A stretch of DNA of 64,000 nt, taken from positions 62,001-126,000 of the forward strand of contig CATKZI010000007.1 in NCBI GenBank assembly GCA_949841365.1. The letters run 5' to 3'. The position numbers were made by a program, and so were the translations under genes. Below are positions 1-64,000 of this stretch, one piece after another. This stretch comes from an uncultured Candidatus Melainabacteria bacterium (lineage in GTDB: Bacteria > Cyanobacteriota > Vampirovibrionia > Gastranaerophilales > Gastranaerophilaceae). Positions within the stretch are counted from its first letter, which is position 1; the number at the start of each line of letters is the position of its first letter. The notes beneath the pieces were generated by a model that worked only from the letters and a program-made list of their open reading frames with translations, had not been told where the DNA came from and made no database searches.

Positions 1-1
1 T

Positions 2-385
2 AAAAATTTAATTCTTGCGGAAAAACTTCTTGAAAAAAGATATAAGCATAAAATACGTGTTGTTCACATAAGCGGAGCATTTTTCTTTGGTTCTGCAACT
101 CAATTGATTTCTCAGTTTGATGAATTTTTGGGTACTCGTTATTTGATTTTAGTTTATGATAGTGAGGAGTTGCTTGATATTTCCGCAATTTTTGCTTTGG
201 AAGATATTATGCTGCGTTTAAAATCTCAACGTATCAAAACTTTGTTGGTTTTGAAAAATGAAGAAGTTTATGAACAATTAAAAAAACATGATATTGTTGA
301 TAACCAACATCATGTTTTCTTTTCTGAATTTGAAGCTATAAATTATGCAAAAACTTCTTGTAAAAAACGAATAAAACGTCATTAG
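2..385 (+). CDS. SulP-family anion permease, C-terminal STAS domain (5' partial)
   Basis: This is the 3' end of a gene whose start lies left of the window. The frame is open from base 2, giving 127 visible residues. They match the cytoplasmic STAS tail of SulP anion permeases: a strand ending SGAFFFG at visible residues 24-30, then LLDISAIFAL at 57-66, the region where STAS domains carry a regulatory Ser/Thr. No membrane segment falls inside the window, so the substrate cannot be inferred. A TTG at 104 could mimic a start, but homology clearly continues upstream of it. The stop overlaps the convergent phosphohexomutase stop by 4 bases. Confidence 0.75.
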   Translation, partial: KNLILAEKLLEKRYKHKIRVVHISGAFFFGSATQLISQFDEFLGTRYLILVYDSEELLDISAIFALEDIMLRLKSQRIKTLLVLKNEEVYEQLKKHDIVDNQHHVFFSEFEAINYAKTSCKKRIKRH

Positions 386-2616
386 AAATTATATTCAGGA
401 ATTACAAACGGAGCGTTGTTTGCATCTTTTTCAACAAATGCAAGATAATATTCCATAGCTTTATCTTTGGTTTCGTTATAAAATTTGTCGTCTATAAATT
501 TCTTATGAAGTTCAGTTCTTTCTCCCGAATAATTTCCGAGGTTTTCTGCATAAGTTTCAATTATACCTTTGTCAGAACCGCCTCCGTAGGCTTTTGTTTT
601 GGCATCAGTTCCTGATGGACGGATTTCGATATATTTGTCGGTAAATTCCAGATAAGTTCCGTCGCCGACAAATTTTATTGAAACAAGGTTGTCAAAAATA
701 AGGCTTTTGAATGCATCATTCAAAACTTCTTTTACGTTATCAAGTGTCATTTTACCCTCTTTAACCCCCATTGCCATAGAAAGATAGAACAAATCATTTT
801 TTGTACGTTTTGCTTCACCTTCAATTTTAGCAGTTTTGAGTTTATTAATATCAGGTTCGGATTCGTTGTAATAAGCGATATCAACGCGGGTGTCAAAACG
901 TCCGATAATTTCATTTTCATCAAATATTTGAACAAGATATTCAGACAGCGGAGTTTTATCTAATTTGGAAATTAGGGCTGATGCTACAATAATTGCTTCT
1001 GTCGCAGATTTCTCTCTCATTGCAACAGCGCATCTGCCATGTTGTGATTTGATAAGTTCTTCCGTGCCCATAATCATTCCGCCGGATTCTTCTCCGCCAA
1101 ACAATAATCTCGGGTCTTGTCCAAGTTTAATCGAGTTTGCGAAAACATCATCCACTACAACTTCTTTGCCTAATTGTGCTTCAACTTTTTTCATAATATT
1201 AGCGATTTCTTTGAAGCCTACGGGAACGTTAACAACTTTTACATCGTTTTTCTTTGCCCATTCATCCCAAGAAATTGCAGAAGCTGTTGTTTTAATCATA
1301 AATCTCGGATGTTTATTCCATAACCCCTGCGCTTTTAATTGTTTTGCCCAGAAATCCATAAGCATTAAAAATGCCTGATTTGCAGTAAATACTGTCAAAA
1401 TTGTGTCGTGGTTTAATTGAATATAATCAATTCCTGCTTTTTCAAGTTCAGAAATTCTTGAAACGCTTTCTGTCTGAGTGATTGTGAGTCTGTCATGGTC
1501 AGGGTCTGTGATTAAAACGGCAGTACCAATCGGCATATCTTTTAATTTTTCGTCGTAATGCATTGTTTCTATTACAGGGAAAAACTTTTCACCGTTTTCT
1601 CTTTTTGCAATAACTGTCGCATCAACTGAATAATCGTAGAAAGTGCCGTTTTTATTATATTTCCCGATTGAATGGAAAAACGGATCTTCTTCAATATTAA
1701 ACCATACAAATTTGTCTGAAATGCCGAGTTTTTTTAATACTCTGCTTAATGTTCTGTATGCAGAACCGCCGACGTTTTCGATAACAATTTTGCCATTTAA
1801 ATCTTTTATTAAATCAAGACTGCTTTTTTGTGCAACTCCTGATTTTAAATATTCAACATACAAATCAACACCGTCATCAACATTTGAGAGAACTTTTTCG
1901 TCAATTAACGGATTATCCTGTGCTGAAATTTTGATTTCGTAAGTTCCGTTCTTTTCTGTTTCATCAAAAATCTGTTGAATTTTATTAACAAATTCCATTG
2001 ATTCTTCGGGAAGATACTGACTTCCTTGTGAATTCAAATCTTTTGTAGCGTTTTTAACTGAAATTCCGTGGCTTGATGTAATATATTCACCGCCCAACAA
2101 ATCAAGTTTGAATGCTAAAAATGAAGCAAGCCAGATAGGAATTGTTTTTCTGCCTTGAGGTACAAGTGTTTTTATACCGTTTGCCGCTTGAATACGTGCA
2201 ATTGCATCCAAGAATAATTCAGAATTATAGCGAACTTCTCTGCCTGCAACTTTTACAATTTTTTTGCCAGTATATTTTTCGTTTGCAACAAGAGCTTTTG
2301 CTAATGTTGCAAGAACGATGCCTACAAGGTTAATCGGGAAACGTGTATCTTGCGGGTACAAAATATTTTGAGGTCCTCTGATACCTGCTGTTGAAACTTT
2401 TGCTTCTTTTGCGTAATTTGCAAACCATTCTTTCAAATTCAATCCTTCGGGATTTTTTTCGGCATCAAACGGTTCAAGATGCTCTCTTTTTAGAGCGAAT
2501 GTAAATTCACCTTTATTTGAAAAGTCCATCAGGTTCAAATTTTTCACATAATCAGGTGTTTTATCGTAAACACTTTTAAATAATTCATTTTCAAGTTCGT
2601 TTGCAGATGTTTTCAT
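382..2616 (-). CDS. Phosphoglucomutase/phosphomannomutase family protein, long form
   Basis: An alpha-D-phosphohexomutase of 744 residues, well above the usual 450-580. The family moves phosphate between the C1 and C6 hydroxyls of hexoses for cell-wall, LPS and glycogen precursors. The order of motifs is preserved: TAGIRG at 76-81, a serine loop TSSHG at 180-184, the metal loop DPDHDR at 371-376, the sugar loop GGEESGG at 507-513 and the phosphate loop RPSGTDAKTKAYGG at 666-679. The serine loop departs from the common TASHNP. AGGAGAG lies just before the ATG. It is divergent from the acyltransferase pair across 92 bases. The exact sugar preference is not visible. Confidence 0.85.
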   Translation of the reverse strand: MKTSANELENELFKSVYDKTPDYVKNLNLMDFSNKGEFTFALKREHLEPFDAEKNPEGLNLKEWFANYAKEAKVSTAGIRGPQNILYPQDTRFPINLVGIVLATLAKALVANEKYTGKKIVKVAGREVRYNSELFLDAIARIQAANGIKTLVPQGRKTIPIWLASFLAFKLDLLGGEYITSSHGISVKNATKDLNSQGSQYLPEESMEFVNKIQQIFDETEKNGTYEIKISAQDNPLIDEKVLSNVDDGVDLYVEYLKSGVAQKSSLDLIKDLNGKIVIENVGGSAYRTLSRVLKKLGISDKFVWFNIEEDPFFHSIGKYNKNGTFYDYSVDATVIAKRENGEKFFPVIETMHYDEKLKDMPIGTAVLITDPDHDRLTITQTESVSRISELEKAGIDYIQLNHDTILTVFTANQAFLMLMDFWAKQLKAQGLWNKHPRFMIKTTASAISWDEWAKKNDVKVVNVPVGFKEIANIMKKVEAQLGKEVVVDDVFANSIKLGQDPRLLFGGEESGGMIMGTEELIKSQHGRCAVAMREKSATEAIIVASALISKLDKTPLSEYLVQIFDENEIIGRFDTRVDIAYYNESEPDINKLKTAKIEGEAKRTKNDLFYLSMAMGVKEGKMTLDNVKEVLNDAFKSLIFDNLVSIKFVGDGTYLEFTDKYIEIRPSGTDAKTKAYGGGSDKGIIETYAENLGNYSGERTELHKKFIDDKFYNETKDKAMEYYLAFVEKDANNAPFVIPEYNF

Positions 2617-2708
2617 ATTTTCTCTCTCCTATGTTATAAATATATACGAAAAACTTGTAATGTGCAAATTTTGCATATATAATATAATTGTTGATAGGAG
2701 AGAATTTA

Positions 2709-3386
2709 ATGTTCTGGGACAAAGATAAGAACTATACAAAAAGAACAGCTTCCGAATTCAATATTTGGAGGAGAATTTTTCAATTTTTTATATGTAAAAT
2801 ATTTTATATGATACGTTTAAAGCTTATTTATCGTCTTAAAGTTGAAGGGCTTGAAAATGTTCCGAAAGACAATGCTTATATTGTCTGCCCGAATCATTTG
2901 TCAACTCTCGATCCTCCGATGATGGTGGCTATTATGCCGAGAAGCGTATCATTTATGGCTAAAAAAGAATTATTTGATATTCCGTTTATAAGATGGTGGA
3001 TTGACTGGCTCGGAGCTTTTGCCGTTAACAGAGAAAGCCTTGGACCGTCTACTATTAAGACTGTAATGGAAATCAAAAAAAGTGAATGGGTGTTCGGAAT
3101 TTTCCCTCAAGGAACACGCGGAGTACCAGGAACAATTACCGGTGTTAATAAAGGTTTTGCCGGACTTGCTAAAATTACAAAATGTGCTGTTTTGCCGGTC
3201 GGTATCACGGGAACTGAAGAAGCGAAGCATTTGCCGTTTTCAGGAAACGTTACCGTGAAAATCGGTAAGCCGATACCTTATGACGAAAATCCTGATGTTG
3301 TCGTTCAAAAATGGATTGAGGCTATTCAGGAACTTACGGGATTTGAATATGTGGAAAATGATTTAGGAGTTAAGAATGCAGAGTAA
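2709..3386 (+). CDS. 1-acyl-sn-glycerol-3-phosphate acyltransferase family protein (PlsC-like), first copy
   Basis: A 225-residue membrane-associated acyltransferase of the PlsC type, expected to acylate lysophosphatidic acid in phospholipid synthesis. The catalytic NHLSTLD (HX4D) is at 62-68 and FPQGTRG, the acceptor-phosphate motif, at 132-138; a hydrophobic segment lies at about 22-40. The ATG at 2709 is chosen over a TTG at 2688 because GGAGAG sits 6 bases upstream of it. The next gene, a paralogue, overlaps its 3' end by 11 bases, so the two are translated together. A role on another lysolipid is possible. Confidence 0.85.
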   Translation: MFWDKDKNYTKRTASEFNIWRRIFQFFICKIFYMIRLKLIYRLKVEGLENVPKDNAYIVCPNHLSTLDPPMMVAIMPRSVSFMAKKELFDIPFIRWWIDWLGAFAVNRESLGPSTIKTVMEIKKSEWVFGIFPQGTRGVPGTITGVNKGFAGLAKITKCAVLPVGITGTEEAKHLPFSGNVTVKIGKPIPYDENPDVVVQKWIEAIQELTGFEYVENDLGVKNAE

Positions 3387-4068
3387 AGAAAGAAATTACA
3401 ACAGAAGATATCCGCATGAATACAATCTGTTTAGAACATTGTTTTATTATGCTTTTCTATATATAGTTGTACATCCTTTTATGAAAATATTCTATAATTA
3501 TAAAATTACTGGACGTGAAAATTTGCCGACTAAAGCAAAGAGCGGAAAATTTATTTATACTGCAAACCACGTGTCGCACTTTGATCCGCCGATGGTGACA
3601 ATGGCTTGTAACAGACCGATTGCTTATATGGCGAAAAAAGAATTGTTCCAAAAAGGTGATAAATGGGAATGGCTTGTAAAACGTCTTGGCGCGTTTGCTG
3701 TTGACAGAACAAAACCAGAAATTGCAACTTTTAAAACAGTTAAAGATATTCTTGCAACAAGCTGGTCTTTGGGAGTATTTCCGCAAGGCGGTATAAGACC
3801 TTACGGCTCGGACTTGTGCGAATTGAAAAAAGGTTTTATTGTTATTGCTAAAAATGCAAAGGCTGATATTGTACCTGTTGCGATTGCAGGATTTGACGGA
3901 TATCCGAAGTTAAAACCGTTTACAAGACGCAACGTTCATCTCCATGTCGGAAAACCGATTTCTTATAAATTGAGTGAAGAAGAAATTATGCGCGAATGGT
4001 GCAGACAAATTACAGAATACGCAGATTATAAAAATTCTTTGGAAGTAAAAGAGGAGATTACTATATGA
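3376..4068 (+). CDS. PlsC-like acyltransferase, second copy
   Basis: A 230-residue paralogue of the preceding gene. It keeps the catalytic NHVSHFD at 64-70, but its second motif reads FPQGGIR at 135-141, with Gly replacing the usual Thr, which hints at a different acceptor. A hydrophobic stretch near 22-42 suggests membrane association. AGGAG 6 bases before the ATG supports the start. Its stop is fused to the start of the following prepilin gene as ATGA at 4065-4068, so acyltransferase and prepilin translation look coupled. Tandem PlsC paralogues suggest successive acylation steps, but this is inference. Confidence 0.82.
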   Translation: MQSKERNYNRRYPHEYNLFRTLFYYAFLYIVVHPFMKIFYNYKITGRENLPTKAKSGKFIYTANHVSHFDPPMVTMACNRPIAYMAKKELFQKGDKWEWLVKRLGAFAVDRTKPEIATFKTVKDILATSWSLGVFPQGGIRPYGSDLCELKKGFIVIAKNAKADIVPVAIAGFDGYPKLKPFTRRNVHLHVGKPISYKLSEEEIMREWCRQITEYADYKNSLEVKEEITI

Positions 4069-4834
4069 AAAATTTACGAGTTTTCGGGGGGGGGGCACTT
4101 CTGTAGCCTTCACTCTGAGTGAAGTTTTAATTACGTTAGGGATTATTGGTGTTGTTGCTGCAATGACTATGCCGTCTTTAGTAACTAATATTCAAAACAA
4201 AGGTTATGTCGAGAAGCTGAAAAAGAATTATTCTGTTATACAGCAAGTTACTAATCAAATAATTGAAGTAGAAGGACCTCCTACTGCTTGGAATTGGACA
4301 TCGGACTCTTCTAATGACAATTCTGGCAATGATTATATACTAAATTTGTATAAAAAGCACTTGAAAGTAGCAAGAGCTTGTTCTAGTAACATATATAACT
4401 GTCCTGAAATTCCTGAACTTTGGAATAGGGCTTATAATAAACAGCTAATTACGTATAAAGCATTGAACGGTGAAACTAATCCTATTGGCGTTTCTGACTG
4501 TATTTTTTGTCGTTCGTTTCCTATGCAGTTAGAAGATGGTACTTTTGTCGGAATTACTTTTTTTTCTACCCCTGGTCAAGTACTTTGGGGAAAACCAAAA
4601 ATGTATTTTACGATAGATGTAAATGGAACTAAAGGACCAAATAAAGTTGGACGAGATGTGTTTTTTCTTTATATGAATCATAATGATTCGTCAGGGAGGA
4701 TTTTACCTTATGTGAATGGTGCTATCAATGGTTCAGGTGGCGGAGATTTTAGTCAGGCAAATACTTGTGATAAAGATAAGAGCGGTGTAAGCTGTGCATA
4801 TCGTGTTATTACAGAAGGTAAAATGAACTATTAA
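4065..4834 (+). CDS. Prepilin-like protein, out of frame at a 10-G tract (phase-variable candidate)
   Basis: The ATG at 4065 overlaps the upstream stop and follows GAGGAG. It reads MKNLRVFGGG and then hits TAG at 4104, because the G run at 4086-4095 has 10 bases. The reading frame that encodes FTLSEVLITLGIIGVVAAM, a classical type IV prepilin N-terminus, is open from before 4106 to 4834 and has no start codon of its own before 4163. A tract of 11 or 8 G would join the two. The joined leader would be about 15 residues, with Ala before the mature Phe. The C-terminal part has DVNGTKGPNKVGRDVFF and four Cys pairs typical of pseudopilin-like secreted proteins. Function is unknown; slippage or an assembly error must be told apart. 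Confidence 0.75.
4086..4095 (+). repeat. Homopolymeric G10 tract inside prepilin start region
   Basis: Ten consecutive G in AT-rich DNA, 21 bases after the start codon of the prepilin gene. The length puts the start codon and the prepilin frame out of phase; 11 or 8 G would restore it. Such tracts vary by slipped-strand mispairing in many surface-structure genes. Confidence 0.95.
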
Positions 4835-4860
4835 AAAAGCCTCGTTTAAGAGGCTTTTTT
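4834..4860. terminator. Bidirectional rho-independent terminator
   Basis: Inverted repeat AAAAAGCCTC / GAGGCTTTTT with a 6-base loop, lying between the convergent prepilin and typA stops. A-runs and T-runs on both sides let it work in both directions. Confidence 0.9.
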
Positions 4861-4861
4861 A

Positions 4862-6661
4862 TTAGTTATATATTTTTCTGGTTAAATCAGCTTTTCTTAT
4901 TCTGACGTTTTCGGGAGTAATTTCTACCAGTTCATCATCTGCAATGTATTCCATACATTCTTCCAATGACATTTCTTTGTGAGCCTGCAGGGTTACCATA
5001 ACATCAGCCGTTGCGCTTCTCATATTGGTTAATTTCTTTGTTTTACAGATGTTAACCACAATATCTTGAGGCTTGTTACATTCGCCGATAATCATTCCGC
5101 GATAAACTTTTGTTTTCGGTGTAACAAAGAATGTTCCGCGGTCTTCATATTGAGCCAAAGCGTAAGGGATTGCTTCACCTTGTTCGTGCGCAATAATCGA
5201 ACCGTTTCTTTGACGCGGAATATCGCCTGCAAACGGCCTGTATTCAAGGTAAGTGTGGTACATAATACCTTCACCGCGTGTCATTCTGATAAATTCGCTT
5301 CTGAAACCGATAAGTCCGCGGGCAGGAATATGGAATACCATTGTAGTTCTGCCTTTTGCATTATTCATTTCTTTCATTTCGGCTTTTCTGCCTGAAAGTC
5401 TGTCAATACAAGAGCCTGCATAACCTTCGGGAACATCAACAATCAGGTTTTCATAAGGTTCGCAATGCTGACCGTCAATTGATTTGTAGATAACTTCGGG
5501 TTTAGAAACCTGAAATTCATAGCCTTCGCGGCGCATTGTTTCAATTAAAATACCCAGGTGAAGTTCACCTCTGCCAGAAACTCTGAATACATCAGTTGAA
5601 TCAGTATCTTCGACACGCAAACTTACGTTCTTTTCAAGTTCGTCATAAAGTCTTTTTCTGATTTGGCGTGATGTTACAAATTTACCTTCCTGACCTGCAA
5701 ATGGACTGTCGTTTACTGAGAAGTTCATCTGCAATGTCGGTTCGTCAACTTTAATCAACGGTAAAGGTTGTGGATCTGATAATGAACAAATGCTTTCGCC
5801 GATTTGAACATCTGAAAATCCTGCAATACCCACAATATCACCGGCAAAAGCTTCTTCAATTTCAACACGTCCGAGATCGTGGAAGCCGAATAATTTTGTA
5901 ATTTTACCGCGTTCCTGCGAACCGTCAGCATGAACTACACAAACCTGTTCCTGCGATTTAACCGAACCGTTTTCGATACGTCCGATAACAATTCTGCCTA
6001 CATATTCGTTGTAATCTAGAGTTGTTGCACGGAATTGGAACGGTTTTGATGCATCGCATTTTGGCGGTTGAATGTTTTCCAAGATACAATCCAAAAGCGG
6101 AATCATATCTTTTCTTTCGTCATCCAAATCCTTAATTGCAAAACCGTTTAAACTGCTTGAGAAAATAAACGGAAAGTCGATTAAATCTTCTCTGTCGGTT
6201 AATTCTGTGAACAAATCAAATACTTTGTCTAATGCGGTAAGCGGTTCGCCTGCAGGTTTGTCGATTTTGTTTATAACAACAATAATTTTCAAACCTAATT
6301 CCAAAGCTTTAGATAGAACAAATCTTGTCTGCGGCATTGGACCTTCAGCGGCATCGACGATTAGAAGCGCGCCGTCTACCATACCCAGAACTCGTTCAAC
6401 TTCTCCGCCAAAGTCTGCGTGACCCGGGGTGTCTATAACATTAATTTTGGTGTCTTTATAATTGATTGAAATGTTTTTAGATAAAATTGTAATACCGCGT
6501 TCTCTTTCCAAATCGTTGCTGTCAAGAACACGTTCCTGCACTTGTTGATTATTTCTGAATGCACCGGCTTGTTTTAAAAGACAGTCTACCAGTGTTGTTT
6601 TACCGTGGTCAACGTGCGCAATGATTGCTATATTTCTGATATTCTCGTTTGTATTAGTCAT
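4862..6661 (-). CDS. typA: Ribosome-associated GTPase TypA/BipA
   Basis: A 599-residue translational GTPase related to EF-G that acts on the 70S ribosome in 50S assembly and in stress or cold adaptation. The G1 motif AHVDHGKT is at 15-22, followed by DTPGHADF and NKID, then EF-G-like domains II, III and V and a TypA-specific C-terminus. The ATG at 6661 is preferred to one 30 bases upstream because AGAGGG lies 5 bases before it. The gene is monocistronic, ending at the shared terminator. Length and motifs are standard and the call is firm. Confidence 0.97.
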   Translation of the reverse strand: MTNTNENIRNIAIIAHVDHGKTTLVDCLLKQAGAFRNNQQVQERVLDSNDLERERGITILSKNISINYKDTKINVIDTPGHADFGGEVERVLGMVDGALLIVDAAEGPMPQTRFVLSKALELGLKIIVVINKIDKPAGEPLTALDKVFDLFTELTDREDLIDFPFIFSSSLNGFAIKDLDDERKDMIPLLDCILENIQPPKCDASKPFQFRATTLDYNEYVGRIVIGRIENGSVKSQEQVCVVHADGSQERGKITKLFGFHDLGRVEIEEAFAGDIVGIAGFSDVQIGESICSLSDPQPLPLIKVDEPTLQMNFSVNDSPFAGQEGKFVTSRQIRKRLYDELEKNVSLRVEDTDSTDVFRVSGRGELHLGILIETMRREGYEFQVSKPEVIYKSIDGQHCEPYENLIVDVPEGYAGSCIDRLSGRKAEMKEMNNAKGRTTMVFHIPARGLIGFRSEFIRMTRGEGIMYHTYLEYRPFAGDIPRQRNGSIIAHEQGEAIPYALAQYEDRGTFFVTPKTKVYRGMIIGECNKPQDIVVNICKTKKLTNMRSATADVMVTLQAHKEMSLEECMEYIADDELVEITPENVRIRKADLTRKIYN

Positions 6662-6727
6662 AATCCCTCTTTTATGGTGTAAATTGTACACTTAAATTTT
6701 ACAACGGGAAATTTTATTTTTCAAGTA

Positions 6728-6739
6728 CTACGTACGTAG
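6728..6739. repeat. Palindrome CTACGTACGTAG (copy 1)
   Basis: Perfect 12-bp palindrome in the typA/MFS intergenic gap. It is one of four related copies (CTACGYRCGTAG) in the window; see also 11469, 44231 and 55386. Confidence 0.8.
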
Positions 6740-6781
6740 CCCTCTTTATATGTTTTGCTGATATTTTGAAGTAATCAGTCT

Positions 6782-8173
6782 TTACGTTTCATCTTTGTAT
6801 GCAATATACGCAAATGTAAGGCAGGCAAGTCCGAAAAGTATTCCAAAACACATTGTTGTGCGGTATGAGGTTAAAAAGGCTGTTTCATAGGTTTTGCCAT
6901 GTTCTATAAATAAATTTCTGAATGTTTCAAATAATGTGATTGTAACAGCGACTCCTAAGATATTTCCCATGTTGCGCGAAAGTGCTAAAATCCCTGATGC
7001 AATCCCGAGTTCCTCTTTTTTGACACTTGTCATAATAGCATTGTTTGAAGGTGATTGGAAAAGTCCGTTGCCTATTCCCATAATTCCTGACGCCAATACA
7101 ATCTGCCACATTGGAGCGTTTTTACTCAATAAGGTAAACATTAAAAGCGCAATACAATAAACTGTCGGACCTGCAAGGGTTAAATATCTGCTTCCGTATT
7201 TGCCTGAAAGTCTGCCTGCGATTGGAGCCATGACAGAAAGCGTCACAGAATACGGCAAAATCAGCAAACCTGTTACCATCGGGTTATATCTCAAAATTTC
7301 CTGTAAAAAGAAAGGCAAAAGTATGCTGTTTGTAAACATTGCCATATATGAAGTCATTACGGCTAAATTCCCGAATGTAAACGGCTGAATTTTGAATAAT
7401 GCAAAATTGATTAAAGGATAATTAATTTTGTGGTCGCGGAAATAAAATAAACCGCCAAAGATTAGTGTTATTCCGCCAAGTGCAATAATTCTTACAGAAT
7501 TCCATCCCCAACTGTGCCCTTCAGAGATTGCAAGCAGCAGTGCAAATAAACTTACTGAAAAATAGATAAATCCTTTATAATCGAATTTGAAGTTTTTTAT
7601 ATTGGTTTTAGTGCTTCTCGGAAGCAGTGTGTATGCAAAATAAGCGCCAAGTATGCCGACAATCATGCAGGGATAAAATATTGAATGCCAGCCAAAATAA
7701 TGGATTAAAATCCCGCCCAAAGCAGGTCCGCTCATTCCTCCGATTGCCACAATACACCCATTTAAACCTAAGGCTTTACCGCGTCTTGCGTTTTTGAATA
7801 TAGTTGCAATAATTGCCTGTGCGTTAGAAAGCATTACAGATGCCCCAAGTGCTTCCAGACATCTGAACGCAACAAGAAGTTCAAATGATTTGGCAATGGA
7901 ACTTAAAAATGCACCAATTGCAAATATTGCAAAACCTGTTGAGTAAAGTTTATTTTTGGGAAAAATATCACCGAGTTTGCCGAAAAACGGTAAAAATACG
8001 GTTAAAACGAGCATGTAAGCAATCATTACCCACTGAATCTGCCCCATTGAAACATGCAAATCAACGGACATAGGATAAAGTGCTAAATTTACGGTAGTCG
8101 AATCAAGCATGGCAATAAAATTGCCAATCGCAGTGATTGTAAACATAGCCCATTTTAATTGTTTAGTTGACAT
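6782..8173 (-). CDS. MFS transporter, DHA2 (EmrB/QacA-like) drug exporter
   Basis: A 463-residue polytopic membrane protein of the major facilitator superfamily, expected to export drugs or metabolites with the proton gradient. Diagnostic DHA2 features are LDSTTVNLALYPM in helix 1 (about 24-36), GKLGDIFPKNKLY after helix 2, and the antiporter motif GPALGGILIHYFGW in helix 5. Length suggests about 14 helices. No Shine-Dalgarno precedes the ATG; TAGAAT with an upstream TGC lies exactly 6 bases before it, so the mRNA may be leaderless. The substrate is not visible, and no dedicated regulator or membrane-fusion partner is adjacent. Confidence 0.88.
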   Translation of the reverse strand: MSTKQLKWAMFTITAIGNFIAMLDSTTVNLALYPMSVDLHVSMGQIQWVMIAYMLVLTVFLPFFGKLGDIFPKNKLYSTGFAIFAIGAFLSSIAKSFELLVAFRCLEALGASVMLSNAQAIIATIFKNARRGKALGLNGCIVAIGGMSGPALGGILIHYFGWHSIFYPCMIVGILGAYFAYTLLPRSTKTNIKNFKFDYKGFIYFSVSLFALLLAISEGHSWGWNSVRIIALGGITLIFGGLFYFRDHKINYPLINFALFKIQPFTFGNLAVMTSYMAMFTNSILLPFFLQEILRYNPMVTGLLILPYSVTLSVMAPIAGRLSGKYGSRYLTLAGPTVYCIALLMFTLLSKNAPMWQIVLASGIMGIGNGLFQSPSNNAIMTSVKKEELGIASGILALSRNMGNILGVAVTITLFETFRNLFIEHGKTYETAFLTSYRTTMCFGILFGLACLTFAYIAYKDET

Positions 8174-8179
8174 ATAACA

Positions 8180-8185
8180 ATTCTA
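8180..8185 (-). promoter_or_regulatory. Extended -10 box of MFS gene, leaderless arrangement
   Basis: On the minus strand TGC-TAGAAT, then 6 bases, then ATG. The expected transcription start coincides with the A of ATG. No ribosome binding site is present. Confidence 0.6.
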
Positions 8186-8219
8186 GCATAAATAAAAAAG
8201 TTGAGAAAATGTTTATTCT

Positions 8220-8249
8220 TTGACGATTTTGGGTATTATATAGTATAAT
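8220..8249 (+). promoter_or_regulatory. Promoter for the DUF5678-like/retropepsin pair
   Basis: TTGACG at 8220-8225, an 18-base spacer, and TATAAT at 8244-8249. It would give a leader of about 105 bases before the ATG at 8361. Confidence 0.55.
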
Positions 8250-8360
8250 ATATAAAAGCACCACTCATCTAATTTAAATATTGTAAATATTCTACAAAAA
8301 TATTAAAGATTTTTGTTGTTTTTTACGTTATTTGTATTATACTTTGAAAGTGAGGTTTAC

Positions 8361-8591
8361 ATGTTAGAACAAGAATATGAATTTTATGAAGCAAATAAAC
8401 AGAAGTTTATTGGTAGCTATTTGAATAAATATATTGTTATAAAAAATAATAATGTGTTAGGTGTTTTTAACTCTTCAGAAGATGCAATAAAAGATGCTAT
8501 TAAAGAAAACGAACTTGGTACTTTTCTTGTACAATTTGTTAAAGAAGATGAACCTAATGTTATTTTTCGCAGTAGGGTAGGTTATGTCTAA
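8361..8591 (+). CDS. Small DUF5678-like protein
   Basis: A 76-residue acidic protein with the pattern of DUF5678: FYEANKQKFIGSYLNKYIVI, then VLGVFNSSEDAIKDAIK and a C-terminal strand. No enzymatic motif is seen. The ATG at 8361 is preferred over one at 8313 because GTGAGG lies just upstream and the extra N-terminus has no family match. It overlaps the next gene, a retropepsin-like protease, by 8 bases; this pairing recurs in bacteria from family knowledge. The partner may supply substrate or regulation, but nothing in the sequence proves it. Confidence 0.65.
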   Translation: MLEQEYEFYEANKQKFIGSYLNKYIVIKNNNVLGVFNSSEDAIKDAIKENELGTFLVQFVKEDEPNVIFRSRVGYV

Positions 8592-9078
8592 AAAACAATA
8601 TTTTGCATTTAAAGCAGAGGCGGATGGCAGGGTTAAAGAGTTAAGGACTGAGGCATTTATAACATTTCCCTCTTTGCTTGATAATAGGAGTTTTGTTGAT
8701 AAAAACGTCATTAAAATAAGTGCTATTTGGGATACGGGTGCGACTAATTCTGTAATTACTCAAAAATTTATTGATGAATTAGGATTAAAACCTACAGGTA
8801 TTGTGCCAACTTTTACCGCTGGTGGTATTAAAAATTGTCCGACTTATTATATAGATTTAGGTTTGCCAAACAGAATTGTTATTCCTAATTTGGTTGTTAC
8901 AGGAAATGATCAGTTGACAAGTTGTGATATGTTAATTGGAATGGATGTTATATGTCGTGGGGATTTCGCGATAGCTAATGCAAAAGGGCGAACTCATTTT
9001 TCTTTTTGTATGCCTCCTCATGATACTCCAATATGTTTATATGAAAAAACTTTGAAAGTTAATAAGAGAGCTAAATAG
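8584..9078 (+). CDS. Retropepsin-like aspartyl protease
   Basis: A 164-residue single-domain clan AA aspartic protease. The catalytic motif is WDTGATNSVIT at about 48-58, followed by the flap region and the hydrophobic-Gly segment MLIGMDVICRGDF near 118-130. Such proteins act as homodimers, each subunit giving one Asp. There is no signal peptide, so it is probably cytoplasmic. The start overlaps the DUF5678-like gene by 8 bases, implying coupled translation. Substrate is unknown. The fold call is good; activity is inferred from the intact DTGA. Confidence 0.8.
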   Translation: MSKKQYFAFKAEADGRVKELRTEAFITFPSLLDNRSFVDKNVIKISAIWDTGATNSVITQKFIDELGLKPTGIVPTFTAGGIKNCPTYYIDLGLPNRIVIPNLVVTGNDQLTSCDMLIGMDVICRGDFAIANAKGRTHFSFCMPPHDTPICLYEKTLKVNKRAK

Positions 9079-9111
9079 TCATTTAATTGGATTATTTTTG
9101 TTTAAAATACT

Positions 9112-10380
9112 TTAATGTTTAACCCATTTTTCAATTACTCTTAACGGTGCGCGAGTTATAGCAAGTGCCCATTCGCCGATGTTTTTTGTGATTACACTGC
9201 CTGCGCCGATATTTGTACCTTCACCGATTTCTACAGGTGCTACAAGTACCGTGTTAGAACCGATTTTTACATTATCTTTTAATACGGTTTTGCTTTTTGT
9301 TTTTGATATCGGGTCATAATTTGCTGTGATTGTTCCTGCACCGATATTTACATGTGAACCTAATTCGGCGTCGCCTATATAGCTCAAATGACCAGCGTTT
9401 GTGTTGTGGTCAATTTTTGCTTTTTTAACTTCTACAAAATTACCTATTTTACAGTTGTCCGCAATTTCAACATCCCCTCTTAAATGCGCACAAGGCCCGA
9501 TTTTGCAGTTTTGACCGATTTTATTTTTTCCTTCAATATAAGTTGCAGGATAAATAATCGTGTCTGCGCCGATTTCGGTGTCTTCTGAAATCCAGGTTGA
9601 TGACGGATCAACAATTGTAACCCCATTATCCATTAGTTCAGCAAGTTTTCTATCATTCATAATTTTAGTTGCTGTTGCAAGATTTTGACGGGAATTTATG
9701 CCGTAGATTTCGTCGCTGTTTTCTAAAATATAAGCGTTTACGTTAAGGCTGTTTTTCTTGCCCCAAGAAATTATGTCTGTTAAATAGTATTCGCCCTGTG
9801 CGTTGTTGCTTGTTAATTGTGAGAATGCGCATTTTATTTTGCCCCAGTTTAAACAATATATACCTGCGTTAACTTCTTTTACTGCTTTTTGTTCAGATGT
9901 TGCATCTTTTTCCTCAACAATGCATTTTAGAGAATTGTCAGCTTCTCTGATAATTCTGCCGTAATTTGTCGGATTATCAAAAACTGTACTCATAACTGTT
10001 AAATCTGAATTACAAGAGTTATGATAATCAATAAAATCTTTTAGTGTTTTTTCGGTAATTAGCGGAGTGTCTCCGCAAAGGATTATAACTTGCCCTTCAA
10101 AGTTTTCTAATGACGGGCAAACCATGGAAACTGCATGACCTGTTCCAAGCTGTGGTGATTGAAGGACTGTTTTTGCACTGTCAAAGTTTTTGTTTACGTA
10201 TTCCGTAACTTCTTCAGCGTGGTGTCCTACAATTACAAACGCTTCGTTTGTTATATTTTTAACATTATCCAATACATAACCGAGCAGAGGTTTTTCAAAG
10301 ATTTTATGTAAAACCTTTGGTGTATTAGATTTCATTCTTGTGCCTTTACCTGCTGCTAATATTACTGCTTTAATTTCCAT
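9112..10380 (-). CDS. glmU: Bifunctional UDP-GlcNAc pyrophosphorylase / GlcN-1-P acetyltransferase
   Basis: GlmU acetylates glucosamine-1-phosphate and then couples GlcNAc-1-P to UTP, giving UDP-GlcNAc for peptidoglycan and lipid A. The 422-residue protein has the uridylyltransferase signature LAAGKGTRMKSNTPKVL at 8-24 and a C-terminal left-handed beta-helix of hexapeptide repeats from about 265 (IGADTIIYPATYIEG) through GHLSYIGDAELGSHVNIGAGT. It is slightly shorter than the common 450. AAAGGAG precedes the ATG. It is divergent from mnmA across 59 bases. The call is firm. Confidence 0.96.
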   Translation of the reverse strand: MEIKAVILAAGKGTRMKSNTPKVLHKIFEKPLLGYVLDNVKNITNEAFVIVGHHAEEVTEYVNKNFDSAKTVLQSPQLGTGHAVSMVCPSLENFEGQVIILCGDTPLITEKTLKDFIDYHNSCNSDLTVMSTVFDNPTNYGRIIREADNSLKCIVEEKDATSEQKAVKEVNAGIYCLNWGKIKCAFSQLTSNNAQGEYYLTDIISWGKKNSLNVNAYILENSDEIYGINSRQNLATATKIMNDRKLAELMDNGVTIVDPSSTWISEDTEIGADTIIYPATYIEGKNKIGQNCKIGPCAHLRGDVEIADNCKIGNFVEVKKAKIDHNTNAGHLSYIGDAELGSHVNIGAGTITANYDPISKTKSKTVLKDNVKIGSNTVLVAPVEIGEGTNIGAGSVITKNIGEWALAITRAPLRVIEKWVKH

Positions 10381-10427
10381 GATTTTATACTCCTTTAAAA
10401 TTATTTTACTATAAAAAATGTTCGGAT

Positions 10428-10433
10428 TATAAT
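10428..10433 (+). promoter_or_regulatory. -10 box of mnmA, leaderless arrangement
   Basis: TATAAT exactly 6 bases before the ATG of mnmA, with TTTACT at 10405-10410 as a -35 at a 17-base spacing. There is no Shine-Dalgarno, so transcription probably starts at the A of ATG. Confidence 0.65.
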
Positions 10434-10439
10434 TATTTT

Positions 10440-11480
10440 ATGAATGAAACTAAAAAAACAGCAGTTGTTGCAATGAGTGGAGGAGTTGACAGTTCTGTTA
10501 CTGCACTTTTGCTCCAACAGCAGGGATATAAAGTTATAGGGCTTACAGGCAAAATGGTTGAAAGTAATGTGCCTGATAATGCAAAACGTGTTGCAGACAA
10601 ACTCGGAATTGAGCTTCATGTTTTTGATGCTGTTGAAAAGTTTAATGAAAAAGTTATTAATTATTTTGTAGAGGATTATAAAAACGGCAGAACTCCAAAT
10701 CCGTGCATTATGTGTAATGAGTTTATAAAATGGGGAGTTTTGTTCGATTATGCAACAGATGTTCTTGGAGCTGATGTTTTTGCAACGGGGCATTATGCCG
10801 ATGTAAGATGCGATAATGGAATTTATAAACTTTATCCTGCAAAAGATGAGCATAAAGACCAATTATATTTCTTATACAGACTGGGACAAAAACAATTGTC
10901 TAAGACAATTTTCCCGCTTTACCATTATGAAAAAGCTCAAGTGAAGCAAATGGCAATTGATTATGATCTGCCCCCGAAAGATTCCAAGGAAAGTCAGGAT
11001 ATCTGTTTTATTCAAAAGCCTGTTACGACAAAATCTTTTCTAACCGATAAATTTGGCACTAAAAAAGGTGACTTTATTGATATTCTTACGGGCAAAAAGT
11101 GGGGAGAACATGACGGGGCTTATAAGTTTACTGTCGGTCAGCGCAGAGGAATTGGTATTGCAGCGCCTTATCCTCTCTATGTAATTGATATTGATCCTGT
11201 AAAAAATATTGTTTATGTCGGCAGAGAGGAAGACAATTATAAAAAGGTTGTGAAAGTAGAAGATTTAAGACTGAGTTACATGCCTGAAAAACGGGAATTT
11301 GATGCTTGGGTTAAAATCCGTTACAATATGCCTCACAAGAAAGCTCACGTAAGACTTTTTGAAGGGTTTGCAGATATAGAGTTTGACGAACCTGTAAACT
11401 CGGTTACCCGAGGACAATCAGGGGTTATATATGATTTGAATGACAAGCACCTAATTGGCGGCGGCGTGCTACGCACGTAG
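10440..11480 (+). CDS. mnmA: tRNA-specific 2-thiouridylase MnmA
   Basis: MnmA thiolates U34 in tRNA for Glu, Gln and Lys using ATP and sulfur relayed from a desulfurase. The 346-residue protein has the PP-loop SGGVDSS at 13-19, catalytic Cys89 in NPCIMC, ATGHYADV, and the second catalytic Cys189 in SQDICF, followed by the beta-barrel C-terminal domain. The start has no ribosome binding site but a perfectly placed -10 box. The last codons (GVLRT and stop) are written by a copy of the CTACGYRCGTAG palindrome, which may have replaced the original tail. Confidence 0.96.
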   Translation: MNETKKTAVVAMSGGVDSSVTALLLQQQGYKVIGLTGKMVESNVPDNAKRVADKLGIELHVFDAVEKFNEKVINYFVEDYKNGRTPNPCIMCNEFIKWGVLFDYATDVLGADVFATGHYADVRCDNGIYKLYPAKDEHKDQLYFLYRLGQKQLSKTIFPLYHYEKAQVKQMAIDYDLPPKDSKESQDICFIQKPVTTKSFLTDKFGTKKGDFIDILTGKKWGEHDGAYKFTVGQRRGIGIAAPYPLYVIDIDPVKNIVYVGREEDNYKKVVKVEDLRLSYMPEKREFDAWVKIRYNMPHKKAHVRLFEGFADIEFDEPVNSVTRGQSGVIYDLNDKHLIGGGVLRT

Positions 11481-11487
11481 TCATGCC
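11463..11487. repeat. Palindromic element containing CTACGCACGTAG (copy 2)
   Basis: The core at 11469-11480 supplies the mnmA stop codon. The flanks extend the symmetry: CGGCGTG on the left and CATGCCG on the right pair with one mismatch and a bulge. It has no T-tract, so it is not a typical terminator. Confidence 0.75.
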
Positions 11488-11522
11488 GAACAATATTGTA
11501 AAAATTTAAGAGAGGATATAAT

Positions 11523-12929
11523 ATGTACGATAAAAAATCACATAATGCAGAGGAATTTATTTCTCATGAAGAAATTCTTGAAACGTTAAAATATGCAGAT
11601 GAAAATAAAGATAATCTAAAACTTGTTGATGAAATTTTGGAAAAGGCAAAGCTTGGTAAAGGTTTGACACATAGAGAGGCTTCTGTTCTTTTAGCAAGTA
11701 ATCAGAGAGATGAGGAAATATTTGCTCTTGCCGAAAAAATCAAAAAAGATTATTACGGAAACAGAATTGTTTTATTCGCTCCGCTTTATCTTTCAAATTA
11801 CTGTGTAAACGGTTGTGTGTATTGTCCTTACCACAAGAAAAATACTCATATTCCGCGTAAAAAACTTTCGCAAGAAGATATTAAAAATGAAGTTATTGCG
11901 CTTCAGGATATGGGACACAAACGTCTTGCAATCGAAGCGGGAGAAGATCCTGTTAACAATCCTATTGAGTATATTTTGGAATCAATTAATACTATTTATT
12001 CAATTAAGCATAAAAACGGTGCAATCCGCAGGGTTAATGTAAATATTGCGGCAACTACCGTCGAAAATTACAAAAAACTTCATGATGCGGGTATCGGTAC
12101 ATATATTTTGTTTCAAGAAACTTATAACAAAGAAAGCTACGAAACACTTCACCCGACAGGCCCTAAACATAATTATAAATACCATACTGAAGCTATGGAC
12201 AGAGCTATGCAGGGCGGAATTGATGATGTCGGCTTAGGTGTGTTGTTTGGGCTTGAAAGTTATCGTTATGAATTTGCGGGACTTTTAATGCATGCTGAAC
12301 ACCTTGAAGCTGTTTACGGTGTCGGTCCTCATACAATAAGCGTTCCGCGTATTAAAAAAGCAGATGATATTAATCCTGAGGAATTTGATAACGGAATTGA
12401 TGATGATATTTTTGCAAAAATTACAGCCTGCATTAGAATTGCAGTGCCGTATACAGGCATGATTGTATCAACTCGTGAAAGTGCAGAATGCCGTGCGCGT
12501 TTATTAAAACTTGGTGTTTCGCAGGTTTCGGGCGGGTCTAAGACAAGTGTCGGCGGATATTTTAACCCGATGCCGGAAAAAGATGATTCGGCGCAGTTTG
12601 ATGTTTCAGACAGACGCTCTCTTGATGAAGTTATTAAATGGCTTATGGAACTCGGGTATTTGCCGAGCTTCTGTACAGCATGTTATGGAAGCGGAAGAAC
12701 AGGTGACAGATTTATGGAAATTTGCAAGTCACAGCAAATTCAAAATTTCTGCCACCCGAATGCTATTATGACTTTGAAAGAATATTTAGAGGATTACGCA
12801 TCAGCAGATACAAAGGTAATCGGCGACAAATTGATTGCCAAAGAGGTTGAAACTTTGGGCGATTTACAGTCAAAAGTTAAAGAAAACCTTGTAAAAATTG
12901 AAAAAGGCGAAAGAGCTTTCAAGTTTTAG
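11523..12929 (+). CDS. hydG: [FeFe]-hydrogenase H-cluster maturase HydG
   Basis: HydG is a radical-SAM enzyme that splits tyrosine to make CO and cyanide ligands for the hydrogenase H-cluster. The 468-residue protein has the radical-SAM triad C94-X3-C98-X2-C101 (CVNGCVYC) and the HydG-specific C-terminal cluster motif CX2CX22C at C384, C387 and C410, within FCTACYGSGRTGDRF. This C-terminal motif separates it from ThiH, its closest relative. AGAGAGGAT precedes the ATG. No hydE, hydF or hydA is in the window. Presence implies H2 metabolism in a fermentative anaerobe. Confidence 0.95.
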   Translation: MYDKKSHNAEEFISHEEILETLKYADENKDNLKLVDEILEKAKLGKGLTHREASVLLASNQRDEEIFALAEKIKKDYYGNRIVLFAPLYLSNYCVNGCVYCPYHKKNTHIPRKKLSQEDIKNEVIALQDMGHKRLAIEAGEDPVNNPIEYILESINTIYSIKHKNGAIRRVNVNIAATTVENYKKLHDAGIGTYILFQETYNKESYETLHPTGPKHNYKYHTEAMDRAMQGGIDDVGLGVLFGLESYRYEFAGLLMHAEHLEAVYGVGPHTISVPRIKKADDINPEEFDNGIDDDIFAKITACIRIAVPYTGMIVSTRESAECRARLLKLGVSQVSGGSKTSVGGYFNPMPEKDDSAQFDVSDRRSLDEVIKWLMELGYLPSFCTACYGSGRTGDRFMEICKSQQIQNFCHPNAIMTLKEYLEDYASADTKVIGDKLIAKEVETLGDLQSKVKENLVKIEKGERAFKF

Positions 12930-13765
12930 CGGTATGGCTTGACTTGCATTTCAAGGTATTTCCCGCATTTGCATTTAAGTGTAAATGTACCCGTTGGCTT
13001 GTCAACTATTTTTAACTTATAAGGATTTGGAATGTAATATTTGCCTTTATAGGTTATGTAGCAGGGAAGCCAGGGGTGGAATGCGCGTATTCTGGCATGG
13101 ATTTCTTCTGCGGTTTCTTTTTCAAAATCAAGCATCATATCTTCAGGCTTAATATTTGGGAAGTATGTTGCCTCGTTTTCGTTTTGCGCAATAGGAATTA
13201 CAAGCCCGTATTCAAGCTTTTTCAAAACTTCTGCGCACATCAATCTTGCCTGAAAAACAGTCCGTTCCTTCAATTCTTTTCCCGTATCGTTCGGCAGAAT
13301 TTGAATTGCTTTTTGTGCAAGTATTGCTCCTTTATCAAATTCCTCATTCATAAGGTGAAACGTTATGCCTGATTCGGTTTCTCTGTGCAAAATCGTTTGC
13401 AAATATGGGTTTGGGCCTCGATATTTTGGAAGCATTGAAGGGTGAACATTTACCGTCGCAATTGTCGGAAGGTCGATAATTTCTTTTTTCAGTTTTTCAC
13501 CCCAGGTGCCTACAAGAATTACATCTGCATTGAGTCTTAAAATCTCTTTTTTAAAAGCTTCCGAGTTTGCAGATTTGCATTTAATCTCGTGTAACTTATA
13601 TTGTTTTATCAGGGTTAAATCGTGTGATGATTTAAAAAAATCTGAAAATTTTCGGCGCATTGTGCTTTCGTATCTGAATACGCCTGCAATCTTACAGCCG
13701 GCATCAATTGTGCCTTCAATAAGGTTTGAGAGCATTTCGCCTTTGCCTAAAAGAATAACCCGCAT
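12926..13765 (-). CDS. Formyltransferase family protein (Fmt-like fold)
   Basis: A 279-residue protein of the formyltransferase fold using a 10-formyl-tetrahydrofolate-type donor. The catalytic triad of the family is visible: Asn106 and His108 in NVHPSMLPKYRG, and Asp144 in MNEEFDKGAI. A short C-terminal domain follows. The N-terminus MRVILLGKGEML lacks the GTPDFA motif of methionyl-tRNA formyltransferase, and GPNPYL replaces GAAPIQ, so it may modify an amino sugar or another amine. It starts 3 bases after smpB and its stop overlaps that of hydG by 4 bases. The fold is sure, the substrate is not. Confidence 0.75.
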   Translation of the reverse strand: MRVILLGKGEMLSNLIEGTIDAGCKIAGVFRYESTMRRKFSDFFKSSHDLTLIKQYKLHEIKCKSANSEAFKKEILRLNADVILVGTWGEKLKKEIIDLPTIATVNVHPSMLPKYRGPNPYLQTILHRETESGITFHLMNEEFDKGAILAQKAIQILPNDTGKELKERTVFQARLMCAEVLKKLEYGLVIPIAQNENEATYFPNIKPEDMMLDFEKETAEEIHARIRAFHPWLPCYITYKGKYYIPNPYKLKIVDKPTGTFTLKCKCGKYLEMQVKPYR

Positions 13766-13768
13766 TTT

Positions 13769-14221
13769 TTAATACCTGATTTTAGATGCTCTGTCCATTT
13801 CGCGTTTAAGGTCTTTTTTTGCTATATCATCACGCTTATCGTGAAGTTTTTTACCTTTTGCAAGTCCGATTTCAACTTTTGCAAACCCGTGTGATAAAAA
13901 AACTTCCAAAGGAACAATTGTATAACTGTCCTGTTTTACTTTGGTCTGCATTTTCAAGATTTCTTTTTTTGTCAAAAGAAGTTTTCTGACGCGTTCTGCC
14001 TCGTGATTAAAACGGTTTCCCTGCTCGTACGGCGAAATGTGACATTTGTACAGAAAAATTTCGTTGTCCTCAATTTTACAGAAGCTGTCTTTTAAATTAA
14101 TCGCGTTTTTGCGGATTGATTTAATCTCTGTTCCTGTCAGCACAATTCCCGCTACATATTTTTCCAAAATATTGTAGTCGTGAAATGCTTTTCTGTTGGT
14201 TGTAACGATTTTTCTGTCCAT
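13769..14221 (-). CDS. smpB: SsrA-binding protein SmpB
   Basis: SmpB binds tmRNA and delivers it to stalled ribosomes for trans-translation. The 150-residue protein shows the whole family pattern: NRKAFHDYNILEKYVAGIVLTGTEIKSIR at the N-terminus in two parts, the HISPYEQGNRFNHEAERVRKLLL core, and the basic tail KKLHDKRDDIAKKDLKREM. No tmRNA gene was found in the window. TATAAT lies exactly 6 bases before the ATG, with TGT before it (extended -10), and there is no Shine-Dalgarno. The formyltransferase gene follows at 3 bases and is probably co-transcribed. Confidence 0.96.
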   Translation of the reverse strand: MDRKIVTTNRKAFHDYNILEKYVAGIVLTGTEIKSIRKNAINLKDSFCKIEDNEIFLYKCHISPYEQGNRFNHEAERVRKLLLTKKEILKMQTKVKQDSYTIVPLEVFLSHGFAKVEIGLAKGKKLHDKRDDIAKKDLKREMDRASKIRY

Positions 14222-14227
14222 ACGCTG

Positions 14228-14233
14228 ATTATA
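14228..14233 (-). promoter_or_regulatory. Extended -10 box of smpB, leaderless arrangement
   Basis: Minus-strand TGT-TATAAT, 6 bases, ATG. No ribosome binding site is present. Confidence 0.65.
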
Positions 14234-14241
14234 ACACAGAT

Positions 14242-15150
14242 TTATTCATATAGGAAGCATTTAACAATATGGTTTAAGCCTTTTTCTTGCGGATGGCAGG
14301 TTTTACATTTTTCCATAACTCTGGGACAGCGAGTATGGAATTTGCACCCTTTGGGCAGGTCTGCAGGTGAAGGCAAGTCACCCTTCAACAAAACTTTTTT
14401 ATCTTTTTTGTCTATTTGCGGAACAGCTCCAAGCAGTGCTTTTGTATACGGGTGAAGCGGATTGGCAAAAATATCTTCGGTTTTGCCTATTTCAACGATT
14501 TCCCCGAGATACATAACAGCAGTTCTATCGGCAAGATATTTGATTACGCTCATATCATGAGTTATGAGCAAAAATGTAAGTCCGTATTTTTCTTTCAATT
14601 CTTTCAAAAGATTTATAATTTGTGCCTGAATACTTACGTCTAATGCACTGACAGGCTCATCTGCAAGAATAAATTCGGGGTTAAGCATTAAGGCTCTGGC
14701 GATAGCAATTCTCTGGCGCTGACCGCCCGAAAATTCATGCGGATAAAGTTCAAGACAGCTTTCGTCAAGTCCAACAAGCTTAATCTTTTCTTTTACGATT
14801 GCAAGAATTTTGTCTTTTGAATAATCAGTGTTGATTTCGAGTGGTTCTTTTAGTGTATCAACGATTTTCATCTTAGGATTCAAGCTTGCATAAGGGTTTT
14901 GAAAAACCATCTGTGCAAATTTTCTTAAATCTTGCGCAGGGTATGTAATTTCCCCGGATTTTATGGGCTCAAGCTGTAAAACAGCTTTTGCAAGAGTTGA
15001 TTTCCCGCATCCCGATTCCCCTGCAAGTGCTAGAATTTCGCCTTTTTTAATCTCGAGAGTAACTCCGTTAACGGCATGAATAATTTGTTTCCCGCCTAAG
15101 ATACCTTTATTAACCTGATATTCCACATATAAATCGTTGATTTTAATCAT
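14242..15150 (-). CDS. Oligopeptide/dipeptide ABC transporter ATP-binding protein (DppF/OppF type)
   Basis: A 302-residue ATPase that would energise an inner-membrane peptide importer. Walker A GESGCGKST is at 44-52, the Q-loop lies in MVFQNPYASLNP, the signature is FSGGQRQRIAIARAL, Walker B FILADEP, and the switch His is in LLITHDMS. The peptide-transporter-specific tail contains HPYTKALLGAVP and CKFHTRCP. The permeases, binding protein and sister ATPase are not adjacent. TAGAAT sits 6 bases before the ATG without a Shine-Dalgarno. Nickel or other peptide-like substrates are possible. Confidence 0.9.
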   Translation of the reverse strand: MIKINDLYVEYQVNKGILGGKQIIHAVNGVTLEIKKGEILALAGESGCGKSTLAKAVLQLEPIKSGEITYPAQDLRKFAQMVFQNPYASLNPKMKIVDTLKEPLEINTDYSKDKILAIVKEKIKLVGLDESCLELYPHEFSGGQRQRIAIARALMLNPEFILADEPVSALDVSIQAQIINLLKELKEKYGLTFLLITHDMSVIKYLADRTAVMYLGEIVEIGKTEDIFANPLHPYTKALLGAVPQIDKKDKKVLLKGDLPSPADLPKGCKFHTRCPRVMEKCKTCHPQEKGLNHIVKCFLYE

Positions 15151-15156
15151 AAAATA

Positions 15157-15162
15157 ATTCTA
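15157..15162 (-). promoter_or_regulatory. -10 box of peptide ABC ATPase gene, leaderless arrangement
   Basis: Minus-strand TTGCAT, 17 bases, TAGAAT, 6 bases, ATG. No ribosome binding site. Confidence 0.55.
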
Positions 15163-15197
15163 ATGCAGTTAAACTTTTAATGCAATCGGGCAACTGT

Positions 15198-15794
15198 TTA
15201 CAGTTCACGACGTCCTTCGATTGCTTTTGCTATCGTAATTTCATCAGCATATTCCAAATCCGCGCCGACAGGTAAACCGAATGCGATACGGGAAATTTTT
15301 ATCCCGAACGGTTTAATAAGCTTGCTTAAATAAAGGCTTGTAGCTTCACCTTCAACAGAAGGACTGAGCGCAAGGATAACTTCTTTAACTTCATCGTTTG
15401 TCAGACGGTTTAAGAGTTCTTTTATTCTGATATCGTCTGCGCCGATTCCGTCCATAGGAGAAATTAATCCTTGCAATACATGGTACAATCCTTTGTATTC
15501 ATTTGTTTTTTCAACAGCAATCAAGTCTTTTGTTTCTGCAACAACGCAAATTGTAGATTTGTCGCGCTGTGACGATTGGCAAATCTCACAGGGACTTGTT
15601 GCAGACAAGTTAAAGCAGATTTCGCAAGTTTTTGTATTTTGTTTTGCGCTAATCATGCTTTGAGCAAATTTTTCCACCTCAGACATTGGCATTCTAAGTA
15701 AATAAAATGCCATTCTTTGAGCTGATTTTGGTCCTACTGACGGAAATTTTTGGAAATGCTCTATTAATGATGCTATTGATTTAGGATAAATCAT
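15198..15794 (-). CDS. recR: Recombination protein RecR
   Basis: RecR works with RecO/RecF to load RecA at gaps. The 198-residue protein has the helix-hairpin-helix region FPSVGPKSAQRMAFYLL at about 17-33, a zinc finger of C57, C60, C69 and C72, and a Toprim domain from about 80 (ICVVAETKDL) with the family's C-terminal GLPVGADLEYADEITIAKA. It begins one base after ybaB, and the ybaB-recR pair is a widespread conserved operon. The start relies on coupling to ybaB. The call is firm. Confidence 0.96.
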   Translation of the reverse strand: MIYPKSIASLIEHFQKFPSVGPKSAQRMAFYLLRMPMSEVEKFAQSMISAKQNTKTCEICFNLSATSPCEICQSSQRDKSTICVVAETKDLIAVEKTNEYKGLYHVLQGLISPMDGIGADDIRIKELLNRLTNDEVKEVILALSPSVEGEATSLYLSKLIKPFGIKISRIAFGLPVGADLEYADEITIAKAIEGRREL

Positions 15795-15795
15795 C

Positions 15796-16131
15796 TTAGA
15801 AATTTAATCCCGGAATATTGATACCGCCTGTAACAGCTTTCATTTTGCTTTCCATTTCTTTTGAAGCTCTGTCGCTTGCTTGTTGGATTGCAGTTGAGAT
15901 GATATCTTCAAGCATTTCAACAGTTTCAGCATCTACAGAAGACGGGTTTTCAGGGTTGATAGCTTCTGCTTTCAATTTAATTGATTTGAATTTGCCTTGA
16001 CCGTCGCAAGTTACAATAACTGCTCCGCCTGCTGCTTCGCCTGTAATTTCAGTTCTTGCAAGTTCAGCTTGAGTGTCTTTTAGTTTTTGTTGCAAGCTTT
16101 GAGCTTGTTTCATCATTTGCATAATGTTCAT
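15796..16131 (-). CDS. YbaB/EbfC family nucleoid-associated protein
   Basis: A 111-residue dimeric DNA-binding protein. The N-terminal helix MNIMQMMKQAQSLQQKLKDTQ, the central GGAVIVTCDGQGKFKSIKL strands and the C-terminal helix with ASKEMESKMKAVTGG are typical of YbaB/EbfC. AAGGAGAG precedes the ATG. It heads an operon with recR. Its promoter region of 53 bases is shared divergently with the matrixin gene. Confidence 0.93.
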   Translation of the reverse strand: MNIMQMMKQAQSLQQKLKDTQAELARTEITGEAAGGAVIVTCDGQGKFKSIKLKAEAINPENPSSVDAETVEMLEDIISTAIQQASDRASKEMESKMKAVTGGINIPGLNF

Positions 16132-16172
16132 GGTATTCTCTCCTTAGTCTGTAAAATTTTCAAAATTTATTA

Positions 16173-16178
16173 TATAAT
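16173..16178 (+). promoter_or_regulatory. -10 box of matrixin gene, leaderless arrangement
   Basis: TATAAT, then 6 bases, then ATG at 16185. No ribosome binding site precedes this ATG. A second in-frame ATG at 16233 does have AAAGGGA before it, so two translation starts are possible. Confidence 0.5.
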
Positions 16179-16184
16179 AAAAAT

Positions 16185-16958
16185 ATGAAAAAATATACCT
16201 ATGTCGGTGAATCTTTAAAAAAAGGGAAAATTATGCGCTGGACATTTATGCCGTTAAATGTCTATATTGCGCCTATGAAATTTTATTCAAAACAGGGACA
16301 GGATTCAAAATACCGCAGTATGGTAATAAGAGCTTTAAACGAATGGCAGAATGCTACAAAAGGCAGAGTTTCATTTAAAGTTGTAGATACCCTTTTGGAA
16401 TCCAATGTCAATGTTGATTGGAAAAGAGTTGAAAGAAAAGCTCTCGGACATTGCTATTTTAGTTTTGACGGCTCTAACAGATTATACGGTGCTGAAGTCG
16501 CAATCGGTTTGACTGAAGGTATTGTCCATGCAGGGTATATGGATGAGGGAGAGGTTTACCATACGATTCTGCATGAAATAGGGCATGCAATCGGTTTGGG
16601 GCACAGTCCTAATCCTGCAGATATTATGTACACCCCTCATCAAAAGGGAATTAATTCAATATCCGAAGGTGACAGGTTGACGGTAAACTGGCTTTATTCA
16701 TTGCCTCAGGGTGCTACTGTTGCCGAAGTTTCCTCAAAATACGGTATAGGTTCAAATGATATCGACGATATAATAACTAAATTTATAGATAAAAAATCGC
16801 CGTCTGAATTTGAGAAAGTTAAATCATCAATAAAAGTTCAAAGACGTGATTTACTTGAAGAACAGGAAGCTATTGCAAATTTGCGAAAATATCATATGTC
16901 TTTGCAAAACGTTCAAATCTCAGCGGATATGAAAAAGTTTTTTAGAAAAGAACGTTAA
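16185..16958 (+). CDS. Matrixin-like zinc metalloprotease
   Basis: A 257-residue M10-type metallopeptidase. The zinc site HEIGHAIGLGH is at 130-140 and the Met-turn in DIMYTP at 146-151. The C-terminal third is charged and helical (LLEEQEAIANLRKYH). There is no signal peptide, unusual for matrixins. The segment LKKGKIMRWTFMPLNVYI at 11-28 resembles the N-terminal part of the matrixin at 62941-64000 (DKGIMRWDSEKFPLKI), which supports the upstream ATG even though a better ribosome site precedes Met17. Substrate unknown. Confidence 0.82.
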   Translation: MKKYTYVGESLKKGKIMRWTFMPLNVYIAPMKFYSKQGQDSKYRSMVIRALNEWQNATKGRVSFKVVDTLLESNVNVDWKRVERKALGHCYFSFDGSNRLYGAEVAIGLTEGIVHAGYMDEGEVYHTILHEIGHAIGLGHSPNPADIMYTPHQKGINSISEGDRLTVNWLYSLPQGATVAEVSSKYGIGSNDIDDIITKFIDKKSPSEFEKVKSSIKVQRRDLLEEQEAIANLRKYHMSLQNVQISADMKKFFRKER

Positions 16959-17686
16959 ATTTGGTAATCAATATTAAATTTTTTAAATAACTCATTATAA
17001 AAATCTTTGTTTTCTAATATTTTTTTCTTGGTTAATTCCATGGTAAAACCGAGAGGTGTTTGAAATTCATCCATTTCGTTCAGCTTAGATGCATTTATTC
17101 TCTGTAAATATTCATACAGTATTCTGTTGCCTTGAGTTATTTTTGCTTTTTTAGAAAGCCTGTCATTATTAAGCCATTCTTTAGCTTCAATAATTGCATT
17201 ATCAATCATACCGTCGCCATCATGGATAAGTATATTTCTTGTTATTGCATCTTCCAGTTCGCTAAGTTCGGTTATTTTGGGCTCAAATTTAAATTTTGAA
17301 TGGAAATGAACAGCTTCGGCAAGTGAGTATAATTTTATCTTTTTCAGTCCGTTTTCGAACATTGTGGCTATAGTAGCCAGCTGTATTGCAGTACCTGCGC
17401 CATGCCTTTTATTTCTGCCAAAAACTTCCATATTTTCGTTAAACAGAGTATCTTTATTTTCAATAGTCACTTCGCATGCGCCGATGGTGGAACAATTGTT
17501 ATTATCAACTTTGATGCATAATTCATCAGGGAAACACTCTTCGCTCGTTATTCTGACAAAATAATCTCTTGCATCCGTACGTTTCGGTTTACAGTGGAAT
17601 TCTTCAAAAAGTTTAATGCCGTTTACTTTTCTAAAAGTGAGATTGCCAAAATATGGAGAAGTTTGTGGGTTGTTATTTATTTTCAT
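16955..17686 (-). CDS. GNAT-like acetyltransferase with N-terminal FxG-type motif
   Basis: A 243-residue protein. Residues about 95-150 have a GNAT pattern: NKRHGAGTAIQLATIA (the acetyl-CoA pyrophosphate loop), a strand GLKKIKLYSL, and AVHFHSKFKFEP, equivalent to the A-x-x-F-Y-x-K-x-G-F motif. The N-terminus SPYFGNLTF (10-18) matches the short tag seen in two other proteins here (25569 and 62387). No signal peptide. The stop overlaps the convergent matrixin stop by 4 bases. The acceptor molecule is unknown, and the C-terminal 90 residues match nothing I recognise. Confidence 0.55.
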   Translation of the reverse strand: MKINNNPQTSPYFGNLTFRKVNGIKLFEEFHCKPKRTDARDYFVRITSEECFPDELCIKVDNNNCSTIGACEVTIENKDTLFNENMEVFGRNKRHGAGTAIQLATIATMFENGLKKIKLYSLAEAVHFHSKFKFEPKITELSELEDAITRNILIHDGDGMIDNAIIEAKEWLNNDRLSKKAKITQGNRILYEYLQRINASKLNEMDEFQTPLGFTMELTKKKILENKDFYNELFKKFNIDYQI

Positions 17687-17801
17687 AGTACTTTCTATAA
17701 ATCCCCTAAATGTAAAAATTTGCTATTAAATTTGGCTTACTTTTCTTTTTGATGTATAATCTTTTTTGTATTAATATGATTTTTAATAGGGATATATAAT
17801 T

Positions 17802-18674
17802 ATGACAGTTCAAGATTGGTTTGAAAAACGCAAACAGGCTCAAATTCAAAGACGTGAAGCCGAACGTACTGCAGAACTTGATATTAATCCGGATTTATGG
17901 GTTAAATGCGTTCATTGTGATGCTCAGCTTTTAAAAGAAGATTTGGTTAATAACAATATGGTATGTCCTGTTTGTGATTACCATTTCAGAATAAATGCAC
18001 GAAATAGAATTAAACAACTTTTTGATGAAAATTCTTTTGAGGAAATGTTTACTGATATAAAACCGACAGATCCTTTAGAATTTGTTGATATTGAAAGCTA
18101 TAAAGACAGACTTGAAAAAGCTAATAAAAAAACAGGTCTTAATGACGCAGTAATTACAGGTATTGCATCAATTGAAGGTAATAAAGTTGCAACTGCAGTT
18201 ATGGATTTTGACTATATGGGCGGTTCCATGGGCAGTGTAGTCGGTGAAAAAGTTACAAGAATTATTGAAAAAGCTATTGAGCTTCGTTTGCCCGTTATTG
18301 CAATTACTTCATCAGGCGGTGCAAGAATGCAGGAAAGTGCTTTGAGCTTGATGCAGATGGCAAAAACTTCCTGTGCTGTTTCACGTCTTGATGATGAAAA
18401 ACTCCTTTATATAAACCTTTTAACTGAGCCGACATTCGGCGGAGTTACTGCAAGTTTTGGCATGCTCGGTGATATTATAGTCGCAGAACAAGGTGCAAGA
18501 ATTGGTTTTGCAGGCAGACGTGTTATTGAACAGACAATTAGACAGAAACTCCCGTCTGACTTCCAGACCGCAGAATATTTGCTTAAATACGGACAGGTAG
18601 ATGTTGTTTCAGCTCGTAAAGATTTGAGGAAAACTCTTGCAAATATCTTAGAAATGCACAAGGGGGAAAATTAA
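17802..18674 (+). CDS. accD: Acetyl-CoA carboxylase carboxyltransferase subunit beta
   Basis: AccD with AccA transfers CO2 from biotin to acetyl-CoA, the first step of fatty-acid synthesis. The 290-residue protein has the N-terminal zinc ribbon C36-X2-C39-X15-C55-X2-C58 and the crotonase-like core with SSGGARMQE and GGVTASFGMLGD. TAGGGAT precedes the ATG. Its stop overlaps the accA start as TAATG, so equal synthesis of the two subunits is likely. accB and accC are not in the window. Confidence 0.97.
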   Translation: MTVQDWFEKRKQAQIQRREAERTAELDINPDLWVKCVHCDAQLLKEDLVNNNMVCPVCDYHFRINARNRIKQLFDENSFEEMFTDIKPTDPLEFVDIESYKDRLEKANKKTGLNDAVITGIASIEGNKVATAVMDFDYMGGSMGSVVGEKVTRIIEKAIELRLPVIAITSSGGARMQESALSLMQMAKTSCAVSRLDDEKLLYINLLTEPTFGGVTASFGMLGDIIVAEQGARIGFAGRRVIEQTIRQKLPSDFQTAEYLLKYGQVDVVSARKDLRKTLANILEMHKGEN

Positions 18675-19627
18675 TGTCAGCAGTTTTAGATTTTGAAAAA
18701 CCTATATTAGAAATACAAGAAAAAATTGAAGAATTAAAAAAAATAAGTTTGGAGTCAGGCATGGATTTGGATAAAGAAATTGAAACTTTTGAACAGCAGG
18801 CGCAGGATTATAGAAAGGACCTTTATTCCAATTTAAAACCTTCGCAAAAACTTCAAATAGCAAGACACCCTGAACGTCCTAACTTTTTGGACTATGTAAA
18901 CAATATCTGTGAGGATTTTGTTGAACTCCACGGCGACAGAGAGGGAATGGATGATAGGGCGATTATAGGCGGTTTGGCTAAAATTGACGGTAAACCAGTT
19001 ATGATTATCGGTACTATGAAAGGTAAATCTACTAAAGAAAACCTTGAATATAATTTCGGCATGCCTCAACCTCAAGGTTACAGAAAGGCTTTGAGATTAT
19101 TTAAGCACGCAAGCAAGTTTAATATTCCGATTATTACGCTAATTGATACTCCGGGGGCATATCCCGGTATAAGTGCCGAAGAAACAAATCAAGGCGGTGC
19201 AATTGCCGTTAACTTAATGCAAATGGCAAAATTGGAAGTCCCCGTAATTGCTATTATCACAGGCGAAGGCTGTTCCGGAGGTGCGTTAGGACTTGCAGTT
19301 GCCGATAAAGTTTTCTTGCTTGAACATGCTTATTATACGGTTATTTCACCTGAAGGATGTGCTTCAATTCTGTGGCGTGACGCTTCGAAAGCTTCTGATG
19401 CAGCTGATGCGTTGAAAATTACCGCAAAAGATTTGATGCAATTTGATATAATTGACGGCGAAATCGCTGAACCGACTGGCGGTGCTCATACTAATTATGA
19501 AGAAGTTTCAGCGAATATGAAAAAGACTATTTTAGACAGTATTGAAGAACTTTCTAAATTGTCTGTAGAAAATTTGAAAGAACAAAGATATCAAAAATTC
19601 AGAAAAATGGGTGTGTTCCTTGGATAA
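18674..19627 (+). CDS. accA: Acetyl-CoA carboxylase carboxyltransferase subunit alpha
   Basis: The 317-residue partner of AccD. Landmarks are the N-terminal helical coil (LDFEKPILEIQEKIEELKK), RPNFLDYVNNICEDFVELHGDR split over two lines of the core, GMPQPQGYRKALRLF, DTPGAYPG and EGCSGGALGLAVADKV. Full length for the family. Translation is coupled to accD (TAATG). prmA and kdsB follow in the same direction with short gaps, so all four may share a transcript. Confidence 0.97.
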   Translation: MSAVLDFEKPILEIQEKIEELKKISLESGMDLDKEIETFEQQAQDYRKDLYSNLKPSQKLQIARHPERPNFLDYVNNICEDFVELHGDREGMDDRAIIGGLAKIDGKPVMIIGTMKGKSTKENLEYNFGMPQPQGYRKALRLFKHASKFNIPIITLIDTPGAYPGISAEETNQGGAIAVNLMQMAKLEVPVIAIITGEGCSGGALGLAVADKVFLLEHAYYTVISPEGCASILWRDASKASDAADALKITAKDLMQFDIIDGEIAEPTGGAHTNYEEVSANMKKTILDSIEELSKLSVENLKEQRYQKFRKMGVFLG

Positions 19628-19667
19628 CTTTTTCAACACTCTGAACTTTGGAGAAATTTTATAGAGA

Positions 19668-20561
19668 ATGAGTGATAATTATATCGAATTACAAATAAAA
19701 ATTAATCCTGAAATTGAAGATATTGTATCCGAATTTTGCTTTGAAAATTTGCCCTGTGAAGGGGTGGTTTTGGCTGAAGAAGCATACAAAGATTTGGAAA
19801 TGATATCTACTACAGAAGGAACTTTGAAAGTGTTCTTGACTGAAAAACCGTCGGATTTGGAGCAAATTTTAAAATCTGAGCGTGAAATTCTAAAATCTCG
19901 CGGACTTTCAGATGAAGAGCTCGGAAGCTGGGAATTTGTTATTTCTAACAAGCCAAATGAGGATTGGTCTAAAAAATGGAAAGAAAAATGGACTGTAACA
20001 AAAGTCTCCGATAAAATTACGGTTGTGCCCGATTGGATTGAATATAACGGGGATGAAGTAATTATACGACTTGAACCCGGTTGCGCTTTTGGAACGGGAA
20101 CTCACCAAACAACTCAGCTTTGCATGAAAGCAATTGAAAAATATATGCCCAAAAATGCGCGTGTTGCTGATATCGGAATGGGTTCAGGGATTCTGGCTAT
20201 TTGTGCGAAAAAATTCGGCGCAAGTTATGCATACGGATGTGATAATGATGAAACCGTTATTGATGTTGCAAGAGAAAATGCTGTAAAAAACAATGCAGAA
20301 TGCGTATTTGAACTTAATACGGCTGACAAAATTACAGAAAAATTTGATTTTGTATTAGCAAATATTTTGCACAATGTTCTTGCTGAAATTATGGGTGATT
20401 TAAAAAATATTATGAATAATGGTGCAATAATGGTTTTATCTGGGATTTTGGATGAGAAAAAGCCTGTTGTGTTAGAAGCTGTTAAAAAATACAATTTGGA
20501 ATTACTGGAAGAAGCTCATCAAGACCAATGGGTTGCATTAATTGTAAGAAAGGTTGAATAA
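19668..20561 (+). CDS. prmA: Ribosomal protein L11 methyltransferase
   Basis: PrmA methylates ribosomal protein L11 using S-adenosylmethionine. The 297-residue protein has the N-terminal L11-binding region, the linker W-S-x-x-W-K-x-x-W (WSKKWKEKW), the SAM site LEPGCAFGTGTHQTTQLC and VADIGMGSGILAICAKKFGA, and the catalytic-loop NILHNVLAEI (N-I-L type). It begins 40 bases after accA, and kdsB starts one base after its stop. Confidence 0.94.
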   Translation: MSDNYIELQIKINPEIEDIVSEFCFENLPCEGVVLAEEAYKDLEMISTTEGTLKVFLTEKPSDLEQILKSEREILKSRGLSDEELGSWEFVISNKPNEDWSKKWKEKWTVTKVSDKITVVPDWIEYNGDEVIIRLEPGCAFGTGTHQTTQLCMKAIEKYMPKNARVADIGMGSGILAICAKKFGASYAYGCDNDETVIDVARENAVKNNAECVFELNTADKITEKFDFVLANILHNVLAEIMGDLKNIMNNGAIMVLSGILDEKKPVVLEAVKKYNLELLEEAHQDQWVALIVRKVE

Positions 20562-20562
20562 A

Positions 20563-21294
20563 ATGACTAAGACAGCTATAGTTATACCCGCGCGTTACGG
20601 CTCATCAAGATTAGAAGGTAAACCGCTTATAAAAGTTGAAGGTAAACCTATTATTCAATGGGTTTATGAAAAAGCGCAGCAAGCAAAACTTGCCGATATG
20701 ATTATTGTTGCAACTGATGATGAAAGAATTTTTGATGCCGTAAAGGCATTCGGCGGTAACGTTGAAATGACATCTACAGAACATAAATGCGGTTCTGACA
20801 GAATAAAAGAGGTTGTCATGCGCCATCCTGAAATTTCGTATATTGTAAATTTGCAGGGGGATGAACCTTTAATTAAACCTGAAAGTATTGATGAAGTTAT
20901 TAAAAATGTCAAAGAGGTTGACAATGCGGATATATCAACGCTTATCAGGATTTTGCATGATGAAAATGAGATACAAAATCCTAATCTTGTCAAGTGTGTA
21001 ATTGATAACTTTGGATTTGCATTGTATTTTTCACGTTCTAAAATTCCGTTTGAAAGAAACGTAGGTAAAGCTGATTTTTATGGTCATTTAGGAATATACG
21101 GCTATAAACGTGAAGCTTTGATTAAGATGACAGAACTCCCGCAGTCAGTTTGCGAACAGGCTGAAAGCCTTGAACAGCTTAGAGCTTTGCAGAACGGTAT
21201 GCGAATTAAAACTTCGGTTGTTGATTTTGTGCCGGTTGGTATTGACACTGCGGAAGATTTAGAAAAGTTTAAAAATATTATTTCTGCAGGCTAA
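20563..21294 (+). CDS. kdsB: 3-deoxy-manno-octulosonate cytidylyltransferase
   Basis: KdsB activates Kdo as CMP-Kdo for the LPS inner core. The 243-residue protein starts with the nucleotide loop IPARYGSSRLEGKPL, followed by VATDDERIF, STEHKCGSDRI and NLQGDEPLI, all diagnostic. The ATG at 20563 is taken in preference to a TTG three codons earlier; AAAGG lies upstream inside the end of prmA. It shows that the organism makes LPS and so has an outer membrane. Confidence 0.95.
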   Translation: MTKTAIVIPARYGSSRLEGKPLIKVEGKPIIQWVYEKAQQAKLADMIIVATDDERIFDAVKAFGGNVEMTSTEHKCGSDRIKEVVMRHPEISYIVNLQGDEPLIKPESIDEVIKNVKEVDNADISTLIRILHDENEIQNPNLVKCVIDNFGFALYFSRSKIPFERNVGKADFYGHLGIYGYKREALIKMTELPQSVCEQAESLEQLRALQNGMRIKTSVVDFVPVGIDTAEDLEKFKNIISAG

Positions 21295-21428
21295 AATTTT
21301 TCACAAAAGTACTTGCTTTTTTTTACAAAATATATTAAGATACAGATACAAATATTAAAAAAAATTTAGAAAAATAAATATTTTGTAATATTAAAGGTGT
21401 TAGATTATTTAGCAAAAAGGAAAAGACA

Positions 21429-22178
21429 ATGACTGAAAACACAGAAATGCCTAATGAAACTGAAGATCGCCAACGTATTCTTTTGGCTGATGATGAAGCA
21501 AGTATCAGGCGTATTTTGGAAACAAGATTGAAAATGGTTGGTTACGATGTTTACACGGCTCAAGACGGTGAAGAAGCTGTAAACTCATTTAATAAAAACA
21601 ATCCTGATTTGGTAGTACTGGATGTTATGATGCCAAAAATGGACGGTTATGGTGTAACTAGAGAAATCAGAAGAACTTCTGATGTTCCTATTATTATTCT
21701 GACAGCATTAGGTGATGTTTCAGAAAGAATTACAGGTTTGGAATTGGGCGCAGATGACTATGTTATCAAACCATTCTCTCCTAAAGAACTTGAAGCTCGT
21801 GTTAAAGCAGTTTTAAGACGTACAAATAACAGAGAAACTGTTACTCCTGCCGGTAAGGTAACTAAAAATGTTATTACAACAGGTAATATTAAAATTGACA
21901 CAGCTCGTCGTCAAGTTTACAGAAAAAATGAAAGAATTCGTTTGACAGGTATGGAATTCAGCTTGTTAGAATTATTGGTAAATAATTCAGGGCAGGCTTT
22001 TTCAAGAAACGAAATATTACAGCATGTATGGGCATATCCGCCGGATCATAGAATTGATACACGTGTTGTTGATGTTCACATTTCAAGATTGCGTTCTAAA
22101 TTAGAATCAGATCCTGCAAATCCGGAATTAATCCTTACTGCTCGCGGTATCGGATATATGTTCCAAAGAATCAGTTAG
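21429..22178 (+). CDS. rpaB: Response regulator of the RpaB type (OmpR family)
   Basis: A 249-residue two-domain regulator. The receiver has the acidic pair D21/D22, the phospho-acceptor D65 in VVLDVMMPKMDGYG, T92 and K114 in VIKPFSPKE. The winged helix carries LTGMEFSLLELLV, then RIDTRVVDVHISRLRSKLE and ELILTARGIGYMFQRI, which read almost like cyanobacterial RpaB, the regulator that binds HLR1 boxes. A strong terminator follows. AAAAAGGAAAAG precedes the ATG. The likely cognate kinase, NblS-like, is encoded at 59178-60914. In cyanobacteria this pair controls light and redox stress; here the input must differ. Confidence 0.9.
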   Translation: MTENTEMPNETEDRQRILLADDEASIRRILETRLKMVGYDVYTAQDGEEAVNSFNKNNPDLVVLDVMMPKMDGYGVTREIRRTSDVPIIILTALGDVSERITGLELGADDYVIKPFSPKELEARVKAVLRRTNNRETVTPAGKVTKNVITTGNIKIDTARRQVYRKNERIRLTGMEFSLLELLVNNSGQAFSRNEILQHVWAYPPDHRIDTRVVDVHISRLRSKLESDPANPELILTARGIGYMFQRIS

Positions 22179-22205
22179 AAATTCCGCTTCGGCGGAATTT
22201 TTTTT
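22179..22205 (+). terminator. Rho-independent terminator of rpaB
   Basis: AAATTCCGC-TTCG-GCGGAATTT stem-loop with a stable TTCG loop, followed by eight T. It begins right after the rpaB stop. Confidence 0.93.
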
Positions 22206-22216
22206 ATAAAAAAGTC

Positions 22217-22247
22217 TTGATTTAGTAGTTTTTTATGTTATTATAAT
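22217..22247 (+). promoter_or_regulatory. tRNA-His promoter
   Basis: TTGATT at 22217-22222 and TATAAT at 22242-22247, spaced 19 bases; the tRNA begins 11 bases after the -10 box. Confidence 0.55.
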
Positions 22248-22257
22248 AAATGTTGAT

Positions 22258-22334
22258 GGCGCCTGTCGTCAAGTGGTTAAGACCTCGGATTGTGGTTCCG
22301 ATATGCATGGGTTCGAATCCCATCTGGCGCCCCA
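22258..22334 (+). tRNA. trnH: tRNA-His (anticodon GTG), CCA encoded
   Basis: The cloverleaf is readable: acceptor 22259-22265 with 22324-22330, G-1 at 22258 opposite the discriminator C at 22331 (the hallmark of tRNA-His), D arm GTC..GAC, anticodon stem CGGAT-TGTGG-TTCCG region with GTG, T arm ATGGG-TTCGAAT-CCCAT, and CCA at 22332-22334. The acceptor pair 6:67 is a T-T mismatch. The accessory island begins immediately downstream. Confidence 0.93.
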
Positions 22335-22346
22335 TTTAACAAATTT

Positions 22347-22366
22347 GCACCTTCGGGTGCTTTTTT
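22347..22366 (+). terminator. Terminator after tRNA-His
   Basis: GCACC-TTCG-GGTGC stem-loop followed by six T. Confidence 0.88.
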
Positions 22367-22402
22367 ATTAGGTATTTTTGTAATGAAGTGAGTAAACTGG
22401 TC

Positions 22403-22542
22403 GGGGCAGATGGTGCGATTATTTCGGGCAATCGGCTCTGTGTGCGAGTTTGAGGGGTAGGAAATAATCAAACCATGTGAACCCAAATTACTCACTTTAC
22501 TCTTTTTCTACTCAGGGCAGATGGTGTGATTATTTTGGGCAA
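22403..22542. repeat. Left cluster of the island repeat (three copies)
   Basis: Copies at 22403-22432 and 22515-22542 are direct repeats on the minus strand (core AATAATCRCACCATCTGCCC). A third at 22462-22484 is on the plus strand (AATAATCAAACCATGTGAAC). Short GTGAGTAA(A/T)T motifs lie between them. Matching copies occur at the other end of the island at 24790-24839. This is the gene-free stretch between tRNA-His and the next ORF. Confidence 0.75.
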
Positions 22543-22581
22543 GTGAGTAATTTGAGTAATTTGATTTTTTATAAATAACCG

Positions 22582-22947
22582 TTAGGGGATTAATTTAAAT
22601 TTGCAGAGATGTTTTAAAAATTTAAACAGGATGGAAATTCCATCCTGTTTAAATTTTAAATTTAATATTAGTTGTATTTCACTAAATATCTTATCTTCAG
22701 GTATTTTACTATAAGATTCCACTATACTTTTTATACTTGGTTCAATACTAGCCTGACTTAATGACGGATATTTTTCACTAGTTAAACTCATACATTTTGC
22801 TACCAACAAATTGAATGTGGTAGGTTTTACATTAAGCAAACCCGCAATTTGATCAAATGCTACTCTTTTTATAGTTGTATTACATAATTTTGAATATCCG
22901 TATTGGCTTATATAATATGCTACTTTTATAACGTTATCTTGTACCAA
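22582..22947 (-). pseudogene. Uncharacterised ORF, probable gene remnant
   Basis: An open frame of 121 codons. Its first 60 residues (VAYYISQYGYSKL ... AFDQIAGLLNVKPTTFNLLV) look like a helix-turn-helix-like segment that I have the impression occurs at the start of some larger proteins of unknown role. No clear start exists: the 22947 codon is TTG, with no ribosome site and an open frame a few codons further up. The C-terminal 20 codons are written by a perfect 41-base palindrome, so the original 3' end is probably lost. I consider it a fragment left in the island. Confidence 0.4.
22617..22657. repeat. Perfect 41-base palindrome, terminator-like
   Basis: Two 20-base arms around a single central A; the inner part is CAGGATGGAA/TTCCATCCTG and the outer part AAATTTAAA. 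Both ends are AT-runs, so it can act as a bidirectional terminator. It lies within the 3' part of the remnant ORF. Confidence 0.85.
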
Positions 22948-23062
22948 TGCCGCAAGAACAAATTATTGAAGAACCCAAAGATCCGTTGGATAGATATAGG
23001 ATTAGATAAATCTCTGTACAAAGTTTTTTACCCCCTCATAAAGATAAGAGAGGGTTTTGATA

Positions 23063-24046
23063 TTATAAAATCCAATTATAAAAATACCCGACAATTGTAA
23101 AAGTTATAAACATAAAAATTACAAATCTGATAATAAGTTCCTTTTTCATAACTCTTGAAATAATAATCATTTCAGGTAAAGATAATGCAACAATCGCCAT
23201 CATAAATACTAAAACCGTACCGACAGCAGCCCCTTTATTAATTAAAACCTGAGCGATCGGAATAATCGTTGTAGCGTCAGCATACAATGGAATCCCTGCT
23301 AAAACTGCCAAAGGAACTGCAAAGAAATTATTGTTACCCATATATTTAATAAAGAATTCTTGCGGCACATAACCATGTAAAAATGCACCAACAGCGACAC
23401 CTAAAAGAACGAAAAGCCAAATCTTCTTCATTAAATCTTTAGCATAAATAAATGCGTCTTTGATTCTTTCTTTAGTTGTTAGTTTTTCTTCCTCACCACC
23501 ACAACTGCATGAGCAGCAACAAGAACCATTATCAGCTTTAGTACCTAATTTTAATAAGTAATCTTGTAAATATTTGCCCCAACCGAATTTTTCCATAATC
23601 ATACCGCCGAAAGTTCCGACGATAATTCCTGTTGTAATATAGATTGCGGTTATCTTCCAACCGATGATCCCTGCAAGAACCAAAATTGCGATTTCGTTAA
23701 TCATTGGAGATGTGATTAAAAAACTCATTGAAACACCAAATGGAACACCTGCTTCTGTAAAACCTATAAAAACAGGAATGGAAGAACAAGAACAAAACGG
23801 AGTTATTGCACCAAAGAATGAAGCAAAAAGATGTGCCAAAAATCTCGGTTGTTTTTCGATAAAATGTTTTAATTTTTCATTATCTATATAACTTCTTAAA
23901 AATGAGATAACAGAAATTATTGAGAACAACAAAAATAATATTTTTAGAACATCATACACAAAAAAGTGTAGAGCTTCACCAAAACTTGTTTCGACTGACA
24001 AGCCTAAAATTCCATAAACAAACCAATCTGCAAATTTTAAAAACAT
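23063..24046 (-). CDS. ArsP/DUF318-type permease (metal or metalloid efflux)
   Basis: A 327-residue integral membrane permease of the ArsP/DUF318 group, with about eight helices. The conserved Cys motif PFCSCSSIPVF (about 83-93) in a helix is typical; a cytoplasmic loop at about 176-185 holds a Cys cluster CCCSCSCGG that could bind metal or organoarsenical. PLYADATTIIPIAQVL is the second-half counterpart. GGAGGTAATAAACA precedes the ATG. It is divergent from an ArsR-type repressor, with palindromic operators between. Substrate could be arsenical, copper or zinc. Confidence 0.85.
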   Translation of the reverse strand: MFLKFADWFVYGILGLSVETSFGEALHFFVYDVLKILFLLFSIISVISFLRSYIDNEKLKHFIEKQPRFLAHLFASFFGAITPFCSCSSIPVFIGFTEAGVPFGVSMSFLITSPMINEIAILVLAGIIGWKITAIYITTGIIVGTFGGMIMEKFGWGKYLQDYLLKLGTKADNGSCCCSCSCGGEEEKLTTKERIKDAFIYAKDLMKKIWLFVLLGVAVGAFLHGYVPQEFFIKYMGNNNFFAVPLAVLAGIPLYADATTIIPIAQVLINKGAAVGTVLVFMMAIVALSLPEMIIISRVMKKELIIRFVIFMFITFTIVGYFYNWIL

Positions 24047-24094
24047 TGTTTATTACCTCCGTTAGGTTATTAAGCATTGACTTTTTATAAAGTT

Positions 24095-24147
24095 TATTCC
24101 ATAATTGGAATATTCTTTGTTGTATATAATATTCCAATTATGGAATA
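24095..24147. promoter_or_regulatory. Paired ArsR-type operators between permease and repressor
   Basis: Two 20-base arms, 24095-24114 and 24128-24147, are exact inverted repeats of each other. Each contains its own 16-base palindrome (ATTCCATAATTGGAAT and ATTCCAATTATGGAAT). Their position between two divergent genes, abutting the repressor start region, fits autoregulation by the adjacent ArsR protein. Confidence 0.8.
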
Positions 24148-24162
24148 ATGTCAAGAGGTTAT

Positions 24163-24456
24163 ATGAATAACAATTTAAACGATAAAAAAGCAGAAATATT
24201 TAAAGCATTGGCTAATCCAGTAAGATTAGATGTTATCGACCAATTATTAGAGAGTGAAAAATGTGTTTGTGAAATTCAAGAGAATTTAAAAAAATATCAA
24301 CAAGCACATATTTCTAAAAGCCTGCAAAAACTCAAATCTGTCGGTTTAATTAAAGACAGACGAGATGGTATGAATGTTTATTATTCACTGAGTATTTGTT
24401 GTATGAGCGAATTTTTTAGTTGTTTGAATAAGATTTTAGAGGGCAAAATTAAATAA
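24163..24456 (+). CDS. ArsR/SmtB-family metal(loid)-responsive repressor
   Basis: A 97-residue winged-helix repressor. ALANPVRLDVIDQLLESEKCVCEIQ has the ELxCVC-like metal site (here EKCVCEI) in the helix before recognition; the recognition helix is QAHISKSLQKLKSVGLI and the wing RRDGMNVYYSL. A Cys pair CC in the C-terminus (SICCMSE) could add ligands. The ATG at 24163 is preferred to 24148 because AAGAGG lies 5-10 bases upstream and the earlier ATG abuts the operator. It should repress the divergent permease until metal binds. Confidence 0.9.
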   Translation: MNNNLNDKKAEIFKALANPVRLDVIDQLLESEKCVCEIQENLKKYQQAHISKSLQKLKSVGLIKDRRDGMNVYYSLSICCMSEFFSCLNKILEGKIK

Positions 24457-24649
24457 CTTTTATTGTATAATCTTCTATTTCAAACAGCCCTTTTGCTTCT
24501 TCAAAAGTAATTATAATATGGTTTCTATCAAAATTTGAAATTTCGCACCAATGTTCTTGATAGTACTGATTTGCATCTTCAATTAAATCTGCTTCCGTTT
24601 CAAAAATTTCATCTTCACTATATCCTTTATTGTCAATTTTTATTATCAT
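24449..24649 (-). CDS. Small acidic protein of unknown function
   Basis: A 66-residue acidic protein (MIIKIDNKGYSEDEIFETE...). AAAGGAGG sits 4 bases before the ATG, a strong ribosome site, so it is very likely translated. No known domain, membrane segment or Cys motif is seen; the pattern of short strands and acidic helix is only suggestive. Its end overlaps the end of the arsR-like gene by 8 bases. It belongs to the island. Confidence 0.55.
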   Translation of the reverse strand: MIIKIDNKGYSEDEIFETEADLIEDANQYYQEHWCEISNFDRNHIIITFEEAKGLFEIEDYTIKVI

Positions 24650-24789
24650 TTAAACCTCCTTTGAAAATTTTCCAAAAGCATACTAAAATGAAATATCAAG
24701 AAATGGAATTTTATGTGTACAAAACGTATCATAAATTTTTTAAACCAAAAAGAAAAATGCAAGCATTAAAGCAAAAAACTTTGTTTGCT

Positions 24790-24839
24790 TTGCCCAAAAT
24801 AGTCAGACCATCTGACCTAAGTAATCAAACCATGTGACC
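24790..24839 (+). repeat. Right cluster of the island repeat (two copies)
   Basis: Copies at 24790-24817 (AATAGTCAGACCATCTGACC core) and 24821-24839 (GTAATCAAACCATGTGACC). The first is inverted relative to 22403 and 22515; the second shares AATCAAACCATGTGA with 22462-22484. Confidence 0.72.
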
Positions 24840-25070
24840 TTTTACAATTTTATGGAATTTTTGATAAAACAAATAATGTCAAACAGTAAAAATATTGAAA
24901 TACCTTTTTTAAAGTTTAATACTTCAAATGATGATAAAATTAAACTTTTAAGTATTTCTTCACCTTATTTATATTTGATTTTAGAAGGGAAAATACAATT
25001 TTCTGATTTAAAAGTGTATAAAGCAGGCGAATATTTTATATCTGATTTAAAGAATATGGCAAGCGATTAA
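24834..25070 (+). pseudogene. Possible N-terminal fragment of an AraC-type regulator
   Basis: A 78-codon frame starting GTG, with later ATGs at 24852 and 24876; the true start is unclear and no ribosome site is seen. The segment KIKLLSISSPYLYLILEGKIQFSDLKVYKAGEYF, read in pieces, resembles the cupin-like sensor half of AraC-family regulators, but there is no DNA-binding half before the stop. I read it as a truncated regulator or a small stand-alone sensor domain. It directly follows the right island repeats. Confidence 0.4.
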
Positions 25071-25073
25071 AAC

Positions 25074-25105
25074 AACCTCCTTTTAATATAATAAAAAAGG
25101 AGGTT
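25074..25105 (+). promoter_or_regulatory. Hairpin that covers the ribosome binding site of the GlcG-like gene
   Basis: AACCTCCTTTT (25074-25084) and AAAAGGAGGTT (25095-25105) are exact complements with a 10-base loop. The right arm contains the GGAGG that serves the ATG at 25109, so the folded RNA would hide it. No T-run follows, so it is not a normal terminator. Confidence 0.7.
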
Positions 25106-25108
25106 AAA

Positions 25109-25522
25109 ATGATTTTAATAGATGAATTATGTAACAAATTGGCACTTGCTGCAAGAGAAAAATCGCAAGAACTTGGAATTGATATTAGTTTTGCAATTTG
25201 TGATGAGAATGGTTTATTAAAATATTTTCAACGTTTTGGAGAAGCTCTTGTTTTAAGTATTACGTTAGTACCTGGCAAGGCTTATACTTCTGCAATAACT
25301 CAATCTAAAACTAAAGATGTTGCAGAATGGGCAAAAGAAGGTAATCCTTTAATGGCTATTCAAACTAATGATCCAAGAATAACACTTGTTGCCGGAGGTT
25401 ATCCCTTATTTGTCAATGGTAAAATTGCGGGAGGCATTGGTGTTGGCGGCGGAACTGAAGAACAGGATTGTAAAATTGCGGAATATATTTTATATAAATT
25501 TAATGAATTGCTAACAAAATAA
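25109..25522 (+). CDS. GlcG/HbpS family protein
   Basis: A 137-residue cytoplasmic protein of the GlcG/HbpS family: N-terminal helix LCNKLALAAREKSQELGI, strand SFAICDENG, then GKAYTSAITQSKTKDVAEWA and the glycine-rich VAGGYPLFVNGKIAGGIGVGGGTEEQD. Members are linked to heme degradation, redox sensing or glycolate and diol metabolism, without one common function. AAAAAAGGAGG precedes the ATG but is enclosed in a hairpin. A terminator follows directly, making it a single-gene unit. Confidence 0.8.
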   Translation: MILIDELCNKLALAAREKSQELGIDISFAICDENGLLKYFQRFGEALVLSITLVPGKAYTSAITQSKTKDVAEWAKEGNPLMAIQTNDPRITLVAGGYPLFVNGKIAGGIGVGGGTEEQDCKIAEYILYKFNELLTK

Positions 25523-25547
25523 AAAACTCCCTTTATAGGGAGTTTTT
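25522..25547 (+). terminator. Terminator of the GlcG-like gene
   Basis: AAAAACTCCC-TTTATA-GGGAGTTTTTT stem-loop directly after the stop codon; the A and T runs also make it workable in reverse. Confidence 0.9.
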
Positions 25548-25568
25548 TATTTATATTTTTATTTATTA

Positions 25569-26054
25569 CTATCCAACAATTTCTGTTCCTGGATATCTTA
25601 GCACTTCTGCTTGGTAATTACGTTCTGTAGCTAATGATGCTTTAGCTTTAGCTTCTCTTAAGACACCTAACACAGCTTCTTTTGTTGGCGGGTATGGCAT
25701 TCCAACTTCAATAGTTGCACCTGGAATAGTTAATCCACTGTGGTTTCTGCTGTGGCTCAAGATTAATGTATCTTGACCTGAAGCACTCTGTGCTCCTTTT
25801 CTTACACCAATATCAATCATTTCTGTAGATGCATGACGTGGTGATCTGAATTGTCTGATAAGTGATTGAAACCAATTTCCGGGATGAGAAATATCTTTTT
25901 GTACATTTTCTGCTCTAAATTGTTGTAATGCAGCGATAGCTTCTGTACCTTCTCTTTTTACAAGGTTTACAGCTTTTTTAGATACTGTAGTGCAAGCTCC
26001 TGCATCGTAGTATTTTCCTGTAAAATTAACGTTTGATGTTGCTTGAATTGCCAT
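25569..26054 (-). CDS. Uncharacterised protein with N-terminal NFTG motif
   Basis: A 161-residue protein. The start MAIQATSNVNFTGKYYDAG carries the NxxFxG-like tag also seen at 16955-17686 and 62387-62908. No enzyme motif is recognisable; the middle is polar with many Arg and Ser, and there is no signal peptide or membrane helix. AAAGGAAA precedes the ATG. It is flanked by convergent glcG-like and co-directional endoQ genes. It is probably lineage-specific. Confidence 0.6.
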   Translation of the reverse strand: MAIQATSNVNFTGKYYDAGACTTVSKKAVNLVKREGTEAIAALQQFRAENVQKDISHPGNWFQSLIRQFRSPRHASTEMIDIGVRKGAQSASGQDTLILSHSRNHSGLTIPGATIEVGMPYPPTKEAVLGVLREAKAKASLATERNYQAEVLRYPGTEIVG

Positions 26055-26122
26055 TTAAATTTCCTTTCTTTGTTATTTTCCTGTTTAAACGTTACTGAAA
26101 AAATTTTTTGACGTTTAGTATT

Positions 26123-27385
26123 TTATTTTTTACATTTCTTAATGCTTTTTAGTTCGTTTTCTTGAAATAATTTTATCTTGCCGTATTCGCCGTCATAACC
26201 TGATTGTTTAATTACTTTACCATCTCTAAGTCGTGAAATTCCTTCGCCTAAAAGTGTTGAATGTTTGGTAATTTCATCAATGGATATATTTTGGAGGATT
26301 GCAAGTTCTGAACCAAAGGTATTAATAAGTGATTCATACTCTCTTGCTACTGATTTACTTGATACTCCTACTTTCATAGTTTCGGATAAAATTTCTTGTA
26401 GTGGAACGAGGCTGTATGTTTTACCTGCAGTTGAAGGTGGAGTGATTATTTCATGACGGTCAGAAAGTTCGTTTACTCTGTATAATACCCCGATAGTTAA
26501 AGGTTTTCCGCAAACAGGGCAGATACCGTTTAGTTTTTTTGTTTCCTCAGGTGTCAGGCAAATATTACATTTTCTGTGACCGTCTTCGTGGTATTTGCCT
26601 TCTTCAGGGAAAAACTCTACTGTTCCCTCATAGCCGTCGCCAGTTTTTAGGGCATGCATAATTGAGTAATAGTCAGGTTCTTTATTAAAAACAGTAGCTT
26701 CTCTTGCAAGTTTCGATGGAGAATGTGCATCAGAATTGGATACCAGTCTGAATTTATCAAGTTTTGAGACGTGCCAATTCATTTCAGGATCAGATGAAAG
26801 TCCTGTTTCTAGTGCAAAAATATGCTCCGCAAGGTCGCCGTAGCAATCTTCAATACTGTCAAAACCTGATTTTGAACCAAGGACTGAAAACCATGGTGTC
26901 CAAATATGAGCGGGAATTATGTATGAATTTTCTCCGCTTTCCAAAACTGTTTCAAGAAGGTTTCTTGAATCAAGTCCCAGTATCGGTCGACCGTCAGATT
27001 TAATATTGCCGATTGCATCCAATTTTTGTCTGAAGTTTTCTGCAGTCTGTAAATTGGGAACAAAAACAACATGATGAACTTTTCTTGTTTTATCCCATTT
27101 TTTGTATATTGTAGAAATTTCTACAGACAGTATAAATTTAACAGATGCTCCGATTTCTTTTTCAATTTCGGGTTTAAGCCTGAATGTACCGTTATCTGAG
27201 GGAACAAGTTTTTCTTTAATCTCAGCAAACCAGGCAGGATGAGTGAAGTCCCCTGTGGAAATAAGGTTTAGCCCTTTTTTTTGTGCCCAAATTGCAAGTT
27301 CTTCTAAGTTACAGCTTTTACTTGTAGCTCTTGAATATTTTGAATGTATATGTAAATCAGTGTAGTATAGCATTTCTATTCTCAT
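26123..27385 (-). CDS. Endonuclease Q-like PHP-domain nuclease
   Basis: A 420-residue protein with the PHP metal site DLHIHSKYSRATS at 9-21, later HIWTPWFS and SNSDAHSPS, and a zinc finger C-X2-C...C-X2-C in CNICLTPEE...CPVCGKP near 275-300. This order and length match archaeal and Bacillus EndoQ, which cuts 5' to deaminated bases (uracil, hypoxanthine) in DNA. The start could also be the ATG four codons in. It overlaps the 3' end of ogt by 29 bases, making a DNA-repair pair. Activity is inferred. Confidence 0.82.
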   Translation of the reverse strand: MRIEMLYYTDLHIHSKYSRATSKSCNLEELAIWAQKKGLNLISTGDFTHPAWFAEIKEKLVPSDNGTFRLKPEIEKEIGASVKFILSVEISTIYKKWDKTRKVHHVVFVPNLQTAENFRQKLDAIGNIKSDGRPILGLDSRNLLETVLESGENSYIIPAHIWTPWFSVLGSKSGFDSIEDCYGDLAEHIFALETGLSSDPEMNWHVSKLDKFRLVSNSDAHSPSKLAREATVFNKEPDYYSIMHALKTGDGYEGTVEFFPEEGKYHEDGHRKCNICLTPEETKKLNGICPVCGKPLTIGVLYRVNELSDRHEIITPPSTAGKTYSLVPLQEILSETMKVGVSSKSVAREYESLINTFGSELAILQNISIDEITKHSTLLGEGISRLRDGKVIKQSGYDGEYGKIKLFQENELKSIKKCKK

Positions 27386-27851
27386 TATCCAGTAATTGTT
27401 TTTTTAAATTAAGACCGCCTGCGTATCCTGTCAAATCGCCGTTTTTGCCGACAACTCTGTGACAAGGAATGATTATTGAAATAGGATTATGCCCGACCGC
27501 TCCGCCAACAGCTTGCGCTGATATTTTGGATGTACCAATTTTTTTTGCAATTTCGCCATAAGTTATGGTTTGCCCGTAAGGAATTTCTTTTAAAATATTC
27601 CAAACTGCCATTCGAAATTCTGAACCTTCAAGTTTTAATTTTGGTGTGAAATCAGGATTTTTCCCGCTAAAATATATGTCAAGCCAGTTTTTTGTTTCCT
27701 CAAAAATTGGTAAGTCTTTTTCTTGTGTTTCAGAAGTTAAAGTACTTCCGAAATACTTTGCATTTTCAAACCACAAACCAATGAGGGAGCGTCCGTCGCT
27801 CCCCATTGTGATTTTACCTATTGGTGAATTGTAATAATTTATATAGTGCAT
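27357..27851 (-). CDS. ogt: Methylated-DNA--protein-cysteine methyltransferase
   Basis: A 164-residue suicide enzyme that removes alkyl groups from O6-guanine. The active site PCHRVVG is near 131-137, with the helix-turn-helix GEIAKKIGTSKISAQAVGGAVG before it and GLNLKKQLL after. Its ATG overlaps the stop of the autotransporter as TAATG, with no good ribosome site of its own, so it appears to be translated by coupling. endoQ begins inside its 3' end. Confidence 0.93.
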   Translation of the reverse strand: MHYINYYNSPIGKITMGSDGRSLIGLWFENAKYFGSTLTSETQEKDLPIFEETKNWLDIYFSGKNPDFTPKLKLEGSEFRMAVWNILKEIPYGQTITYGEIAKKIGTSKISAQAVGGAVGHNPISIIIPCHRVVGKNGDLTGYAGGLNLKKQLLDNENRNAILH

Positions 27852-30800
27852 TATTTACCCAGTCTGAACAAGAAACCTGCTTGTAAACCGACACCGGTTC
27901 TTCCTACGTTTCTAAGTACGGCTTGGAAGTAACCTGAAGCTCTGTCTGTAAATTTCTTAGTGAAACCTATACCATACTGTATATAGCCTCTTTCCATTTC
28001 AAGCTGTGGTAAGTTTACGTTACCGGCTCTACCGCCTGATGCACCGTTTATATTATACATATATTGTAAGGTTAGATATGCACTGAATGTATCTCTTTCC
28101 CAAATGAAATTAACACCCGGAGCGATATTTACACCATGTAACATACCTGACATCATTCCCATTTGTCCGAAATTAGAGTGCCAGTTTTGTTGACCGAAGT
28201 AATTATATGCTGCCATTAAGTTTGGCTGGATTACAAAGTCTCTATGAACTCGAATGTTGTATGATGCCTTGGCTGCAGTACCTGCAAAGTAGTTGAATGT
28301 TTCATCAGTGTGACCGTAAACATCCATAGTGTTTCCGTAAACTCCGCCGTAAGCCATAGCACCTAAAATGAAGTTATCTTTATACCATGTGCCAAGGAAA
28401 CCTGCCTGACCGCCGTTTTGGTATTGGCTTACGTCAGACCAATATTGGTGAGCTCCATTATAGCCAACGTATGCTGTTGGCATAAATTTCCAACCGTTTT
28501 TCAAGTCTTTTAAGCCGAAATCAGCACCGATTAATGATCCATACGCATTGTTTCCGACATGTTTTAAGCCGTTATTCATTTGAAGGTGTTCAAATGTTCC
28601 GTAAGTTTTATACCATATACCGCCATCTTTTCTTGAGTATTGATAAGGCGCAAATAATGGATCTGTTGATGCGTAATGGTTTGCCATTTTACCACCGTTT
28701 TCTTCTTTAAAGCTTGGCAAAACCATTGAATGTGTAAACAACATGTCGTCAATGGTTAACTGGTTCATCCATTGAGAAACTGTTGCAACCTGACCTCTGA
28801 ATACTTGAGGGTTAAATTTTACAAGATCAAGTGTGTAATTTCCTGCACCTGCACCTTTATTTAATTGATACCATCCTATTGGCGAGAAGTTAGTTTTATC
28901 AGTAGTTTCAATTTTACCTTGGAGTTGATTTCCGTCTTTATCAACAAATATGTCGCCCAGTTGAACATGTCTGTCTATAGGGGCATCATATCCGTATACG
29001 TCACCAAATAGTTTCCAATCATCAATTCTGATTGTACCGTCACCTGTCAAATTTCCTACAATAAATTTATCGCTGTCATTTCTCAGACTGCTTCTGCCCA
29101 TAATATCAATATTAAAGTTTGCTTGATTTTCAATACCTAAACTTTCGATATTGCCTCTGTTTAATTGAGAGTTCATAACATTGACTAAGCCTGATGAAGT
29201 TAAGCTGTTTAATGAAAATTCTGCATCTTTTGCCGAGTTAACGGTAAATACTGAATTTTCATCAATTATCATGTCACCGCCGCTTAGTATAGCATTGACA
29301 ATTGTAAGAGACGAATTGTCTTCAATCTTAATTTCACCGCCTGTAATTGTACTATCTGAGTTAAGTATAATTTTAGAAGCTTCGCTAAGATTTAATGCAC
29401 CATTTTCTTGCTGTAGTGAACCTGACGCATCTGTAACACCTTTTGCATTAATTGTTCCGTTTTGATTGTATATGTGGCCGTTCCATTTATCTTTGCTGTC
29501 AAGATTTAAAGTTAAGTTTTCTTCAAGATTTAGAGCTGCACCTCTTTGAATATCAAGAGCAACTGCATCTTGAATATTACTTCCGTTGCTTATTGTTAGA
29601 ATTGAGCCGGATAATAGGTTTAAATTACCTGCGTTACCAATAACAAGTGCGCTAGCATCTTCAGTTTTGCCATAGTCAAGTGTACCACCTTCTTCAAGGG
29701 TTAATTGTGCACCTTTATTAAGAATATCATTATCATTTATGGCAACATATCCGCCGTCAGTAATTTTGATGTTACCGCTAGTTTGAATTGCAACTTCTTC
29801 TTTGATATAGCTGTCTTGACCTATTGTAAGGTTATTATTTTGAACAATAAGATTGCCGCTTTCTGCATGCAAAATACCCATTTCTTCTGATGCCATACCA
29901 AGTGTTAAGGTGCTGTCATCATTTTGAGTATCTGCTGTTCCAAGTGTAATTGTTCCTTCCCAAACATCGTCGGATTTTAATGTAACATTTCCGCTGTTAT
30001 TGATATCAAGGTTTGCACCTTTTTGGATTTCAGTTTTACCTGTAGAATTTATAACACCGCCGTTAACGTTTACTGTACTTCCTGATGTAACGGTTGTATT
30101 GGTATTTCCCTCAATTTTAGCACCGTTAGAAACATTAAGTGTGCTGTTTCCGTCAATTTTAACGCTTCCTGTTTTAATAGAACTGTTTTTGTCTTTTAAT
30201 GTCAGGTCTGATTTATTTGTAAGTGTTATTTGACCGCCGTTTTGAGTGTAGTTGCCGTTTCCTTTATAACCGTCAACAGTTAAATTCCCGTTGTTGTTAT
30301 TAATTGTGCCGTCCCATTTATCGCCGTTATTCATGGTTAAATCAGAGTTATTTTCAAGGTTAATAATGCCGTTTTCTTTGATATTAACGTTTACATCAGC
30401 ATTAACGTTTGTTTCAAGGTTAAGTGTACTATCATCAACTGTTAAAGCAGAACCGCTGAATTTTTTATCAACTCCGTCAATTGTTGCATTTGAACCGTTT
30501 ACAAGTTCTAACTCACCTTTTTGAATGTCATATTTATTGAATATTGTAGAATTATTCAGAGTTGTTTTACCGCTTGTTTGCGTGTATGAGCCGGTAAAAC
30601 CGCTTAAATCTTTATTATCTTTAATTTCAAAAGTTCCTGCACTCTGGTGAATAATTTTTCCGTCGCCGGCAATAGATTTTTCTGAACCGAAAGTAACTTT
30701 ATTATTTTTATTTGTACCGTTTACAATAAGTTCTGAATTTTCGCCGTCAAGATAAATATCGGCACCGTCAGCAGATTTATTGTTTGTAAAGTTAATATTA

Positions 30801-31741
30801 CCTGCTGTAGTATCCAGATTTACAGAACCGCTGTTATATATTGCACCGCCTTTTTCTGATGCTTCATTGTTTGAAAAAGTTGTTCCGCCTGAAATGTTTG
30901 TTACAGCAGTCTTTTGCCAGTTAGAATTGTAAATTGCACCGCCGGTTTGAGCTGTATTACCTGAAAAATTATTATTTTCCCCGACATTAACTGTTCCGTC
31001 AAAGTTTGCAATCGCTCCGCCGTTTCCAGTTGCCTTGTTATCTGTAAATGTTGTGCCTGTACCTGTTGTAAATTTTGTATTTCCTGAAGCATCAAGGTTA
31101 TAAACAGCACCGCCACTTTTTGAGCTGTTGCCAGAAAATTCACCCTTACCGTTAATGGTAATATCGGTGTCACCGTTATATATAGCTCCGCCTCGGGTTC
31201 CTGATGAGTTATCGGTAAATTTTACGTTTTCAAATGTCATTGAAGCATCAGGTGAACTGCCCTGAGCTGCTATTGCACCACCGTTTGATTCTCCGCCTTC
31301 GGCTACTGCAATCGCATGGTTGTTAGAAAAAGTTACATTACCTTTTGTTTCAACAGTAAAATCTCCGGTAATATAAAAAGCTCCGCCGGATGCACCATCA
31401 ACACTATCCCAATCAGGGTATGTCTGGCTTCCGCCGGTTACGGTATTGTTGTTAAATGTGACTCCGTTGTTAATTGTTAATTTCCCGCTTTCCTGAAAAA
31501 TAGCACCGCCTAAAGCAGTAGTTGACGGGTCATTTTGTATTAATGTGTTATTAGAAATATTACTGTTTATCGTAAGATTATGACCGTTATTTACAATTGC
31601 ACCACCTCTGATACCTTCGGTAGTAATATCTCTGATTGCACTATTAATAGTCATATCATTTGTTAAAATCGTATTTTCGGCCTGAGCGCAAACTGATACA
31701 AGAGAAAGCAGCCCGGCAACAATAAGCATTTTCTTAAGCAT
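27851..31741 (-). CDS. Autotransporter adhesin with Pmp-like repeats
   Basis: A 1296-residue surface protein. A signal peptide ends at about residue 21 (SVCAQA). Residues about 80-330 contain repeated FxxN and GGAI/GGAV motifs, for example FSGNTAQTGGAIYN and FSNNEASEKGGAIYN, as in chlamydial polymorphic membrane proteins. A long Asn/Gly-rich beta-helix follows to about 950. The last 280 residues form an autotransporter barrel (GGIWYKTYGTFEHLQ ... GVGLQAGFLFRLGK), though the terminal residue is Lys and not the usual aromatic. GGAG lies 10 bases before the ATG. Likely host or community adhesion. Confidence 0.88.
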   Translation of the reverse strand: MLKKMLIVAGLLSLVSVCAQAENTILTNDMTINSAIRDITTEGIRGGAIVNNGHNLTINSNISNNTLIQNDPSTTALGGAIFQESGKLTINNGVTFNNNTVTGGSQTYPDWDSVDGASGGAFYITGDFTVETKGNVTFSNNHAIAVAEGGESNGGAIAAQGSSPDASMTFENVKFTDNSSGTRGGAIYNGDTDITINGKGEFSGNSSKSGGAVYNLDASGNTKFTTGTGTTFTDNKATGNGGAIANFDGTVNVGENNNFSGNTAQTGGAIYNSNWQKTAVTNISGGTTFSNNEASEKGGAIYNSGSVNLDTTAGNINFTNNKSADGADIYLDGENSELIVNGTNKNNKVTFGSEKSIAGDGKIIHQSAGTFEIKDNKDLSGFTGSYTQTSGKTTLNNSTIFNKYDIQKGELELVNGSNATIDGVDKKFSGSALTVDDSTLNLETNVNADVNVNIKENGIINLENNSDLTMNNGDKWDGTINNNNGNLTVDGYKGNGNYTQNGGQITLTNKSDLTLKDKNSSIKTGSVKIDGNSTLNVSNGAKIEGNTNTTVTSGSTVNVNGGVINSTGKTEIQKGANLDINNSGNVTLKSDDVWEGTITLGTADTQNDDSTLTLGMASEEMGILHAESGNLIVQNNNLTIGQDSYIKEEVAIQTSGNIKITDGGYVAINDNDILNKGAQLTLEEGGTLDYGKTEDASALVIGNAGNLNLLSGSILTISNGSNIQDAVALDIQRGAALNLEENLTLNLDSKDKWNGHIYNQNGTINAKGVTDASGSLQQENGALNLSEASKIILNSDSTITGGEIKIEDNSSLTIVNAILSGGDMIIDENSVFTVNSAKDAEFSLNSLTSSGLVNVMNSQLNRGNIESLGIENQANFNIDIMGRSSLRNDSDKFIVGNLTGDGTIRIDDWKLFGDVYGYDAPIDRHVQLGDIFVDKDGNQLQGKIETTDKTNFSPIGWYQLNKGAGAGNYTLDLVKFNPQVFRGQVATVSQWMNQLTIDDMLFTHSMVLPSFKEENGGKMANHYASTDPLFAPYQYSRKDGGIWYKTYGTFEHLQMNNGLKHVGNNAYGSLIGADFGLKDLKNGWKFMPTAYVGYNGAHQYWSDVSQYQNGGQAGFLGTWYKDNFILGAMAYGGVYGNTMDVYGHTDETFNYFAGTAAKASYNIRVHRDFVIQPNLMAAYNYFGQQNWHSNFGQMGMMSGMLHGVNIAPGVNFIWERDTFSAYLTLQYMYNINGASGGRAGNVNLPQLEMERGYIQYGIGFTKKFTDRASGYFQAVLRNVGRTGVGLQAGFLFRLGK

Positions 31742-31804
31742 TTTTTGTACTCCAATTCCTTAATCCAATATACCTATTTTATTATAAATATAATGATATG
31801 TAAA

Positions 31805-32431
31805 TTACGATTCTTTTAAATGTTTAACATGTTTATAAATGTATAGAATACCTAGTATTCCGAATATTACAACAATTGCGATGTCGAATTTATGCCAGAT
31901 ATGCTTGAAAGCTTCCATATTCTGCCCCATTTTTACACCGACGTATACAAGCAGGTAGCTCCATACTAACGAACCCAAAAATGTTAAGGTGAAAAATACT
32001 CTTTTCTTTGCTCTTAAAATTCCTGCGGGAAGTGAGATGAAAGTTCTTACAACAGGCAGCATTCTGCAGATGAAAAATGCCCAATCACCGTATTTTTCAA
32101 CCCATTTGTCAGCTTTCTCTAGGTCTTTGTGAGAAACAAGAAAATATTTTCCGTATTTTTCAACAAATTTTCTACCGCCGAAATAACCCAGATAATATGA
32201 CGGGATTGAACCCAGAACACATCCGAATGCGCCTGCAAGTGAGGCAATATGAAAATTCATTTCACCTTTGCTTACGATGTAGCCTGCAAAAGGTAATATT
32301 GCTTCGCTTGGAAGCGGGATGTTACAGGATTCTATTGCCATAAGCAAACTGATGCCCCACGGTCCCATAACGTTGATTACATGTTCTATAAAATTAATTA
32401 AAAATGCTAATATTGAGTTTATAAATTCCAT
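31805..32431 (-). CDS. DedA-family membrane protein
   Basis: A 208-residue membrane protein of the DedA/SNARE-associated family, linked to lipid scrambling (undecaprenyl phosphate or PE flipping) and to proton gradients. The family signatures are ESCNIPLPSEAILPFAGYIVS with an acidic residue near 34-54, GSIPSYYLGYFGGRKF and the CRMLPVVRTFISLPAGI motif with conserved Arg. About five helices. AAAGGAATAAG precedes the ATG. It starts 3 bases after the M49-like peptidase gene stop and is likely co-transcribed with it. Confidence 0.9.
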   Translation of the reverse strand: MEFINSILAFLINFIEHVINVMGPWGISLLMAIESCNIPLPSEAILPFAGYIVSKGEMNFHIASLAGAFGCVLGSIPSYYLGYFGGRKFVEKYGKYFLVSHKDLEKADKWVEKYGDWAFFICRMLPVVRTFISLPAGILRAKKRVFFTLTFLGSLVWSYLLVYVGVKMGQNMEAFKHIWHKFDIAIVVIFGILGILYIYKHVKHLKES

Positions 32432-32434
32432 TTC

Positions 32435-34159
32435 TTATTCCTTTAAAAGTTTCTCTGCTAATTCGCTTTCTGTGCGTCCGTTTAGTGTTTTATTGATTTT
32501 TTGAAGTTTTTGAGCAATAAGTTCAAGGTTATCTGTCCAGATAAAGTTATCCAAAACATATTTTTCAGCTTTTTCAAAATCACCTTCAATTTGAATTCTT
32601 ACAATTTCAGCTAACATTTCTTTTGCAATTGGAACAACTTTATCAATATTTACGTGAATTTTGCCGTCAATAATGTCGTAAGCTCCGCGTTCGGAGAAAT
32701 ATTTATTCTGCATAACCGTACGAACTCTGTGTGCCTGACTCAAAGTTGGTTTTGATTTTAAGAAGTTGTCGGCAATTGTAGTGACAATAATCTGTTTGCG
32801 CTGTTCAGATGTATACATACCGAGTTCTGTCAGCAAATCTACAAATGCCAGTGCGCCCATATCGGCTTTATTTTCCTCAATGATGTTTCTATACTTACCG
32901 AGAGTTTCACAAGCCTTTTTAGGTCCGAGAGAGTGCGCATTTTCGTGCCCGATTGTGAACCAGTGATCAGCTTCATCCAAATAATATTGATGCTGTTCTT
33001 TATCTAAGATTTCATCAAGTCTTTCCTGTAATTTTTTCATGTCGCTTATGAAACGAATTTGTCTGTGATAAACATTGCGCCTGCCGCCTCCTATTGTTAA
33101 AGACAGTTTGTCATCATTTGGAAGGTTTTCAGCCAGTGTAATTCCTCCTCTGTATTCGCCGACATCACCTGTAACAGCAATCAAATCAACATCAACCATA
33201 GTTTGTTTTGCGTCCTGATTAGGATTGATGTTTTGCTCATATTCATCGCAGAATGGCATGTTTTGAGCAAGTGTCGGTAAATACTGTTTTATTGCCATTA
33301 AAGCTTCCGTACCTTTTTTGTTCACAATTCCGACTCGACCGCCTAAAAAATCTTTCGGTATTGGTGAAATCCCATGTTTTTCCAAAGCTTGTGAAAGCTC
33401 TTTATTTTCAACAATTGTTCCTGTCATCTCATCTTCGTAGTTTTCGCGGGTAATTGTAAATTCAAGCGGAGTATCTTGTAATGTTGCCCATTTTTTGTCA
33501 GCATAAGCATCAAGCATCGGATCAGCTTCTCTCAAAGCTTCTGCCTGCAATTTTAAATACTCATTAAAATCGGCATTTGTTGAAACTTCTGAGGCTTTTT
33601 CAATTTCGTCTGCCATTTTTGAAAAATCATCTTTGAATTTGTCAATATAGTCAATGCCTTTAAGATATTCGCCATCTCTTTCAACAACTGAACGTTGAGT
33701 TAGGATTCTTTTAACTTCTTCAATTTCCCCTTCATTTAACATTTTTGTTAAAATGCTGTGGAATTCTTCTTTTGACAAATCTTCAGGATAAACCCCCTTA
33801 CCGAGCATTTCAACAATACCTTTTGCAAGGTTAATCTTATTTGACATTGTGTCAATCGCGTTTATACCTTTTTGAGCATCGAAAAGAATTTTTGTAAGTT
33901 CTGCCTGTTTGTTTCCGTTTGCAATTTCTTTATCCAAAAATGTTTTAAACTCCAAATTGTGATGGCAGTCAAGTTGCATATTAATTTTTTCTAATATATA
34001 AGCTGCTTTTACAAGATGTTTTAAAGCTTCCTTATCGCCGTCTGCAAGTTCAAGATATTCAGGCGCGTCAGCTTTAAGCATCTTTTTTGTCATTAAGTAA
34101 TCTTTATGTGTACGTTTTTCCAATTCTTCCATGGAAAGATTAAATTCAAACTCTCTCAT
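32435..34159 (-). CDS. M49-like zinc metallopeptidase (dipeptidyl-peptidase III related)
   Basis: A 574-residue cytoplasmic protein. The zinc site is HENAH (within FTIGHENAHSLGP, about residue 400), followed 30 residues later by EENKADMGAL, which supplies the third ligand Glu as in M49 peptidases (HEXXGH...EECRAE). The rest is helical. The ATG at 34159 is preferred over one 33 bases upstream because AAAGGAG lies close to it. The family removes dipeptides from peptides. The motif differs from classical DPP III, so the specificity is uncertain. Confidence 0.65.
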   Translation of the reverse strand: MREFEFNLSMEELEKRTHKDYLMTKKMLKADAPEYLELADGDKEALKHLVKAAYILEKINMQLDCHHNLEFKTFLDKEIANGNKQAELTKILFDAQKGINAIDTMSNKINLAKGIVEMLGKGVYPEDLSKEEFHSILTKMLNEGEIEEVKRILTQRSVVERDGEYLKGIDYIDKFKDDFSKMADEIEKASEVSTNADFNEYLKLQAEALREADPMLDAYADKKWATLQDTPLEFTITRENYEDEMTGTIVENKELSQALEKHGISPIPKDFLGGRVGIVNKKGTEALMAIKQYLPTLAQNMPFCDEYEQNINPNQDAKQTMVDVDLIAVTGDVGEYRGGITLAENLPNDDKLSLTIGGGRRNVYHRQIRFISDMKKLQERLDEILDKEQHQYYLDEADHWFTIGHENAHSLGPKKACETLGKYRNIIEENKADMGALAFVDLLTELGMYTSEQRKQIIVTTIADNFLKSKPTLSQAHRVRTVMQNKYFSERGAYDIIDGKIHVNIDKVVPIAKEMLAEIVRIQIEGDFEKAEKYVLDNFIWTDNLELIAQKLQKINKTLNGRTESELAEKLLKE

Positions 34160-34252
34160 ATAAATTCTCCTTTTTTTATTAATATAACACAAATGAGTGT
34201 ATATTTCACCTTATTTAGTTTTGTAAAATCTTTGCGGTTTGCGGGTTGCGGA

Positions 34253-34281
34253 CCCTTGAGAAATATGTTAAAATATGCTAC
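34253..34281 (+). promoter_or_regulatory. Promoter of the NAGPA-like gene
   Basis: TTGAGA, 17 bases, TACAAT. It would give a leader of about 105 bases containing small hairpins (AGGAAGTTCCT; GAGTG...CACTC). I could not match the leader to a riboswitch class. Confidence 0.6.
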
Positions 34282-34392
34282 AATAGTAGTAGGAAGTTCC
34301 TAAAAGGTGTAATTTAGGTTTCCGATGAGTGTTATTCCCCACCCCACTCTTAAATCAAAAAGGTATCCGGTTACAAAATTTTTGGTGACGCC

Positions 34393-35649
34393 ATGGATAC
34401 AATGATTTTTAGTGAAAAAGATTATAAAAAAATGATTGAAACAGCGGTTAATGTTTCTGTCATTGGGGTTTTAGTTTTGTGTCAGGGGCTATTGCCGATA
34501 CACGCGGGTAATGTGAGAGTCGCGCAGGTTACAGCCCCTGACTTTGATACAGGACAAATAAAAATGCGGATTTTGAATGAGTTTTCTCCGGAAGTTCGCA
34601 AGAAAAATTTTGATACAATGGTCAGGCAAAAATACCCTAAAGCTGTGATTAATGACATAACAAGCGGGGTAAAGCATGTCAAACTTACAAAATACTATGC
34701 CGGTAAACCTGTCAGGATAAATGTTGTAGAAGTTGATATGAAGTTGGCGAAAGATTTAGAACTGACTCCCGCTTTGTCTTCAAATCAAACACTTAAAAGT
34801 AGAAGGACTATTTCAACAATTGCCAAGAACAATAATGCAGTAGTAGCTTTAAACGGTACATATTTTAAGCCTCAAACAGGCGTTCCGCTCGGAACTTTAA
34901 TGATTAATAAAAAAATGTACACAGGTCCTGTTTACGACAGAGTTGCAATGGGAATTTTCGATAACGGTTTTGATATTGCACGTGTTCAGCTTAATGCAAC
35001 CGTAAAGGGCAGCGGGAAAACTATTAAAGTTGATAATATTAATCAGCCGAGAATGCTTTCAACATACGTTCTTGCCTATACTCCGGATTGGGGTAAAACT
35101 TCGCCTTATGCACCAAAATACGGTATGAATTTGCTTGTTGAAGATAACGTAATTACAAAAGCTTCTGCAAATCCTGTTGAAATTCCCGAAAACGGTTATG
35201 TAATTTCAGGTCCTAAAAGTGTTTTAGAACCATTGTTAGAGAAAAAAGATGCAAAATTAACCGTTAATACTTCTCCCGAGTGGAAAAATGTTAAGCATAT
35301 TATAAGCGGAGGTCCGTATCTTGTAAAAGATGATGAAGTTTTTGTTGATATGACCGCTCAAAAACTCGGTGCAATCGGAGGCAGAAACCCACGAAGTGCA
35401 ATCGGTTATACTGCTGATAATAACTTAATCCTTGTTGCTGTCGACGGACGTGAAGGGAGTTCAATCGGGATGACATTGATGGAACTTGCTCGGTTTATGA
35501 AACAAATTGGTTGTACAAACGCAATGAACCTTGACGGTGGCGGTTCAACCGTTATGTATGTTAAAGGTCAAATCGTAAATAATCCGCATCAAAAAGGCGG
35601 TATACCGCTTTCAAATGCGATAATTTTATCCTCAATTAACGACGACTGA
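34393..35649 (+). CDS. Phosphodiester glycosidase family protein (NAGPA domain)
   Basis: A 418-residue exported protein. A single hydrophobic segment at about 17-35 acts as a signal or anchor. The C-terminal half is the NAGPA/DUF2233 domain: GTYFKPQTGVPLGTLMI near 155, GGRNPRSAIGYT, LVAVDGREGSSIGMTLMELA and the hallmark AMNLDGGGSTVMYV. Such proteins cleave GlcNAc or other sugars from phosphodiester bonds in exopolysaccharide or wall polymers. GGTGA lies 4-8 bases before the ATG. The stop overlaps the convergent Tic20-like gene by 14 bases. Confidence 0.85.
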   Translation: MDTMIFSEKDYKKMIETAVNVSVIGVLVLCQGLLPIHAGNVRVAQVTAPDFDTGQIKMRILNEFSPEVRKKNFDTMVRQKYPKAVINDITSGVKHVKLTKYYAGKPVRINVVEVDMKLAKDLELTPALSSNQTLKSRRTISTIAKNNNAVVALNGTYFKPQTGVPLGTLMINKKMYTGPVYDRVAMGIFDNGFDIARVQLNATVKGSGKTIKVDNINQPRMLSTYVLAYTPDWGKTSPYAPKYGMNLLVEDNVITKASANPVEIPENGYVISGPKSVLEPLLEKKDAKLTVNTSPEWKNVKHIISGGPYLVKDDEVFVDMTAQKLGAIGGRNPRSAIGYTADNNLILVAVDGREGSSIGMTLMELARFMKQIGCTNAMNLDGGGSTVMYVKGQIVNNPHQKGGIPLSNAIILSSINDD

Positions 35650-36043
35650 TATTTTGTCCGATAATATCAGAAATCCACGGAATATAGCTGTATTTGCCTA
35701 AGAATGATGTTCCAGCAAGATAAATTAATACAGAATAAATTACAATCTGTATTAAAGAATATCCGAACAATAACGGCATATTAAGCAAAAATCCGATTTG
35801 TGCAACAAGCTTATTAATTAACGGAATAAAGCTCAGTATGTTTGATACAAACCCGATAAACAACGACAATACCGTAAATCCCAGAGAAATAAAAATTGAT
35901 TGAAATATATGGTATTGCAAAAAAGGTTTTAATCTTGCATTTGTAAACAGGCTTACAATAAGCCAGATAAAACCTGCCATTCCCATTGTTAAATAGGAAA
36001 GTGATGCAACAACTCTTTCAACCATATCGGGCATTTCGCGCAT
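35636..36043 (-). CDS. Tic20-like / DUF4870-type membrane protein
   Basis: A 135-residue membrane protein with four helices. The N-terminus ERVVASLSYLTMGMAGFIWL and LKPFLQYHIFQSIFISLGF match the Tic20-like family common in cyanobacteria, whose plastid relative is part of the protein import channel. In bacteria its role is unknown. It overlaps the upstream TPR gene by one base (shared A of stop and start), so it is the second gene of that operon. The affiliation is consistent with a cyanobacterial-lineage host. Confidence 0.75.
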   Translation of the reverse strand: MREMPDMVERVVASLSYLTMGMAGFIWLIVSLFTNARLKPFLQYHIFQSIFISLGFTVLSLFIGFVSNILSFIPLINKLVAQIGFLLNMPLLFGYSLIQIVIYSVLIYLAGTSFLGKYSYIPWISDIIGQNISRR

Positions 36044-37089
36044 TATGCTCTCCTGTCTATGTATTCATCCAAAACTTGTGTATAAACAAGTCTGTATTCA
36101 TCATTTTCAGGTGCAATATTTATTGATGAACGGTATGAAGAAATTGCTTCCTCAATTTCACCTTTCAAATAATGTGCGTTGCCTAATAACATATATGTTT
36201 CTGCGCTGTTTGGTTTTAATCTTAAGCATTCTCTGTACAAATCAATTGCCAAATCAAGGAAATTGAAGTTTGTATAAAGGTTTGCAAGTAATGTTTGCGC
36301 ATCAATTTCTTTCGGATTAATTCCTGTTGCACGTTTGTACATTTCAACAGCCATATCGTATTCGCCAAATTCGGAAAGTGCAATCGCGTAACAAATATAT
36401 GCTTTATAATTGTCACCTTCCATTTGTAATGCTTTTTCAAAATAATTATAGGCTTTTTCTCGTTCTTTCATCAATGTTAGAGTGTTGCCGATACAAATTG
36501 CAACGATTTTGTTATCAGGGTTTAGAACAAATACTTTTTTATAAAGTTCTAATGCTGTTTCATAATCAAACAACTTGAAGCAGACATTACCCATATCAAT
36601 TAACGCTGTAAGGTTTTCAGGGTCAAGTGATAATGCTTTTTCGTAATATGCTTTAGATTCTATATAATCCTCATTGTCTTGATACAAAAGCGCAATAGCG
36701 TTGTAAATTTCAGGATTTGTAGAGTTTAAATCAATTGCTCTGTTATAGTAGAAAAGAGCTTTAGGGAAGTTTTTCCATTCCGCAAAAACGTTACCCATAT
36801 TGTAATAAATCAAAAAGTTTTTAGGATTAACTTCTAACGCTCTGTTGTAATATGAAAGAGATTTTCTGAAATCTTTTTCATAAAACCACATAGTCCCCAT
36901 TCCCACCAATGCCTGAACATCATCTGGTTTGATTGTCAAAAGACTTTCCAATACAGACATAACTCTGTCATAATCCTCAATCTGAAGATAAAGTTCAGAT
37001 AATTTATGGTAATTTTCCACATTTTGCGGGTCTTTAGCCATTGCTAATACTAATTCGTTAATTTGATTATTAATTTCTTCTCTGCTCAT
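36043..37089 (-). CDS. Tetratricopeptide repeat protein
   Basis: A 348-residue protein made of nine to ten TPR units of 34 residues (for example SLSYYNRALEVNPKNFLIYYNMGNVFAEW and SKAYYEKALSLDPENLTALIDMGNV, each with the W-L-G-Y-A-F-A-P pattern in variant form). No signal peptide, so a cytoplasmic scaffold is likely. AGGAAA precedes the ATG. It is translationally coupled to the Tic20-like membrane protein, its probable partner. No catalytic motif. Confidence 0.88.
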   Translation of the reverse strand: MSREEINNQINELVLAMAKDPQNVENYHKLSELYLQIEDYDRVMSVLESLLTIKPDDVQALVGMGTMWFYEKDFRKSLSYYNRALEVNPKNFLIYYNMGNVFAEWKNFPKALFYYNRAIDLNSTNPEIYNAIALLYQDNEDYIESKAYYEKALSLDPENLTALIDMGNVCFKLFDYETALELYKKVFVLNPDNKIVAICIGNTLTLMKEREKAYNYFEKALQMEGDNYKAYICYAIALSEFGEYDMAVEMYKRATGINPKEIDAQTLLANLYTNFNFLDLAIDLYRECLRLKPNSAETYMLLGNAHYLKGEIEEAISSYRSSINIAPENDEYRLVYTQVLDEYIDRRA

Positions 37090-37171
37090 CTTATTTTTCC
37101 TAAATACTCTCCTGTATCATAATTCTACACTATTTTTAATATTTTGCAATAATGTAAAGTTACATAAAGAA

Positions 37172-37196
37172 AAAACTCCCTAAAAAGGAGCTGATT
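37172..37196 (-). terminator. Probable terminator of rsfS
   Basis: On the minus strand CTCC-TTTTTAG-GGAG followed by six T, just after the rsfS stop. The stem is only four to five base pairs, so it is weak. Confidence 0.5.
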
Positions 37197-37202
37197 ACGT
37201 TA

Positions 37203-37595
37203 TTAAAATTCTCTGTAATCTTTTGAAAGTTCTTTCCATTCATCTTCCGATATGCTGAATGCATTACTCCAGAACTTCTCGATTGCATAAGTTTCACGTT
37301 CATCTTTATGCAGAATATGAACGATTACATCGCCGTAATCAAGTAAATTCCAACGGTTTTTAGCATCATTTTCCATTCTGATAGGTGAACGTTCAAAAAA
37401 TTCCTTAATTTTTTCTTTTGTATTGTTCATCAAAGCTTTAACCTGCGGTGTAGAATCACCTGTAACAATTACAAAATAATCCGCCAATGATGAAACATTG
37501 CTGATGTTTAAAATCGTAATATCTTTACCTAACTTATCGTCAAGTGTTCCTGCAATAGCGCAGGCTAGTTTTTTTGAATCTATATCTTGTGTCAT
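37203..37595 (-). CDS. rsfS: Ribosomal silencing factor RsfS
   Basis: A 130-residue protein that binds L14 on the 50S subunit and blocks subunit joining when nutrients fall. Family marks are LDDKLGKDITILNISNVSSLADYFVIVTG (in two strands), RNRW-like NRWNLLDYGDVIVHI, and the C-terminal FSNAF-like FWSNAF. AAGGAAAAG precedes the ATG. It follows rpiB by 17 bases, so the two form an operon. Confidence 0.94.
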   Translation of the reverse strand: MTQDIDSKKLACAIAGTLDDKLGKDITILNISNVSSLADYFVIVTGDSTPQVKALMNNTKEKIKEFFERSPIRMENDAKNRWNLLDYGDVIVHILHKDERETYAIEKFWSNAFSISEDEWKELSKDYREF

Positions 37596-37612
37596 ATCTT
37601 TTCCTTATTATT

Positions 37613-38050
37613 TTATTTATCCAACATGTCAACTCTGCGTTGATGTCTTCCGCCCTCAAATTCAGTTTTTAACCAAATATCAACAATATCAAGCATAAGG
37701 TTTTCGCCTATTACTCGTTCGCCTAGACATAATACATTTGAATCATTATGCTGTCTTGTCATTCTCGCAGAATAAGTGTCACCGCATAAAGAAGCTCGTA
37801 TTCCGTGAACCTTGTTTGCTGCAATTGACATGCCTATACCCGTTCCGCAAACCAAAATTCCTCTGTTAAATTCTCCCGATACGATTTTTTTAGCAACTTC
37901 TTTTGCAATTACAGGGTAATCGCAAGATTCTTTGTTGAATGTTCCGACATCAAAGACTTCAATATTATTTGATTTAAGGTAATCAATAATAACTTCTTTA
38001 TATTCAAAACCGCCGTGATCAGAGCCTATAACAACTTTTAAATCTTGCAT
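37613..38050 (-). CDS. rpiB: Ribose-5-phosphate isomerase B
   Basis: RpiB interconverts ribose-5-P and ribulose-5-P. The 145-residue protein has GSDHGGFEYKE at 9-19, YPVIAKEVAKKI, the catalytic Cys in LVCGTGIGMSIAANKVHGIRA (in pieces), and RQHNDSNVLCLGERV. A relative, galactose- or allose-6-P isomerase, shares the fold, but the full RpiB pattern is present. AAAAGAGGTG precedes the ATG. First gene of the rpiB-rsfS pair. Confidence 0.94.
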   Translation of the reverse strand: MQDLKVVIGSDHGGFEYKEVIIDYLKSNNIEVFDVGTFNKESCDYPVIAKEVAKKIVSGEFNRGILVCGTGIGMSIAANKVHGIRASLCGDTYSARMTRQHNDSNVLCLGERVIGENLMLDIVDIWLKTEFEGGRHQRRVDMLDK

Positions 38051-38120
38051 ATTAAAACACCTCTTTTGTTATTATACATATATTTTGTTTTGTTGCCAAG
38101 ATGTTTTAATAAAAATTAAA

Positions 38121-38150
38121 GAAGCCGGACGAAAATCGTCCGGCTTTTGT
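38121..38150. terminator. Strong hairpin terminator
   Basis: GAAGCCGGACGA-AAA-TCGTCCGGCTTTT, an 11-base perfect stem between the 3' end of the Gly-rich gene (minus) and the rpiB promoter. The T-run is clearer on the plus strand, but CTTCTTT follows on the minus strand. Confidence 0.8.
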
Positions 38151-38164
38151 GTTTATAAAAATTA

Positions 38165-39346
38165 TTATGATGTAGCTGCTTTATTCCAGCCTGCTGTAGC
38201 ATCTACAAATGCAATATCTTGTCTTTGAGATATTTGATACTTTCCGTTACTAGCTTTTTCTAATATATATACTTGTTTATTTGATGTTCCAGCTGTTGTA
38301 TCGGTTAAGTATACATATTTGCCATTACCTTTTATTTCTATGCTATAGTTTCTGCCACCTATTGTTACAGTACCATTGGTTGAATTAAAGTTAGAAATTG
38401 ATTTATTAGTTAAATCACCAATATCGCTATCATCGATTACTGATATTGTTTTATCATTGCCGAAAATGTCTGCCAAATCATTCATAGCATTTATTCCAGA
38501 TATAACTTCTGTTCCAGAACCATTTTGTCTTGAATTTACGTATTCTTTATAAGCATCAGTTACATTATCAAAGTATTTTTCACCAACTTTTAGTTTGCCG
38601 GCATGCTCTCCGGTTGTCTGGAAGTTTGTAGTTATATAAGCCGTATTAAATAATTCAGCAAATCCTGCTTTCTTAGTGTTTAATTGTTCTTCGGTTAAGC
38701 TTGCAGGTGTGACAGTTGGAGTTGTTAAAGCTGCCAAATTATCAACTAGATTATTGGGGTTATCATCACTGTAATACTTTATTACGCCATCAACTATTTT
38801 AGCATGGAATTTTGTATTAAGTCCTTGAGCGGTAGATTCGGCACCTTGTAATCTAGTATCAATAGCTCCACTGCCATTATTTCTTTGAGCAGGGGTTTTT
38901 AGTGCATCTATAACCTCATCAATGGTATCATATTTTTCACCATTTAACATGAATGTACCGTCATGCATTACTGAAATTTTTGCATCAGGATACTGTTCTT
39001 TAAGTGCTTTTACGTCAGCTCTGGCAGCACTAAGGTCAACTTTTACATCGACGTCAGTTTTACTACCGCCGCCACCGCCGCCCCAGAAGCATGCGAACAT
39101 GTTTCCCAGACCGTTAAGGAGCATACCGCCCATCATAGTCCAGTCCATCCAACTCATCTTATTAGAACTGCCGCCACAGCAACAGTCGTCATAGTAGTCG
39201 TAGCATCCGCCAAACCCTCCTATATTGTTATTAATAATAGTAGGATTTGAGAATACATTAACTCGCGTATTCCTAAACTGTCCCGGCATTAAGTTGTAAC
39301 TCAGCGGTCGTCGTCCGCCGTTTGACCATCCTGTAATGTTATACAT
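38165..39346 (-). CDS. Gly-rich uncharacterised protein, HLR1-associated (sibling 1)
   Basis: A 393-residue protein without signal peptide. Residues 1-95 are rich in Gly, Asn, Cys and Met (GGFGGCYDYYDDCCCGGSS; WGGGGGGSK). A module near 97-150 (DVKALKEQYPDAKISVMHDGTFMLNGEKYDTIDEVIDAL, read in pieces) resembles one in the next gene. The rest is polar, perhaps beta-rich. GAGGAGAG precedes the ATG. Its promoter region shares a leader motif with the genes at 39493 and 48841, and an exact HLR1-type box lies 80 bases upstream. Function unknown. Confidence 0.7.
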   Translation of the reverse strand: MYNITGWSNGGRRPLSYNLMPGQFRNTRVNVFSNPTIINNNIGGFGGCYDYYDDCCCGGSSNKMSWMDWTMMGGMLLNGLGNMFACFWGGGGGGSKTDVDVKVDLSAARADVKALKEQYPDAKISVMHDGTFMLNGEKYDTIDEVIDALKTPAQRNNGSGAIDTRLQGAESTAQGLNTKFHAKIVDGVIKYYSDDNPNNLVDNLAALTTPTVTPASLTEEQLNTKKAGFAELFNTAYITTNFQTTGEHAGKLKVGEKYFDNVTDAYKEYVNSRQNGSGTEVISGINAMNDLADIFGNDKTISVIDDSDIGDLTNKSISNFNSTNGTVTIGGRNYSIEIKGNGKYVYLTDTTAGTSNKQVYILEKASNGKYQISQRQDIAFVDATAGWNKAATS

Positions 39347-39351
39347 GGCCT

Positions 39352-39443
39352 GCTCTCCTCTATTTATGCTCTCTTATATATATAAAGTATATATAAACTG
39401 CAAAATTTCACAAAAGGAGAGATTCGTTACAATTGTTTACAAA
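39352..39443 (-). promoter_or_regulatory. Promoter region of sibling 1: HLR1-type box and common leader
   Basis: GTTACAATTGTTTACAAA at 39426-39443 (plus orientation) fits the cyanobacterial RpaB box KTTACAWWNNKTTACAWW at every position. Downstream on the minus strand come ACTTTATATATATAAGAG and CATAAATAGAGGA, which are shared with the other two siblings. The box is 80 bases from the start codon. Confidence 0.7.
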
Positions 39444-39492
39444 AATAAATCTTTCGTATTTTATATAACGAAAGATTTATTTACTTTATTTT

Positions 39493-40986
39493 TTATTTTA
39501 ATTTATCATTATATTTGCCAAGCATAACCTCATCCATTAAGAATTTTTCTCCATTATAGCAAAGATAAACATTGCCATCTATTTGGTTTATTGTAGCTTT
39601 GCTTTTTGCTAAAGGTCCGTTACCAGTTATGCTAAATACCTTACTTGTATTACCATTTTTATCAACATGAAAATGTCCAGTATAAGGATCAAGCATATCG
39701 TAACAAGTTCCGTTACTGCTATTTCCAATAAAGTTTGAATAATCAAGTCCATCAAGTTGATATTCATTACCTGCAATTGTTATATTTATATCTCGACATA
39801 TATGCTGTTTAGTCATGTCTTCTTTACTTGTTATTGTATTTTGTGAACCGTAGTAGGTGATTTTTACAGGGTTTGTAGTGCAGTAGCCACCAATATATTT
39901 ATTTAAAGCATCAGGGAATAATTTGCAGCCTGTAGTTGGACAATTGTTCATGAATTCCTCTTTTGTGCAAGCTTGATATTTAACAGTATTCCCACTTGTT
40001 ACAGGTTTATACATGTATATTTCATTATTTATTTTAGCATATGCGTACCCATTAGTCATGTATGTTGTATTGTTTGGCATATCTGATTTATTAATTAATG
40101 CTGCGACTTTTTTTGTAAGAGTATATGTATTTTTTAAATCGTCAATGCTAGGAATATCTAATTTATTCCAAGGGAATGGTGTTTTAGGTGTACCATTTTC
40201 TTCAAAACAAGATGGATTATATTTTATCATATCTTTAACTACTTGACTATCATTTGTTAAAGTACTCATATCAAGTCCGCCTGTTTCTAAAACTTTTAAT
40301 ATTTCTATAGGAGTTGGGCTGACACTTTTATCTGTAAAATTCGTCTTAAACCACTGCTCATTTATACCACGCTTGTGCCAAGTGCTTGGTACTCTAACTC
40401 TTGTCGAATCGTTACCGCCTGCCCCACCAGCTTGTCCTGGCGGATCACCTGCGCCATCAGTACCGCCAACCGAACCTGCGGGGGCAACATCTGTATCATC
40501 ATCTGATGTTTCCACTCTAGCAGCAGGTTTTGTTTTGAATTTATCCGGATTTTGATCAACATATTCATTTAATCCATCCATTAATTCATCAACACTATCA
40601 GCTTCTATTCGTTGCGTTTTGTCTGATTTCAAGTATGCAAAGTATCTATCTCCGATTTTACGGATATTAAATTCACTGTATGCTGATTTTAATTCTGTCA
40701 AACTCTGTGCATCTTGCTGTTGTTGTAAGTATTCTTCATAGTTCTGAGGCACAGCAGCTCCACCGCCGCCACCGCCAAGGTATAAACCGGGGTAGAAGCC
40801 TCCTTGCTGTTGTGGTGGTGTTGCATAGCATCTAAACATATTGCTCATGTTATTCATCATGCCAAATAGCATTTGATAACCAAACATTTTTTGCATCCAG
40901 TTGTTACCGCCGTTGCATTGATGTCCACCACAACCAAAACCCCAAGGCACTGGAGTCCATAGGTTATTGTTAATAACTCTTACCAT
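39493..40986 (-). CDS. Gly/Pro-rich uncharacterised protein, HLR1-associated (sibling 2)
   Basis: A 497-residue protein. The N-terminal 80 residues are Gly, Asn, Met and Gln rich (CGGHQCNGGNNWMQKMFGYQ), followed by YLGGGGGGAAVP. Residues about 92-145 hold a module (LKSAYSEFNIRKIGDRYFAYLK ... DSVDELMDGL, in pieces) like that of the neighbouring gene. A Thr/Asp/Gly linker around 150-185 and a Cys-containing C-terminal half follow. GAGGA precedes the ATG. Its upstream region repeats the leader and HLR1 arrangement of sibling 1. No signal peptide; function unknown. Confidence 0.7.
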   Translation of the reverse strand: MVRVINNNLWTPVPWGFGCGGHQCNGGNNWMQKMFGYQMLFGMMNNMSNMFRCYATPPQQQGGFYPGLYLGGGGGGAAVPQNYEEYLQQQQDAQSLTELKSAYSEFNIRKIGDRYFAYLKSDKTQRIEADSVDELMDGLNEYVDQNPDKFKTKPAARVETSDDDTDVAPAGSVGGTDGAGDPPGQAGGAGGNDSTRVRVPSTWHKRGINEQWFKTNFTDKSVSPTPIEILKVLETGGLDMSTLTNDSQVVKDMIKYNPSCFEENGTPKTPFPWNKLDIPSIDDLKNTYTLTKKVAALINKSDMPNNTTYMTNGYAYAKINNEIYMYKPVTSGNTVKYQACTKEEFMNNCPTTGCKLFPDALNKYIGGYCTTNPVKITYYGSQNTITSKEDMTKQHICRDINITIAGNEYQLDGLDYSNFIGNSSNGTCYDMLDPYTGHFHVDKNGNTSKVFSITGNGPLAKSKATINQIDGNVYLCYNGEKFLMDEVMLGKYNDKLK

Positions 40987-40991
40987 ATGTA

Positions 40992-41081
40992 TGTCCTCAT
41001 TTATACTCTTATGTATATATAAAGTATATAAAGTTTAAATAATTGCTTAATTATAAAAAATGCTTTACATTTGTTTACAAA
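40992..41081 (-). promoter_or_regulatory. Promoter region of sibling 2: HLR1-type box and common leader
   Basis: TTTACATTTGTTTACAAA at 41064-41081 fits the RpaB box KTTACAWWNNKTTACAWW exactly, 78 bases from the start codon and abutting the recG stop. The leader on the minus strand reads ACTTTATATATACATAAGAG then TATAAATGAGGA, as in siblings 1 and 3. Confidence 0.7.
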
Positions 41082-43454
41082 CTATATATCCAGCCCGCTG
41101 AAAAGCTGTAAGGACGTAACTTCTTTTAAATAAGGATAAGCTTCTATATTATGTGATTTTACAAAATCTATTGCTTCATTGCGGGCTTGCTCAAGGATTT
41201 TGGCATCGCGGACTATATCTGAAATTATTAAATCAGGAAGTCCGCTTTGTCGTGTCCCTAAAAATTCTCCGGGTCCACGGAGTTGCAAGTCTTTTTCTGC
41301 GATTACAAAGCCGTCATTTGTTTCGGTCATTATGTTCAGGCGCTCGCGGGTTTCTTGAGATTTTGATGCGGTATGCAGTATACAATAGGACTGTAAATCG
41401 TTTCTGCCGACACGCCCACGCAGTTGATGTAATTGAGACAAACCAAAGCGTTCCGAATTTTCAATAAGCATTACTGTCGCATTTGGTACATCTACACCAA
41501 CTTCTACAACTGTTGTTGAAACTAAAATATCATATTTTTTTGCTTTAAAATCAGCCATGACTTGTTCTTTTTCGTCGTTTTTAAGTTTTCCGTGTAAAAG
41601 TCCGATTTTAAATTGTGGAAAAACTTCCGTTTGCAGTCGTTCTGCCTCTATTGTAGCGGCTTTTGCAGATAAAGTTTCACTTTCTTCAATCAATGGATAA
41701 ACAACATAAGCCTGTCTGCCCGCTTCAATTTCGCGCTGAATAAGTTCATAAACTCCTCTGTGTGAAGTCACAAGTGATGTTTTAATCGGCTTTCTGCCCT
41801 TTGGAAGTTCATCAATAATTGTCAAATCCAAATCGCCATGAACAGTTAATGCAAGTGTTCGCGGAATTGGCGTTGCGGTCATGGTAAGCATTTGCGGATT
41901 TTGAGATTTTTTCTTTAATATATTGCGTTGTTTTACTCCGAACCTGTGTTGTTCATCAACAACAATAGCGCCAAGGTTGTGGAAGTCAACATCTTCCTGA
42001 ATAAGCGCGTGCGTGCCGACTGCAATATTCATCTGACCGTTGCGCAAATCGGTGCGGAATTTTTCACGAACCCGTTTACCCTGACTGCCTAGGAATAGTC
42101 CAACACTTAGTCCCATAGGTGTGAGCCATTTTTGCAGGTTATTGTAATGCTGTTGTGCAAGAATTTCGGTTGGTGCCATAATCGCTCCCTGATAACCGTT
42201 TTCAACACCTGCTAGAAGCATTATTGTTGCAACAACAGTTTTGCCGCTGCCGACATCACCTTGCAGTAATCTTGCCATCGGAATATCTGAATTTAAGTCA
42301 TTCAAAATCTCATTAACAGCTCGCTTTTGTCCGTCTGTCAGTTCAAACGGTAAACTTTTTATAAACTTTTGAACCAAACCTTCTTCTTGAATTTTTAATG
42401 CCAGTGCAGAATGATTTCCCGCATTTTGTTCTCTTAAGCGTACTAATTTCAGCTGAATTAAGAAAAGTTCTTCAAATATAAGTGAATATCGAGCCTGTTC
42501 TAAAAGTTCCATATTTTCCGGAAAATGAATTTGTTCAACTGCAACTTTTTTGTCTAAAATTCCGTATTTTTCACGAATAAAATCAGGTAAAACATTTTCA
42601 ATTTCATTTTTATACATTTGAATTGCGTTGAAAATAGCGCGTCTCAGAACTTTTATACTTAAATCTTCGCAAACCTGATAAATTGGAACAATTCTTGCAA
42701 TATTAAGATTTGAATTTTTATCCTCAAGAAATTCGCCTGTCATAATCGAATATGTTGGTTTATCAAAAGTCAGTTTTTTATCAAAATTGTTTAATTTCAC
42801 TGTGCCCGAAAGCATTATTCCTGCGTTTACAGGAAATTGCGCTTTTACTCTTTCCAACATAAAGCGGTTTGATTTTGCCTGAAAAAAGCTTAAATCAAGC
42901 CAACCGCTTTCGTCTGCAACGGTAACTTTAACAACTGAAAGTTTGTTTTTGGTATTGAATGCCGAAACTGATTTTATGTATCCGAATACGGTTGTACTTT
43001 CGCCTTCTTTCAAATCGCGGATAAGAGTTCGGGATGAATAATCAATGTGTTTTTTAGGAAAATACATGATTAAATCCTGTGCAGTATAAATCCCAAGTTT
43101 ATTAAGTTTATATGCAATTTTTGGTCCGACGCCTTTCATATACATAACGTCTGTGTCTTTAGCGGGTTTATGTTCGCCTTTTGGAATTTCAGGTTGTGGC
43201 TGCGTTTCTGACTTTATCACCTTAATCAGCCTGTCAATACTTTTTCTGCGTTCATTTACACCTGCAAACGGGTAGTGTTCAAATGCTTCTATTAACACTG
43301 CCCATTTAGGATTTTTTTTTGAAAGTTTGTAGTATTTTTTCGCCTCATTCGTAATAAATTTAGAAAAAGGTTGTGTTTTTCCATGAATATCTATATATTT
43401 ATATTGAATCTCTATTTCTATAGCTTTTTTAAGCTGGTCAATATTATCAATCAT
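41082..43454 (-). CDS. recG: ATP-dependent DNA helicase RecG
   Basis: RecG remodels stalled forks and Holliday junctions. The 790-residue protein has an extra N-terminal domain of about 100 residues, as in cyanobacterial and plant RecG, then the wedge domain (GVGPKIAYKLNKLGIYTAQDLIMYFPKKH, in pieces), helicase motif I GDVGSGKTVVA, motif II DEQHRFG, TATPIPRT, and the C-terminal RGRVGR region. No Shine-Dalgarno; TACAAT preceded by TGA lies 6 bases before the ATG. The length fits the extended form. Confidence 0.96.
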   Translation of the reverse strand: MIDNIDQLKKAIEIEIQYKYIDIHGKTQPFSKFITNEAKKYYKLSKKNPKWAVLIEAFEHYPFAGVNERRKSIDRLIKVIKSETQPQPEIPKGEHKPAKDTDVMYMKGVGPKIAYKLNKLGIYTAQDLIMYFPKKHIDYSSRTLIRDLKEGESTTVFGYIKSVSAFNTKNKLSVVKVTVADESGWLDLSFFQAKSNRFMLERVKAQFPVNAGIMLSGTVKLNNFDKKLTFDKPTYSIMTGEFLEDKNSNLNIARIVPIYQVCEDLSIKVLRRAIFNAIQMYKNEIENVLPDFIREKYGILDKKVAVEQIHFPENMELLEQARYSLIFEELFLIQLKLVRLREQNAGNHSALALKIQEEGLVQKFIKSLPFELTDGQKRAVNEILNDLNSDIPMARLLQGDVGSGKTVVATIMLLAGVENGYQGAIMAPTEILAQQHYNNLQKWLTPMGLSVGLFLGSQGKRVREKFRTDLRNGQMNIAVGTHALIQEDVDFHNLGAIVVDEQHRFGVKQRNILKKKSQNPQMLTMTATPIPRTLALTVHGDLDLTIIDELPKGRKPIKTSLVTSHRGVYELIQREIEAGRQAYVVYPLIEESETLSAKAATIEAERLQTEVFPQFKIGLLHGKLKNDEKEQVMADFKAKKYDILVSTTVVEVGVDVPNATVMLIENSERFGLSQLHQLRGRVGRNDLQSYCILHTASKSQETRERLNIMTETNDGFVIAEKDLQLRGPGEFLGTRQSGLPDLIISDIVRDAKILEQARNEAIDFVKSHNIEAYPYLKEVTSLQLFSGLDI

Positions 43455-43460
43455 AAATAA

Positions 43461-43466
43461 ATTGTA
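43461..43466 (-). promoter_or_regulatory. Extended -10 box of recG, leaderless arrangement
   Basis: Minus-strand TGA-TACAAT, 6 bases, ATG. No ribosome binding site. Confidence 0.6.
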
Positions 43467-43479
43467 TCATAATTATTTT

Positions 43480-44282
43480 TTACCATGGATAGTCATCAGG
43501 AACTTTCCAGCCGTTTAAAATTATATCTCTGGCACAGGTTACACCGTTCCAAGCATCATTATTGCCATTGTGATTGCATTTTTTATAGGTGTCTGAACCT
43601 ATAAGCCCCAAACCTGTAATAACAAAGGTCGGAGCTTTTTGGGCAGGTGACAAATCAAAAGCAAAAACATCTCTCCCTGCAATGTTAGGACCTTTAGAAC
43701 CATTTATATCAACAAATAAATAGCGGTAATTTGAAGTATGATTCCAAATAACATAACAAAAACCTTTTTGCGGTACACAATAAGCATGATCATAATTGGG
43801 GATGATATATGTTCTTTCTTTTGATTTCGTAAGAATGCTTCTATTTTTTCCTTTGTATTTTTCCACTCCGAGTATATAAGGATTAATGTATAGTTCAAGG
43901 ATTTTGTCAGTTGAATCTGAGTAACCAGCATAAGAAAGTACAATGTCTGATGGTATTAGAATTGGATCTCCAAAATCTAATTTAGCACGTTCTATTGCTT
44001 CTGAAAAAATCTGATATGCAGCTTTTAATTGTGTTACTGTTATCTGTTTTTGATAATTTGCAATTAATTGCGGTATTGTTATTGCTGATATAACACCAAT
44101 AACGCCTAATGTAATTAGAACCTCAGCAAGTGTAAAACCATATTTAAACTTTCTAAAAAGCCGAATGTGTCGGGTTAAGTGATGCTTCAACCAAGAGCCT
44201 GTAAATCTTAACCGAGCCTGCTCGTCATAACTACGCACGTAGTGTCGGGGGGGGGGCAGTTTTGAGCTTGTAATTTAATCAT
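43480..44282 (-). CDS. Prepilin-like protein, out of frame at a 10-C tract (phase-variable candidate)
   Basis: GAAAGGAG and an ATG at 44282 give the expected start MIKLQAQNC, but the C run (plus-strand G at 44247-44256) has 10 bases and sends translation to a stop after 24 codons. The main frame starts around 44238 (a GTG without ribosome site) and contains a long basic segment, then GFTLAEVLITLGVIGVISA, the prepilin cleavage site and helix. With 11 or 8 C the leader would be about 49 residues. The C-terminal part has DINGSKGPNIAGRDVFAF, the motif shared with the prepilin at 4065. A 75-base segment in the leader looks inserted. Function unknown. Confidence 0.75.
44167..44256. repeat. Segment in the prepilin leader bounded by 8-bp direct repeats, with a C10 tract
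   Basis: GTGTCGGG occurs at 44167-44174 and 44242-44249. Between them lie a CTTAACC/GGTTAAG inverted pair and the palindrome CTACGCACGTAG (44231-44242, copy 3). The second repeat runs into ten G (44247-44256). The layout suggests a small insertion. Confidence 0.55.
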
Positions 44283-44305
44283 ATTTTTAACTCCTTTCAT
44301 TTTAT

Positions 44306-46255
44306 TCAAGACGTAAGTCCCAATACCTCATATATATCCATTTTCTTTGCTTTACCGCGAATTGTTACATCTGCAATTCTGATTACGTTTACAATATCGC
44401 TGACGTATGTATATGTAGATGAGCTTATGAGCATGTTTGTTTTGTAAACCTTGTTGTAACTCTCAATTCTGCTTGCAAGGTTTACCATATCGCCGATTAC
44501 TGTGTATTCAAGACGTTTTTCTGAACCGATGTTGCCGACAAAAGCTTCACCTGTATTAATACCAACACCGATTTCTATTTTGGGCTTACCTTCCAAAAGC
44601 CATTTCTCTTGAAGTTCATCAACTTTTTTAAGCATTGCACAGGCACATTTTACTGCGTTTTGAGGGTGATTGATATCTTGAATCGGTTCACCAAAAATTG
44701 CCATAACCGCGTCGCCGATAAATTTATTGATTACGCCGTTATATTTGGTGATAATCGGTTCTATTTCAGAGAAATATTCGTTCAAGATGACGGAAACTTC
44801 TTCTGCCGTCATTTTTTCCGACATGCTAGTAAACCCTCTGATATCTGCAAATAATACGGTTACATTTGCTTTTTTCCCGCCTAATTTTATATCGTCGATG
44901 TTTTGAACAACATTTTGCATAATGTCTTGGGATAAATATTTTCCCATTGCATTTTTGATTTTTTCTTTATTTTTACCTTCAAGAATAAATCTGTAAGAAT
45001 ATCCGAAAATCATTGTACTCAGCTGAACTGCAAGAGGAGTTATGACTAAAGGGATAATGTTATAATTAAATGCAGCTAAACAAAGTAGGAAATAAATAAT
45101 TGCTACTACAAGCAGTATTATTAATGATGGTAAAAAAGCCATGTTAAGTATAATAATTAAAGTTAATATTGATAAAATTATTATTATTGTAATGTTCTGC
45201 AAGACAGAGAGTTTTATAATAAAATCATTTCTTAAAAAGTTGTCAAGAATAGTTGCTTGAATATCCGCCCCGGGATGGTTTAAAGATATTGGAGTCTCAA
45301 GTGCATCTTCAACTCCCATAGCGTTAGCTCCGACAATTACTATTTTGTCTTTAAATTCTGTCGGGTCAATGATTGGCTTTTTGCCTTGTTTTATTAATCT
45401 ATTTGAATTAATAATATCAATTGCAGAATAATTTTCATGTGAGTATTCTGAATTTGGTAATAATTTATAAAATTTTATATTGTGTTTTATATCACCGTTC
45501 GTTTTTAGTACAGGTATTTTTAAGTTTGTTTTATCAACTAAAATATAGTCGTTTGTGAGTGTTATTTTATCAGTATTATTTGATAATAAGTATGTTCTTA
45601 ATGCAAGTGACGGATAGTAGTTATTGTTATAACTTATCAAATCGTTAGATGTTCTTAAAACTCCATCTATAGGGTGTAAATCCAAATTTACCGAACCAAC
45701 ATATTTTTGAGCATTGAAATAACTTTCGGGGAACATTGTTAAACTTCTGTAATCACTTATTCTGTCTGCGTTATTTGTTCTTTTGTCAGAAATATCTATA
45801 GAGAATTTTTGTTGAAAAGCTTTATCGTAATTTGAACCCTTTTCAATATTTTCATATGGTGTTAGCCTCGCCATATAACCGCCTACGAAATTAGGAGATT
45901 TTTTTACAGTGTTAAAAAAGAAATTGTCTGATTCCGGTCCACGTTCTTTATCAAGACTGTTCAAAACAGAATCAAATACAACAACTTTTGCTTGTGTGTA
46001 ATCCGTGAAATATTCAAAAATTTCGCCGTATAGTGCTCTAGCCCATGGCCAGCGGTAACTTTCCAATGACTTGTTATCTATAATTACAAGCGATACATCT
46101 TTTGAAGTTTCTACAGTTGCTGATGATGAATTTATAATTGCATCATTTATAGGATTTTCCCAAAAATTGATTGATACAAAAGATATTACAAGTACCAACA
46201 ATATGTGTAATAATATTGATTTAAAAAAGAAAGCTTTTCCCTTAAATATTTTCAT
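44306..46255 (-). CDS. CHASE2-domain adenylate/guanylate cyclase
   Basis: A 649-residue membrane cyclase. After an N-terminal helix (about 12-30) comes a large extracytoplasmic CHASE2 sensor (to about 320; SLVIIDNKSLESYRWPWARALYGEI and KDKIVIVGANAMGVEDALETP are typical), then three helices and a class III catalytic domain from about 460: VLFADIRGFTSMSEK (metal Asp), FIGDAVMAIFG (second metal Asp) and GINTGEAFVGNIGS...YTVIGDMVNLASRIE. These residues are intact, so it should make cAMP. AAAGGGATATG precedes the ATG. The signal sensed is unknown. Confidence 0.9.
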   Translation of the reverse strand: MKIFKGKAFFFKSILLHILLVLVISFVSINFWENPINDAIINSSSATVETSKDVSLVIIDNKSLESYRWPWARALYGEIFEYFTDYTQAKVVVFDSVLNSLDKERGPESDNFFFNTVKKSPNFVGGYMARLTPYENIEKGSNYDKAFQQKFSIDISDKRTNNADRISDYRSLTMFPESYFNAQKYVGSVNLDLHPIDGVLRTSNDLISYNNNYYPSLALRTYLLSNNTDKITLTNDYILVDKTNLKIPVLKTNGDIKHNIKFYKLLPNSEYSHENYSAIDIINSNRLIKQGKKPIIDPTEFKDKIVIVGANAMGVEDALETPISLNHPGADIQATILDNFLRNDFIIKLSVLQNITIIIILSILTLIIILNMAFLPSLIILLVVAIIYFLLCLAAFNYNIIPLVITPLAVQLSTMIFGYSYRFILEGKNKEKIKNAMGKYLSQDIMQNVVQNIDDIKLGGKKANVTVLFADIRGFTSMSEKMTAEEVSVILNEYFSEIEPIITKYNGVINKFIGDAVMAIFGEPIQDINHPQNAVKCACAMLKKVDELQEKWLLEGKPKIEIGVGINTGEAFVGNIGSEKRLEYTVIGDMVNLASRIESYNKVYKTNMLISSSTYTYVSDIVNVIRIADVTIRGKAKKMDIYEVLGLTS

Positions 46256-46309
46256 TTTTTCATATCCCTTTATTTTATGATATAATAAATTTCAAAAAAA
46301 GGATAGTAT

Positions 46310-46918
46310 ATGAGCAAAAATTTAATACAACTTTTAGCAGAGGAGAAGATTTTTCCAATAATAAGAAGTAATGACCCGCAAAAAGCAATTGGCATTGCTA
46401 AAGCTTTAATCGACGGCGGGATAAAAGTTTTAGAGATTAATGTTGAAAATCCTAAAATTTTTAGTGCAATTGAAGAAATTTCAAAATATGCTAATGTGTG
46501 TGCCGGTGGGATTATTACTTCAATGCAGGCTGATGCTTCTATTTTGTCGGGTGCAAAGATACTTTCATCTCCTATTTTTTCTATGAACCTGCTGAAACTT
46601 TCCAAAGATAAACGAATCCCCTTTATCGCAGGAACATCTACCGCTAACGAAGCTTATAATGCCTGGAAAGCGCGTATTCCGCTTATAAAAATTTACCCGA
46701 TTACTGCTATGGGCGGTGCAATGTATGTTGAGGATCTGCTCAGACCAATGCCGTTTTTAAATATCATGCCTCTTGGAAATGTAAAACTTGAAGAAGTCCG
46801 TTCATATATTGATGCAGGGGCAAAAGCTGTAGGTGTCGGCAGGGATTTGTATGACGGGTATTCATATTCTGAAATTACAGCTCGTGCCAAGAAAGTTATT
46901 AAAGAATTAAAGGGTTAA
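46310..46918 (+). CDS. eda: KDPG aldolase (2-dehydro-3-deoxyphosphogluconate aldolase)
   Basis: A 202-residue class I aldolase splitting KDPG to pyruvate and glyceraldehyde-3-P. IFPIIRSNDPQKAIGIAKAL at the N-terminus, the catalytic Glu in LEINVEN (about 43-49), the Schiff-base Lys in LIKIYPITAMGG (about 125-136) and VGVGRDLYDG are visible. AAGGATAG lies before the ATG. One base separates it from the sugar kinase kdgK, which makes its substrate. It is divergent from the cyclase gene. Confidence 0.9.
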   Translation: MSKNLIQLLAEEKIFPIIRSNDPQKAIGIAKALIDGGIKVLEINVENPKIFSAIEEISKYANVCAGGIITSMQADASILSGAKILSSPIFSMNLLKLSKDKRIPFIAGTSTANEAYNAWKARIPLIKIYPITAMGGAMYVEDLLRPMPFLNIMPLGNVKLEEVRSYIDAGAKAVGVGRDLYDGYSYSEITARAKKVIKELKG

Positions 46919-46919
46919 T

Positions 46920-47864
46920 ATGGATGAAAAGTTAGATATAGTTGCAATTGGAGAAAGCTTGGTTGAACTATCAACTAATGCTAAAATGTCGTCTGCGGGA
47001 TGTTTATATAAATATTACGGCGGTGATGCCCTTGCAACAGCTGTTTCTGCTTTGAGGATGGGTTCAAAAGTTGGGTTTATTACCAGAGTAGGCAATGATC
47101 CTTTTAAAGATTTTTTGCTTGATAATTGGCAAAATGAAGGACTAGATATTTCGCAGGTAAAACTTTCTAACGAAGCTAACGGAATGTATGTTATTGCACG
47201 CCCGACTTTGGATGAAAAAGAGATTGTTTACTACAGAAAGAAAATTGCACCTTCTAAACTTTCGATTGATGATATTGATGCAGAATATATTAAAAATTCA
47301 AGTGTTCTTTATGCTTCCGGAATCACTCAATCTCTTTCTGCCTCTGCTAATGAGGCTGTTGAATATGCTTTTAAAACAGCAAAAGAAAACGGAGTTTTGA
47401 CAGCTTACGATCCGAATTATTATTCTGCGATTACAACTGCAGATGAAGCAAAAGAAAACTTTTCCCGCTTAAGTGATTATGTTGATGTTTTGTTTATGAG
47501 TACAAAACATGATGTGATTAATATTTTGGAAATTGATTCACCCGAAAATATAATCAAAAAGCTTTGGGATATGGGAATTCAGACTGTTATTTTAAAATCA
47601 AGCGATAGAAAAGGCTATTATACAGGATATAACGGTAATATTGTATTTACTGATTTTTATACAACGGATTATATCGATACAACCTGCTCCGGTGATGCCT
47701 TTAACGGCGGTTTTTTACATGCTCTTACACATGGCTTTACCCATTTTGAGGCTGTAAAATTTGCATCTGTTGTTGCAGGGTTGCAGGCTAAAGGTATCGG
47801 TGCTATAAAGTCAATTCCTTATAAGGATGAAGTTTATTCAATATATAGAGGAAATAATGGTTAA
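46920..47864 (+). CDS. kdgK: PfkB-family sugar kinase, likely 2-keto-3-deoxygluconate kinase
   Basis: A 314-residue ribokinase-family enzyme. The N-terminal IVAIGESLVELST, the substrate loop YYGGDALATAVSALRMG, the charged YYRKKIAPSKLS region and the C-terminal DTTCSGDAFNGGFLHAL (catalytic Asp, anion hole) are typical. Phosphorylating KDG would feed the adjacent KDPG aldolase, completing the route from uronate or polygalacturonate breakdown. The kinase class is firm, the substrate is inferred from the operon. Confidence 0.85.
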   Translation: MDEKLDIVAIGESLVELSTNAKMSSAGCLYKYYGGDALATAVSALRMGSKVGFITRVGNDPFKDFLLDNWQNEGLDISQVKLSNEANGMYVIARPTLDEKEIVYYRKKIAPSKLSIDDIDAEYIKNSSVLYASGITQSLSASANEAVEYAFKTAKENGVLTAYDPNYYSAITTADEAKENFSRLSDYVDVLFMSTKHDVINILEIDSPENIIKKLWDMGIQTVILKSSDRKGYYTGYNGNIVFTDFYTTDYIDTTCSGDAFNGGFLHALTHGFTHFEAVKFASVVAGLQAKGIGAIKSIPYKDEVYSIYRGNNG

Positions 47865-48849
47865 AGTCTGCATATCAGGTTATTACGGTTTTAAAAACTT
47901 TGGCGACGAAGCTATTTTGAAAGTTTTGACAGAACATTTAAAAGATGCTGATGTTACTGTTTTTTCAAGTGATTCGCAATTTACATCTGATACTTACGGC
48001 GTAAAATCTGTAAAAACTTTTGATTTGAAAAATGTTGTGAAAACAATTCAAAATACAGATATTCTTATCTCTGGCGGTGGAAGTCTTTTGCAAGATGTTA
48101 CAAGTTTGAAAAGCCTTATCTATTATTCTTTAATTATTGCATTAGGATTATTGTTTAATAAAAAAGTTATTATTTTTGCGCAAGGAATAGGACCTATAAA
48201 TAATAAATTTGCACAAATTGTTGTAAAAAATCTTTTGAAACAATGTTCTCTTGTAACTGTTCGAGATGAAAACAGTCTTAAACTTCTTGAAAATTGGGAT
48301 ATAGATGCAAAACTTGTCTGTGATCCGATTTATTCTTTAGATGTTCCCTGTCAGGAGAAAACCAATGCAATCGGTATTCAAATTCGCGATTTTAAAACAA
48401 TGAATTATAATCTTTTGCAAAAGTTGGCTATGCTTGTTTCAACGAAATTTTCAGATAAAAAAGTTGAAATATTTTCTCTTCAAGAGGCGCAGGATTTAGA
48501 ATTATGCAGGAAATTTGAGAAAATATTGCTTTCTGTAAATCCTGAAATTAAAACAGAAATCGCTACCGATAATATAATCGAACGAATTTCAAAGCTTGAA
48601 TATTTAATAGCTATGCGTTTTCATGCAATTCTTGTTGCTTTAAAATCTGGTGTAAAAACTTGCGCAATAAATTATGATATAAAAGTTGAAAAACTTGCGC
48701 AGGATGCTGATTTACCTTTGATTTCCATGGATGCGCATGAAAATTTAGAAATTATTTATAATAAATTACAAAACCTCAACAGTGATGAGTTGTTGAGGTT
48801 TGCAAATTCTAAATCTTTTGATTGGACTGAGTTTGATGAATTATTCTGA
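47857..48849 (+). CDS. csaB: Polysaccharide pyruvyl transferase family protein (CsaB-like)
   Basis: A 330-residue protein of the pyruvyl transferase family, which puts ketal pyruvate on cell-wall polysaccharide to anchor S-layer proteins. VCISGYYGFKNFGDEAIL at 3-20, ISGGGSLLQDVTS near 70-82, FAQGIGPI, the TVRDENSLKLL motif and AMRFHAILVALKSGV are the family's landmarks. The ATG at 47857 has GAGG upstream and overlaps the kinase stop by 8 bases (ATGGTTAA), so it belongs to the eda-kdgK operon. No S-layer SLH gene is visible here, so the acceptor is open. Confidence 0.85.
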   Translation: MVKVCISGYYGFKNFGDEAILKVLTEHLKDADVTVFSSDSQFTSDTYGVKSVKTFDLKNVVKTIQNTDILISGGGSLLQDVTSLKSLIYYSLIIALGLLFNKKVIIFAQGIGPINNKFAQIVVKNLLKQCSLVTVRDENSLKLLENWDIDAKLVCDPIYSLDVPCQEKTNAIGIQIRDFKTMNYNLLQKLAMLVSTKFSDKKVEIFSLQEAQDLELCRKFEKILLSVNPEIKTEIATDNIIERISKLEYLIAMRFHAILVALKSGVKTCAINYDIKVEKLAQDADLPLISMDAHENLEIIYNKLQNLNSDELLRFANSKSFDWTEFDELF

Positions 48850-49917
48850 TTCGGGATTACCAAATAATTGTGTATAATTACGCCAGTTTATTTTTCCAAA
48901 AGCACCATTTGCTGATGTTAATTTTGTTTGTGCAGATTTATATTCTGATGCTGTGATTTCTCCATCGCCGCGACTTGTACCTAATATACTTCCACCTGCA
49001 TCGTAGGTTGCCATTGTTGATGTCATTTCTTTCCAATCAATATAACCACTTCTATTCATATCCATTTGAGCAAATACAATTCTTAGTGAATTTCTTAAAT
49101 TTGATTCTTGCTGTTCGGTCATTTCTTGCCCTTTTGCTTCTAGTTCAGCTTTTGCTTTTTCTACTTCATGCTCAATAAATTCTTCTTCGCTAATATGACC
49201 GTCTTCATTGCTATCTAAGCTAGATATGTATGATTTTGCAGTTGTACTTAAGCCGTTAATATATTCTGTTTTATTTTCTGACAGTGTTTTATCAGATAAT
49301 ACTACAGCTTCTGCATCACTTTTATTTTTTAAATCATCTGTTCCTTCGTCAAAAGCTTGTCCTTTAGTTGTGTCGCTAATTACGCCTTCTTCGTCATTAT
49401 ACTCATGCCTTGGAACTATGCTATCAAGCATTTCATCTGTTACTTCGCCTGTATTTCCGAAAAGACCGTTATTTAAACCTAATGCTCCTGGATACATAGC
49501 ACCCATTTGCATTTGCTGTTGCATTGCAAGTTGTTGACCCCATTGGAATGCCATCATATTACCCATTTGGTTATTATACCCGTACATATTGTTCATGCCG
49601 AACATACCGCCCATGCCGTTAAGCATGCCCATACCACCGAACATATCCATTCCGCCGCCGAACATGTTATTCATTCCAAACATGTTCATTGAGTTGTATC
49701 CAAACATATTCATACCACCGCCAAATCCGAATGAATTACATCCACAACCGCTTCCGAATATGCTTCCGCCATGTTTCATGTCATGTATCATGTTTCCTGT
49801 CAAACCAACAGTAAAGGCAGCCATGCCGGTAGCGGCCATACCCTTTTGGATATTGCCGTTATTCCAGCCTGTTTTAAAGGCGTTGCCTATAGAACCCATG
49901 AATGTTCTGAATGACAT
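48841..49917 (-). CDS. Met/Gly-rich EF-hand protein (sibling 3)
   Basis: A 358-residue protein. Residues about 50-155 are extremely rich in Met, Gly, Asn and Phe (NMFGMNNMFGGGMDMFGGMG), low complexity and perhaps self-associating. The second half has two canonical EF-hand loops, DSNEDGHISEEE and DMNRSGYIDWKE, plus a degenerate one (SRGDGEITASEY), so calcium binding is likely. A hydrophobic stretch near 25-43 is present (GMAATGMAAFTVGLTG). Its leader matches siblings 1 and 2; the HLR1 box is only vestigial. AAGGAT precedes the ATG. Confidence 0.72.
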   Translation of the reverse strand: MSFRTFMGSIGNAFKTGWNNGNIQKGMAATGMAAFTVGLTGNMIHDMKHGGSIFGSGCGCNSFGFGGGMNMFGYNSMNMFGMNNMFGGGMDMFGGMGMLNGMGGMFGMNNMYGYNNQMGNMMAFQWGQQLAMQQQMQMGAMYPGALGLNNGLFGNTGEVTDEMLDSIVPRHEYNDEEGVISDTTKGQAFDEGTDDLKNKSDAEAVVLSDKTLSENKTEYINGLSTTAKSYISSLDSNEDGHISEEEFIEHEVEKAKAELEAKGQEMTEQQESNLRNSLRIVFAQMDMNRSGYIDWKEMTSTMATYDAGGSILGTSRGDGEITASEYKSAQTKLTSANGAFGKINWRNYTQLFGNPESE

Positions 49918-49922
49918 AGTTA

Positions 49923-49957
49923 TCCTTATTTATATACTCTATATATAAAAAGTATTT
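49923..49957 (-). promoter_or_regulatory. Common leader/promoter of sibling 3
   Basis: Minus strand ACTTTAAATACTTTTTATAT, then GAGTATATAAATAAGGA, alignable with the leaders of the genes at 38165 and 39493. A degenerate box GTTAATATTTCGTAATAA at 49991-50008 occupies about the place of the HLR1 box. Confidence 0.55.
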
Positions 49958-50005
49958 AAAGTTGGTAAAATTGCAGAAATTTCAAATTTTGTTAATATTT
50001 CGTAA

Positions 50006-50035
50006 TAAAAAAAGAACTCAAATTTGAGTTCTTTT
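50006..50035. terminator. Terminator after tRNA-Leu
   Basis: AAAGAACTCAAATTTGAGTTCTTTT symmetrical stem with T-runs on both strands; it ends the minus-strand tRNA transcript. Confidence 0.88.
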
Positions 50036-50040
50036 AAAAC

Positions 50041-50126
50041 TGCCCTGGGCCAGACTTGAACTGGCACTGGATTTAACTCCAACCGGATTTTAAGTCCGAC
50101 GCGTCTACCGATTCCGCCACCAGGGC
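50041..50126 (-). tRNA. trnL: tRNA-Leu (anticodon TAA)
   Basis: A class II tRNA on the minus strand: acceptor GCCCTGG/CCAGGGC, D arm GCGG..GGTAGACGC, anticodon stem-loop CGGACTTAAAATCCG with TAA, long variable arm GTTGGAGTTAAATCCAGT, T arm GCCAG-TTCAAGT-CTGGC and discriminator A. The terminal CCA is not encoded. Confidence 0.95.
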
Positions 50127-50148
50127 TTATTTGATTTTCAACCTCTTT

Positions 50149-50177
50149 ATAATAGTCCAAACTTGTTTGAATGTCAA
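50149..50177 (-). promoter_or_regulatory. tRNA-Leu promoter
   Basis: Minus-strand TTGACA (50177-50172), 17 bases, TATTAT (50154-50149), starting one base outside the patatin stop codon. Confidence 0.8.
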
Positions 50178-51380
50178 CTATTTCACAGGGTAAAGCTCTA
50201 AATAATTTTCTAAGTCATTTATTTTAGAACTCAAATTGTTATTGATTTGATTAAGTTCTGCCATTACTAAATTTTCATTATTTAATTTAACTTTGCCAAA
50301 CAAAGGCGGGTATTTTATGTTAGAAATAAATGTTTCTTTAAAGTGTTTGATTTCTTTCAAATCGTTTAAATCAATTATATCTTTATATGTACACAAGTCC
50401 ATAAATAAATCGCCCAGTTGAATTTTAGCTTTGAAAATTTTATTTGCATTTAACAGTTTCTGAATTTTTGTGAAATGTGCTTGAATTACTTCATAATAAT
50501 TTTTTATTTTGGCTTTTTTAGAAGGCAAGATTTCTCTAAAATAGTTTATTGTCTGTTCATAGCCGGATTGAATTAATTCGTTGCGTTTATTTTCGTTAAG
50601 GTTGAAATCCACAACGACTGTTTTTCCTGTATTTAGAACAATATAATCAAATTTATCTTTGTCAGCATAAATATCTGTTACAAATGAAGTCGACATTGAT
50701 GTCATACAACTGTATACGGCATTTGCATAATCTATTCCTGAAATATTATTGCTGTCATAATATCCTTCCAAACGCAATTCAAGAATTCTATCACTGCTGT
50801 TTGCCAGATTTTTGGATAATTTCCACATTGGCCAGCTTTTTTGCAAATCCCCGTCAACAAGAAGTGTTTTGTTGTATTCAATCGGTTTCATTAATCCCGG
50901 CATACAGGATGAAATTCTTATTGCTGAAGCAATTTCATAATCGGGAGTTTCAAATTTTGAAAATTCTTTACATTCAAAATTTGAAAGGTTTGTTGTTATA
51001 ATAATAAGGTTTTTATCAATATCTTTGAAGGTTACTGCTCGGTTTTCACCTTTTTTGTATTTATCACCGTAATATTTTTTTTCAATAAGTTCTCTCAACC
51101 ATTCTAAGAAAACTTCGCCTTTACTGAGTGCAAATAAAGGTCCGATACCTATTGCAATATCTTTGAAAAGTTCAAAATTTACTTTAGAAAATATCTGTTT
51201 AAGTTCTTCTGATGTATATCCTACAGCAAGCATAGCTGCAAATATTGCACCTACAGATGAACCCGCAAGAGTATCTGTTGTTATGCCTAATTCTTCAAAG
51301 GCTTTTAGTGTGCCGATATATGCAACACCTCTGATAGCTCCGCCTCCAAACAAACATGTATATTTCAAATTGCTTTTCAT
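50178..51380 (-). CDS. Patatin-like phospholipase
   Basis: A 400-residue lipid acyl hydrolase. The oxyanion hole GGGAIRGVAYIG is at 12-23, the catalytic Ser in GSSVG at 41-45 and the partner Asp in LVDGDLQKSWP near 175. No signal peptide; the long C-terminal part is helical and charged (FRAKIQ-like), unlike secreted virulence patatins. TATAAT lies 6 bases before the ATG with CTGACA 17 bases further up and no Shine-Dalgarno, the clearest leaderless promoter of the window. The substrate is probably a membrane phospholipid. Confidence 0.88.
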   Translation of the reverse strand: MKSNLKYTCLFGGGAIRGVAYIGTLKAFEELGITTDTLAGSSVGAIFAAMLAVGYTSEELKQIFSKVNFELFKDIAIGIGPLFALSKGEVFLEWLRELIEKKYYGDKYKKGENRAVTFKDIDKNLIIITTNLSNFECKEFSKFETPDYEIASAIRISSCMPGLMKPIEYNKTLLVDGDLQKSWPMWKLSKNLANSSDRILELRLEGYYDSNNISGIDYANAVYSCMTSMSTSFVTDIYADKDKFDYIVLNTGKTVVVDFNLNENKRNELIQSGYEQTINYFREILPSKKAKIKNYYEVIQAHFTKIQKLLNANKIFKAKIQLGDLFMDLCTYKDIIDLNDLKEIKHFKETFISNIKYPPLFGKVKLNNENLVMAELNQINNNLSSKINDLENYLELYPVK

Positions 51381-51386
51381 ATAATA

Positions 51387-51415
51387 ATTATACTACGATT
51401 AAAATTTAATGTCAG
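51387..51415 (-). promoter_or_regulatory. Promoter of patatin gene, leaderless arrangement
   Basis: Minus-strand CTGACA (51415-51410), 17 bases, TATAAT (51392-51387), 6 bases, ATG. Near-consensus sigma-70 spacing with the start at the A of ATG. Confidence 0.8.
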
Positions 51416-52856
51416 TATCAAACAGAGTATTTTTATAATAGTTCAAATCATCAGTTGGCTGTTTGAAATTTTTATTTGCGTTATCTGACGGTATAAATAT
51501 CCCGAAAACTTTACCTTCATATATCGCCTTCCATTCTTTTCCTTCTTTCAGCTTGTTATAGACCGGATAATAATTTTCAATAATCATTACATCAGGTGGG
51601 AAATTATCAAGGATTTGATGCCAATTAGGGTAAGCAAGGAAAAACTCTTTAAGAAGCGGAACCATATAGTCGTAATAAACTTCTTCGTATCTTCCGTCCA
51701 TAAATATTAAATTATTTGGATAAAGTTTGTATGAAACATAACTTCCGAGTCCGAAATTAACAAGTATTTTACCTCTCAAGTTGTTTTGTTTAATAAATTC
51801 AACTTCTTTAATCGGATATGTATCCATGCCTATAGGTATAGAGAAATCTTTAACCGTAAAAGTCAGGAGTGATATTAATATCAGAGCATAACAAATCATT
51901 TTGTCTTTTATTTGAGGTAAATCCTCATACACAAAACATAATGATGCAATTGCAAAGAAAGGTAAAAGTTTTACATGGCTTATTGCAAGATATAATGTCG
52001 ATAATAATACAATGTATTTTACTTTATCAATTTTTTGCCATGTTTTTCCTTTGAGCTGTAAAAATTCAACTATGCACACTGCAAGCATGAATGCTTTAAA
52101 TATAATATGTTTAAACAAATAATATTTTGAAAATAATCCCCACCATTCAATGATATATGGTCTTTTCATAGTGTTTGCCATTAAAAGGAATTTTATATAA
52201 TCAAATCCCCATGGGTTTATGAATAAAACAAGGCAAGAAACTGCAAGTGTTATTAAGTACTTTTTGAACGGTTTTTTGTTCAAAAATTCTCCAATAGCGT
52301 ACATAGCCATAAGTCCGAGTCCTGCAACAACTCCTCCGTGAATATTGTTCCAAAATAAGATAATTATTGGTATTAGATAAAGAAGTTTGTTATTACCCTG
52401 CCGAACTTTTTCTAATATATAAATAAATATCGTAAAGAATAGAAAACTGAACATGTGGCATCTGATTGGTGCATTCAGGTTTTGCATCACTGCCATTAAT
52501 GCAAAAAAGTAAAATAGAATATTATAAGGGCATTTTTCTGTTCTTATTTTTATTACACGTGACGCCGTGAAAAATATACCGAAAAGCATAAGGGCTTGAA
52601 GGATTATAAGGCTGAATGGTCCAAAATATTTTAGGAAGAAGTAAAATATTACTCCTGCTCCCCATTCATGATCCCACCATGTATGAACAGGTGTGTAAGA
52701 TAAAAAGTCTTGAGTTAAAACATGTCCGCCGTCGATTACTCCCATGCCTGCGATTAATCTTGCCCATAAGTCAAAATCATAGTTATTTGTAGTCATTGAG
52801 TATGCTAAAATGAGCAAGAATAATGTAATATAAAATAATAAAGCTTTCTTCTGCAT
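51399..52856 (-). CDS. Polytopic membrane protein, GT-C glycosyltransferase-like
   Basis: A 485-residue protein with an N-terminal helix, a polar loop containing NYDFDLWARLIAG and HTWWDHEWGAGVIFY, then about ten more helices and a soluble C-terminal domain. The acidic residues after helix 1 and the overall plan resemble GT-C glycosyltransferases, but I recognise no named subfamily. The ATG lies in the loop of a 12-base-pair hairpin and has no ribosome site. It may be involved in surface polysaccharide or lipid glycosylation. Function open. Confidence 0.65.
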   Translation of the reverse strand: MQKKALLFYITLFLLILAYSMTTNNYDFDLWARLIAGMGVIDGGHVLTQDFLSYTPVHTWWDHEWGAGVIFYFFLKYFGPFSLIILQALMLFGIFFTASRVIKIRTEKCPYNILFYFFALMAVMQNLNAPIRCHMFSFLFFTIFIYILEKVRQGNNKLLYLIPIIILFWNNIHGGVVAGLGLMAMYAIGEFLNKKPFKKYLITLAVSCLVLFINPWGFDYIKFLLMANTMKRPYIIEWWGLFSKYYLFKHIIFKAFMLAVCIVEFLQLKGKTWQKIDKVKYIVLLSTLYLAISHVKLLPFFAIASLCFVYEDLPQIKDKMICYALILISLLTFTVKDFSIPIGMDTYPIKEVEFIKQNNLRGKILVNFGLGSYVSYKLYPNNLIFMDGRYEEVYYDYMVPLLKEFFLAYPNWHQILDNFPPDVMIIENYYPVYNKLKEGKEWKAIYEGKVFGIFIPSDNANKNFKQPTDDLNYYKNTLFDTDIKF

Positions 52857-52868
52857 AGAAGAAAGCTT
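52841..52868 (-). promoter_or_regulatory. Hairpin with start codon in its loop; terminator-like
   Basis: AAGCTTTCTTCT and AGAAGAAAGCTT are perfect complements around the loop ATGC, which includes the start codon of the membrane protein gene at 52856. T-rich sequence follows on the minus strand, so it also resembles a terminator for the HEAT-like gene upstream. Confidence 0.75.
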
Positions 52869-52893
52869 ATCATAAAATTAGTTTGATTAAAAC

Positions 52894-53169
52894 TTAAGCT
52901 GCCTTAATTTCTCTGATTAAGTATTCAGCAACCCATTCAAAATCTTTATTAGATTGTGCTGCTTGTTCAAGATATTTAACTGAAGCATCACCAATTCTGA
53001 TTAAAGTCATGGCAACAACACCTCTTTTAATACCTCTAACAACTTGTAATTGATCAACAAGTTGAGGTAAAGCAGAAGCACCGATATTTACCAATTCATT
53101 TTCAAGCATATTTTTAGTTGTATTGTCTGCATTTTCTAATTTTGAAAGAATTTCGTTTACTGTTTCCAT
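52894..53169 (-). CDS. Small HEAT-repeat-like helical protein
   Basis: A 91-residue all-helical protein (LVNIGASALPQLVDQLQVVRG and KRGVVAMTLIRIGDASVKYLEQA, each with the helix-turn-helix of HEAT/PBS repeats). No enzyme motif. GGAGAT lies 8 bases before the ATG; the leader holds a duplicated 15-base unit. It ends shortly before the hairpin that covers the next start, so the two genes could be one transcript. Likely a small protein-binding scaffold. Confidence 0.6.
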   Translation of the reverse strand: METVNEILSKLENADNTTKNMLENELVNIGASALPQLVDQLQVVRGIKRGVVAMTLIRIGDASVKYLEQAAQSNKDFEWVAEYLIREIKAA

Positions 53170-53174
53170 TATAA

Positions 53175-53204
53175 TATCTCCATTAATCTTATCTCCATTA
53201 ATCT
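53175..53204 (-). repeat. Tandem 15-bp duplication in the leader of the HEAT-like gene
   Basis: Minus strand AGATTAATGGAGATA twice. It duplicates GGAGAT and creates a 9-codon mini-ORF (MEIRLMEIL) whose stop overlaps the gene start as TAATG. Confidence 0.7.
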
Positions 53205-53379
53205 ATATTCTGATTATAAACGAAAAAATACCATGACTTTGATTTCCTTACATAATCTTAATAAGCATATAAAGATTAATGTTACGGAATGTTAACATTT
53301 GCCTCTAAATTATTAAAGTTTTTAAGAAAAATAGCCGATATACCATAATGAAAGTTACTAAGCGAAAGGGAACATCGTC

Positions 53380-55383
53380 ATGGGAATGGCGGCAGGACAA
53401 GCAAGATTATTATCAATAACATCTCGTATGTCTGATAACGAGTTAAGAGCTCAGATTATCAACAATAACAAGATGCGCCTTGCTACACAAAGCTCACAGG
53501 TAAGTGAAGCTTATGTTACTGCGCTTAATGAAGCTCAGATGATGTTTACTAATTATGATAAAGATAATAATACATCTTATCAAAAACTTACATATAATGC
53601 ATTAACAGCATACAATCCTTATAATAACCAATACATTGTAACAAATGCATCAGGTAATGTTCTTTTATCTGAAAAAGATGCTGTTAATTATGAAAATGCA
53701 AACGGGGATGTAAAAAATTTCTTACAAGCGTATGGAATTGAGAATACAACTTCATATTGGGATAGTTTAGCTGTTTATTCGGATGGTAACAGCATCCAAT
53801 ATAAAACAGATGCTACTGTTGCAGGTGTTGATACATTTGATTTGGGCAAAGTAGCAGACGGTAATAAGTATACAAATATTACTGACTATTTAAGAGATTT
53901 GTATGAAGGAAATATTAAAGATGATAACAGTAATCCGAAACTTCACCCGGGTTACATGGATGCAGTTTCTTCAGAAGAATACTATGCTTATACATCAGCA
54001 CTTGCTAAATACAATGAAAAATTAGATGATTTATTACCTACTATTCAAACCGGTATGGCTAATAAATTGAATACTCTTGCAGATGGTTCTACAGCCTTTT
54101 CTTCTATAAATCCGGATTCTTGGACTAATGTTGAGGGTGATGCTAAGGCTGGTATGGAGTCTTTGAAAAAAATTATTGACAATGCAAAAGCTTTTGTTAT
54201 CATGGTGAAAACAGATTCTGGACTTGAGCAATCTCCTAGTGCTTTAAATTTATTAGAGTCTTTGAAAACAACAATTGACGATAATAAAGAGAAAACAATG
54301 GTTCTTGAAACTTATAATCAAGATAATTGTGAGGTCGAGCACGATGTAACTACCAATACTTATACATTAAAATACAAGGATGGTGATCCAATTTTATCTG
54401 TAACTCAAACCGATATTCCACCACTTGTAACATACTCAGGACAGCGTGTTACCGGTACTGATGCAGATGGTAATCCTGTTTTTCAAGCGGCTACTGTATC
54501 TGCAGATGGAAAGACTATGACTTATACTGTAGATGGTGTTACTGTTACAACTAAAGGTTTAAATAGTTTATCAAATTCTAATAGTTTTGAATTAAAAGAC
54601 ACTGCACCTAATACAATTGATAATATGAAAAATGTAGCTAAAGAAGTTATAAATACTCTTCAAAATGCTATATACAGCATTTGGGATCCTATGCATAGAT
54701 CCGGAAGCGGCTATACTTTTATGAATACTGGCAGTGATGAGTATACTGCATTTGTAACTGCCGCAAATGAACTATGGACGGCTGTCGGTTTGACCGGTAC
54801 TGCTCAGGAAGAAGATTATTTTGAACTTGGTAGTATTGATTATATACAAAATAAAAAGAAAGGTTCTAGTAATAACTCAGGTTCTTTCCAAAAAGTTTAT
54901 GATGCTTATGTATTAGATTGTATTATGAATACATTCGGCGAGCCTAAGTATACTTGGATAGATACGAAAAATCCTAATGAAAACGGTGAAACAAAAGCTC
55001 AATGGTATGAAAACTTATTCACTCGCATTCAAAAAGGCGGATATAAAGTATTGCAGGACGGTTTGGCTTCAAGCAATGAATGGATGCAGTTTGCATTTGA
55101 AAGCGGCATCATAACTATGGAACAGGTTGATTCTAATAAAAATTGGCAGCCGTTAATTTACTCAAATTGTTCTGATATCACAGAACAAACAAATGATGCG
55201 GCTATTGCAAAAGCTGAAGCTGAATACAAAGCTGCTATGAACAAAATTGAAAATAAAGATAAACGCTACGATTTAGAATTGAAAAATATTGATACTGAAC
55301 ACAATTCATTACAAGTTGAATATGATTCAATTAAAACAGCAATAGATAAGAATATTGAGCGAACATTTAAGCTCTACTCCTAG
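53380..55383 (+). CDS. Large uncharacterised protein with MGMAAGQARLLSITSR N-terminus
   Basis: A 667-residue protein with conserved-looking helical ends: MGMAAGQARLLSITSRMSD plus a coiled segment to about 60, and a C-terminal coiled coil (DKRYDLELKNIDTEHNSLQ ... DKNIERTFKLYS). The middle is polar, Asn/Thr/Asp-rich, likely beta. The plan of helical ends around a variable middle recalls axial filament proteins, but there is no sequence match to flagellin that I can claim and no signal peptide. AAGGGAA precedes the ATG. Its stop is next to a copy of the CTACGCACGTAG palindrome. Confidence 0.65.
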   Translation: MGMAAGQARLLSITSRMSDNELRAQIINNNKMRLATQSSQVSEAYVTALNEAQMMFTNYDKDNNTSYQKLTYNALTAYNPYNNQYIVTNASGNVLLSEKDAVNYENANGDVKNFLQAYGIENTTSYWDSLAVYSDGNSIQYKTDATVAGVDTFDLGKVADGNKYTNITDYLRDLYEGNIKDDNSNPKLHPGYMDAVSSEEYYAYTSALAKYNEKLDDLLPTIQTGMANKLNTLADGSTAFSSINPDSWTNVEGDAKAGMESLKKIIDNAKAFVIMVKTDSGLEQSPSALNLLESLKTTIDDNKEKTMVLETYNQDNCEVEHDVTTNTYTLKYKDGDPILSVTQTDIPPLVTYSGQRVTGTDADGNPVFQAATVSADGKTMTYTVDGVTVTTKGLNSLSNSNSFELKDTAPNTIDNMKNVAKEVINTLQNAIYSIWDPMHRSGSGYTFMNTGSDEYTAFVTAANELWTAVGLTGTAQEEDYFELGSIDYIQNKKKGSSNNSGSFQKVYDAYVLDCIMNTFGEPKYTWIDTKNPNENGETKAQWYENLFTRIQKGGYKVLQDGLASSNEWMQFAFESGIITMEQVDSNKNWQPLIYSNCSDITEQTNDAAIAKAEAEYKAAMNKIENKDKRYDLELKNIDTEHNSLQVEYDSIKTAIDKNIERTFKLYS

Positions 55384-55404
55384 TGCTACGCACGTAGCCA
55401 CTTA
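55384..55404. repeat. Palindromic element containing CTACGCACGTAG (copy 4)
   Basis: The core is at 55386-55397, directly after the stop at 55381-55383. Flanks CTAGTG and CACTTAG extend the symmetry with small bulges. Confidence 0.75.
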
Positions 55405-55429
55405 GGTTTTGGAGAACATTACCGGTAAT

Positions 55430-56737
55430 TTATATTATTCTATGAGGTCTTGTAAGTAATTGAGCATCAATACGTTCTTTGATTGCGCCTTCCGGTTCGT
55501 AGTACGGCGAAACTGTCATTACCTGAGCTGCGATATCGGGATAATAGTAGATAAATCTCAATTCACTTGATGTTAACGGCTTTTGAGTATGAACATTTGC
55601 GTAACGTGCAAGTTCAAGAATGTTGCGTGCTTCATGCTCGTCTTTAAATTCAAGTTCAAGATTGTCATAAACGTTTCTGAAACCTTTAATGCCGCCGTAT
55701 TCACCTGTTGTAATCATTCTGCCTGTTTCAATGATTTCAGGTTCGCCCCTGCCAAGTTCCTCAAAGTCATAAAGTTCGTAATTTCTGCGGTCTTTAAGTG
55801 CGCCGTCTGCATGAATTCCTGATTCGTGTGCAAAAGCATTGTCGCCGACTGCAGGCTGATTTATAGGAATTGGAACACCAAAAGCGTATGCTGTATATTT
55901 TGCAAGCTTCCATGTTTTGCTTAAATCAATATTCGGGTCTATGTGATATTTATTTTTAAACCCTGCAGATTTAAGAATTGCGAGTAAGCAAGATACTAAA
56001 TCTGCATTCCCTGCACGTTCTCCCATACCGTTAATGGCTGTATTTATATATGCGTCAACTCCCGCATCAATTGCTGCGCGTGCTCCCATTACAGAACATG
56101 CCGTTGCCATACCCAGATCGTTATGGAAATGCATTTCTATCGGCATCTCAACTTCTTTTGCAATTTTATAAATTCTTTCGTAAGTTGTCTGCGGGTCCTC
56201 AAAACCTAAAGTATCACAGTATCTGAAACGTCTTGCTCCTGCTTTTTTAGCTTCTTTGGCAAATCTTATAAGATAATCAATATCACTTCTTGATGCATCT
56301 TCGGCGTTAACTCCGATATCCTGTGCCCCAAGCGATACCGCACATTCAACTGCTTCACGGGTTAAATTGATAATATCCTGAGGTGTTTTTTTGCCCATGT
56401 ATTTCCCGTTAATCATCTGATCCGATGTTGATTGAGAAAGGTTTATATTTTTCAATTTTGGAACATTTTTAAAAGAAAGTTCAACATCAGATGCGATTGC
56501 TCTCATCCAGCCCGAAAGCCTTGTTCTTGATATAACTCCTCTTTCAACAAGTTCAAGGTTGCCGTTGAGATAATTTATTTCGTGTTTTGTTGTCGGAAAA
56601 CCAAACTCTGATTGAGTAATTCCCATATCATCAAGCATTAAATTGATAATTGTTTTTTGAAGTTTTGCAAGACCAAGTCTTGAAGTTTGTACGCCATCTC
56701 TGTTTGTTACGTCTACGAAATAAATTTTGTTTGTCAT
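55430..56737 (-). CDS. HMG-CoA lyase-like acyltransferase (isopropylmalate/homocitrate synthase family)
   Basis: A 435-residue TIM-barrel enzyme of the family that condenses acetyl-CoA with 2-keto acids. DVTNRDGVQTSRLGLAKLQ at 9-27 replaces the usual RDGEQ by RDGVQ. The metal ligands are in EMHFHNDLGMATA, followed by NTAINGMGERAGNADL and FAHESGIHADGALKD, so the catalytic frame is present. It lacks the LeuA regulatory domain. It is more like homocitrate synthase or a citramalate-type enzyme; no leucine genes are adjacent. AAGGATTAGGG precedes the ATG. Confidence 0.78.
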   Translation of the reverse strand: MTNKIYFVDVTNRDGVQTSRLGLAKLQKTIINLMLDDMGITQSEFGFPTTKHEINYLNGNLELVERGVISRTRLSGWMRAIASDVELSFKNVPKLKNINLSQSTSDQMINGKYMGKKTPQDIINLTREAVECAVSLGAQDIGVNAEDASRSDIDYLIRFAKEAKKAGARRFRYCDTLGFEDPQTTYERIYKIAKEVEMPIEMHFHNDLGMATACSVMGARAAIDAGVDAYINTAINGMGERAGNADLVSCLLAILKSAGFKNKYHIDPNIDLSKTWKLAKYTAYAFGVPIPINQPAVGDNAFAHESGIHADGALKDRRNYELYDFEELGRGEPEIIETGRMITTGEYGGIKGFRNVYDNLELEFKDEHEARNILELARYANVHTQKPLTSSELRFIYYYPDIAAQVMTVSPYYEPEGAIKERIDAQLLTRPHRII

Positions 56738-56788
56738 CCCTAATCCTTAATTAATAACTTGCTTTTTTATATAATATTATTTACAATG

Positions 56789-56817
56789 TAGACAGGTGTC
56801 AAGCATCTTTATAGAAT
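56789..56817 (+). promoter_or_regulatory. Promoter of TPR protein, near-leaderless
   Basis: TAGACA at 56789-56794, 17 bases, TAGAAT at 56812-56817, then 9 bases to the ATG at 56827. No ribosome site; expected leader of about 2-3 bases. Confidence 0.6.
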
Positions 56818-56826
56818 ATTAATATT

Positions 56827-58419
56827 ATGACTAATACAAAACAACTGGAAAAAAAGATTAATAAAGAGTATAAAACAGGAAATGTAAAAAGTGCAATTGA
56901 GCTTTGCCAGATTGGGCTTCAGGAAGATCCGACCAATGCAGATTTGCATGTAAGATTGGGTGATTTATATTTGGCATGGCATTTGGATATTTATAATTCA
57001 TGCCAGTATATTGATGAAGCAATTACAGAGTATCAACGAGCTTTAGAAACTTATATTGATTCTGCGGAAATCTATTTTAAGATAGGGCAGGCTCATTATT
57101 TCAAAGGAGATTTGGATAAGGCAATAAATTATTTGGATACCTCAATTTCCAAAAATAACAAGCTTGGAAAAGCATATTATTTACTTGCCGAAACTTATAC
57201 TAAAAAAGCAAGATTTTTAGAAGCTTCTATGAATGCTAAAAAGGCTATTGAAGTTATGCCTATGAGAAATTCATGCGCACACTTTTTGTTATCAAACCTT
57301 TATAATGTTTCTTCAGCAAGAAGTTTTAAAAATTGGATGTTGTCAAAATTTGAGTATATGCTTTCTTTGACAACACTTCCGTTTGATAAGATTGCTATCG
57401 GAAATGTCGGTAAGGCACTTTCTTATATTAAATTTTTACCTGTATTGATGAAAGGTGCTTATCAGGTGCAGACAAACAGACTTAATGATGCGCTTGACAC
57501 TTATTCAAATGCAATCGAAAAAGCTCCGGGTTTCTTGCCGTTATACTGTCTGCTTGGTGATATTTACCGAACATTAGGACAGTTTGATGATGCTATTACG
57601 GAATACAAAATGGCAATCTGGTTGGACAGCTTAAATATTCCTGCATACAGACACCTTTGTCTTGCGTATGAAGAACAGGGCGACTATGACAGCGCGGTTG
57701 AAATTTATGAAAAATTAATTCAGATTATGCCGAACATGCCTGATGTTCATTCAAATCTTGCAAATATTCTGTATGTAAAAGGCGATATCGACGGCGCAAT
57801 TTCTCATTTCCAAACTGCCGTTACTTTAAATCCGAAAAAACAGTGGACAAGTATCGTAAACCAGACTTTAGGTTTTGTTTATCAGGAATCGAAACAGGAC
57901 TTAAATGCCGCAATCAGTTCTTATCAGAGTGCTTATTTGCAAACTCCTAATGATATTGATATTTATGTCAATTTGGGCAGTGCGTTTTACGATAAAGAAG
58001 ATATTGAAAATGCTTTGCAGGTTTACAGAAACGCGCTTGATTTAGATCCTGAAAATGCAAAAATTCATTGTAATTTAGGCTTTTTATTCTGGGGTAAAGG
58101 TGATATTGACGAAGCAATGAAAGAATATGAACTTGCGATAAAATATGATCCGAATTACGATATTGCCTACAATAATATGGGTGTAATTTATCTTGATGAT
58201 TTGGGCAGAGTAAGACAGGCTATGGAATTGTTTAAAAAGTCAGTAGAATGCAACCCCAATTACGCACTTGCTCATTTTAACCTTGCCCGTGCAATTTCTA
58301 TTACGGGTGATAAAATTGAGGCTGCAAAACTTTATCAAATTGCGCAGGATATCAATAAGATTACAAACGAAATCGACCCGCAGGATATTTTGGATAAGAT
58401 TAACGGATTATTCGAATAA
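56827..58419 (+). CDS. Tetratricopeptide repeat protein
   Basis: A 530-residue protein of at least ten TPR units, for example DLHVRLGDLYLAWHLD, AEIYFKIGQAHYFKGDLDKAI, and AKIHCNLGFLFWGKGDIDEAMKEYELAI read in pieces. One gap around residues 165-205 (FEYMLSLTTLPFDKIA) lacks TPR pattern and may be amphipathic and membrane-contacting. No signal peptide. It probably scaffolds a protein complex; no catalytic motif is present. Just after its stop is a GC-rich palindrome (58420-58434). Confidence 0.85.
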   Translation: MTNTKQLEKKINKEYKTGNVKSAIELCQIGLQEDPTNADLHVRLGDLYLAWHLDIYNSCQYIDEAITEYQRALETYIDSAEIYFKIGQAHYFKGDLDKAINYLDTSISKNNKLGKAYYLLAETYTKKARFLEASMNAKKAIEVMPMRNSCAHFLLSNLYNVSSARSFKNWMLSKFEYMLSLTTLPFDKIAIGNVGKALSYIKFLPVLMKGAYQVQTNRLNDALDTYSNAIEKAPGFLPLYCLLGDIYRTLGQFDDAITEYKMAIWLDSLNIPAYRHLCLAYEEQGDYDSAVEIYEKLIQIMPNMPDVHSNLANILYVKGDIDGAISHFQTAVTLNPKKQWTSIVNQTLGFVYQESKQDLNAAISSYQSAYLQTPNDIDIYVNLGSAFYDKEDIENALQVYRNALDLDPENAKIHCNLGFLFWGKGDIDEAMKEYELAIKYDPNYDIAYNNMGVIYLDDLGRVRQAMELFKKSVECNPNYALAHFNLARAISITGDKIEAAKLYQIAQDINKITNEIDPQDILDKINGLFE

Positions 58420-58434
58420 GCAGCGTGCCGCTGC
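58420..58434. repeat. GC-rich palindrome GCAGCGTGCCGCTGC
   Basis: Perfect 6-base arms around TGC, one base after a stop codon, unusually GC-rich for this DNA. Its place resembles the CTACGYRCGTAG copies, and both here and at 55404 TAGGTTTTG follows. Confidence 0.5.
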
Positions 58435-58468
58435 ACCCGCGACCTAGGTTTTGTAAAATTTCCGCAAT

Positions 58469-59200
58469 TTACCTGTAAATTTTATTACCTATTTGAACCT
58501 GTGTGACATACATATCCTCGCAAGCGCCAGACCCTCTGCTTGATGCGTTTGTGTCGTGTCTTGACATACTGGTATATGCCACAAGTTCGCTTTTGTCTGT
58601 GTAAATATCAACAAGATAGCCGTCAATTTTTACAACATCATTCTTTTTGATTTGTAAAAGACCGCCCATAACGTTAGGGTTTGCCGGAATCATGTGGGTG
58701 TGTGCAATATGGGAAGTTATATAATCATTTCCCCAGGGACTTGTCCCGTCCCACCGGTACTGTAACATTCTTGCTTGTCCTAGTGTTTTTTTTGATTTGA
58801 ATTTTATATGACTGTAAAGCTCTTTTTTATCAGATGCCAAATCGCCCCACACAAGCCCTAAGTCAAGCAGGGCAACATCGTCAAATTTGTTTCTCATAAT
58901 ATCCCTGAACCAGAAATTACTGTTTTTTGCTGTAACAACTGCTGAAATTGAATATTCTGCCTGAGGTTTCAGAGCATATAAGCCTTTCTCGCCTCGGTAT
59001 TTGATATATTTAGCATCCTGTAAGTTTACTTGTATCGGTTCTTTTGTTGTATCAATTATATTTTCTGTTACGGCAGTTACTTTAGGAAAGCTGTATTTGA
59101 CTCGAAAAAGCAGATCTCCGAGCATTGAGTTAAAACTGATTAATATAAGTGCAATAAGCGAGATTTTTCCAAACCAATTAAACAAGGCTTTCCTCAACAA
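58469..59200 (-). CDS. Uncharacterised membrane-anchored protein
   Basis: A 243-residue protein with one N-terminal helix (about 12-31) and an extracytoplasmic domain. The region SHIAHTHMIPANPNVMGGLLQIKK with KIDGYLVDIYTD and a C-terminal Cys (SGACEDMYVTQVQIG) seems conserved in a family I recall only as hypothetical. It overlaps the 3' end of the NblS-like kinase by 23 bases, so it is co-translated with it and could be an accessory of that sensor. No enzyme motif. Confidence 0.6.
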   Translation of the reverse strand: MLRKALFNWFGKISLIALILISFNSMLGDLLFRVKYSFPKVTAVTENIIDTTKEPIQVNLQDAKYIKYRGEKGLYALKPQAEYSISAVVTAKNSNFWFRDIMRNKFDDVALLDLGLVWGDLASDKKELYSHIKFKSKKTLGQARMLQYRWDGTSPWGNDYITSHIAHTHMIPANPNVMGGLLQIKKNDVVKIDGYLVDIYTDKSELVAYTSMSRHDTNASSRGSGACEDMYVTQVQIGNKIYR

Positions 59201-60914
59201 TACAAATCGGTAAAACTATTCCAAAAGTCGCACCTTGACCGACTTGAGAGTGTACAAAAATTTTACCGTTATGGTATTTTTCAATAGTTGTTTTTACAAG
59301 ATGCAAGCCCAAACCCGTACCTTTAACGGTATGAATATTATTTTCTACTCTGTAAAATCTGTCAAAAATCTTTTTCTGATATTCTGGAGCAATTCCGCAA
59401 CCCTGATCTGTTACGGTAAGTTCAATTTCTTCATCGTTTTTGCGCAAATTAACTTTAATCTCACCGTTTTCGGGAGAGTATTTAAGCGCATTTGATAAAA
59501 GATTTGTTAATGCGCGTTCAATGCCGTCATAATTAAACAAGAATTCGGGAATATTTTCTTCTTTATTGACAGATATTGTCAAATTGTGTTCGTTTGTCAG
59601 TCTTTGAACATGTTCAACACAATTGTCTACGACTTCGTAAATGCTGTTTAGAGATTTTTCCATCTGTGCATTGGCTTCCATTCTTGAAAAATCGAGAATA
59701 TCGTTAACCATGCCGTTAAGTCTTATGATTTCCTGATTAATTGTACCGATAAATTCTTTCTGAGTATCATAATCAAAGTCGTTGCCGTAATTATAAAGAG
59801 TATCAATGTAGCTTCTTAAAACGGTTACAGGAGTTCTAAGTTCGTGTGATACGTTAGAGATAAATGTTGAACGCATTGCATCCATTTCTGCTTCTTTTGT
59901 CATATCAATAAGAACGATAATGTATCCGACGTAATCCTTGTGGCGCGTAAACATCGGAGAAATAATTGATTTGATAACACGTTTACAAATGTGAATATTA
60001 AATTCAAGCGGTTTTTTCTCCATAATTTCAAGCGGAGTATCTTTAAATTCTTCAATTTTATTTTTAAAGCAGTAATTGCCGTCTGTATCAATATAGTTTT
60101 GAATTTTAGTATCAAGCATCTGATTTTCTTCCAATTCAAGAAGCTGATGTGCATGATTATTTACCAAAACTACATTATCGTTGTTGTCGCATACCACAAC
60201 CCCGTTTGCGATACTCATTAATACCGCTTCAAGTTTGTTGCGTTCCAGTGTCAACTGTTCAATGTTCTGCTCCTCGTAGATATGAAGTTTATTTGACATA
60301 TCATTAAATGCGTTAAACAGTTCTTTAACCTCGGAACTTACGTCCTTATCGGTAATTGTAAACCCGAATTCACCGCTTGAAATCTTATGAACACCGTCAT
60401 GCAAAATTCTAAGTTCGCGCGTAATAAGATAGGTGTTAATCAAAATTACAAATGCAAAAACAATCCATGCAACAGAAAATACAAATAACAGTGAAGCTCT
60501 TGTTGTTGCAGAGATTTGAGAAATAATGCTTCCTGACAAACCCACAGTAACAGAGCCTGCATCTTTCATCGGTGAATTTACCGTTATACTTGCAGTTTTG
60601 TGAGTATCTTTAGCATTTGTTTTATAAATAAGTTTGCCGTTTTTATCTCTAAATTCAATGAATAAAATATCATTATGCGAAGCTACAATTGTATCTGCGT
60701 GTGCCTTTAAAGTCTCGGGAGAAGATGCAAGCTCGGTGCATTCAATAGCTAAAGCTCTTGATACAATCTGCCCGAAATTTTGGTAGCCGTAATTAAGCTT
60801 TTTTTGGATATTGAAAATCGCAAAAACAGCTATAGCAACAATCAAAATTGTACTTAAAAGCAAACCCGATATAATCAGGCGGTTTTGAGTGGTTAAACTT
60901 ACCTGTTTAGTCAT
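59178..60914 (-). CDS. nblS: NblS/Hik33-like sensor histidine kinase
   Basis: A 578-residue kinase: helices at about 13-34 and 141-163 enclosing a periplasmic sensor, a HAMP domain (about 164-215), a PAS domain (about 226-340, VLMSIANGVVVCDNNDNVVLVN), HisKA with phospho-His357 in SNVSHELRTPV, and HATPase with the N box NLLSNALKYSPE, DQGCGIAPEYQ and GTGLGLHLVK. This order is that of cyanobacterial NblS/Hik33, the RpaB kinase; phoR-like kinases share it, so orthology needs a tree. TATAAT sits 6 bases before the ATG, without a ribosome site. Confidence 0.8.
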   Translation of the reverse strand: MTKQVSLTTQNRLIISGLLLSTILIVAIAVFAIFNIQKKLNYGYQNFGQIVSRALAIECTELASSPETLKAHADTIVASHNDILFIEFRDKNGKLIYKTNAKDTHKTASITVNSPMKDAGSVTVGLSGSIISQISATTRASLLFVFSVAWIVFAFVILINTYLITRELRILHDGVHKISSGEFGFTITDKDVSSEVKELFNAFNDMSNKLHIYEEQNIEQLTLERNKLEAVLMSIANGVVVCDNNDNVVLVNNHAHQLLELEENQMLDTKIQNYIDTDGNYCFKNKIEEFKDTPLEIMEKKPLEFNIHICKRVIKSIISPMFTRHKDYVGYIIVLIDMTKEAEMDAMRSTFISNVSHELRTPVTVLRSYIDTLYNYGNDFDYDTQKEFIGTINQEIIRLNGMVNDILDFSRMEANAQMEKSLNSIYEVVDNCVEHVQRLTNEHNLTISVNKEENIPEFLFNYDGIERALTNLLSNALKYSPENGEIKVNLRKNDEEIELTVTDQGCGIAPEYQKKIFDRFYRVENNIHTVKGTGLGLHLVKTTIEKYHNGKIFVHSQVGQGATFGIVLPICIVEESLV

Positions 60915-60920
60915 AATGAA

Positions 60921-60926
60921 ATTATA
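60921..60926 (-). promoter_or_regulatory. -10 box of nblS-like gene, leaderless arrangement
   Basis: Minus-strand TTGCGC, 17 bases, TATAAT, 6 bases, ATG. No ribosome binding site. Confidence 0.65.
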
Positions 60927-60936
60927 TCACCTTATG

Positions 60937-62310
60937 CTATCTTGCGCAAATTGTTCTTGCGACATGAACGCCTGATGCCGAAGCTTGGATTAAGCCTCTT
61001 GTAACACCTGCACCGTCGCCGATTGCAAACAAGTTTTTAACGCCTTCTGTTTCAAGTTCATCTGTCAATTTAACTCTTGCTGAGTAGAATTTAACTTCAA
61101 TACCGTAAAGAAGCGTATATCTTGATGCTGTACCCGGGCAAACTTTATCAAGTGCCTGAAGCATTTCTATAATACTTGTCATTTGTCTGTAAGGAATAAC
61201 AAGGCTTAAATCCCCAGGAGTTGCACAGGTAAGCGTAGGTTTAATTATGCTCGCCTTAATTCGTTCTGGAGTAGAACGTCTGCCGTCAAGCAGGTCTCCA
61301 AAGCGTTGAACAAGAATTCCGCCGCCTAACATATTGGCAAGTCTTGCAATATGCTGACCGTATTGGATTGGTTCTTTAAACGGTTCTGTGAATTTTTCGC
61401 TTACAAGCAAAGCAAAGTTTGTATTGTTAGTTGTTTTTTCGGCATAGCTGTGTCCGTTAACCGTTGCAATACCGTTATAATTTTCCTGAACAACTTCACC
61501 GTTCGGGTTCATACAGAATGTTCTGACTTCATCCCCGAAAGTCGGTGAGTGATATATTAATTTTGATTCATAGAGTTTATCTGTTAAAGGTTCAAAAACA
61601 GGTGCGGGAAGCTCAACACGGACACCAACGTCAACAGCGTTGTTTACCATACCGATTTTATTTTTTGCAAATTCTTGAGTAAGCCAATCTGCGCCTTCTC
61701 TGCCCGGAGCAATAATTGTGTATTCTGCAGAAATTGTTTCGCCGTTATCAAGTACAAGACCTTTAACCTGTTCACATTCAACAATCAATGATTTTACGGA
61801 AACGTTATTGATTATTGTAATTCTTTCATCCAAATAGTCTTGCATGTTTTTCAAAACCTGTAAACTTCTTTCTGTTCCAAGGTGTCTGACAGGAGAGTGA
61901 ACAAGTTTTAGTTCTGCAAGTGAAGCTTGTCTTTCAAGTTCGCGGAATGTATTCATATCAGTTCCGAAAACCTCATCGGTAGCACCGAAATCCAAATATA
62001 ATTGGTCGGAATATGCGATTAAATCTTCAACTTTTTTTCTGTCCATATAATCAACAAGGTGACCGCCGACATCAGGTGTCAGAGTTAATTTACCGTCAGA
62101 AAAAGCTCCTGCACCGCCCCATCCGCATAAAAGTCCGCATTTTTTGCAAGTCGGACATTTTGCGTAGCCTTCACGAAGCAAACAAGTACGTTTTTCAATT
62201 CTCTGACCTTTTTCTATTAAAACCACTTTCCAATCAGGACGTAGTTTCATTATTTCTAAAGCGGTAAAAATTCCGGCAGGGCCTGCGCCAACAATTGCTG
62301 CATTATACAT
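60937..62310 (-). CDS. FAD-dependent oxidoreductase (COG2509-like)
   Basis: A 457-residue flavoprotein. The N-terminal dinucleotide fold is AAIVGAGPAGIFTALE, followed by a Cys-rich insertion CPTCKKCGLLCGWGGAGAFSDGKL (in pieces) at about 60-85 and a C-terminal FAIGDGAGVTRGLIQASASG that closes the FAD site. This layout matches an uncharacterised FAD dehydrogenase family, with no fixed substrate. The ATG at 62310 is used because GGAGATATGAG precedes it; an earlier ATG adds nine residues without homology. Confidence 0.82.
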   Translation of the reverse strand: MYNAAIVGAGPAGIFTALEIMKLRPDWKVVLIEKGQRIEKRTCLLREGYAKCPTCKKCGLLCGWGGAGAFSDGKLTLTPDVGGHLVDYMDRKKVEDLIAYSDQLYLDFGATDEVFGTDMNTFRELERQASLAELKLVHSPVRHLGTERSLQVLKNMQDYLDERITIINNVSVKSLIVECEQVKGLVLDNGETISAEYTIIAPGREGADWLTQEFAKNKIGMVNNAVDVGVRVELPAPVFEPLTDKLYESKLIYHSPTFGDEVRTFCMNPNGEVVQENYNGIATVNGHSYAEKTTNNTNFALLVSEKFTEPFKEPIQYGQHIARLANMLGGGILVQRFGDLLDGRRSTPERIKASIIKPTLTCATPGDLSLVIPYRQMTSIIEMLQALDKVCPGTASRYTLLYGIEVKFYSARVKLTDELETEGVKNLFAIGDGAGVTRGLIQASASGVHVARTICAR

Positions 62311-62386
62311 CTCATATCTCCATAATATCTCAACCAATTAAATATAACCCGAACACACCTTTTTTAAAAGGATTTGTAAGCATTTG

Positions 62387-62908
62387 TTAAGTATTGAACT
62401 TTGCATTTACTTTTTTGCCCTGAACGAATAAATCTATTGTAAGAGGACGCCACCTGTCTGACATCTCACATAGTCTCAAATTTGCAGATGTAAGCATTGT
62501 TGCAAGTGTATCACTGTATTTTCTCTTTGCAACAAGCAAATCTAAACTGCTTTCAGTCCTTCTTTCTCTGCATAAAGCTTTTTCTACACCTATATCTTTG
62601 CCGAGTTCATTTAAACGCTTTGTTTGTGCTCCTGTTGCCAAAAAGATTCCGCGATATCTGTCAATAATCAGTCTGAAAAAGTCTGACGGTTTTGCATCTT
62701 TAGGATAACCGCCTTTTCTATATTGTGGGTCATATTTTGCGAATAGTTCTGCAAGTTCCGGGTTCTCTTTAGGTTTTATTAATGCGGAAGTTAATTTTCT
62801 TGTCGCTGATCTTACAATTGCAGGCTCAAATTGTTGCTGGCCGTCAACAAATACACGTAGCGGAACAATGCCTGTAAAATTCGGACTATTATGAACTGCA
62901 GAAATCAT
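62387..62908 (-). CDS. Uncharacterised protein with N-terminal SPNFTG motif
   Basis: A 173-residue protein. The start AVHNSPNFTGIVPLRVF carries the SPxFxG tag seen also at 16955-17686 and 25569-26054. The rest is charged and helical (LAELFAKYDPQYRKGG, SSLDLLVAKRKYSDTLATML) with no signal peptide or enzyme motif. No ribosome site is evident; a TTAAAT about 5 bases before the ATG could make it leaderless. I regard the family as lineage-specific. Confidence 0.6.
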   Translation of the reverse strand: MISAVHNSPNFTGIVPLRVFVDGQQQFEPAIVRSATRKLTSALIKPKENPELAELFAKYDPQYRKGGYPKDAKPSDFFRLIIDRYRGIFLATGAQTKRLNELGKDIGVEKALCRERRTESSLDLLVAKRKYSDTLATMLTSANLRLCEMSDRWRPLTIDLFVQGKKVNAKFNT

Positions 62909-62940
62909 AGAATATTTAAAACACGAAAAAAAATTTTTTG

Positions 62941-64000
62941 CTAGAAAGGTTTACGTTTTGTTACTTTTGCGTGGTTAATATTTGTTATCAAATCTTTTAT
63001 TTCGTCAGTGTCGGCAATCTTTTTCGCTTCATTTGCATAGGACAATGCTTTATCTAGTTGACCTGCATTCATATAAACCGCAGAAAGATTGTAAAGGCTT
63101 ATATATTTTTCATTATCTGTTTTTGAAAGTTCATAGGCTTTTTGCATAGCTTTAATTGCATCATTAGTTTTATTAAGTTCAGAGTAAGCAATTCCCATAT
63201 CAATATATCCGCCTGCAAGATCAGGAGCTTGTTTTATGTAATTTTGCGCTTCTTTGAGCTTTCTGGACGAAATATCTTTTGAAGTTCCGAGGATTATCGG
63301 AGCATACACAAGTCCTTTGGTATTAATTTTTTCGGAATTTGTGATATCAGGTATCAATTTATACAACAGTTTTATTGTGTTTATATCCTTTGATGATAAA
63401 TACTGGAATGAACTGCGGTATGGTGTATAGAAATTATTGTTATCTGATGCCATATACATCAAGTCATCCGAGCTATAGTTGTGTCCCATTATACCCAGTG
63501 CATGACCTATTTCATGAAGGGCTGTGTTATATAATTCTTTATCCGAAAAGAAATTACCATGCGGGTCTTTTGAATAAAGAACTATTGTCATTCTGTTCAG
63601 TATTTTGCCTTTAAAATCAGGTGTAGTATAGCCTACGACATATCTGCATGTATTGCCTGTACAAACATCATTCGGGAGCGGTTTTATTATTACCTGAATA
63701 TTGGCTTCTGATGAATTTTTTGCGGGTGCAAATTTTAAAAATTGGGTGGAAATTTCCCATTGATTAAAGGCTTTTAAAACTTCATCAGTGTAATATGAGG
63801 GAATATCAATTCCGCTATTGTCGATAACTGTAATTTTTAAAGGGAATTTTTCACTGTCCCAACGCATAATCCCCTTATCCATAGGTGCTTGTTCAATGTA
63901 ATTGTCGCCAATGTTTCGCATTACGTTATTCCGCCATTCGGCAACTTTGTTTTCGGCAAGGTCTTGTGCGCTGTCGTTATGTGAACTTGATGCGATTTCG
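62941..64000 (-). CDS. Matrixin-like metalloprotease with TPR tail (5' partial)
   Basis: The frame stays open to the right edge, so the gene begins outside the window. The ATG at 63921 is probably internal because the reading EIASSSHNDSAQDLAENKVAEW continues upstream. The visible part has a matrixin domain with the zinc site HEIGHALGIMGH and Met-turn LMYMAS, a Cys pair before it (CTGNTC), and a C-terminal run of three to four TPR units (YIDMGIAYSELNKTNDAIKAM). It is a paralogue of the protein at 16185-16958, sharing the KGIMRW segment. A signal peptide could lie beyond the edge. Confidence 0.82.
   Translation of the reverse strand, partial: EIASSSHNDSAQDLAENKVAEWRNNVMRNIGDNYIEQAPMDKGIMRWDSEKFPLKITVIDNSGIDIPSYYTDEVLKAFNQWEISTQFLKFAPAKNSSEANIQVIIKPLPNDVCTGNTCRYVVGYTTPDFKGKILNRMTIVLYSKDPHGNFFSDKELYNTALHEIGHALGIMGHNYSSDDLMYMASDNNNFYTPYRSSFQYLSSKDINTIKLLYKLIPDITNSEKINTKGLVYAPIILGTSKDISSRKLKEAQNYIKQAPDLAGGYIDMGIAYSELNKTNDAIKAMQKAYELSKTDNEKYISLYNLSAVYMNAGQLDKALSYANEAKKIADTDEIKDLITNINHAKVTKRKPF

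Follow-up and report, generated by a model that had tools for sequence, protein, structure and literature searches.

Among the closest described systems is the G-tract switch of sortase pili at bbr_0113 and bbr_1889 in Bifidobacterium breve (PMC9187656). As in the locus described here, the host is a gut commensal, an intragenic run of G10 or G11 splits the pilin gene near its start and the assembled state is out of frame, with the likeness to the tract-bearing prepilin genes (tract-prepilins) extending to the fusion of the two frames by replication slippage (PMC9187656). However, B. breve has sortase pili in one or two clusters per genome whereas dozens of tract-prepilins occur here, its ON length is one base shorter (-1) whereas here it is one base longer (+1), and neither a replichore rule nor dozens of copies has been reported for it. 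The Campylobacter phasome likewise consists of runs of 8-11 G in surface-gene reading frames of an AT-rich genome, with 5-81 poly-G contingency genes per strain (PMC6321876, PMC4965091). In Campylobacter G9 accounts for 53% and G10 for 26% with mixed ON lengths (8G-11G), whereas the present tracts are mostly of 10 bases with ON at 8 or 11. Poly-C on coding strands amounts to 5% in Campylobacter (PMC6321876), and in table 1 for NCTC11168 neighbours on both strands (cj1295-cj1342c, "c" denoting complement) carry the G run on their coding strand without exception (PMC4965091); the base follows the gene in Campylobacter but the replichore here.

The homopolymeric contingency loci of Neisseria resemble the present case in bringing together poly-G/C switches and type IV pilin variation. 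Neisserial pilin subunits vary by gene conversion into pilE, whereas here each of many prepilins would have a tract switch of its own. Genes with programmed -1 frameshifting or transcriptional slippage share the slippery run followed by a zero-frame stop, but here run length varies among copies and the strand follows replication. In the open-licence literature no paper linking Melainabacteria or Gastranaerophilales to phase-variable pilins was found. Poly-G/C switches are known already, and B. breve, itself a gut commensal, has them in its pili (PMC9187656). New here are the scale and the family concerned (type IV-type prepilins), as well as a design that is uniformly one base short and an orientation locked to the replichore.

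The locus lies in a stretch of 64,000 nucleotides (C7:62001-126000, the window) from a genome of 1.69 Mb in 19 contigs with about 35% GC. On the minus strand a Shine-Dalgarno-like (SD) GAAAGGAG (44291-44298) precedes an ATG (44282-44280) whose leader codons, in the register MIKLQAQNC (44257-44282), run into a C10 tract (44247-44256; G10 on the plus strand). With 10 C the frame from this ATG reads MIKLQAQNCPPPDTTCVVMTSRLG* and is closed after 24 codons by TAA (44210-44208), whereas 11 or 8 C lead into the frame of an intact mature prepilin of 218 aa beginning FTLAEVLITLG (43480-44136, minus strand), across a 110-nt spacer (44137-44246, minus strand) that is open in the prepilin frame and holds a CTACGTGCGTAG-like palindromic repeat. 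The SD, the ATG, the C10 tract, the end after 24 codons and the ON lengths stand in the sequence as the earlier note had read them. A CHASE2 plus adenylate/guanylate cyclase gene (44306-46255) adjoins directly upstream and RecG lies downstream. The prepilin matches PF07963 at 22.6 bits (cut-off 21.2) and TIGR02532 at 24.2 bits (cut-off 16.3), and has the GFxxxE-type (N_methyl) N-terminal cleavage/methylation motif of a type IV prepilin or pseudopilin; in the wider set described below the residue preceding FTLAE is G or A in 197 of 197 tract-prepilins. Scores against the named pilins GspG, ComGC and PilA all fell below the curated cut-offs, with matches limited to the N-terminal helix.

Just two G/C runs of at least 7 bases occur in the window, the other being a G10 tract (4086-4095) on the plus strand between the ATG and leader (4065-4085) and the intact mature part (FTLSEVLITLG, 4109-4834) of a second prepilin gene. 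Run scanning and translation agree with the earlier claim that both poly-G/C loci of the window are prepilin genes with 10 bases that need the same change, each being one base short of ON (11 or 8). The two genes face opposite ways, the plus-strand prepilin reading GGG and the minus-strand prepilin CCC, and despite this the C's lie on the same (minus) strand at both. This common C-strand follows a replichore-wide rule (see below) and not the coding strand.

In the source genome there are 50 C-runs of at least 8 bases, mostly of exactly 10 and nearly all with a G just before, a count beyond chance since a hand estimate from base composition predicts a few runs of 8 C. An intact prepilin ORF follows directly in 39 of the 50, and PF07963 has 44 matches genome-wide. 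Among relatives within the genus the number of C-runs reaches 173 (tract-rich species have about 48-173 per genome) and three lack any, and other families of the Gastranaerophilales have few or none. A search for the C-type arrangement across 84,980 species genomes gave 66 stretches, the majority titled Gastranaerophilales, Melainabacteria or "Fusobacterium sp. CAG:439" and the others uncultured bacterium; the "Fusobacterium sp. CAG:439" contigs match G004, a genome of the source's genus, so that this name is evidently wrong. In the relative G026 the short-spacer G-type genes by themselves number 65. Another relative, G021 (L175-L203), has 128 prepilin motifs against 3 long C-runs, and its sampled genes begin plainly with MKK..KGFTLAEV, so the tract system is evidently absent or lost there. 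At one further locus (L214, G004:C64) the leader has a G12 run separated by N's from a second tract, G10, possibly reflecting an insertion at, or an assembly gap between, two tracts.

The earlier note had suggested that the prepilin genes with such tracts be tabulated with their phase, and the outcome was as it predicted. The table holds 197 distinct tract-prepilins, each with an SD ahead of its ATG (178 distinct leaders and 169 distinct spacers), mostly from one Gastranaerophilales genus. The tract is exactly 10 bases long in 161 of 197, with lengths of 8-13 across copies, and the prepilin is out of frame (OFF) in 182 and in frame (ON) in 15. ON lies at 8/11 in 178 genes, at 10/13 in 17 and at 9/12 in 2; against a chance of 1/3 the first class gives p about 1e-62, although the rows are kin by descent, leader exchange and paralogy and not independent, such that this and the other p-values are too small and descriptive. 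In the main class all three registers of the tract to the ATG are used (89/51/38), and therefore leader and spacer lengths compensate, the total being the conserved quantity. One leader group, MKK..KAVQIV, has C9 with ON at 10, and tracts of the ON-length-10 minority are mostly of 9; the usual state is therefore "one base short of ON" and not "ten". The nine main-class copies with 11 bases are in frame.

The frame used at 10 bases is itself marked: in 88% of main-class genes it runs into a stop within 20 nt, whereas the other wrong frame does so in 39% (p=1.5e-19), and the stop is often a TAA or TAG within TAAGCTCC/TAGCTCC. Among 151 short-spacer genes there is no ATG between tract and FTLAE and any start codon (GTG or TTG) in 2, so translation has to cross the tract to reach the pilin, and a start codon 3′ of the tract was rejected. 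A fixed 14-bp insertion (TG-C10-GA), removal of which also restores the frame, is unneeded given lengths of 8-13 with ON at 8/11.

The mature ORF is intact in 39 of 39 tract-prepilins of the source genome, and 12 orthologue pairs between G004 and G026, with 10 bases in both members of all 12, have dN/dS of 0-0.30. By these sequence measures the OFF prepilins are not decaying and are kept under purifying selection. The earlier argument from two unlinked genes in one OFF state, that they share a design rather than random decay, is strongly supported by the single ON class (178/197) and the 182/197 OFF genes, by intact mature ORFs in all of the own-genome genes checked and by purifying selection in orthologues that are OFF in two species. 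In the pairs L207/L209 and L204/L205 the upstream region and mature gene are common to both members while the leaders from SD to tract are unrelated, their register matching, and on this comparison the leaders have evidently been swapped as cassettes.

Repeats that are open in the prepilin frame are frequent in the spacers between tract and pilin (44137-44246; L041, L047, L052, L066-L068), in families of CTACGTGCGTAG-like palindromes and of GTAGGCACGAACGTTAGG...AACGGAAACCAC. In G-type loci a CTCC-containing spacer motif complementary to the gene's own SD was also seen (e.g. L140-L169, L078, L152). Looked at as possible stimulatory RNA elements of a programmed frameshift, G-type spacers pair better with their own SD than with swapped SDs (z=-5) and C-type spacers do not, a comparison confounded by species, and an SD-sequestering hairpin is possible in G-type loci with the same confounding. 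As a general explanation the SD:spacer hairpin was set aside, being confined to G-type loci and confounded by species.

The orientation of the tracts is tied to replication. In the source genome the C's lie on one strand per contig with one switch (C1), 38 tracts being oriented like their neighbours to 1, and the prepilins face both ways with 22 reading G and 15 reading C. There are two switches among 48 tracts in G025 and two among 73 in G007, and one or two per genome is the number expected of replichores. In G025 the orientation flip coincides with the sign change of GC skew; the C's are on the skew-negative strand, and regardless of gene direction the G's are on the leading strand, where GC skew is positive. 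GC skew was used because dnaA, which is not at the orientation switch in G025, was dropped as an origin marker. No description of such a replichore orientation rule was found in the open-licence literature. With a skew of about 0.1, mutational loss of C from the leading strand is too weak to yield a rule without exceptions, and we therefore infer that fork direction affects tract slippage or persistence; it would set slippage behaviour, so that one orientation alone is kept. Selection for switching, with an unstable orientation, and selection for constancy, with a stable one, would account for the rule equally well. Tentatively, the fork and not the gene may dictate the tract, in that a usable switch, or a tolerable tract, would arise solely with G on the leading strand. 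The whole pilin repertoire may then rest on a fork-coupled, default-OFF switch that stands one base short, the leaders being G-type on one strand and C-type on the other.

Tracts also occur in genes other than prepilins, namely a GT2 plus TupA-like ATP-grasp fusion, another GT2-like gene and an acyltransferase, together with genes for a DUF2142 membrane protein, a hexapeptide-repeat protein and a PMP-repeat surface protein. In the source genome itself G/C10 tracts lie in classic contingency genes (glycosyltransferase plus ATP-grasp, acyltransferase and PMP-repeat surface protein). By ORF span about 10 of 14 non-prepilin tracts are in frame as assembled compared with 15 of 197 prepilins (Fisher p=6e-8), and one non-prepilin gene (L083/L146) is OFF with C11 in G004 and ON with C10 in G026. 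These in-frame tracts and the C11/C10 pair favour contingency loci acting at the DNA level and speak against a systematic undercount of bases.

Taken on sequence patterns, the tract is probably a slipped-strand phase-variation switch of a default-OFF prepilin repertoire. As a contingency switch it would act from within the leader of a type IV-type prepilin, where it stands after the start codon and ahead of the GFTLAEV cleavage/helix region; the gene belongs to a repertoire of about 40 tract-prepilins in the source genome and more in relatives. At one base short of ON, ribosomes would read the leader and tract, meet the early stop and make no pilin, while a replication slip of +1 (or -2) would bring the mature pilin into frame and turn the gene ON, such that a small random subset of the repertoire may be expressed per cell. 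We infer that tract length changes within populations and that 11 is the expressed length. Slippage goes up with tract length from G8 to G11 (PMC4965091), and because of this an ON length one base above the common one could make the ON state short-lived. As in simple-repeat phase-variable genes, C10 stands between the ATG and the prepilin with 11 or 8 restoring the frame, and the genes are intact though OFF (39/39 ORFs; dN/dS 0-0.30). Length differences exist, at 8-13 among homologues and as C11/C10 in the one orthologous non-prepilin pair. Against slipped-strand switching, MutS is present in 32 of 33 genomes, and loss of mismatch repair was accordingly rejected as a source of instability. In addition, neutral slippage should not leave so uniform a state, and the tract lengths agree at 10/10 in 12 of 12 orthologue pairs. 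Moreover, ON at 9/12 (ON+1 designs) is found in just 2 of 197, which is unexpected under slippage because deletion should be about as easy as insertion.

Programmed -1 recoding would equally lead to such a scarcity of ON=9 designs, and this is the main point in favour of programmed -1 frameshifting or transcriptional slippage, the strongest rival, to which we give a modest but real chance. Here RNA polymerase would insert a base, or the ribosome shift by -1, at the G/C run, making 10 bases the working allele from which a fixed share of full-length pilin is produced, with the early stop limiting the unshifted product and selection holding the tract length. The usual state being exactly one short whether ON is 11 or 10 suits such recoding, as do the placement of the stop just past the tract in the n=10 frame (the slippery site and following zero-frame stop of programmed-frameshift genes, within 20 nt in 88%) and the constant length in orthologues whose mature pilins are constrained. 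However, that replication direction sets G or C in the mRNA is not predicted by an RNA-level signal alone, though it could follow from selection for a stable DNA orientation; in addition, lengths of 8, 9, 11, 12 and 13 occur too, and similar non-prepilin tracts are read in frame without a shift.

It is improbable that runs were undercounted by one base in sequencing or assembly, the genes being truly in frame, even though exactly one base is missing every time, with ON=11 as with ON=10, as non-prepilin tracts of equal assembled length are mostly in frame (10/14; Fisher p=6e-8 against prepilins), prepilins with 11 bases are in frame as written and the pattern recurs over many separate assemblies. 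Slightly less probable again is that the tract serves mainly as a DNA-level recombination landmark for leader-cassette exchange among prepilins, or for insertion of small repeats, with the frame shift secondary; the different leaders up to the tract in L204/L205 and L207/L209 and the repeat-like inserts beside tracts would fit, and conversion could homogenise a uniform tract, but the single phase over three registers and the stop specific to the n=10 frame are left unexplained. Decayed pseudogenes with a neutral homopolymer, for which the out-of-frame state of most tract-prepilins might speak, are contradicted by the 39/39 intact own-genome ORFs, the dN/dS of 0-0.30 and the 178/197 genes in one phase and can be dismissed with near certainty.

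If the genes switch in this way, slipped-strand contingency loci would extend to a large family of type IV-type prepilins in gut bacteria that are uncultured and related to cyanobacteria. The many tracts with known fork direction form a natural data set on replication asymmetry and homopolymer mutability in bacteria. Caution is called for in annotation, as most pilins of these MAGs will be split or dropped.
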